DNA from: a virus
DNA: 24,861 bases
Virus record (IMG/VR): IMGVR_UViG_3300025860_000079
Location: 1 to 24,861 of that record
Direction: 5' to 3' (one strand)
In this document: one piece after another, positions 1-24,861 of the stretch
How positions within the stretch are numbered: the stretch's first letter is position 1
Layout of the letters: each line of letters opens with the position of its first letter
Position numbers and translations under genes: made by a program
Notes under the pieces: generated by a model
Databases searched by the model: none
What the model was told of the DNA's origin: nothing
The model's input: the letters and a program-made list of their open reading frames with translations, nothing else

Positions 1-119
1 GCTGAACTGCTAGGCTTACCACTACCTGTTACCAGTCTCCCAAAGTTAGAGGCTGATGGCCTGCCCAGTCTTGAGGCAAGCCACTCAGGGGAACCCTGCT
101 CATCGGTTAGGATGATCAT
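1..119 (-). CDS. YqaJ-type phage exonuclease, N-terminus only (runs off the window)
   Basis: The first 39 codons of a leftward gene are present and the rest lies beyond position 1. The translation begins MIILTDEQGSPEWLASRLGR and continues with PSASNFGRLVTGSGK. This is the opening signature of YqaJ-family (lambda-exonuclease-like) viral recombinases: a Q-G-x-P-E-W-L-x-x-R-x-G stretch followed by a T/S-A-S motif that precedes the catalytic core. The ATG at 119-117 overlaps the TGA stop of the annealing-protein gene (ATGA), so the two are translationally coupled. In known phages this exonuclease resects double-stranded ends to give the 3' overhangs on which the partner annealing protein acts. 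The catalytic residues are not visible here. The family call rests on the N-terminus and on the neighbouring annealing protein. Confidence 0.72.
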   Translation of the reverse strand, partial: MIILTDEQGSPEWLASRLGRPSASNFGRLVTGSGKPSSS

Positions 120-664
120 TTTACTTTTGCCTGTAGTGCGGCAATAGCTCTGGTGTGGTGGACAGCCAGCATATTATCTACAGAGTCTGTCTTAAAGTAT
201 TTCAGGAACTGCTTAACGTCTGCACCTGTCAACTCAAGTAGTGCTTTGATCTCTGATGACTGATCTGCACTGACCACCTCAGTCTTGGTGGACTCTGGCA
301 AGTCTTCACCTGCATAGATGTAGATACCCAAACCAAACATGGCGATACACTTTACTAGGCATCGCATACGAGCATCACTAACATCGCGGGTGGTAGGGTT
401 GACGATAGACTTGTTGCGGTTATCCATAACTGGCAGCCACATACGGTGTGTTACACCCTCTACTGTTACAGCCACATTAACTTCTGCTGTGTCATTAGTC
501 ATACCGTTCGGAGCGCCATACTCATAGGTAGAGTCGGGATAATGTTCCATCAGGGTCTGCCATGCCCATGCCCATGATAGGTAGGTTAGCTTGCCTTTCT
601 GTTCTACTTTAGCTGAACAGTCGATTGCGGACAGTGTTGCCCATACGGATTTTTTATTAGTCAT
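116..664 (-). CDS. DUF1071 / Sak3-type single-strand annealing protein
   Basis: This 182-residue protein has the hallmarks of the DUF1071 family, grouped with Sak3 single-strand annealing proteins. It has a YLSWAWAW motif at about residues 28-35, a WLPVMDNRNKSI stretch near 77-88, and the signature ARMRCLVKCIAMFGLGIYIY followed by AGEDLP at about 98-123. Such proteins coat single-stranded DNA and anneal complementary strands in phage recombination. The C-terminal 50 residues are variable. The ATG at 664 overlaps the upstream stop as TAATG and has an AGGAG Shine-Dalgarno. The gene sits directly upstream of the YqaJ-type exonuclease, giving a Red-like exonuclease plus annealase pair. The family is clear; the biochemical role is inferred from family knowledge. 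Confidence 0.85.
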   Translation of the reverse strand: MTNKKSVWATLSAIDCSAKVEQKGKLTYLSWAWAWQTLMEHYPDSTYEYGAPNGMTNDTAEVNVAVTVEGVTHRMWLPVMDNRNKSIVNPTTRDVSDARMRCLVKCIAMFGLGIYIYAGEDLPESTKTEVVSADQSSEIKALLELTGADVKQFLKYFKTDSVDNMLAVHHTRAIAALQAKVK

Positions 665-954
665 TAGTGTGTTACTCCTACTTGCTTGTTAAGTTCGGCT
701 TCCGCCTCGTCTGCTTTTTTATTAAATATTTCTGCTGCAACTTCTCCGCCCAGCAAATGCCCGATAGCTAAGATAGCACCTACACTCATATGCTTGTAAG
801 CAAGCCAGTCATCGTCATCCATGTTAGGATCAGCCGCGTAAACTTCATCGCCCATTTTATCTAGCTCGCTGACCAGCTTAAATAATTCCACTCTAACCTC
901 TTCTTTAGAGTAAGAGTTGGGTATGTCTTCTACCTTTGGTAAGTTGTGAAACAT
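664..954 (-). CDS. hypothetical acidic helical protein
   Basis: A 96-residue protein that I do not recognise. It is rich in Asp and Glu, with a DDDDW patch near residues 46-50. The second half, from KHMSVGAILAIGHLLGG into a charged tail, looks alpha-helical. No cysteine cluster, signal peptide or convincing membrane span is seen; the AILAIGHLLGG stretch is too short. Its start overlaps the upstream stop (TAATG), and its own stop overlaps the start of the annealing-protein gene, so it belongs to the leftward early operon and is probably co-translated with the recombination genes. A role linked to recombination or replication is only guilt by association. Confidence 0.75.
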   Translation of the reverse strand: MFHNLPKVEDIPNSYSKEEVRVELFKLVSELDKMGDEVYAADPNMDDDDWLAYKHMSVGAILAIGHLLGGEVAAEIFNKKADEAEAELNKQVGVTH

Positions 955-1142
955 TAGACTGTTTCTCCTGTTGTAATTAGTGAGGCTACTGCGTTTCTTG
1001 CTTCTATAATTCCTTTAAGTTTATGGCGCAAATATTTAGCTTCGAGGTTATCGTATCTTTTTGTAGCTTCACTCAAAGATTTTTCTGTAAGGATAAACAA
1101 TTTATCAATTGCCAGTAAAGAGTTAGTGTATTCTGTTTTCAT
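954..1142 (-). CDS. hypothetical small helical protein
   Basis: A 62-residue protein of unknown function. It is mostly charged and amphipathic (EKSLSEATKRYDNLEAKYLR) and is likely helical or a short coiled coil. It is joined at both ends to its neighbours by TAATG overlaps and has an AGGAGA Shine-Dalgarno, which supports real translation despite its size. It lies in the leftward early operon between two other unknowns. No family can be named. Confidence 0.68.
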   Translation of the reverse strand: MKTEYTNSLLAIDKLFILTEKSLSEATKRYDNLEAKYLRHKLKGIIEARNAVASLITTGETV

Positions 1143-1351
1143 TAGTTAAATTCTCCTGCTGATTGCATTTGTTCAAGGACATAGCGTGCGCCATATCCAG
1201 TGTAGTAAGCCTGAGACTCATTATCCAAGGCTGGGTTTCCTAACTGACAATCCAGATCACCGCGATCCAGATCAGCTAAGAACTTTTTATTTGGCGGTGT
1301 TGGCACTGCTGCTGAGCGTATGTCAAATGTATACCTGGAGCTGTCTTCCAT
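1142..1351 (-). CDS. hypothetical small protein
   Basis: A 69-residue protein with no recognised family. The N-terminal part is Pro/Ser-rich (AAVPTPPNKKFLADLDRGD). The C-terminal half is Tyr-rich and probably folded (YYTGYGARYVLEQMQSAG). The ATG at 1351 is preceded on the coding strand by a GGAGAA Shine-Dalgarno, and the gene is linked downstream by a TAATG overlap. It belongs to the leftward early operon. Function unknown. Confidence 0.68.
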   Translation of the reverse strand: MEDSSRYTFDIRSAAVPTPPNKKFLADLDRGDLDCQLGNPALDNESQAYYTGYGARYVLEQMQSAGEFN

Positions 1352-1352
1352 C

Positions 1353-1565
1353 TTATTCTCCTACCAAGTAGTATTCTGACACACTGCATTCTTCACCGAA
1401 ACGATTGCTCACTTTGATTCGAGTCGAGTCTATCTCGTATCCCTGCTGCTTTAGGTCAAAGATTCTGCTGGCTAACTGGGTCACTCCCAGTGATGAGAAT
1501 GCCTCCAGCGATGTGATGGTGTTGCCACCTTTGAAGTGCTCAATAATTCTTTCACGTTGTCCCAT
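1353..1565 (-). CDS. small winged-helix (HTH_39-like) DNA-binding protein
   Basis: A 70-residue protein beginning MGQRERIIEHFKGGNTIT. It continues with SLEAFSSLGVTQLASRIFDL and KQQGYEI, then a beta-wing region. The pattern Q-R-x-x-I-x-x-H-F-x-x-G-x-x-I-T followed by L-x-x-R-I-x-D-L-x-x-x-G-Y-x-I is typical of the short helix-turn-helix/winged-helix domains of phage early operons (HTH_39, PF14090 type). An upstream in-frame ATG at 1586 exists, but the ATG at 1565 has an AGGGAGA Shine-Dalgarno at the right distance and follows the upstream stop directly, so it is preferred. A regulatory or DNA-organising role is likely; the target is unknown. Confidence 0.78.
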   Translation of the reverse strand: MGQRERIIEHFKGGNTITSLEAFSSLGVTQLASRIFDLKQQGYEIDSTRIKVSNRFGEECSVSEYYLVGE

Positions 1566-1566
1566 G

Positions 1567-1851
1567 TTACTCTCCCTTAATCCCATGTTGCTTGTACATC
1601 ATATCACGTTGCTCACTGCTGCGGGCATAGCGATCTATCTGCGCCTTCATAAAGTAATTAACCTGCTTGTCGTGCTCTGCTTTACGGAGGGCTTCTTGTT
1701 CCTTCTCATACTGGCTTGGCTCTGGATCAATAGGACGCTTCTCATAGAAGTCAATGTCATCAGCACTACGGCCAGTCAGATCACTCATAAAGCTATTGAA
1801 GCATTCGTCTGGGCTACTGGTTCTTGCGGGGTCTTCATCTCGATAGTACAT
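1567..1851 (-). CDS. hypothetical protein, first gene of the leftward early operon
   Basis: A 94-residue, highly charged protein (MYYRDEDPARTSSPDECFNS at the N-terminus) with a central Lys/Glu-rich helical stretch at about residues 48-80. It is not recognised. It is the first gene behind the leftward promoter at 1879-1907 and has a GAGGAA Shine-Dalgarno. In lambda-like phages this divergent position often holds a repressor or an anti-terminator. This protein shows no helix-turn-helix and no arginine-rich N-peptide-like start, so neither role can be assigned. Confidence 0.72.
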   Translation of the reverse strand: MYYRDEDPARTSSPDECFNSFMSDLTGRSADDIDFYEKRPIDPEPSQYEKEQEALRKAEHDKQVNYFMKAQIDRYARSSEQRDMMYKQHGIKGE

Positions 1852-1877
1852 AGTTTCTTCCTCGTTGTGTGAGGTTG

Positions 1878-1930
1878 TAATTTACAGCAGGCAAATTATT
1901 ATGTCAACACCTATTGCAAATTAATTTACA
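1878..1930. promoter_or_regulatory. operator region with four copies of the half-site TAATTTRC / GYAAATTA
   Basis: Half-sites are seen at 1878-1885 (TAATTTAC), 1891-1898 (GCAAATTA), 1916-1923 (GCAAATTA) and 1922-1929 (TAATTTAC). The first two form an inverted repeat with a 5-base centre that covers the -10 of the leftward promoter. The last two form a near-perfect 16-base palindrome (1915-1930) that covers the -35 and spacer of the rightward promoter. This is what is expected for operators of the adjacent Cro-like protein. Binding itself is inferred. Confidence 0.62.
1879..1907 (-). promoter_or_regulatory. leftward early promoter (sigma70 type)
   Basis: On the minus strand a perfect -35 TTGACA (1907-1902) is followed after 17 bases by TAAATT (1884-1879), a 4/6 match to the -10. 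Transcription would start near 1872 and enter the leftward early operon about 20 bases before its first ATG. The -10 lies inside an operator-like inverted repeat, so control by a bound regulator is likely. Confidence 0.7.
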
Positions 1931-1942
1931 GATTGCTATTAT
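1914..1942 (+). promoter_or_regulatory. rightward early promoter (sigma70 type)
   Basis: TTGCAA (1914-1919, 4/6) is followed after 17 bases by TATTAT (1937-1942, 5/6). Transcription would begin near 1949 and enter the Cro-like gene after a short leader. The spacer holds the AAATTAATTT core palindrome, so a protein bound there would block this promoter. Confidence 0.6.
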
Positions 1943-1970
1943 GTCACCTCACTTAACAAAGGAACAAAGC

Positions 1971-2171
1971 ATGAACATTATTAAAGCGTTATCTTTCTAT
2001 ATGGAACAGCAGGGCTGGACTAAAGCAGAGCTTAACCGCCAGTCTGGTGTGAACCTGGCAACCATTAGCCTAGTAATGAACGGTCATCGAGGCGCATCAT
2101 TAACTACTATGAAGATGTGGTCAGACAGCTTCGGTATTAAGTTGAGCGAGTTTGTGGCAGCAGGAGAATAG
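1971..2171 (+). CDS. Cro-like XRE-family transcriptional regulator
   Basis: A 66-residue single-domain protein with a clear helix-turn-helix. TKAELNRQSGVNLATISLVM (about residues 17-36) gives helix 2, the turn and recognition helix 3, followed by MNGHRGASLTTMKMWSDSFG as in XRE/Cro folds. No oligomerisation or cleavage domain is attached, so it resembles Cro rather than CI. The frame is open from 1914, but the ATG at 1971 has an AAAGGA Shine-Dalgarno at proper spacing and gives the standard domain length. It is the first gene of the rightward operon and sits beside the operator array, so autoregulation is the natural expectation. No CI-like partner is found in the window. Confidence 0.85.
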   Translation: MNIIKALSFYMEQQGWTKAELNRQSGVNLATISLVMNGHRGASLTTMKMWSDSFGIKLSEFVAAGE

Positions 2172-2172
2172 T

Positions 2173-2886
2173 ATGGAGAAGAAAGGGTACTTCGCAATTA
2201 TCCCTGCATCTGTCAGATACGATAAGCGTTTACCTGCCAATGCCAAGCTGCTCTATGGTGAGCTAACTGCTCTGTCCAATGAGAAGGGATACTGCTGGGC
2301 TGGCAATGATTACTTCGCTGGTTTGTATGAAGTTAGCAAGACATCGGTGAGCAAGTGGGTAAGCGCATTGAAGGATGCAGGGTACATTCAGATCCAACTT
2401 GAGTATGCAGAGGGTACTAAACAAATCTTACATAGGTATATAAGAATAGTTAAAGACCCTATTGAAGAAAAGTTACATACCTCTATAACAAAAGTTAATG
2501 ACCCTATTGAAGAAAAGTTAATAGATAATAGTACATCTAATAATACATCTAATAATACAATGAATAAGGGGGTTATCACCCCAGAAAAAAAGGTAAAGAA
2601 GTCGTTCGTTAAACCAACTCTTACTGAAGTCATTGATTACTGTAATGCAAGTCAGGCTAACATAGACCCACAGGGGTTCCTTGATTTTTATGACAGTAAG
2701 AACTGGATGATCGGCAAGAATAAGATGAAGGACTGGCAGGCGTGTGTTAGGACTTGGAAGCGGAAGGAAGCTGATAAGAATAGAGAGCGCCATGAAATTA
2801 TTAAGGCAAAGCAAGTTAAGCAGAACGAGCAGCTTAGAAACAGAACCATTGAACACCAGCTAACTGATACAAGCTGGGCAGATTAA
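2173..2886 (+). CDS. lambda-O-like replication initiator (HTH_36 N-terminus, phage replisome-organiser type)
   Basis: A 237-residue protein with two parts. The N-terminal domain (about residues 1-90) begins MEKKGYFAIIPASVRYDKRL and continues with ANAKLLYGELTALSNEKGYC, then YEVSKTSVSKWVSALKDAGY. This is the winged-helix initiator signature of phage O-like proteins (HTH_36). A low-complexity Asn/Ser/Thr linker (about 117-135) joins it to a C-terminal domain with PTLTEVIDYCNASQANIDPQ and then WMIGKNKMKDWQACVRTWKR, typical of helicase-loader-recruiting tails in these initiators. The start at 2173 is chosen for its AGGAGA Shine-Dalgarno; an earlier ATG at 2152 would overlap the Cro-like gene. Iteron-like repeats lie in the linker-coding region, as in the lambda ori within gene O. 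The protein probably binds them and recruits the host helicase. Confidence 0.82.
   Translation: MEKKGYFAIIPASVRYDKRLPANAKLLYGELTALSNEKGYCWAGNDYFAGLYEVSKTSVSKWVSALKDAGYIQIQLEYAEGTKQILHRYIRIVKDPIEEKLHTSITKVNDPIEEKLIDNSTSNNTSNNTMNKGVITPEKKVKKSFVKPTLTEVIDYCNASQANIDPQGFLDFYDSKNWMIGKNKMKDWQACVRTWKRKEADKNRERHEIIKAKQVKQNEQLRNRTIEHQLTDTSWAD
2445..2526 (+). repeat. four iteron-like repeats inside the initiator gene (candidate origin)
   Basis: AATAGTTAAAGACC (2445-2458), AAAAGTTACATACC (2468-2481), AAAAGTTAATGACC (2490-2503) and AAAAGTTAATAGAT (2513-2526) share an AGTTA core spaced by 23, 22 and 23 bases, close to two helical turns. A longer 28-base unit (2448-2475 and 2493-2520) is repeated with one mismatch. 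Position, copy number and phasing mirror the lambda O-binding iterons. Initiator binding is inferred. Confidence 0.65.
2521..2582 (+). repeat. AT-rich segment with 12-base tandem repeat and a hairpin next to the iterons
   Basis: Directly after the iterons an AT-rich stretch holds a perfect tandem repeat of ACATCTAATAAT (2533-2544 and 2545-2556). A hairpin follows: GGGGT (2569-2573), loop TATC, ACCCC (2578-2582). An AT-rich, easily melted zone on one side of the iterons is what an origin would need. The same bases encode the Asn/Ser/Thr-rich linker of the initiator, so coding low complexity is an alternative explanation. Confidence 0.5.
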
Positions 2887-2902
2887 ATAACAGGAGAGAA
2901 CC

Positions 2903-3232
2903 ATGAGAGCAAGAAAATACGAGATGAAAGAAACCCCAATGGGCGCAGGCCGTGACCATCCCAACACAAAGTTTATCAAGTGGGTCGGTGATCGCACTGA
3001 TCTGGGTCTGGTTAAAGGCGAGTCATACACCCTGCATGAACTGGGAGCAGCAGTAGGCATTGTTGCCAGTAGCATGAGAGGCCGTATCAGGGGAGCACAT
3101 GAAGTAAGTGACTGCCATATGTGGGCAAACGGTGAGCGCAAACCCAAGGAAGAGTGGGGTATCACTACCATTGTCAGATGCGAGAGCAAGGCAGATAAAA
3201 TCTCACAGAAATATTTGAGGATGAAGATATGA
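2903..3232 (+). CDS. hypothetical protein
   Basis: A 109-residue basic protein. Its middle (YTLHELGAAVGIVASSMRGR, about residues 42-61) reads like a small helix-turn-helix-type motif: a T-L-x-E-L-A-like helix followed by a second helix rich in Arg. The rest has no recognisable signature. It follows the replication initiator by 16 bases with a GGAGAG Shine-Dalgarno, and its stop overlaps the next start (ATGA at 3229-3232). DNA binding is possible but only suggested by the motif. Position in the rightward early operon implies a replication-stage or regulatory role. Confidence 0.7.
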   Translation: MRARKYEMKETPMGAGRDHPNTKFIKWVGDRTDLGLVKGESYTLHELGAAVGIVASSMRGRIRGAHEVSDCHMWANGERKPKEEWGITTIVRCESKADKISQKYLRMKI

Positions 3233-3720
3233 GTCTCAATTACAATAAAGACCTGAGCAAGAAAGAAATACAAGCAGCTTGGGACTACGCACTGCTGAGT
3301 GGCGCAAAGCATGGGGTTAAAATGTACAGGGTATTCTATGACTTTATGAATGCTATTGGCAGTAACGCGGCTGACCTGTATGGCCTGAGCTACAAGAAAT
3401 ATTATGAGCCAGAGTTTCAAGATTTTTTTGATGGCCTTGAGCTTAATAGGTGTCGAGATAGGCAACGTGATGGCAGGTTAAGCTGTCAGTTTAAGATGAA
3501 TGATGCTCTATCCTTTGTTGGCGCAAGGTGTTTGCCGTTGCAACTGGCATTGCTAGATAAGCGTGTCGATCTTGATGACATAGTATCCAATGTCAGACAT
3601 TACAAGTGGGTAAGAAAGAACCACACTGGCAAAAAGAAAAAGAAACGCACCCACGATTCATACCGATACGTTAATCTCAAAAGCCTAACTTTTGCAAACC
3701 AATGGAGTACAGTGAAATGA
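3229..3720 (+). CDS. hypothetical basic protein of the early operon
   Basis: A 163-residue protein with a strongly basic tail (TGKKKKKRTHDSYRYV at about residues 133-148). The N-terminal two thirds look helical and hold aromatic-rich stretches (MYRVFYDFMNAIG, then YGLSYKKYYEPEFQDFF). No family is recognised. It is coupled to its neighbours by ATGA overlaps at both ends. The Lys-rich tail suggests nucleic-acid contact, but nothing in the sequence shows an enzymatic site. Confidence 0.72.
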   Translation: MSLNYNKDLSKKEIQAAWDYALLSGAKHGVKMYRVFYDFMNAIGSNAADLYGLSYKKYYEPEFQDFFDGLELNRCRDRQRDGRLSCQFKMNDALSFVGARCLPLQLALLDKRVDLDDIVSNVRHYKWVRKNHTGKKKKKRTHDSYRYVNLKSLTFANQWSTVK

Positions 3721-4280
3721 CTCAGGGTGATTACGTCAAGATCAGCTCGACCACTGAAGTTGATGCCAAGATGAAGCACCTAGAATCCAGGATTAGGGGG
3801 TGGAATTACCAGTCCCCCTTGACTGTGAGACTAGCACCCTTCAGTGACCCCACTAGCCTAAGTCAGGATGCCCTGTTTAACATATGGTGCAGAGAGATTG
3901 CCGACCAGATGAAGAAGAAAGCACCTGAAGCAGACGCTGAAGCATGGAAGCTGTGGCTCAAGCATAAATTCCTTGGTACATACGCTGTAAAGGTGGGCAG
4001 GGAGTCGATAGAGGGTCAGGTCTATGCTACCCCCAAGGGCAAGGCTAAGATGGCTACATTCATGCACAGCGTGCTTGTATATGCAGATGATAAATTGCGT
4101 GTTAGACTCAGCGTACCTAGAAACTCAGAGTACGTTAAGGTCAGGGAAAATGAGCAAGCTAAAGAATCCAAACAGAAAGCCAAGGAAGAAGGCCACCATA
4201 CAGCAGGAAGTGGAGAAGGCAGCAGTGCTACTCCAAAAGCTCGTTCGTCTAAAGGCGAGCAACAGCTTGGGCTTCTGTGA
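3717..4280 (+). CDS. NinB-like recombination protein (probable)
   Basis: A 187-residue protein. The first half has a pattern seen in NinB/YbcN-type single-strand-binding recombination mediators: a beta-type start, then SLSQDALFNIWCREIADQ (about residues 48-65, compare the S-L-D-Q-N-x-x-x-W-x-x-x-x-D-x-x-x-Q motif of NinB), then a helix with AEAWKLWLKHKFLG. NinB of lambda binds single-stranded DNA and aids recombination. The last 45 residues are low-complexity Lys/Glu/Ser and overlap the next gene by 131 bases. The start at 3717 (ATGA overlap, GGAG nine bases upstream) is preferred to the ATG at 3702. The NinG-like neighbour supports the call, but similarity is modest. Confidence 0.58.
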   Translation: MTQGDYVKISSTTEVDAKMKHLESRIRGWNYQSPLTVRLAPFSDPTSLSQDALFNIWCREIADQMKKKAPEADAEAWKLWLKHKFLGTYAVKVGRESIEGQVYATPKGKAKMATFMHSVLVYADDKLRVRLSVPRNSEYVKVRENEQAKESKQKAKEEGHHTAGSGEGSSATPKARSSKGEQQLGLL

Positions 4281-4605
4281 GTGTGTAACCTGTGGTGTTA
4301 TTAAGCACTACAAGGAGGCTCAAGGAGGCCACTTTTATGGCAGAAAAGAAGTGCTTAGATTCAAGCTATGGGAAGAAAATATCCACCCACAGTGTGCCGG
4401 ATGCAACTGGAAGGGTATGAATACTACCAAGATTCGAGAGCGATACCGGATGTACATGGAAGATATGTACGGAGTCAGGCGAGTAAAGGCCATGAACAGA
4501 TTGGCATTCAGAAAGCCGCCCAAGTTTAAGATGGATGAAGTGTTAGCGTTTAAGAAAGAACTGCGAGAGCAGATTAAAATCCAACTGAAGAGGCTAGGAG
4601 AATGA
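4150..4605 (+). CDS. ninG: NinG/Rap-like recombination protein
   Basis: A 151-residue protein with paired cysteines and a histidine in the NinG (Rap) arrangement: CECVTCG (Cys43, 45, 48), GGHFYGRK (His61), then HPQCAGCNWKGMN (Cys82, 85), followed by a helical tail of YRMYMEDMYG type. NinG of lambda is a Holliday-junction or branched-structure endonuclease of the Orf/Rap recombination group. The zinc-finger-like cluster resembles HNH-type folds. The ATG at 4150 lies inside the preceding gene and has AGGTCAGGG upstream; a later GTG at 4225 is possible. The overlap with the NinB-like gene is unusually long. The gene ends in ATGA overlap with the next one. Confidence 0.82.
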   Translation: MSKLKNPNRKPRKKATIQQEVEKAAVLLQKLVRLKASNSLGFCECVTCGVIKHYKEAQGGHFYGRKEVLRFKLWEENIHPQCAGCNWKGMNTTKIRERYRMYMEDMYGVRRVKAMNRLAFRKPPKFKMDEVLAFKKELREQIKIQLKRLGE

Positions 4606-4841
4606 TTGAAGATCAAACACCATTTATTCAGATAGTTTACGAAGAGATAGAAGAGTACGGGCTATACGACCACAAGATAAAGCTATTCAACCTGATGGAA
4701 GCAGCACTCAATGGAATGTGCGGCAAAGCTCGGAAGGAGATTGATGAATTGTGGTGGGAAGTCCAGGATTACAAAGAAAAGTTGGCTATACCACCAGATG
4801 AAAGCGAATTGGCATTGCACCACCCCACAATGTCTGTATAA
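4602..4841 (+). CDS. hypothetical acidic protein, last gene of the rightward early operon
   Basis: A 79-residue acidic, largely helical protein (YEEIEEYGLYDHKIKLFNLM, then EIDELWWEVQDYKEKL). It is coupled to the NinG-like gene by an ATGA overlap. No family is recognised. It closes the rightward operon; a strong terminator lies about 90 bases downstream. In lambda-like phages this position often holds a small antitermination or Nin-region gene, but nothing here proves such a role. Confidence 0.7.
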   Translation: MIEDQTPFIQIVYEEIEEYGLYDHKIKLFNLMEAALNGMCGKARKEIDELWWEVQDYKEKLAIPPDESELALHHPTMSV

Positions 4842-4932
4842 TAAAACGCATGGCAGGGTTTGTTACCGCTTTCACTGCCTATACATGTGGTATGTATGTA
4901 GTATGTTTTGTCTAGTAGTGTAGTACCCTTTG

Positions 4933-4967
4933 CCCCGCCTTGTTCTCCTGCTTGGCGGGGTTTTTTT
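4933..4967 (+). terminator. rho-independent terminator of the rightward early operon
   Basis: CCCCGCC (4933-4939) and GGCGGGG (4954-4960) form a 7-base GC stem with a 14-base loop, followed at once by seven T. The T tract lies on the plus side only, so it works on rightward transcription. Confidence 0.88.
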
Positions 4968-5091
4968 GGTCTCGATTTCTAGGCTATGCGGCCATATACT
5001 ATATTACACCCCATAAAACGCACGTTAAGGGTGATTTCAGCGCGTTTAGGTGTACTGGCAGGGTCAACGTACAGGGTCAAACGATAGGCAC

Positions 5092-5113
5092 AAAAAAAGG
5101 GACTAAAAGCCCC
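5092..5113 (-). terminator. terminator of the leftward accessory operon
   Basis: Read on the minus strand, GGGGCT pairs with AGTCCC (one G-U pair) around a TTT loop (5113-5099), followed by seven T (complement of 5098-5092). It lies 23 bases after the last leftward stop codon, the correct place to end that operon. Confidence 0.7.
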
Positions 5114-5135
5114 CAAATTTTGCACTGGCAGGGTA

Positions 5136-5243
5136 TCAGATCCGCCAGACTATCCACATTAAACCGGCCAAGATCGCATAGCTAACAGCGACCGCCAACA
5201 TTACCCCAACAATTGAGGCCAATACGTTTTTAACCTTTTGCAT
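5136..5243 (-). CDS. 35-residue single-span membrane protein
   Basis: A very short gene. It starts MQKVKNVLASIVGVMLAVAV and continues SYAILAGLMWIVWRI before TGA. Nearly the whole chain after the basic N-terminus is hydrophobic, so it is a one-pass membrane peptide with a positive N-terminus and a C-terminal Trp/Arg anchor. A GGAGG Shine-Dalgarno lies eight bases before the ATG, four bases after the upstream stop, and the operon terminator follows directly. These signals make it more than a chance frame. Function is unknown; small membrane peptides in accessory regions may affect the host envelope, superinfection or lysis timing. Confidence 0.65.
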   Translation of the reverse strand: MQKVKNVLASIVGVMLAVAVSYAILAGLMWIVWRI

Positions 5244-5246
5244 TGT

Positions 5247-5462
5247 CTACGCCTCCCAGTCTATTAGTCCGTGGTCGTGTAGTATGCCTTCGACCATATC
5301 GAAATAACCGTTGAACCTATCCTGGCTATCATCGGAATAGTATTGCGTCCCATCAGCATCTGTAAGCAATTCAACTTCAAAGTAATCAGCTTCAAGCATA
5401 GTGCTTGCAAGGTCTAAGCAAATGGATATGCGGTCGTGATCATCTAGTGTTTTATTTTGCAT
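5247..5462 (-). CDS. hypothetical acidic protein
   Basis: A 71-residue strongly acidic protein (MQNKTLDDHDRISICLDLAS, then TDADGTQYYSDDSQDRFNGY and a helical end). An AGGAG Shine-Dalgarno lies eight bases before the ATG. It is unrecognised. Its net charge resembles small DNA-mimic or host-takeover proteins of phage accessory regions, but charge alone is weak evidence. It lies between a 57-residue unknown and the small membrane peptide. Confidence 0.7.
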   Translation of the reverse strand: MQNKTLDDHDRISICLDLASTMLEADYFEVELLTDADGTQYYSDDSQDRFNGYFDMVEGILHDHGLIDWEA

Positions 5463-5465
5463 TGT

Positions 5466-5639
5466 CTAAGCTCCTAGGTGGTTTAATTTGTCGCAGATCA
5501 TAATATCCAAGCGCGACAATTGGTGGTCGGATAGTTGCCCAACTGCGTGGACGTTGGCGAATGCCTTACTAGCACGCTTTAATTCTGCGGCCGTTGTAGC
5601 GCGTTTAATACGGTCTACGGCTGATAGGTAATTAGTCAT
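5466..5639 (-). CDS. 57-residue hypothetical protein
   Basis: A small gene read MTNYLSAVDRIKRATTAAEL, then KRASKAFANVHAVGQLSDHQ and a C-terminal part with a single Cys, ending at TAG. It looks alpha-helical with alternating charge; the turn between two helices (about residues 33-38) suggests a compact helical hairpin. It fits exactly between its neighbours, starting four bases after the upstream stop, with an AGGA-type ribosome site. Tight packing and coding-like composition support it. The family is unknown. Confidence 0.62.
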   Translation of the reverse strand: MTNYLSAVDRIKRATTAAELKRASKAFANVHAVGQLSDHQLSRLDIMICDKLNHLGA

Positions 5640-5642
5640 GGC

Positions 5643-5807
5643 TTATAGTCCTATTGATAAAAAAGTGAATGTTACAGTGTAGAATAAAGCGGCCCCAATA
5701 AAGGCACCCGCTATTGTTACAGTCCAACCAATCACGCTTGCTAGTATATCGTTGCGACGATCACGGCGGCGGTCTGCTAGTATCTGGTTGCGTAATGCGC
5801 TATTCAC
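5643..5807 (-). CDS. small single-span membrane protein (GTG start)
   Basis: A 54-residue protein with an Arg/Asp-rich N-terminus (LADRRRDRRND) followed by a long hydrophobic segment (VIGWTVTIAGAFIGAALFYT and onward to the end, about residues 24-54). It should insert as one span with the charged head in the cytoplasm. The frame is open to a TTG at 5825, but the GTG at 5807 has a near-perfect AAAGGAGG Shine-Dalgarno seven bases upstream and directly follows the upstream TAA, so it is preferred. Function is unknown. It is the first of two membrane peptides in this operon. Confidence 0.72.
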   Translation of the reverse strand: MNSALRNQILADRRRDRRNDILASVIGWTVTIAGAFIGAALFYTVTFTFLSIGL

Positions 5808-5808
5808 T

Positions 5809-6078
5809 TTAAAACCTCCTTTCAATAGTTGGACAAACTGCTTTTAATGCCGTGTAAATATGCGAATCGCTCATGTAAGGATACAGATTGTCAGATACCC
5901 AACGAGACAATCCGGCACCGTGTAACAGGTCGAAACAAAACCGCTTCTGTAAGTCTTGAACTTTTTCAGATCGCGGGAATTGTCCTGTTTCGTATTCCTC
6001 AATAAGTCGATCATATTTTAAAAGGATAGGCTCAATTTCTGTTTTTAAGTGTTGCAAGTGTTCGGCTTTAATTTTCAT
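5809..6078 (-). CDS. conserved hypothetical phage protein
   Basis: An 89-residue protein beginning MKIKAEHLQHLKTEIEPILL. Its C-terminal half holds CFDLLHGAGLSRWVSDNLYP and then DSHIYTALKAVCP. The combination of an M-K-I-K-x-E-H start, an R-x-x-x-D-L-L-x-x-A-x-L-x-x-W core and an N-L-Y-P-Y-x-x-D-x-H-I-x-T-A-L end resembles a small family that I recall as common in phages and accessory regions of proteobacteria. No function is known to me. The start has no overlap with the gene before it (four bases apart), and its stop abuts the GTG of the next gene. Confidence 0.75.
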   Translation of the reverse strand: MKIKAEHLQHLKTEIEPILLKYDRLIEEYETGQFPRSEKVQDLQKRFCFDLLHGAGLSRWVSDNLYPYMSDSHIYTALKAVCPTIERRF

Positions 6079-6082
6079 GGGG

Positions 6083-6295
6083 TTATCCTATACAGTTTAA
6101 AATTGCTGTTTCAAAATCATCTGACAATGTAACCGCTAGTGCTGACGTATTGCTGATACCACAGATGCCGTCAAAATCAGAATGTTCGGATCGCATAAAA
6201 TCAGCCATCTCGTAAACTTCGCCGCTATCCTGACATATCAATTGATCGCCTTCCAAGTCACACGTTTTAGTCCAGTAAATCTTGTAATCGCTCAT
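6083..6295 (-). CDS. hypothetical protein
   Basis: A 70-residue acidic protein (YWTKTCDLEGDQLICQDSGE at about residues 7-26) with four cysteines spread through the chain rather than in a zinc-finger pattern. It is not recognised. It lies one base after the stop of the upstream gene and is followed after four bases by the next, so it is clearly part of the leftward accessory operon. Confidence 0.68.
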   Translation of the reverse strand: MSDYKIYWTKTCDLEGDQLICQDSGEVYEMADFMRSEHSDFDGICGISNTSALAVTLSDDFETAILNCIG

Positions 6296-6296
6296 G

Positions 6297-6584
6297 TTAT
6301 TCCCCTCTCATTTGAATTATGCGCTCAATATCGTTCTCTAAATTGTAGCTAGTTGCAACGAAACCACCGCCAAAGTGCTTTCCGCGATAAACTTTAAAGC
6401 CTAACTTATTAGCGCGCTTTTTTGCTAGTGCGTAACTATCAACACCGCATTCAACATCGCCTAAAAATGCTAGGTAGTGAGTAACATAGCGCGGGTGTCC
6501 GTTAACATCGTTTTTAACGCTATAAAAATCATCGTTGAATTGAGCGTGTAGGCTTGGGCTAATGTAGCATTTTGAGTTGAACAT
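6297..6584 (-). CDS. hypothetical protein
   Basis: A 95-residue protein with a mixed composition and several aromatic and glycine-rich stretches (RYVTHYLAFLGDVECG, KVYRGKHFGGGFVATSYN). It reads as a small alpha/beta protein with a DSYALAKKRANKLGF helix in the middle. No family is recognised. The ATG at 6584 is chosen over an upstream GTG at 6593, because AGGTGA lies at the right distance from the ATG and nothing precedes the GTG. It is the first gene after the intra-operon hairpin at 6618-6645. Confidence 0.68.
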   Translation of the reverse strand: MFNSKCYISPSLHAQFNDDFYSVKNDVNGHPRYVTHYLAFLGDVECGVDSYALAKKRANKLGFKVYRGKHFGGGFVATSYNLENDIERIIQMRGE

Positions 6585-6617
6585 AATAATCACCTGTTGT
6601 TGTAGTTAAATAAGTTT

Positions 6618-6645
6618 AAAAAGTACCACTCCGCAGAATGGTACT
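6618..6645 (-). terminator. intra-operon hairpin with UNCG-type loop (terminator or attenuator)
   Basis: On the minus strand AGTACCATTC and GAGTGGTACT (complement of 6645-6636 and 6631-6622) form a 10-base stem with one G-U pair around TGCG, a C(UNCG)G tetraloop. Four to five T follow. It lies between the first gene of the leftward accessory operon and the remaining seven, so it would reduce but perhaps not abolish readthrough. Confidence 0.7.
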
Positions 6646-6656
6646 GATAAAGCTAC

Positions 6657-6887
6657 TTAGATTTTTGATCTTTCTAATTTTAGTTCCACTCTGATTTTAG
6701 TGCATATATCTTTAATCTCATCCGCTCGGCTTGGGTATAAATCGCACGCTAGTTTACGGATGGCGAAACCCTCACACATTTTGATCTCGGCTTCTTTTTC
6801 ATCTTTTAGCGTATGAAATACAGATTTAACATTTTCTATGTTTTTATAGTGTTTGATAAAAGTTGGTAAAAAGTCATAATAATCCAT
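6657..6887 (-). CDS. hypothetical protein, first gene of the leftward accessory operon
   Basis: A 76-residue, probably all-helical charged protein (MDYYDFLPTFIKHYKNIENV, then FHTLKDEKEAEIKMCEGFAI). It is not recognised. It is the promoter-proximal gene, read from the consensus promoter at 6947-6974 with an AGGAA Shine-Dalgarno, and is separated from the other genes by a terminator-like hairpin, so it should be made in greater amount than they are. High early expression would fit a host-takeover or regulatory function; this is inference only. Confidence 0.7.
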   Translation of the reverse strand: MDYYDFLPTFIKHYKNIENVKSVFHTLKDEKEAEIKMCEGFAIRKLACDLYPSRADEIKDICTKIRVELKLERSKI

Positions 6888-6946
6888 TTTTTGTATTCCT
6901 ATATATGTAGTAAGTAAAAATTGTGTTTTCGTTGTTGTTGGGTCGC

Positions 6947-6974
6947 ATTATATAGAGGCATTGCAATCTGTAAA
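6947..6974 (-). promoter_or_regulatory. promoter of the leftward accessory operon
   Basis: On the minus strand TTTACA (6974-6969, 5/6 match) is followed after 16 bases by a perfect TATAAT (6952-6947). The start site would lie near 6940, giving a leader of about 50 bases to the ATG at 6887. Confidence 0.78.
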
Positions 6975-6992
6975 GTATGTTTTGTTTTTTTT

Positions 6993-7025
6993 GAGTTGAA
7001 TGGTGCCAAATAAGAGTTGAATGGT
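6993..7025 (+). repeat. 12-base direct repeats, 21 bases apart
   Basis: GAGTTGAATGGT occurs at 6993-7004 and 7014-7025. The 21-base period puts both on the same face of the helix. They lie just upstream of the -35 of the leftward promoter, so a protein-binding site is plausible. Confidence 0.7.
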
Positions 7026-7082
7026 ATTAATTGATCATTTTTTGTACAATTAATAGACTTTGTTGGTTATTTTTTATACAAT
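7025..7082. repeat. AT-rich inverted repeat and 14-base direct repeats
   Basis: TATTAATTG (7025-7033) and CAATTAATA (7047-7055) are perfect 9-base inverted arms around 13 bases. ATTTTTTGTACAAT (7037-7050) and ATTTTTTATACAAT (7069-7082) are direct repeats with one mismatch, 32 bases apart (about three turns). Together with the DnaA boxes they look like parts of an origin or of a multi-site control region. Confidence 0.6.
7054..7082 (+). promoter_or_regulatory. possible rightward late promoter
   Basis: TAGACT (7054-7059, 4/6) and TACAAT (7077-7082, 5/6) are 17 bases apart and point toward the virion operon. The -10 lies in the second 14-base direct repeat. A weaker alternative is TTTATA (7073-7078) with TATAAA (7097-7102). 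No other good promoter was seen before the terminase genes. Confidence 0.32.
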
Positions 7083-7188
7083 CGGATCAACGGGTTATAA
7101 ATAGAGTGATGGGTGAAATGGGTTTTATCACTATATAGCACCGAGAATCTCACGAGATAGGATCATTGCGCCTAGCAAATGTATAAGC

Positions 7189-7275
7189 TGTGGATATAGT
7201 GTGGATAACTCCAGGTATTCTGTGGATAAAGGTGCGCATAAGCTGTGGAAAAAGGTGTGGATAAGCTGTGGATAA
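7189..7275 (-). repeat. array of six helically phased DnaA boxes
   Basis: TGTGGATAA, the complement of the DnaA box TTATCCACA, occurs perfectly at 7200-7208, 7221-7229, 7256-7264 and 7267-7275. One-mismatch copies lie at 7189-7197 (TGTGGATAT) and 7244-7252 (TGTGGAAAA). All six point the same way. Start-to-start distances are 11, 21, 23, 12 and 11 bases, near whole turns of the helix. Such clusters bind the host initiator DnaA at chromosomal and plasmid origins. That DnaA binds here is inferred from the consensus. Confidence 0.8.
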
Positions 7276-7354
7276 GAGAGGCACCCCCCCTCCCGAAATG
7301 GCGCTCCTGTGTAGTATATATGTCTCTCGCAAAAAAAAATTACTGAGAAATAAG

Positions 7355-7528
7355 ATGATTAAAATAGTAACAGATGAAGAAGTACATGAGATGGATATTG
7401 AGTTGATTGAACTATTTGCAGTGTATCTATTCGACAAAGATGTAGTTGGTATGACTGATTTAATCTATGTTGTAGAAGATAGAATGGCTGTTAGTGGAGA
7501 AAATGACTACCTTGAAACTCAAAAATAA
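7355..7528 (+). CDS. hypothetical small acidic protein, first gene of the late operon
   Basis: A 57-residue acidic, mostly helical protein (MIKIVTDEEVHEMDIELIEL, then FAVYLFDKDVVGMTDLIYVV). The frame is open from 7268, but the earlier part overlaps the DnaA boxes and low-complexity runs, so the ATG at 7355 is preferred, although its Shine-Dalgarno is weak. No family is recognised. It stands at the head of the packaging genes, 29 bases before the probable small terminase. Confidence 0.6.
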   Translation: MIKIVTDEEVHEMDIELIELFAVYLFDKDVVGMTDLIYVVEDRMAVSGENDYLETQK

Positions 7529-7557
7529 AACAACATTTACTTATGCAAAGGTAATAT

Positions 7558-7929
7558 ATGTCTAGGATAGGGATACCCAACAAGAATAAGAAGTTCTTAC
7601 TGGCTCGCTTACAGGATATGTACGGTGAGTCATTCCACCCTATCTTGAAGATGGCAGAAGCTGCTAGTAAACTGGACTACATTGCTGAGGAAGAAGGTGA
7701 TGTGACTGCCCTTAATGCTGCTGTAAACGCATGGAGTAAGGTTGCTGAGTACACTGAGCCTAAGCTAAAGGCCGTAGAGATACGAGCTGACGAGGGCGCT
7801 GTAGTGGCTATCCAACGTAAACGCTTTGATGGCACTGCTATTGAGGCAGAAGTCGTAGAAGTAGACCCAGTAGTAGAGGCAATCGTCAATGCTGCTGTAG
7901 ATGATGATGAAGATGAGGATGAAGAGTAA
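7558..7929 (+). CDS. probable terminase small subunit
   Basis: A 123-residue protein. It begins MSRIGIPNKNKKFLLARLQD, with a G-x-P-N-K-N-K start common in phage small terminases, and continues with a helical core (PILKMAEAASKLDYIAEEEG, then WSKVAEYTEPKLKAVEI). The end is a long acidic tail (VDDDDEDEDEE). Small subunits recognise the packaging site and load the large subunit. The basic helical N-terminus and acidic C-terminus, and its place two genes before the large terminase, fit this role. An AAAGGTAA site precedes the ATG. No residue-level proof is available, since small terminases diverge widely. Confidence 0.66.
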   Translation: MSRIGIPNKNKKFLLARLQDMYGESFHPILKMAEAASKLDYIAEEEGDVTALNAAVNAWSKVAEYTEPKLKAVEIRADEGAVVAIQRKRFDGTAIEAEVVEVDPVVEAIVNAAVDDDEDEDEE

Positions 7930-8105
7930 TGGCTAAAGGCAAAAGCATGGTTCACAAGTTGGACAAAGAGACACGCAAAGAGCACTTCCGTAACTACGAT
8001 GCTAACGGTAACGGTGGTAAGGGTGACGGTAATCGCACATCAACCCCTGAGACTCGTGAGAAGTTCAAAAGTGGCTATGATGCAATCGACTGGAGCAAGA
8101 AATAG
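7929..8105 (+). CDS. 58-residue hypothetical protein between the terminase genes
   Basis: A short basic protein read MAKGKSMVHKLDKETRKEHF, then RNYDANGNGGKGDGNRTSTP and a tail ending DAIDWSKK. It is rich in Gly, Asn and Lys and is probably flexible, with a short Trp-containing end that could dock on a partner. It is coupled at both ends: its ATG overlaps the small-terminase stop (TAATG) and its TAG overlaps the GTG of the large terminase. This places it firmly in the packaging operon. The family is not known to me. Confidence 0.75.
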   Translation: MAKGKSMVHKLDKETRKEHFRNYDANGNGGKGDGNRTSTPETREKFKSGYDAIDWSKK

Positions 8106-9565
8106 TGCCGACAATTGAATACTGCATGGGGCCGCAAGGACAAGTCCTACAAGATTACGCTGACTGTCGCTCTCAGAACTCCTTCATTATGGGGCCACTG
8201 GGTTCAGGCAAGACTGTCCAAACCATCCTCAAGCTATTCGACTTGATGACCGAACAAAAGCCAGTAATGACCCCTGGACATAAGAACTATGGTGTCCGAC
8301 TGTCCCGCATCATTGCCTGCCGAAACACCTATTCCGAATTGTTCTCCACCACCATTAAAGACTGGCTGGAGATACACGAAGACCTTGGCCCATTCCGTCA
8401 GGGTAACAAAGAACCACCTACCCATTACATTAACTTCAGATTAGAAGATGGCACCTCAGTTAAGTCAGAGGTCATATTCATCGCTTTTGACCGCCCTGAG
8501 CACGTTAAGAAGGCTAGGGGTATCCAGTGTACATGGGTATGGCTAAACGAGACGAAAGAGCATTCTAAGGCCGTTCTCGATATGCTTGATCTACGTCATG
8601 GTCGCTATCCTTCCCCCAAGGAGGGAATCAAACCTACGCATCACGGTGTACTGGGTGACAGTAACGCCCCCGACGAAGACCACTGGTACTACAAGCTGGC
8701 AGAAATTGAGCGTCCTGAAGGCTGGGCATTCCATCGTCAACCCGGTGGTGTGTTCAAAGATGGGGAAACTTGGAAGGTAAACGATAAAGCTGAGAATTTG
8801 CCTAACCTCCCTGCTAACTATTACAAACGCGGACTATCAGGTAAAACACATGATTGGATTAAAGTTAATCTTGCTAATGAGTACGGCTTTGTCTCTAACG
8901 GTAAGCCGGTTCACCCAATGTATACGGATAGTGTTCACGCATCCCATATGGACTTCACACCGTGCAAGGACACTCCTATCATTCTGGGTTTTGACTTTGG
9001 TCGTACACCTGCTTGTGCCTTTCTTCAGCGTACTGCTATCGGGCGTTGGGTCTGCTTTGATGAAATGGTGCTTACTGATTCCGGTGCCGTAGACTTTGCG
9101 CCTACCCTAAAGCGCTATATTGAAGAGACTTATCCTAACTGCACCTTTAAGGGCTGGGGTGATCCCTCTGGTTCCAATAAGAATCAGTCCAACAGTGAGA
9201 CTCCATTCCAAATTATGCGAGCCGCTGGCATACCCTGCAACCCAACAGACTCTAACGATCCTCTCAAGCGTAGAGCCGCTTTAGAAGTACCCATGAAAGA
9301 GATGTGCATGGATGGTAAGCCTCGCTTTATTGTCTTGCCCAAAGCCTCTATGATTCGTAAAGGTCTACAGGGTGGCTTCTGTTATCGTCGTGTGCAAACG
9401 TCAGGCGAACGCTACAGTGATCAGCCAGATAAGAATGAATACTCTCACCCAGTAGAGGCGCTAGAGTATGCCCTACAAGGTGAAGGTGAAGGTCGTTCTG
9501 CTCTCCGTAGAGATCAAGGCTTTGCTAAACCCCACACAGCCAAGGTGAACTTTAGTGTCTTCTAA
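8105..9565 (+). CDS. terL: terminase large subunit (packaging ATPase and nuclease)
   Basis: A 486-residue protein with both expected modules. ATPase: Walker A GPLGSGKT (residues 30-37) and Walker B with catalytic Glu in TWVWLNE (143-149). Nuclease (RNase H-like): Asp297 in GFDFGR, Asp353 in GWGDPSG, and a C-terminal YSHPVEALEYAL block where the third acidic position is expected. It drives DNA into the prohead and cuts the concatemer. The length is normal for podovirus-type large terminases. The start is GTG at 8105, overlapping the previous stop (TAGTG), with GGAG upstream; there is no better in-frame ATG before MGPQG. The small subunit precedes it and the portal follows two genes later. Confidence 0.95.
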   Translation: MPTIEYCMGPQGQVLQDYADCRSQNSFIMGPLGSGKTVQTILKLFDLMTEQKPVMTPGHKNYGVRLSRIIACRNTYSELFSTTIKDWLEIHEDLGPFRQGNKEPPTHYINFRLEDGTSVKSEVIFIAFDRPEHVKKARGIQCTWVWLNETKEHSKAVLDMLDLRHGRYPSPKEGIKPTHHGVLGDSNAPDEDHWYYKLAEIERPEGWAFHRQPGGVFKDGETWKVNDKAENLPNLPANYYKRGLSGKTHDWIKVNLANEYGFVSNGKPVHPMYTDSVHASHMDFTPCKDTPIILGFDFGRTPACAFLQRTAIGRWVCFDEMVLTDSGAVDFAPTLKRYIEETYPNCTFKGWGDPSGSNKNQSNSETPFQIMRAAGIPCNPTDSNDPLKRRAALEVPMKEMCMDGKPRFIVLPKASMIRKGLQGGFCYRRVQTSGERYSDQPDKNEYSHPVEALEYALQGEGEGRSALRRDQGFAKPHTAKVNFSVF

Positions 9566-9899
9566 TGTGGATAATGCCTATATAGTGTTTAAGAGCAACA
9601 CAGGTCGCTGGTATTCTCCAATATTACACAGCGATTTTGGGCATTGCCTTGTTGTCGAGCCATCGGAAAGTGGGTACGTTGTGTACGAAAAGCTGACTGA
9701 TGGAGTTAGGGTGTATAATGTCAACCACATAAATGATATAATTGGGCCTACAGATATAACTGTGAGTTATATAAAAAAGGACAGCAAAAGAAGGTTGTTC
9801 ATGCTCAACACTTGCGTTGGCCATGTTAAACAGTTTCTTGGTATAGATCATCCCTTTATATGGACTCCCTATCAACTATACAAGTACATGAAGAGGTAA
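9555..9899 (+). CDS. conserved hypothetical protein of podovirus head module
   Basis: A 114-residue protein with NTGRWYSPILHSDFGHC near the N-terminus (about residues 15-31) and LNTCVGHVKQFLGI then WTPYQLYKYM at the C-terminus. I recall this pair of blocks from hypothetical proteins next to the large terminase in other podovirus-like phages, but know no function. One histidine pair and two conserved-looking cysteines (31 and 87) stand out; a cysteine-hydrolase-like site is conceivable but unproven. The start is the GTG at 9555, with AAGGTG seven bases upstream, overlapping the terminase end by 11 bases. Confidence 0.8.
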   Translation: MSSNVDNAYIVFKSNTGRWYSPILHSDFGHCLVVEPSESGYVVYEKLTDGVRVYNVNHINDIIGPTDITVSYIKKDSKRRLFMLNTCVGHVKQFLGIDHPFIWTPYQLYKYMKR

Positions 9900-9902
9900 G
9901 GC

Positions 9903-10190
9903 ATGAGTTCCAGCAGACCAAAACCAACAGCAGAACAAAAAGCAATGGAAAGAGCGCAGCGAGAGCAGCTTGATAAAGAAACTGCATCTAGTGAGGCCAG
10001 ATTAAAGGCTATGGCGCAAAAGAAAATAGGCAAAGCATCTTTGCTTGGAACGCCTATAGAGCAAGCTAAAGGGCCAGCGGGGCCAACGGTTACTGAAGGC
10101 TTTCAAGTAAATGAATCAGGTGTTGTTCGCAAAGCGCCAAAAAAGAAAAGTGTTTTGGGCAAAGTAGCAGCTTCGGGACTTGTAAAATAA
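9903..10190 (+). CDS. hypothetical basic, flexible protein before the portal gene
   Basis: A 95-residue protein. The N-terminal half is a highly charged helix (PTAEQKAMERAQREQLDKET, then ARLKAMAQKKIGKASLLG). The C-terminal half is low in structure and Lys/Val-rich. Small proteins of this kind, ending in a G-x-x-S-L-L stretch, often precede the portal gene in podoviruses and may be minor head components. Its TAA overlaps the portal ATG (TAATG at 10188-10192). The function is not established. Confidence 0.74.
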   Translation: MSSSRPKPTAEQKAMERAQREQLDKETASSEARLKAMAQKKIGKASLLGTPIEQAKGPAGPTVTEGFQVNESGVVRKAPKKKSVLGKVAASGLVK

Positions 10191-11776
10191 TGGAATTACC
10201 TAAAGAGCTTGGTTCACTGACGGACTTAAAGACTAGAGAAGCTGCTGCGTTTAAACGTGCTGCTATGTGGCACGATATACTTGACGATGCCTATGAATAC
10301 TTTCTGCCAAACCGTAACTTGTTTGAGGACTACGCTCCAGGCCAGAAGAAGATGGATCGTATCTTTGACTCTACTGCACTTGAGGCAATCCAGCAGGGCG
10401 CTAGTAAGCTGCAAGAAAACATTGCTCCTATCTGGTCACGCTGGGCCACCTTTGAGCCATCTGACCTAGTTGTTAAGCAGCTTGAGGAAGGTGACTTTGA
10501 TGTCAGCCTAGAAGAAATTGAAGGCAACTTGCAGAAGCAGGCAGAGATTATCTTTGATTACATTAACCGATCTAACTTTGCTACTCAGTTCTTTGAGCAC
10601 GCCCTTGATCTCCTTGTCGGTACAGGCACACTCCGTATTGATGAAGACGAAAGTGACGAGATGCCCCTCATCTTTAACGCCATTCCGCAAAAGGGAATAG
10701 CATTTGAGGAAGGCCCACAGGGTAATATCGAAACGCACTGGCGACGATTTAAGGTAAAGGCTCGTAACCTAGAGCGTTACTGGAAAGGCTTTGAGCCATC
10801 AGAAGTAATGAAGGACGTAATTGAAAAGAAGCCAGACACTGATGTCGATGTGCGCGAGGGTGTTGTTTATATGCCCAAGACCAAGACTTACTATGGTTGC
10901 GTTTGGGTTGCTAAGGAAGATCGTATTAGCTGGATGCAGGACTTTGGCGAGTCTAGCCCTTGGGTTACAGGTCGCTATAGTAAGGTAGCTGGTGAGATTA
11001 GGGGTCGAGGCCCAGCACTACAGGCACTTCCTGATGTACGCTCACTCAACAAGGCCAAAGAGTTTGTACTCCAGAAGGCCGCTATTGACCTAGCAGGTAT
11101 GTACACAGCAACCGATGATGGCGTAACTAACCCCTACAATTTGAATATAAGCCCAGGCATTGTTATTCCAGTTGGTTCTAACAACAGCAGCAACCCTTCT
11201 ATTCAACGCCTAGATACAGGCTCTAACTTACAATTGGCACAGTTTGAAATCAATGAGCTACAGATGTCAATCAAGAAGGCCCTATTCAACGATCTTCGTG
11301 ATCCTACTGGTGCTGTTCGATCCGCCACTGAGGTTGCCATCGAGTCGCGTGAACTTGCTAAACGCATCGGCTCTGCCTTCGGCAGATTACAGACCGAAGT
11401 ATTGATCCCCATCATTAAGCGAGTAGCTGCTATACTTACACGCAGAGGTATTATTACACCTATCGAGCTAGATGGTCGTCAGGTCGCTATTAAGTTTATG
11501 TCACCATTGGCTAAGGCGCAGGACGGTGAAGACATCTTGAGTGTTCAGCAGGCTGTTCAGTTTGTACTTCAGAACGCTGGCCCAGATCAGGCCAAGATTG
11601 GCTTTAAGCTAGAAGACTTTGGCACATGGGTAGCTGGTAAAACTGGTATGCCTTCCGAGCTAGTTAGAAGTGATACAGAAAAGAAACAAGTTATTCAGGC
11701 TGGCGCTCAGGCTGCACAACAAGGCATGAATGTTGAAGGGCAACCGCCTACTGACCAAGGACAAACTGCTCTATGA
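10190..11776 (+). CDS. portal (head-tail connector) protein, T7 gp8-like
   Basis: A 528-residue protein of the podovirus head-tail connector family (Head_tail_con, T7 gp8 type). Typical blocks are seen: WHDILDDAYEYFLPNRN, then STALEAIQQGASKLQENIAP with WSRWATFEPSD at the N-terminus. The middle has GRGPALQALPDVRSLNKAKE, and the region around 370-400 has DPTGAVRSATEVAIESRELA. It forms the 12-subunit ring through which DNA enters and leaves the head. The length is standard. The last 30 residues are Gln/Gly-rich and disordered. It is coupled to the genes before (TAATG) and after (ATGA). Confidence 0.94.
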   Translation: MELPKELGSLTDLKTREAAAFKRAAMWHDILDDAYEYFLPNRNLFEDYAPGQKKMDRIFDSTALEAIQQGASKLQENIAPIWSRWATFEPSDLVVKQLEEGDFDVSLEEIEGNLQKQAEIIFDYINRSNFATQFFEHALDLLVGTGTLRIDEDESDEMPLIFNAIPQKGIAFEEGPQGNIETHWRRFKVKARNLERYWKGFEPSEVMKDVIEKKPDTDVDVREGVVYMPKTKTYYGCVWVAKEDRISWMQDFGESSPWVTGRYSKVAGEIRGRGPALQALPDVRSLNKAKEFVLQKAAIDLAGMYTATDDGVTNPYNLNISPGIVIPVGSNNSSNPSIQRLDTGSNLQLAQFEINELQMSIKKALFNDLRDPTGAVRSATEVAIESRELAKRIGSAFGRLQTEVLIPIIKRVAAILTRRGIITPIELDGRQVAIKFMSPLAKAQDGEDILSVQQAVQFVLQNAGPDQAKIGFKLEDFGTWVAGKTGMPSELVRSDTEKKQVIQAGAQAAQQGMNVEGQPPTDQGQTAL

Positions 11777-12057
11777 GTTGGGATACAATCAATACTACGG
11801 CTGTCGATGCAGAAGGTGCAAAGGCAGCTAACGCCAAACAAAGACAAGCTGCTGCTGAATTGGCTCAGGCTTACAACGAATGCTTCGCAAGTGTTGGTGG
11901 CAAACGTGTACTTGAGGATATTACGCAGCGGTTTATCTTTAACAATGACACCCCCTTTAGTGCTTCTAATGTTGATTATGAAGCCGCCTACCATAACGGT
12001 GAGGCTGGAGTTGTTAAATTTATTATCAACCAAATGCAACAAGCTAAAATACTGTAA
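11773..12057 (+). CDS. Bbp19-like small structural-module protein
   Basis: A 94-residue protein with a helical N-terminus and GGKRVLEDITQRFIFNNDTP followed by VDYEAAYHNGEAGVVKFIIN. The pattern G-x-R-V-L-x-D-I, then a hydrophobic/Phe stretch and an E-x-x-Y-x-x-G-x-x-G-V-V-K-x-I end, matches the Bbp19-like domain known from Bordetella phage BPP-1, found between portal and scaffold genes in many podoviruses. Its function is unknown. It is translated with the portal gene through an ATGA overlap. An AAGGA site lies upstream. Confidence 0.72.
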   Translation: MSWDTINTTAVDAEGAKAANAKQRQAAAELAQAYNECFASVGGKRVLEDITQRFIFNNDTPFSASNVDYEAAYHNGEAGVVKFIINQMQQAKIL

Positions 12058-12066
12058 GGAATAATT

Positions 12067-12804
12067 ATGAGTGAAGAACAGGCCGCACCAGAAGAAACAA
12101 TAAGCGAAACCCTGTTGGATGCAAGTACACCCGAACTAGGTGAAGGTGAATACTTTTTATCTGATGGTATCAAGGGTACAGGTGACACACCCGAATGGTA
12201 CAAAGGCGACAAGTATAAGTCTGTCGCTGAACAAGCCAAAGCCTATACTGAGCTAGAAAAGAAGTTCGGTGGTTTTACTGGCGCACCTAAAGATGGCTAT
12301 GCTGGCCCAGAAGGAATTGAGTCTGACGATGCCCTACTGCAAGAGCTAACTGAGTTTGCTGAGAAAACAGGCATGAGCCAAGAAGCCTTTGGTGATGCTT
12401 GGGAATTGTTGTCAGCACAGGGTGAAGCAGTAGAACAAGTTACCCAAGAGCAAGAGATTGCACGACTAGGTGACAATGCTGGAGAGCGTATCAAGAATGT
12501 TGAAGGCTACCTGAAGAACAACTTAGATGCTTCTGACTATGATGTGGTTCGTGATCTGGTAACTGATGCCAAGTCTATTGAGTTGGTAGAGTATTTGGTT
12601 CGTGCTACTGCACCTACTAAGCTACCTATTGATGGTGGACAGCATCCTACTGGCATGACCTGGAGCGATATTGAAGCTCAGATGTTTATGAAGAACGAGA
12701 ATGGGCAGCTCCTCCGTAGTGTTGATGCCTCTCACGAAGCCAAAATCCAGAAGATGATGCAGGAATTTGGTGGCGACAAGGCTCATACCCGCACGTTTGG
12801 TTGA
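12067..12804 (+). CDS. capsid assembly scaffolding protein
   Basis: A 245-residue acidic, helix-rich protein placed directly before the major capsid gene, the standard place for the scaffold. TPEWYKGDKYKSVAEQAKAY (about residues 42-61) followed by KKFGGFTGAPKDGY is a recurrent block in podovirus scaffolds. The middle is Glu/Gln-rich and probably coiled, and the C-terminus (ASHEAKIQKMMQEFGG) may bind the capsid shell. Scaffolds guide shell assembly and leave before DNA packaging. A good AAGGA site precedes the ATG. The promoter of the capsid gene overlaps the stop codon of this gene. Confidence 0.86.
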   Translation: MSEEQAAPEETISETLLDASTPELGEGEYFLSDGIKGTGDTPEWYKGDKYKSVAEQAKAYTELEKKFGGFTGAPKDGYAGPEGIESDDALLQELTEFAEKTGMSQEAFGDAWELLSAQGEAVEQVTQEQEIARLGDNAGERIKNVEGYLKNNLDASDYDVVRDLVTDAKSIELVEYLVRATAPTKLPIDGGQHPTGMTWSDIEAQMFMKNENGQLLRSVDASHEAKIQKMMQEFGGDKAHTRTFG

Positions 12805-12829
12805 GTTTATGGGGTGAAAGGTGTATAAT
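12801..12829 (+). promoter_or_regulatory. promoter of the major capsid transcription unit
   Basis: TTGAGT (12801-12806, 4/6) is followed after 17 bases by a perfect TATAAT (12824-12829). The start site near 12836 gives a leader of about 125 bases. The -35 overlaps the stop of the scaffold gene. It would add capsid-gene transcripts on top of readthrough from upstream. Confidence 0.78.
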
Positions 12830-12835
12830 CGGCAC

Positions 12836-12961
12836 ACTGGACACCCCTTTCTATTAAGGCCCAGTAAATTTAGGTTGAATGCTGACCAAGTTTACTCGGG
12901 TACTCAGCTAAAACCTTGAAAAACTTTTTATTATTTATTACTCTTTTTCGAGGAAATCATT
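12836..12961 (+). other. structured 5' leader of the major capsid gene
   Basis: Several inverted repeats fall in this leader: ACTGG with CCAGT (12836-12840, 12861-12865); AGTAAA with TTTACT (12863-12868, 12891-12896); AGGTT with AACCT (12872-12876, 12912-12916) enclosing GCTGA with TCAGC (12881-12885, 12904-12908). The second and third are mutually exclusive. An AT-rich stretch and a GAGGA ribosome site follow. Folding could stabilise the mRNA or control translation. Confidence 0.5.
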
Positions 12962-13801
12962 ATGAGTAAAGTATTATCATCCGTAGCGGTAACGGAGTTT
13001 GACAGTCTTGTTAAGCACGCATACCAAAACGCTGGCCTCCTTCGAGGCGCTGTAACTGTACGTAACAACGTAGTAGGTGACACCTACAAATTCCGTAACA
13101 TGGGTAAGGGCCTAGCTAACCAGAAGTCTACTTCTGATCTAGTAACTCCTATGGACATCACTCACGACTTCGCTGTAGCAACTCTGTCTAACTGGAATGC
13201 TCCAGAGTACACAGATATGTTTGATGCAGCCACTGTAAACTTTGACGAGAAGCAAGAACTGGCAAGCACTATCGCAAGCTCTTTGGGTCGTCGATCTGAT
13301 CAGTTGGTTATTGACGCAATGGCTACTCTTCCTGGTGGTCAGGCTTATGCTGACACTGTAACAGTATCTACTAACCTTAGCACTGCCGCAATTATTAAAG
13401 CTCAAGTTGCTTTGCGTAAGCAGGGTGTTCCTAACTCTAACCTGTATGCTGTTGTTGAAGCAGGTGGTTTAGGCGGTATGCTAAATGACGACAAGCTTAG
13501 TAACTTTGATTACAACAATGTTAAGGCATTGGTAACTGGCGAAGTTGATACTTTCGGTGGCTTTAAGTTTATCGTTATGGAAGATCGTGCCGAAGGTGGT
13601 TTGCCTGAAGCAGCTAACATCGTTGATTCATTCTTCTTCTCTCAGGACTCTGTTGGCCTTGCTGTTGGCATCGACATGAAGACTGATGTTGATTGGATTG
13701 CTGACCGTACTTCTTGGTTGTGTAACGGTATGCTGAAAGCTGGTGCTGTATCACGCGATGCTTCTGGTATCGTTAAAGTTCAATACGACAAAACTGCATA
13801 A
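12962..13801 (+). CDS. major capsid protein (HK97-fold, Phage_capsid_2-like)
   Basis: A 279-residue protein of the type found as major capsid in BPP-1-like and related podoviruses. The N-terminal arm (MSKVLSSVAVTEFDSLVKHA) is followed by an E-loop-like region (TYKFRNMGKG, with the K-S-T-S-D-L-V-T-P strand after it). The middle holds LSNWNAPEYTDMFDAATVNF, and the C-terminal half VALRKQGVPNSNLYAVVEAG, then FGGFKFIVMEDRAEG. It forms the icosahedral shell. It is the most likely abundant product: it has its own promoter, a structured leader, a GAGGA site, and a terminator after the next gene. No cleavage site was identified. Confidence 0.92.
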   Translation: MSKVLSSVAVTEFDSLVKHAYQNAGLLRGAVTVRNNVVGDTYKFRNMGKGLANQKSTSDLVTPMDITHDFAVATLSNWNAPEYTDMFDAATVNFDEKQELASTIASSLGRRSDQLVIDAMATLPGGQAYADTVTVSTNLSTAAIIKAQVALRKQGVPNSNLYAVVEAGGLGGMLNDDKLSNFDYNNVKALVTGEVDTFGGFKFIVMEDRAEGGLPEAANIVDSFFFSQDSVGLAVGIDMKTDVDWIADRTSWLCNGMLKAGAVSRDASGIVKVQYDKTA

Positions 13802-13813
13802 GGAGAATTAATC

Positions 13814-14089
13814 ATGGCTTTTGAAAGAAATGGTTTATCAAGAATTGGTGGTGCTGGTACTGGTGGCACTATGTGGATGTATAATGCTTCTGAAGCTCCT
13901 GACAATGCTGCTGGCCCAGTCCTGCAACTTGTTAGCTACTTTGATGAAGCAGCAGATGTTCTACAAAAGGGTGATCAGATCAATGTTACCCGCGAAGTAG
14001 GCACAGCTTACTTGCACATCACCTATGTTCGATCAATTAGTGCGGCAGGCGTTGTTACTACAGCGGCTGGAACAACCATCACTGATTAA
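13814..14089 (+). CDS. probable capsid decoration/stabilisation protein
   Basis: A 91-residue, mostly beta protein following the capsid gene with a TAAGGAGA ribosome site. Features: MAFERNGLSRIGGAGTGG at the start, then TMWMYNASEAPDNAAG, SYFDEAADVLQKGDQINVT and a strand-rich end. The same motif order (M-A-F, L/F-S-R-x-G-G, W-x-Y, Y-F-x-E-A, D-x-I-x-V) recurs at the N-terminus of the 230-residue protein at 14709-15401. Its location inside the capsid transcription unit, made in the same dose as the shell protein, and its size fit a decoration protein. There is no direct proof of virion location. Confidence 0.72.
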   Translation: MAFERNGLSRIGGAGTGGTMWMYNASEAPDNAAGPVLQLVSYFDEAADVLQKGDQINVTREVGTAYLHITYVRSISAAGVVTTAAGTTITD

Positions 14090-14104
14090 GTAGTAAAACT
14101 GAAT

Positions 14105-14130
14105 GGGGCTGCTTCGGTGGCCCCTTTCTT
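14105..14130 (+). terminator. UUCG-loop terminator after the capsid unit
   Basis: GGGGCTGC (14105-14112) and GTGGCCCC (14117-14124) form an 8-base stem (two G-U pairs) closed by a TTCG tetraloop, followed by TTTCTT. It ends the strong capsid transcripts, with partial readthrough to the tail genes likely. The position is the same as the late terminator after gene 10 in T7. Confidence 0.85.
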
Positions 14131-14148
14131 TACCAATAAAGGTTTTTT

Positions 14149-14709
14149 ATGGCAAACAGTAAGCTATCGTTAATTAATAATGCTCTTATTCTTATTGGCG
14201 ATGTGCCACTGACATCCCTGACTAGCGGTACTCGCGCTCAGGTTGTAGCCACTAGCCTGTATGACAATATCATTGAGAACGAACTCAGCAAGCATCGCTG
14301 GGGTTTTGCTCGTAGTATTGCACAGCTTAGTAAAGATTTAGCTGCTCCAGTAGGTGACGAGTGGCAAACTTCATATACGCTTCCTGCCGATATGCTGGTA
14401 TTAATTAAACTTGATCCCAGTATCCCATACCAAATTATAAACAATAAAGTCTACTGCAATTATAGCGGTACACTTTTCTGTGATTACATCCGTAAGCCCT
14501 TCGAGGCCGATTGGCCTGCATACTTTGCCAAGATGATTGAGTATGCCTTGGCCATGGACTTTGCTCCATCTATTCGTGACAGTGCTTCTTCTATGGAAAT
14601 ACTAGCTAACCAATATCTAAACGCTAGTCGCATGGCTCGTTACACTGACTCACAGCAACACCCACAAGTAGCAATCCAGGATCGCCCATTTATTAACGTG
14701 AGGTTTTAA
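14149..14709 (+). CDS. tail tubular protein A (T7 gp11-like)
   Basis: A 186-residue protein of the podovirus gp11/tail tubular A family. The N-terminus KLSLINNALILIGDVPLTSL, then a block like NELSKHRWGFARSIAQL, a short strand region (WQTSYTLPADMLVLIKL) and FCDYIRKPFEADWPAYF with EYALAMDFAPSI are the usual signatures. The protein forms the dodecameric adaptor ring under the portal. Length and order (after capsid, before tail tubular B) are standard. Its TAA overlaps the ATG of the next gene (TAATG). Confidence 0.92.
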   Translation: MANSKLSLINNALILIGDVPLTSLTSGTRAQVVATSLYDNIIENELSKHRWGFARSIAQLSKDLAAPVGDEWQTSYTLPADMLVLIKLDPSIPYQIINNKVYCNYSGTLFCDYIRKPFEADWPAYFAKMIEYALAMDFAPSIRDSASSMEILANQYLNASRMARYTDSQQHPQVAIQDRPFINVRF

Positions 14710-15401
14710 TGGCTTTTAATTTTAATAACTTTAGCCGACATGGTGGTAGCACTACAGCTCCATCTTGGTGGACTTACCACACGAATGACGCATGGGATGA
14801 CATTCTCCCTGATAACTATTTTGGAGAGGCGTTTGGGTCTTTGAACGTAAATGACTTTATTCTTGTAAGGTCTATTGCTAACACCTTTATGTTGCGTGTA
14901 ACTGCTGTTGCTCAGGATACAGTTGCAATAGTAAGAGACACGATGACTGCTCCTAACATTGGTAGTGCAATCTTTACTGCCAGCGTTACCCAGACTGCTA
15001 CCGACCCAGATACTGCCTATCAAGTTCCTTGGGATTTGGCTGTTGAGAATGGTTCAATTAAGCGTAATGTCTCAGATAACACCAAGATTGAGTTTACTGA
15101 GGCCGGTACTTATTTGGTTCAAGGCAACTTGCAGCTCAAGTCTTCTTCAGCATCCGCAAAGACGTTTTACTTTTTCCCAACTATCAATGGAGAGAGTAAT
15201 TCAAAGTCGGTTCGATCAGGACTTAAAGATAATAATGTCTTAGGTACTCTTGGAGTATCTGCTGCTTTGGAATTAAATGCTGGTGATTACATTCAAGCAA
15301 ACTGGGCAGTCAGTGATATTGCTGGTTGGCTAGATTCTTCTGCTGCAACTTCATTTGCTCCAAGCTCTTACGCTGCACAAATTTCTATTATAAGGGTCTA
15401 A
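14709..15401 (+). CDS. decoration-domain plus TNF/C1q-like jelly-roll protein
   Basis: A 230-residue protein with two parts. Residues 1-80 (MAFNFNNFSRHGG, WWTYHTNDAWDD, NYFGEAFGSLNVNDFILVR) repeat the layout of the 91-residue decoration-like protein at 13814-14089. Residues about 100-230 read as a jelly-roll: VENGSIKRNVSDNTKIEFTE, then AGTYLVQGNLQL, TFYFFPTINGESNS, LELNAGDYIQANWAVSD and a final QISIIRV strand. The A-G-x-Y-x-V, N-G and A-G-D-Y-I-x-x-x-W pattern is that of C1q/TNF-like trimers found in phage fibres. It lies between tail tubular A and B. It may be a capsid-bound or tail-bound trimeric spike. The fold is inferred from pattern only. Confidence 0.68.
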   Translation: MAFNFNNFSRHGGSTTAPSWWTYHTNDAWDDILPDNYFGEAFGSLNVNDFILVRSIANTFMLRVTAVAQDTVAIVRDTMTAPNIGSAIFTASVTQTATDPDTAYQVPWDLAVENGSIKRNVSDNTKIEFTEAGTYLVQGNLQLKSSSASAKTFYFFPTINGESNSKSVRSGLKDNNVLGTLGVSAALELNAGDYIQANWAVSDIAGWLDSSAATSFAPSSYAAQISIIRV

Positions 15402-15402
15402 C

Positions 15403-18015
15403 ATGCCTAAGTCGCAATTCCAACAAACCAGCTTTGCCAGTGGTGAGCTGTCACCATTACTACTAGGCCGTACCGATCTTGATCAATACTACAAGGGCGT
15501 ACAACAAGGCGAAGGCGTAGTCATTGTGCCTCAAGGTGGGGTTAAGCGCAGACCTGGAACACAATTTATTGCCAGAATACTACAGGGGTTGACTCGTTAT
15601 ACTCCCCTACCAACCGTTGTTGCTAATGCCACAGACCCCAACAATATTAATGACGGCAATGATAATACCTACACTTTAACGCCTGATGGTTTGTCAGCTC
15701 CATTTACTATTGCCACCTATGATTTAGGTGCAAGTTTTTCTGCTCAAACATTTTTAGATGTTAGAAATTGTTCGTTATTTCAGAGCGGTGAATTACCACA
15801 AAAAACTGCAAACATTACTATTGAATGGTCTACTAATAATACTAATTGGACAGTTGCCGCTACATTTGAAATAGACAACCAAACCGAAAGAAATTTTAGA
15901 TTATCTACGTCTACTTTAGTGAAAAGATACTGGCGATTGAGAACTGATCTTCCTGCTCCAAGTGGGTACAAGGTCAAAATTGCTGAGTTTGTATTTAACA
16001 CTGAAATTGGCTCATCATCTCCTGTTGGCAATTACAAATTGTTTGGCTGGGAATATGCTTCCGACAAAAGTTATTTAACTGTATTAACTAATTTAAGTTT
16101 AAGAGTTTATAGAGTTCCTCATGCAGGAAGCACTGACACCGTATATGTTGGGGATGTACCTTTGCCTTATCTTAGTGCTGACATTCCTGAAGTAAAAGTA
16201 TGTCAAACTGAAGGTGTGATGTTAATGTTTCACGAAGACTATCCGCCCCAGCGTATTGTATTTGATGGACTAGACACTGTTAATTCGTTTGCTGTAGATG
16301 CCATTCCTTTTGTAAATGTTCCACAGTTTGATTATAACGATAGCGTTAGCCCTGTTCCTGTTGCTGCTATTCAAACATTTCAATCAAGTGATCTTGCTAC
16401 AGGCCAAAGATACAAAGTTACTGCTCAAGGTGTAACAAGCAAAGACATTACCCATGGCGGCAATGGTGACGGCGGTTCAGCAATTGGCCTTGCTCGAATG
16501 GCCACTAGCGCGTTTAATTTGCAAAAAAACTTGCAAGAAATGCCTGTGTTTGGGTTTACAGGAATAACTGTAACTCCTGTTGGTGGCAGCGACATTGATT
16601 TTATTATCAATATGGCAGACGAATCTGCTGGTGATTACGATTTATTTACAGCATTTGTAACTTCAGGAAATGTTGCTGATGTAATTCCAATGTCTATTAC
16701 GCAAGATGGCTCCCCAAGAACAGAAGATGTATGGTCTGCAGCTAGAGGCTATCCTAAGCAAGGGGTATTCCATGAAGGCCGTTTATGGTTAGGTGGAAGC
16801 AAGTCTAAGCCGCAGAGTATATTTGCAAGTAGAGCTGGTAACTATTACGATTTCTTTGGTGAAGAAGGCGAGGATGATGAAGGTATCTTTGTCACGATTG
16901 ATTCTCGTAGTTTAACTGACATTGTTGATATTAACCCTGATCGCGGCTTGCAAGTGTTTTGTAAGGGAGCAGAGTTTTTAGTTAAAGGTCAAACACCGTC
17001 TAACATTGAAGTTGTTTCGCAGACGCAGCATGGTTCATTTAACCTAGAAGCTCAGTCGTTTGATGGGGCTACATTGTTTGTAGATAAAAATGGTAATACG
17101 CTCCGACAGTTTTTGTTTAACTTTGGTGAAGATGCTTACACTTCTGCCGACCTATCTGTACTGTCTAGCCAGTTAATTAATCAACCTGTAGCTATGGCGA
17201 CATTGCCAGGAACTACTACTGAAGACGCTAACTGGGTATTCTTAGTTAATGCTGATGGTGCAGGCGCAGTTCTTAACACAATGAGAAGCCAAGATATTAA
17301 TGGTTTTTCTAGGTGGACACCGCACACAGGGGCGGCAGGCAATAATTTTACAAGAGACTGTAGAATTAAAACTTGCGCTACTGCTGGTGGATATATGTAT
17401 CAGATTACCTCAAGAAACACTGGCGCACAAACAGGTTCTGTAGATATTGAGGTTTGGAACTTTGATCACTTGTTGGATTCTAGCGAAAAGATAACTATTA
17501 CTAATTCTGGGTTTGTGCCATTAACTCAAGGCAGCAGGCTGTTTGGCTATTCTGTTCAGGTATTAGCTGACGGAGATGTTCTAGCTAAAAGAGAGGTTAC
17601 AGAATCTGGCGGCGAATATGGGATTACTATTACTTCTGGGGAGATGAACGGATTTACCAGTAGAGTCTTAGAGGTTGGATTAACCTTTGATGTAAAGGTA
17701 AAGACTATGCCTTTGAATACTAATCCTGGCACTCGTGGTGGACAGAACATTATGAAGCGCAAGAAAATTACTAACATTAACTTGCGTGTGTATCAGAGTG
17801 CTGGCATCTACATTGACGGTAATGCTGTCCCTATTAGGCAGTTTGGCGATGCACAAGATACTCCACTGAACACCCCATTTACTCCTAGAACTGGTATCAT
17901 AGAGGATAAAAACGGTGGTAATGGTTGGTCTACAGAAGTAGTCCCAGAGATTACAGTGCCAGACGGTACGCCATTCCATCTGCAAGCTATCCAATATGAG
18001 GTCGAGTCTTCGTGA
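15403..18015 (+). CDS. tail tubular protein B (T7 gp12-like) with an inserted discoidin-like domain
   Basis: An 870-residue nozzle protein. The N-terminus QQTSFASGELSPLLLGRTDL with VIVPQGGVKRRPGTQFIA, the block KLFGWEYASDKSYLTVLTNL, EGVMLMFHEDYPPQRIVFDG, GVFHEGRLWLGGSKSKPQSI and IPEVK/NGNTLRQFLFNF are gp12-family signatures. Residues about 66-200 (15598-16002) are extra: DGNDNTYTL, TIATYDLGASFSAQ, ITIEWSTNNTNWTVAATF, RYWRLRT and KVKIAEFVF follow the F5/8 type C (discoidin/CBM32-like) order. Gp12 proteins form the hexameric tail nozzle. The insertion could add sugar binding at the tail. The coding sequence from about 15600 to 16700 looks more AT-rich than the flanks. Confidence 0.9.
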   Translation: MPKSQFQQTSFASGELSPLLLGRTDLDQYYKGVQQGEGVVIVPQGGVKRRPGTQFIARILQGLTRYTPLPTVVANATDPNNINDGNDNTYTLTPDGLSAPFTIATYDLGASFSAQTFLDVRNCSLFQSGELPQKTANITIEWSTNNTNWTVAATFEIDNQTERNFRLSTSTLVKRYWRLRTDLPAPSGYKVKIAEFVFNTEIGSSSPVGNYKLFGWEYASDKSYLTVLTNLSLRVYRVPHAGSTDTVYVGDVPLPYLSADIPEVKVCQTEGVMLMFHEDYPPQRIVFDGLDTVNSFAVDAIPFVNVPQFDYNDSVSPVPVAAIQTFQSSDLATGQRYKVTAQGVTSKDITHGGNGDGGSAIGLARMATSAFNLQKNLQEMPVFGFTGITVTPVGGSDIDFIINMADESAGDYDLFTAFVTSGNVADVIPMSITQDGSPRTEDVWSAARGYPKQGVFHEGRLWLGGSKSKPQSIFASRAGNYYDFFGEEGEDDEGIFVTIDSRSLTDIVDINPDRGLQVFCKGAEFLVKGQTPSNIEVVSQTQHGSFNLEAQSFDGATLFVDKNGNTLRQFLFNFGEDAYTSADLSVLSSQLINQPVAMATLPGTTTEDANWVFLVNADGAGAVLNTMRSQDINGFSRWTPHTGAAGNNFTRDCRIKTCATAGGYMYQITSRNTGAQTGSVDIEVWNFDHLLDSSEKITITNSGFVPLTQGSRLFGYSVQVLADGDVLAKREVTESGGEYGITITSGEMNGFTSRVLEVGLTFDVKVKTMPLNTNPGTRGGQNIMKRKKITNINLRVYQSAGIYIDGNAVPIRQFGDAQDTPLNTPFTPRTGIIEDKNGGNGWSTEVVPEITVPDGTPFHLQAIQYEVESS

Positions 18016-18389
18016 ATGATGTTGTAACGCAAGATAGTATTTACCAGTTACAAGAAATAATGAAGGATTTTCCAAAGGCAGATGTAGTTACAAGACACCA
18101 TTTTTCTGACGGTATGTATGCTAGAGAGATGGTAATGCCTCCAGGAAGTATTGTTGTGGGAGCGCTGCATAAGACTAAACATTTGTTTACCGTTGTATCT
18201 GGTGAGTGTGAAGTATCTAGCGTTCACGAAAGAGAAAAGATTACAGCTCCGTACTTGGGGGAAACAATCCCAGGAACTAAACGTGTGATATATAGCGAGA
18301 CAGGGTGTACTTGGATTGCTTTTTATCCTACGCACTTAACAGATATTGATGAACTAGAAGCGGCTATTATTAAGCCGGAGGGTATTTAA
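18012..18389 (+). CDS. cupin-like protein of the tail module
   Basis: A 125-residue protein. The core MVMPPGSIVVGALHKTKHLF, then TVVSGECEVSS, ITAPYLGETIPGTKRVIYSE and CTWIAFYPTH follows a double-stranded beta-helix (cupin) pattern: G-x-x-x-H-x-x-x-H in the first motif, then G and P-G-T-x-R-x-x-Y in the second. The two histidines could bind a metal. Cupin-like proteins occur next to tail genes in other podoviruses, with unknown role. The start is GTG at 18012, overlapping the tail tubular B stop (GTGA). A GAGG site lies ten bases upstream; nearby ATGs are in other frames. Confidence 0.72.
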   Translation: MNDVVTQDSIYQLQEIMKDFPKADVVTRHHFSDGMYAREMVMPPGSIVVGALHKTKHLFTVVSGECEVSSVHEREKITAPYLGETIPGTKRVIYSETGCTWIAFYPTHLTDIDELEAAIIKPEGI

Positions 18390-18851
18390 ATGGTTTGGGT
18401 AATAGCAGCAACAGCCACAGAGCTTTTAATTGCGGCAGCAGCAGTTGGCACAACAGTTAGCGCTGTCGGAACAGTACAGGCAGGTAAGGCACAAGAGTCG
18501 GCCATGAAGGCTCAAGCAGAGCAAGAACGTATAGCCGCTGAAGGTCGTGAGTTAGAACGTCAACAGAAGCTCAATGCAGCCCTTGCAGCCAATGTTGTAG
18601 GTATGGGTGTGTCAGGTATTAAAGCCGAGGGAACTCCCTCTAGTATTGCATTAGAGAGCGCCAAGAATGTTGGTTTAAGCGAAGGCATGATGAAGCTGTC
18701 TGATAGGCTTGCTCAGGCTCAACTTCGTCGTCAGGGTGCTAATGCTCGCTCTGGTGCTAACATGGCTGCTGCTGGAACATTGTTACAAGGCGTTGGTAGT
18801 CTTGCTGCATATGGTGGCTCTCCGACTCCTACTACAGCAGGGACGAACTAA
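18390..18851 (+). CDS. internal virion protein, T7 gp14-like
   Basis: A 153-residue Ala-rich protein. The N-terminus is a hydrophobic segment (VIAATATELLIAAAAVGTTV). It is followed by a long Gln/Glu/Arg helix, then a block VVGMGVSGIKAEGTPSSIAL and a Gly/Ala-rich C-terminal hydrophobic part. The G-V-S-x-x-x-x-G-x-P/S-S pattern is shared by gp14-type inner core proteins of T7-like phages, which are ejected first into the outer membrane. The place directly before two large internal virion genes supports this. It is joined to the next gene by TAATG. Confidence 0.82.
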   Translation: MVWVIAATATELLIAAAAVGTTVSAVGTVQAGKAQESAMKAQAEQERIAAEGRELERQQKLNAALAANVVGMGVSGIKAEGTPSSIALESAKNVGLSEGMMKLSDRLAQAQLRRQGANARSGANMAAAGTLLQGVGSLAAYGGSPTPTTAGTN

Positions 18852-21394
18852 TGGCTAAACAAGAACGAATTGGTTTTTACGGTAAGTTTACTCCTACTGC
18901 CATAGACACATCTGAATCTGACAAGATGCGAGCATTAGCTGGTTTAGGCCAAACTATAGCCGATACTAGCCTATCTATAGCAAAGCCTATGGTAACTGCT
19001 GAAAGAGTCAAGCAGGCAGAAATTGCTAGTGCTGAAACAGGTACTATTGACCCTGAAACTGGTGAGCTAAGAGGGCCAGCAGAAGAGGTTGCCGCATACA
19101 AAATTGGTGCAGCTCAGGCCAACGCTGTTGCTCGTAACACCTATGAATCTAACGTATCTGTAGAAATGAACAATATTGTGGACTCTGCTGCTGCTGAGTT
19201 TCCTGACGACATTAAGGGCTACCAGAATAAAGTCCAATCCCAGATGCAAGGTCTTCTTGGCGCTATGCCAGAAGAGTACAGGGGTCAGGCTCAGAACTTG
19301 TACGCTCGCCTAGACAATCCTACCTCTATCAAGATTGCTGATAACGAGAGAAAGAAGAACCTAGACATTTCTAATGCTGAAATTGGTCAAGCCGCTGACG
19401 TTGCTTCAAAGAACCTATCTAATGCAGTTTATTCTGGTGATGCAGATGGCACTAGAGATTTCTTTTCTGAATACGTTGTTTCTGTTGATAGACTTGTTGA
19501 GCAGGGTGCGATAACTCAAGAGAAAGGCAACCAGTTAATAGAAGCTCAAAATGAAAGAGTTAAGATTCAGGGCAAAGCTGGTGAGTTTGACAGAGCTATA
19601 AGAACCGAGGATTACACTCCAGAGCAACAAGCTGCCGCTGGTCGTCGCATTGTAGACGCATTGCGTGAAAACCCTGATTCTGATTTAAGTGCCGAGCAAA
19701 ACCAAAAGCTACTGGCAACACTGGATACTCAGGTTACTGCTATGGAAACTGCTAATGCAAAAGCAGATGCCAAGTTGAGCAGGGAAGAGATGGTAGAATT
19801 GTCTACCCTAGATGTTCTTATTGATATTAATGAATTACCTCCTGAAGAGCTAGTCAGTAAAGTGTACGAGCTTTTTGATAAAGGCGTTATCAAGACCGCT
19901 GAGGGAATATCAAGTCGTATCAAAGCAATCAACAAAGTAAACACCACAGTAAGAAAGAAGAATGCTGGCATTGCAAGAGCTGCCAACAAAATCAAAGGTG
20001 TTGAACCTGTAGGTGATCAGCCAATCATTCCTGTTAGCGACAAGGACTATGATAACCTTTACGAGGTAGTTACTAGCACTCCAGAGTCCGAGGGTGGGCT
20101 ACCTACCAACCCAGACCTAAGACGCGCACAGCAAGCTACATTTGTTCAGCGATCTGGTCATGTTCCAAAGCAGTTGAAGGATGAGATACAGGCCGGTCTT
20201 ATTTCGCAAGACCCTGAAGAAGTTTCCAATGCTTACAGAACCATTACACAGATTCAAGAAATACCTGGTGTTGGTGAGACTGCTTTCTCAAAGAATGAAA
20301 TTGTACTAGCAACCCACATGGATTCGTTTATTCGGTCTGGGATTCCCCCTGAAGACGCTCTTCAGATGGCTAGAAATATTGTTGGCACTGGCTCTGAGCA
20401 AATGAAGGCTCGGTCTGAGGCTAGGGCAACAGAGATCAAGGATGATGACGATACGTTTGGAGCGCCTGTTTACGCTACAGAAGTTACAAAGCAGTTTACT
20501 GGAATGTTTGAGAGTGAGTCAGACTTCCAGCAGTCAGGTGGGTTTGATGCTTTGGTTAGCAACTACGGCAAGCTAGTAGAAGGTTTTTATCGTGCAGGAT
20601 CAACTATTGATCAGGCCAAAGATAATGCCGCTAGATCAGTACAGGCTAACTGGGGCCGTGGTGAGTTTGGTTTAATGAAGTATCCGCCAAAGCAGTATTA
20701 TAAACTCCCTGTAACAGAAGACACTTCTTACATTAGAACTGAATTGCAAGAGCTGTTCGACCAGCAGGGTATGCAAGTAAACGCAGAGGACATATTTCTT
20801 GTGTCTGACGCTACTACCGCAAGACAGGCATCAACTGGACAGCCATCATATTCAATTATGATTAAGAATGAGTATGGCGCGTTAGAGGCCGTTAAGGTTG
20901 TGGGGCCAGATTTAAAAATGACAGATCGCTTTGTTCCTGACGCTGCAGAGTTTACTAGACGACAGAATAAAAACATTTTAGCCAATGCTGAGAAAGGAAT
21001 GCAGCCTCTTGGAACACCTGAAGAAGTAAGAGAGAAGCGTAGTGAGCTTGATGTTAGTTTGGGGCTTGATACTCCTAGAGCGCAAGAAGATCGTGAGAGA
21101 ATGCGTAAGACCCTGCAAAGTAGTACAAGTGCTGGGGCGCTTATAGCTAAGGGCGTAGAGTCGGTAGAAAGTATTCCATCGTTGATTACTCCTGAAAACA
21201 TAAGGAAGGTGGTTCTTGCCACTGGTCTGCCAGTAACGCTTGAGAACATTGGTTTAGCTGCTTACGCTATAATGGACGGTATCGAAGAGGCTAGTGATGA
21301 CTATGTTAAGTCGTTGAATAGAAAGCCTTTTGAAGTTACCGATGAAGTTATGGATGTTCAGGAATTTATTAAAGACCCAAGCGTAGGGGAATAA
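18851..21394 (+). CDS. internal virion protein, T7 gp15-like
   Basis: An 847-residue, helix-rich soluble protein without clear membrane segments. The N-terminal region GKFTPTAIDTSESDKMRALA and the following Ala/Glu/Gln-rich helices, with repeated charged segments in the middle, resemble the gp15-type inner core protein of podoviruses in size and position. Such proteins form a channel across the periplasm during DNA ejection. A second region (PPKQYYKLPVTEDTSYIRTE, about residues 616-635, and later SIMIKNEYGALEAVKVVG) looks folded. Divergence is high, so the call leans on order and length. An AGGG site lies upstream. Confidence 0.78.
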   Translation: MAKQERIGFYGKFTPTAIDTSESDKMRALAGLGQTIADTSLSIAKPMVTAERVKQAEIASAETGTIDPETGELRGPAEEVAAYKIGAAQANAVARNTYESNVSVEMNNIVDSAAAEFPDDIKGYQNKVQSQMQGLLGAMPEEYRGQAQNLYARLDNPTSIKIADNERKKNLDISNAEIGQAADVASKNLSNAVYSGDADGTRDFFSEYVVSVDRLVEQGAITQEKGNQLIEAQNERVKIQGKAGEFDRAIRTEDYTPEQQAAAGRRIVDALRENPDSDLSAEQNQKLLATLDTQVTAMETANAKADAKLSREEMVELSTLDVLIDINELPPEELVSKVYELFDKGVIKTAEGISSRIKAINKVNTTVRKKNAGIARAANKIKGVEPVGDQPIIPVSDKDYDNLYEVVTSTPESEGGLPTNPDLRRAQQATFVQRSGHVPKQLKDEIQAGLISQDPEEVSNAYRTITQIQEIPGVGETAFSKNEIVLATHMDSFIRSGIPPEDALQMARNIVGTGSEQMKARSEARATEIKDDDDTFGAPVYATEVTKQFTGMFESESDFQQSGGFDALVSNYGKLVEGFYRAGSTIDQAKDNAARSVQANWGRGEFGLMKYPPKQYYKLPVTEDTSYIRTELQELFDQQGMQVNAEDIFLVSDATTARQASTGQPSYSIMIKNEYGALEAVKVVGPDLKMTDRFVPDAAEFTRRQNKNILANAEKGMQPLGTPEEVREKRSELDVSLGLDTPRAQEDRERMRKTLQSSTSAGALIAKGVESVESIPSLITPENIRKVVLATGLPVTLENIGLAAYAIMDGIEEASDDYVKSLNRKPFEVTDEVMDVQEFIKDPSVGE

Positions 21395-21399
21395 GTAAT

Positions 21400-24300
21400 A
21401 TGCCATTTGTGCCAATGCCAGAGACACAGTTAGTAGAAAGAGTAGCTTCTTACAGTCCACAGATCGGTGAGGAACTTGATGAGCCATCAGTAGGTGATAT
21501 TGCTGGCGCATTGTTTCGCCAAGAAAACATTGTTGGTTCTTTCTTTACTGAGGTTGCAGGATTACCTGACGCCAAGGATGACCCCACCTTTGATGCTTAC
21601 TCTATGTTTACTGAAGAAGAGAAGTCAGATGAAGGGTTTGTTACTACTGCCATATATGCTGACGATGATAGTGAGCTAGAGGCCGTTAGAAGCCAGTATG
21701 CTAGAGAACGCCAAGATCGGGAAACAATCGCTCAGGGTGGAGCCACATCGTTTGTTCTTGGGCTGCCTATTGCTATTGCTGACCCTATCTCACTCCTGAC
21801 TATTGGGGGTGCAGTTGCTAACACCTATCGTGCAGGTAAAAGCATATTAAGTAGTGCCGCTGTTACAGGCTCTATCGTGGGGGTTGAGACTGCCATTCAG
21901 GAGGCCGCATTACACTCTACACAGCTTACAAGGACTTACGGTGAGTCAGCTATTAACATGAGCGCAGGAGTGCTGTTAGGCGGTGTTCTGGGCGTTGCTG
22001 CAAACAAGCTGGGCAACTACGGTATTGATGAGAAGGCTGTCCAAGAGCTTGCTGATGTGATGGATCCAGAGGGTAAGATTGCTAGAGGCGAGAACCCATC
22101 CCTTGATGCTTCTAATGTAGCGGCAGGTTATGACAGTGTCGGTGCGGCAAAGACAGTAGAAGGCACGTTTGAGGTAAAGGGTAAATTAGCTAAGGGCTTG
22201 GTTAAGGTTTTTGGCTTTGATCCCCTATCTCGCACTATGACCAGTGATGCCCTTGTTACTCGTAGAGTAGCCAATATGCTTGCAGAAAACCCTGTTGACG
22301 TTGATGGCGCTCCACTACAGTCGGTTGAGCAGCTATCCAAAATAAAGAGCGGTCGTCTTTACTCTTCTATCGACAATAACAATAAGCTCTACGCTGAGTA
22401 CAAAAAACTTGGTGGAGTGGTAAAACAAGAAAGAACAGAAACTTCAACAAGAACATTTTACGATCCAAAGAAACCAGTGTTAAGTCGCAGAGAGTTTAAT
22501 GAGGCTGTATCTAGGGCAGTTCGTACTGGCGATAGTGACATCCCCCAAGTAAAGGCATCCGCTGAATACTGGCGCAACGAGCTATACAATCCCCTTCGTG
22601 ACGAGATGATTGAGCTTAATATGCTCCCTGATGACGTAGATGTATCAACCTCGGTAAACTACCTCAATAGGGTCTACAACAAGCAGAAACTACAGGCCAA
22701 TATGCCATCGTTTATATCCAAGGTATCTAAGTGGTTAAACGACAAAGACCAAACTCTATATCAGAATGCCAAGGATGCTCAGACTAAACTTGATGAACTT
22801 GATGTAGAAGATGCTGCTGATGTAGCAGAGGGTGCCGCTGGGCCGACCCCTGTTGGGTCTACTGTTAGAGCTGGAGATAGAGGTAACACTGGCAAAGTTG
22901 TGTTTGCTGATGATAACAATGTTGTTGTGCAGTTTGTTAATAAGAAGCTGGGAACTACAGCAAGCAAGACGTTTACTCCAGATCAGGTTACTTCTGTATC
23001 TAAGGCAGCAAAGAAAGGTGGCAAGAAAGCAGCAGATGGAGACAGAAAAAAGCTACAGGCAATCATAGATAAAGCAGAGTTTAAGAAGGGCAAGGACTTT
23101 GAGCCAGAAGACTATGAGAACATTGCTCAACAGATTCACCAGCGCATTCTAGGCACTCCTGACGGACGCTTGCCATACGATTGGAAGATGGGAGAAGGCT
23201 TTAACTCAGGCAGTAAAGGATCAAGTTTAGCAGGTACTGCATTAAGAGGCCCATTAAAACAACGTAGGTTTGTTATTGAAGACGAGCTTATCGAAGAGTT
23301 CCTTGAGAATGACATCGTATCTTTGGGCGCGAGATACCTACAGCAGACTGGTGCTGACATTGAGCTTACTCGTAAGTTTGGCGATGTAACTCTTGAAAAC
23401 GAAATAAAGCAGATACAAGACTACTACAGTGAGGCAATGAAGAAGGCTTCAGGTAAAGAGGCTGTTAAGCTGGGCAATAAGATGGACGCTGACATTCGTG
23501 ACATTGCTGGTATGCGTGATCGCATCAGGGGTGTGTACGGATTCCAAGAGGACAATGTATGGACTCGTATTGGCAGATCATCTCGTGACCTTAACTACCT
23601 CCGCTTGTTGGGTGGTGTAACTGTATCGAGCTTACCAGATGCTGCGCGTATCGTTATGGCTGAGGGCTTTACCAAGACATTCTCCAAGGGATTGGGCGCA
23701 CTTGCAACCAACACTAAGCAGTTCAAGTTGGCAGCAGCAGAAGCAAAGCGTTACGGCATCGGTACAGACGTTCTCATGTCAGGTAAGGCAGAAGTAATAG
23801 CTGACGTAGGGGATTACACTCAGGGCGGCACAATGGTCGAGAGAGGGCTTAGATCGGCTGCTAATAAGTTTGGTCGCATCAACTTCTTGGACTACTGGAC
23901 TTCAGGCATGAAGCAGTTACACGCTGTTACCATGCAGACCTCTATCTTTGATGGGCTATCTAAGGGCAAGTTTGACAAGCGATTGACTAGACTTGGCATT
24001 GATAAGCAGTCAGCAATGGACATGATGGCTCAAGTGAGGAAGCATGGCAAGAATGAAGATGGTGTGTGGATCACTAACGCTAAGAACTGGGATCGCCCAG
24101 ACTTGGAGCGTATGTGGGGTGCAGCTATGCGTAAGGAGTCTGACCGAGTAATCATCATGCCTGGTCAGGAGAAGCCCCTCTTCATGTCTAGCGAGCTAGG
24201 TAAAAGCATTGGTCAGTTTAGATCATTTATACTGTCTGCTACACAGCGAGTACTTGTTGCTGGCGTACAGGGCCAAGATCATAACGCTATTGGCGGTGCC

Positions 24301-24708
24301 ATTTCCCTAGTAGGTATGGGTATGTTTTCGTACTACCTCAAGTCAAACATTGCAGGTAGAGAGACAAGTGATGACCCTGCGGCATGGGTAGTTGAGGGTA
24401 TTGACAGGTCAGGTGCCGTTGGCGTTATTGGTGAGATCAACAATACTATTGAGAAGATTTCTAGTAACTCTGTTGGACTGCGACCCCTGCTTGGCATTAG
24501 CGCCCCAGCATCTAGGTTTGTGTCTCGCAGTGTATCAGAATCAATATTAGGGCCAACATTCGGTAGCCTGCTAAGTACCACTGTGGCAGCTAGTAATGCT
24601 CTTACAAGCAGCGAGCCGATGACTGATGCAGACGTTAGGGCTTTACGAAGACTTCTGATTTTTCAGAACCTATCAATCGTTCGCGGAATCGAAAGATTAG
24701 CAGAGTAG
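21400..24708 (+). CDS. internal virion protein, T7 gp16-like (large inner core protein)
   Basis: An 1102-residue protein. Hydrophobic stretches at about residues 113-141, 148-165 and 188-202 (GLPIAIADPISLLTIGGAVA, then INMSAGVLLGGVLGVAANKL) with the block AIQEAALHSTQLTRTYGESA are shared by gp16-type proteins that reach the inner membrane. The C-terminal part (DRPDLERMWGAAMRKESDRV, then GKSIGQFRSFILSATQRVL) is also typical. No lytic transglycosylase start (as in T7 gp16) is seen. A short SH3/KOW-like segment (GSTVRAGDRGNTGKVVFADD, about residues 484-503) follows an Asp/Glu-rich linker and precedes a Lys-rich one. A GGGGAA site precedes the ATG. Confidence 0.85.
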   Translation: MPFVPMPETQLVERVASYSPQIGEELDEPSVGDIAGALFRQENIVGSFFTEVAGLPDAKDDPTFDAYSMFTEEEKSDEGFVTTAIYADDDSELEAVRSQYARERQDRETIAQGGATSFVLGLPIAIADPISLLTIGGAVANTYRAGKSILSSAAVTGSIVGVETAIQEAALHSTQLTRTYGESAINMSAGVLLGGVLGVAANKLGNYGIDEKAVQELADVMDPEGKIARGENPSLDASNVAAGYDSVGAAKTVEGTFEVKGKLAKGLVKVFGFDPLSRTMTSDALVTRRVANMLAENPVDVDGAPLQSVEQLSKIKSGRLYSSIDNNNKLYAEYKKLGGVVKQERTETSTRTFYDPKKPVLSRREFNEAVSRAVRTGDSDIPQVKASAEYWRNELYNPLRDEMIELNMLPDDVDVSTSVNYLNRVYNKQKLQANMPSFISKVSKWLNDKDQTLYQNAKDAQTKLDELDVEDAADVAEGAAGPTPVGSTVRAGDRGNTGKVVFADDNNVVVQFVNKKLGTTASKTFTPDQVTSVSKAAKKGGKKAADGDRKKLQAIIDKAEFKKGKDFEPEDYENIAQQIHQRILGTPDGRLPYDWKMGEGFNSGSKGSSLAGTALRGPLKQRRFVIEDELIEEFLENDIVSLGARYLQQTGADIELTRKFGDVTLENEIKQIQDYYSEAMKKASGKEAVKLGNKMDADIRDIAGMRDRIRGVYGFQEDNVWTRIGRSSRDLNYLRLLGGVTVSSLPDAARIVMAEGFTKTFSKGLGALATNTKQFKLAAAEAKRYGIGTDVLMSGKAEVIADVGDYTQGGTMVERGLRSAANKFGRINFLDYWTSGMKQLHAVTMQTSIFDGLSKGKFDKRLTRLGIDKQSAMDMMAQVRKHGKNEDGVWITNAKNWDRPDLERMWGAAMRKESDRVIIMPGQEKPLFMSSELGKSIGQFRSFILSATQRVLVAGVQGQDHNAIGGAISLVGMGMFSYYLKSNIAGRETSDDPAAWVVEGIDRSGAVGVIGEINNTIEKISSNSVGLRPLLGISAPASRFVSRSVSESILGPTFGSLLSTTVAASNALTSSEPMTDADVRALRRLLIFQNLSIVRGIERLAE

Positions 24709-24731
24709 CTGTATAAATTTTAACCAATTTT

Positions 24732-24740
24732 TGATATAAT
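24732..24740 (+). promoter_or_regulatory. extended -10 promoter for the last gene
   Basis: TGATATAAT (24732-24740) is a perfect extended -10 (TGn plus TATAAT). No good -35 is present, as is normal for this class. A start near 24747 gives a 20-base leader with an AGGAAA ribosome site. Confidence 0.66.
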
Positions 24741-24766
24741 CAACCCAATTCAAACAGGAAATTATT

Positions 24767-24861
24767 ATGACAACAGTAGCAAATCCATTTGAGGGCATAG
24801 GCCCAAACCTTTCAGGCGCAGTAGTAGATATGTTGCCTATTGTTCCACACGATACCAATCT
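24767..24861 (+). CDS. N-terminus of a probable spike-base or receptor-module protein (partial)
   Basis: Thirty-one full codons are present before the window ends: MTTVANPFEGIGPNLSGAVV, then DMLPIVPHDTN. The pattern S-G-A-x-x-D-x-x-P-I-x-P-H/S-D-T-N resembles the start of small beta-rich spike-base proteins (the RCAP_Rcc01079 family) found in phage tail regions, where P-x-D-T-x-D-L precedes a Gly-rich strand. The gene follows the last internal virion gene, where tail fibre or spike genes normally begin, and has its own promoter. With so few residues the family is only a suggestion. Confidence 0.45.
   Translation, partial: MTTVANPFEGIGPNLSGAVVDMLPIVPHDTN

Follow-up and report, generated by a model that had tools for sequence, protein, structure and literature searches.

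DnaA boxes in phage genomes are usually read as replication origins. On the bacterial side, the measured DnaA consensus is TTWTNCACA (PMC5835720), and the low-affinity arrays of oriC, namely R5M-tau2-I1-I2 and C3-C2-I3-C1, align their boxes in the same direction with 2 bp gaps, i.e. as one-direction 9-mers on one helix face in which strong and weak sites are mixed (PMC4451416). Besides the origin, the datA locus combines two consensus boxes, four one-misfit boxes and an IHF site (PMC5835720), and extra copies of datA are reported to titrate DnaA and to delay initiation (PMC5835720). Regarding phages, the injection stop signal of T5 contains DnaA boxes, according to a 2026 paper (PMC13250531), and the T5-like phage SPC35 has, in its left terminal repeat, DnaA boxes beside CTGTATAAATATACAG, a near-perfect LexA box (L394, ~5417-5525). 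In the T7-like group, arrays are found inside the 177 bp direct terminal repeat of the Shigella phage Berlinvirus A7 (L391, 1-177) as well as inside the 292 bp direct terminal repeat of the Klebsiella phage ZK1 (L392, 1-292); the ends of T7 carry CCTAAAG repeats and no DnaA box. Arrays were also located near the terminase in the coliphages P483 and nasanit, and a comparable array was not found near the terminase of BcepC6B, Y3 or Hodr.

Besides these isolates, at least 120 viral contigs contain three or more boxes at steps of 11-12 bp, and the matches listed form 70 sequence clusters. Among the genes sampled around the matches listed, the most frequent annotation is large terminase, and replication and recombination genes are encountered too; the distances of these arrays to contig ends were left out of the analysis because the ends of the stored loci are arbitrary. 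The sequence-only reading of the present locus had held such arrays to be rare in lytic-type phages, a view not upheld by their occurrence in these contigs and in the terminal repeats of the T7-like isolates. DnaA-type arrays also match the small single-stranded genomes of Microviridae (H23, H24, H42, H50, H62 and others).

The window considered here, i.e. the whole stretch of DNA analysed, is a 24.9 kb phage genome fragment. Six boxes start at 7189, 7200, 7221, 7244, 7256 and 7267, with successive steps of 11, 21, 23, 12 and 11 bp. On the plus strand, the units read TGTGGATAT at 7189, TGTGGAAAA at 7244 and TGTGGATAA at 7200, 7221, 7256 and 7267; the orientation is the same throughout, with TTATCCACA on the minus strand. 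Read on that strand, boxes 2 (7200-7208), 3 (7221-7229), 5 (7256-7264) and 6 (7267-7275, the closest to the neighbouring C-tract) are TTATCCACA, box 1 (7189-7197) is ATATCCACA with one mismatch, and box 4 (7244-7252) is TTTTCCACA, a full match to TTWTNCACA. The 23 bp gap is occupied by a seventh, weaker and degenerate unit, likewise on the minus strand (7233-7241; TTATGCGCA, or TGCGCATAA on the plus strand), which is TGTGCATAA (minus strand TTATGCACA) in L132 and L160, both near-identical relatives. Tandem Repeats Finder describes a single 11 bp array of 8.5 copies at 7183-7276. The coordinates bear out the four perfect and two one-mismatch boxes, the single orientation and the spacings initially described; scored against TTWTNCACA, the array holds five full matches in 76 bp, since TGTGGAAAA fully matches this consensus too, besides one unit with one mismatch and one with two. 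Against this figure, 1000 first-order Markov sequences with the length and composition of the window reached at most two consensus boxes per 90 bp on one strand, and outside the array the whole window contains one isolated consensus box, at 9566. A XerC-like half site in GGTGCGCATAA at 7231 was also considered and put down to chance, because the partner half site is absent and the unit fits the ladder of the array.

The array sits in a 467 bp gap with a leftward gene (start 6887) on one side and a rightward cluster on the other. To its left are encoded a Sak-type annealing protein, a Cro-like regulator, an O-like replication initiation protein (2176-2886, plus strand; phrog_19658, E 6.6e-30) and NinG. 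To its right and on the plus strand come a small ORF without family match (7355-7528), a putative small-terminase-like protein (7558-7929), so designated by position, its only PHROGs match being a weak one to a sigma factor, and the large terminase TerL (8105-9565), 50% identical to that of BcepC6B and followed by portal and capsid genes. The left flank is AT-rich as first noticed (GC 0.32 at 6601-7200) and the three GATC sites are present (7033, 7085 and 7161), yet GATC is common window-wide, with 86 occurrences observed for 67 expected. This flank includes a pair of AT-rich 31 bp repeats of the TTGATCATTTTTTGTACAAT type (7020-7082), conserved in relatives, which are possibly promoter or operator sites; a TTGATCATTTTTTGTACAAT-type motif lies ~20 bp from the C-tract in array-less relatives, e.g. 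L031. Between 6850 and 7600, a scan for sigma-70 promoters returned matches no more numerous than in shuffled sequence. Among named phages, no DNA-level relative of the region 6800-9600 emerged except for a 58 bp match to a microvirus. The relative G005 is near-complete at 33.9 kb, and no integrase was found among its scanned proteins. One TerL relative, whose array is degenerate, belongs to a Piscirickettsiaceae MAG, which is too weak a basis for naming a host.

Beside the array lies a conserved core element (7284-7341, plus strand), composed of a C-tract (7284-7290), TCCCGAA, TATATATG (7315-7322) and CAAAAAAAAATT (A9TT; 7330-7341). Its layout in relatives is a C-tract, TCC(C)GAA, ~18 variable bases, TATATATG, ~8 bases and CAAAAAAAAATT, with a near-constant overall length, and it is present in all 91 relatives compared, whatever the class of repeats found next to it. 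The core always precedes the small ORF, and the small-terminase-like gene can be on either side of it, being upstream of the core in other relatives; the array adjoins the core at a fixed place, upstream of the terminase genes. Such an element may be a packaging or genome-end site or, equally, a late promoter. Folding of the core as a DNA strand gave no structure (z 0.45), and an Rfam search of the window gave zero matches. Contig ends are enriched near the core, six of the 28 contigs longer than 14 kb ending at most 250 bp away, an enrichment that agrees with genome ends at this place but may instead come from breakage of assemblies at the hypervariable stretch, and G005 ends ~0.9 kb from the core; as a genome-end map for the group these contig ends are suggestive only.

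Some further arrangements were observed around this element. In one locus (L096, 5208-5390), the core and part of the array are tandemly duplicated, 127 bp apart, be it a real feature or one of assembly. In the distant relatives Ss1 (L088, ~1248) and VA-RY-3 (L087, ~5155), a G-tract and, after it, a CGCAATTTT or CGCGATTTT motif lie upstream of the terminase and resemble the core. In the L060 subgroup, the core and terL are separated by a frame that resembles, as read by eye, a cytosine-5 DNA methylase.

Compared with the systems described above, the array shares with oriC its single direction and its steps, namely 11 bp (2 bp gap) and 12 bp (3 bp gap) plus one 21 bp step. It differs from the oriC arrays by gaps that are either 2 or 3 bp, by its location beside terminase genes, by an orientation to the neighbouring element that is not conserved and by the presence of a separate, probable iteron origin. 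Like datA, it would be a non-origin DnaA box cluster, but its boxes are denser and phased. With the left terminal repeat and injection stop signal of T5 it has in common, at the level of sequence, clustered DnaA boxes in non-coding DNA, which in SPC35 are paired with a LexA-box-like palindrome, but T5 belongs to another virus family and the region in question lies within a ~10 kb first-step-transfer repeat. Closest in appearance are the one-orientation TTATCCACA arrays of the T7-like A7 and ZK1, in non-coding DNA at genome ends and, in A7, near the terminase, but there the array is demonstrably within the terminal repeat, whereas here the placement seen is next to the core.

Relatives were collected through their large terminase and through a pattern scan for the conserved core; 91 distinct loci extended far enough upstream to be compared. 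The slot left of the C-tract contains DnaA boxes on the same strand as in the window in 20 of these loci and on the opposite strand in 8, CTG-N10-CAG palindromes in 24, TCAAGA repeats in 7 and none of these in 32. The orientation of DnaA arrays is uniform inside each array and flips between relatives, boxes with at most one mismatch being confined to one strand in all DnaA-array loci except L142, which has a single opposite match. The third repeat family, of TCAAGA type (GAGTCAAGATCAAGAC or its complement), was seen left of the C-tract in L033, L016, L019, L023 and L027. Small-terminase-like proteins identical over 89-97 residues accompany different array classes or none. On the TerL tree, the slot class changes at least 25 times compared to a mean of 38 for shuffled labels, and DnaA against the rest changes 9 times compared to 18, so that the slot is inherited yet often swapped. 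Conservation in related phages, to which the sequence-only reading had tied its interpretation, holds in part: near relatives keep the boxes, but these are missing, inverted or replaced elsewhere among phages sharing the rest of the locus. Since 32 of the 91 relatives lack any array, its function is not essential and, as far as genome comparison goes, the array is an accessory, exchangeable module.

The way in which the units vary is that of DnaA boxes. Read unit by unit at steps of 11 or 12 bp, the arrays yielded 140 distinct units, and 121 units once restricted to 16 non-redundant arrays. In these 121 units, position 5 (the N of TTWTNCACA) accounts for 46 of the 184 mismatches (p 1e-7), and at position 7 (W) 15 of 25 changes are from T to A (p 0.006), both p-values being optimistic because the arrays partly share ancestry; the 140-unit set agrees with this mismatch pattern. 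DnaA is very probably the reader of the array, judging from this pattern, and the original assignment as DnaA-type boxes is upheld by sequence, orientation, geometry and conservation in near relatives. Regarding the palindromes, CTG-N10-CAG occurs 58 times within 200 bp left of the C-tract, compared to 26 times with a spacer of 8 and no more than 10 times with any other spacer, and its density there is 11 times that of the loci overall. The consensus of these palindromes, TACTGTATGGATATACAGTA, is two positions off the E. coli SOS box TACTGTATATATATACAGTA (PMC13203515; PMC5101192). Such LexA-box-like sites are found in L062, L066, L053, L014 and 20 other loci, sometimes several consecutively, and DnaA and LexA-like sites co-occur in several phages, e.g. 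G005.

As for replication, the box cluster adjoins an AT-rich stretch with GATC sites and has a geometry like that of oriC, both of which would suit a primary origin of the phage opened by host DnaA, as initially proposed. A better candidate is found elsewhere, however, in the O-like gene itself, where iterons with periods of 22-23 and 45 (2415-2522, plus strand) are the likely replication origin and the adjoining AT-rich 12-mers (TAATAATACATC; 2526-2567, plus strand) the likely melting zone. This is the layout of the lambda-type origin inside gene O, present in this phage at 2415-2567, separate from the array and competing with it for the origin role. The iterons and 12-mers are kept in 21 of the 21 close relatives of the O-like gene examined, with or without a DnaA array; the number of iterons varies, and one subgroup has a different iteron sequence with the same period. 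Iteron-bearing contigs include one with no array (L334, the contig of L032), one with TCAAGA repeats (L331, that of L033) and one with LexA-like sites (L328, that of L014). The array, for its part, is absent from 32 of the 91 relatives, has other repeats in its place in 31 and is inverted relative to the core in 8, among phages sharing the rest of the locus. The most likely start of replication is at these iterons of the O-like gene, and the array is very unlikely to be the primary origin.

We favour instead, with moderate confidence, the reading of the array as an exchangeable docking module for host DnaA, acting locally at a packaging, genome-end or late-gene region. The role would be local because the position of the array is constant, and modulatory because its orientation is free and its loss frequent. 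The strongest rival, and a serious one, is titration, in which accumulating phage copies would absorb host DnaA in trans (LexA in relatives), halting host re-initiation or de-repressing SOS genes. The high quality of the boxes fits such a decoy, as does the freedom of orientation and exact sequence that is indeed observed, and with ~200 DnaA monomers per oriC in E. coli (PMC5835720), ~100 phage copies could use up this supply at 6-7 boxes each. For a decoy, though, any site would do, yet the arrays are confined to a single slot next to the core, those of the examined T7-like and T5-like isolates lie at genome-end regions, and the single orientation of each array is not explained by a decoy alone; titration is possible but, on the whole, doubtful.

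Two other explanations concern the repeats as such. Neutral tandem repeats expanding at the C-tract without any function would account for the fast turnover (25 class changes on the TerL tree against 38 shuffled), for the absence from many relatives and for the 127 bp tandem duplication in L096, but a preference of their variation for the N and W positions of the DnaA box would be unexpected, as would the repeated emergence of sites for two different host regulators, and this origin of the array is unlikely. Direct repeats adjoining terminase genes, with different repeat families at the same site in related viruses, also call to mind recognition repeats for a phage protein, e.g. the R-sites bound by the small terminase at cos or pac. 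The repeats do not co-vary with the small-terminase-like protein, however, and small-terminase R-sites were rejected because different arrays, or none, accompany proteins that are identical over 89-97 residues; the variation of the units tracks the DnaA consensus instead, and recognition by a phage protein is highly improbable.

Regarding the preferred reading of a local docking module, it builds on features of the DNA itself, i.e. the sites, their DnaA signature, geometry and exchangeability and the conserved neighbouring element, and the occupancy by DnaA and the effect of binding would be as follows. Host DnaA would fill the 9-mers cooperatively and in one direction, as it does on the low-affinity arrays of oriC, and the host-protein complex so formed would constitute in cis a barrier or a regulator at the region of packaging, of the genome end or of the late genes. 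Its local target may be packaging, the genome ends, DNA entry or late transcription, and in this role the array would resemble the DnaA boxes found in the left terminal repeat of T5 and in the terminal repeats of T7-like phages. Beyond this group, and far more tentatively, many unrelated phages could possess at their genome end or packaging locus an exchangeable 'host-state' cassette, consisting of DnaA arrays with oriC geometry or of LexA-box arrays, through which the replication and SOS status of the host would gate DNA entry, late expression or packaging.

In this phage, a well-formed DnaA array lies apart from the likely origin, and LexA-type sites replace it in near-identical phages, while across phage families DnaA arrays recur at terminase or genome-end regions. 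If functional, such arrays would mean that phages sense or sequester the host replication initiator and the SOS repressor by way of a small replaceable DNA module, which would also offer a way into explaining why the T5 injection stop signal contains DnaA boxes.
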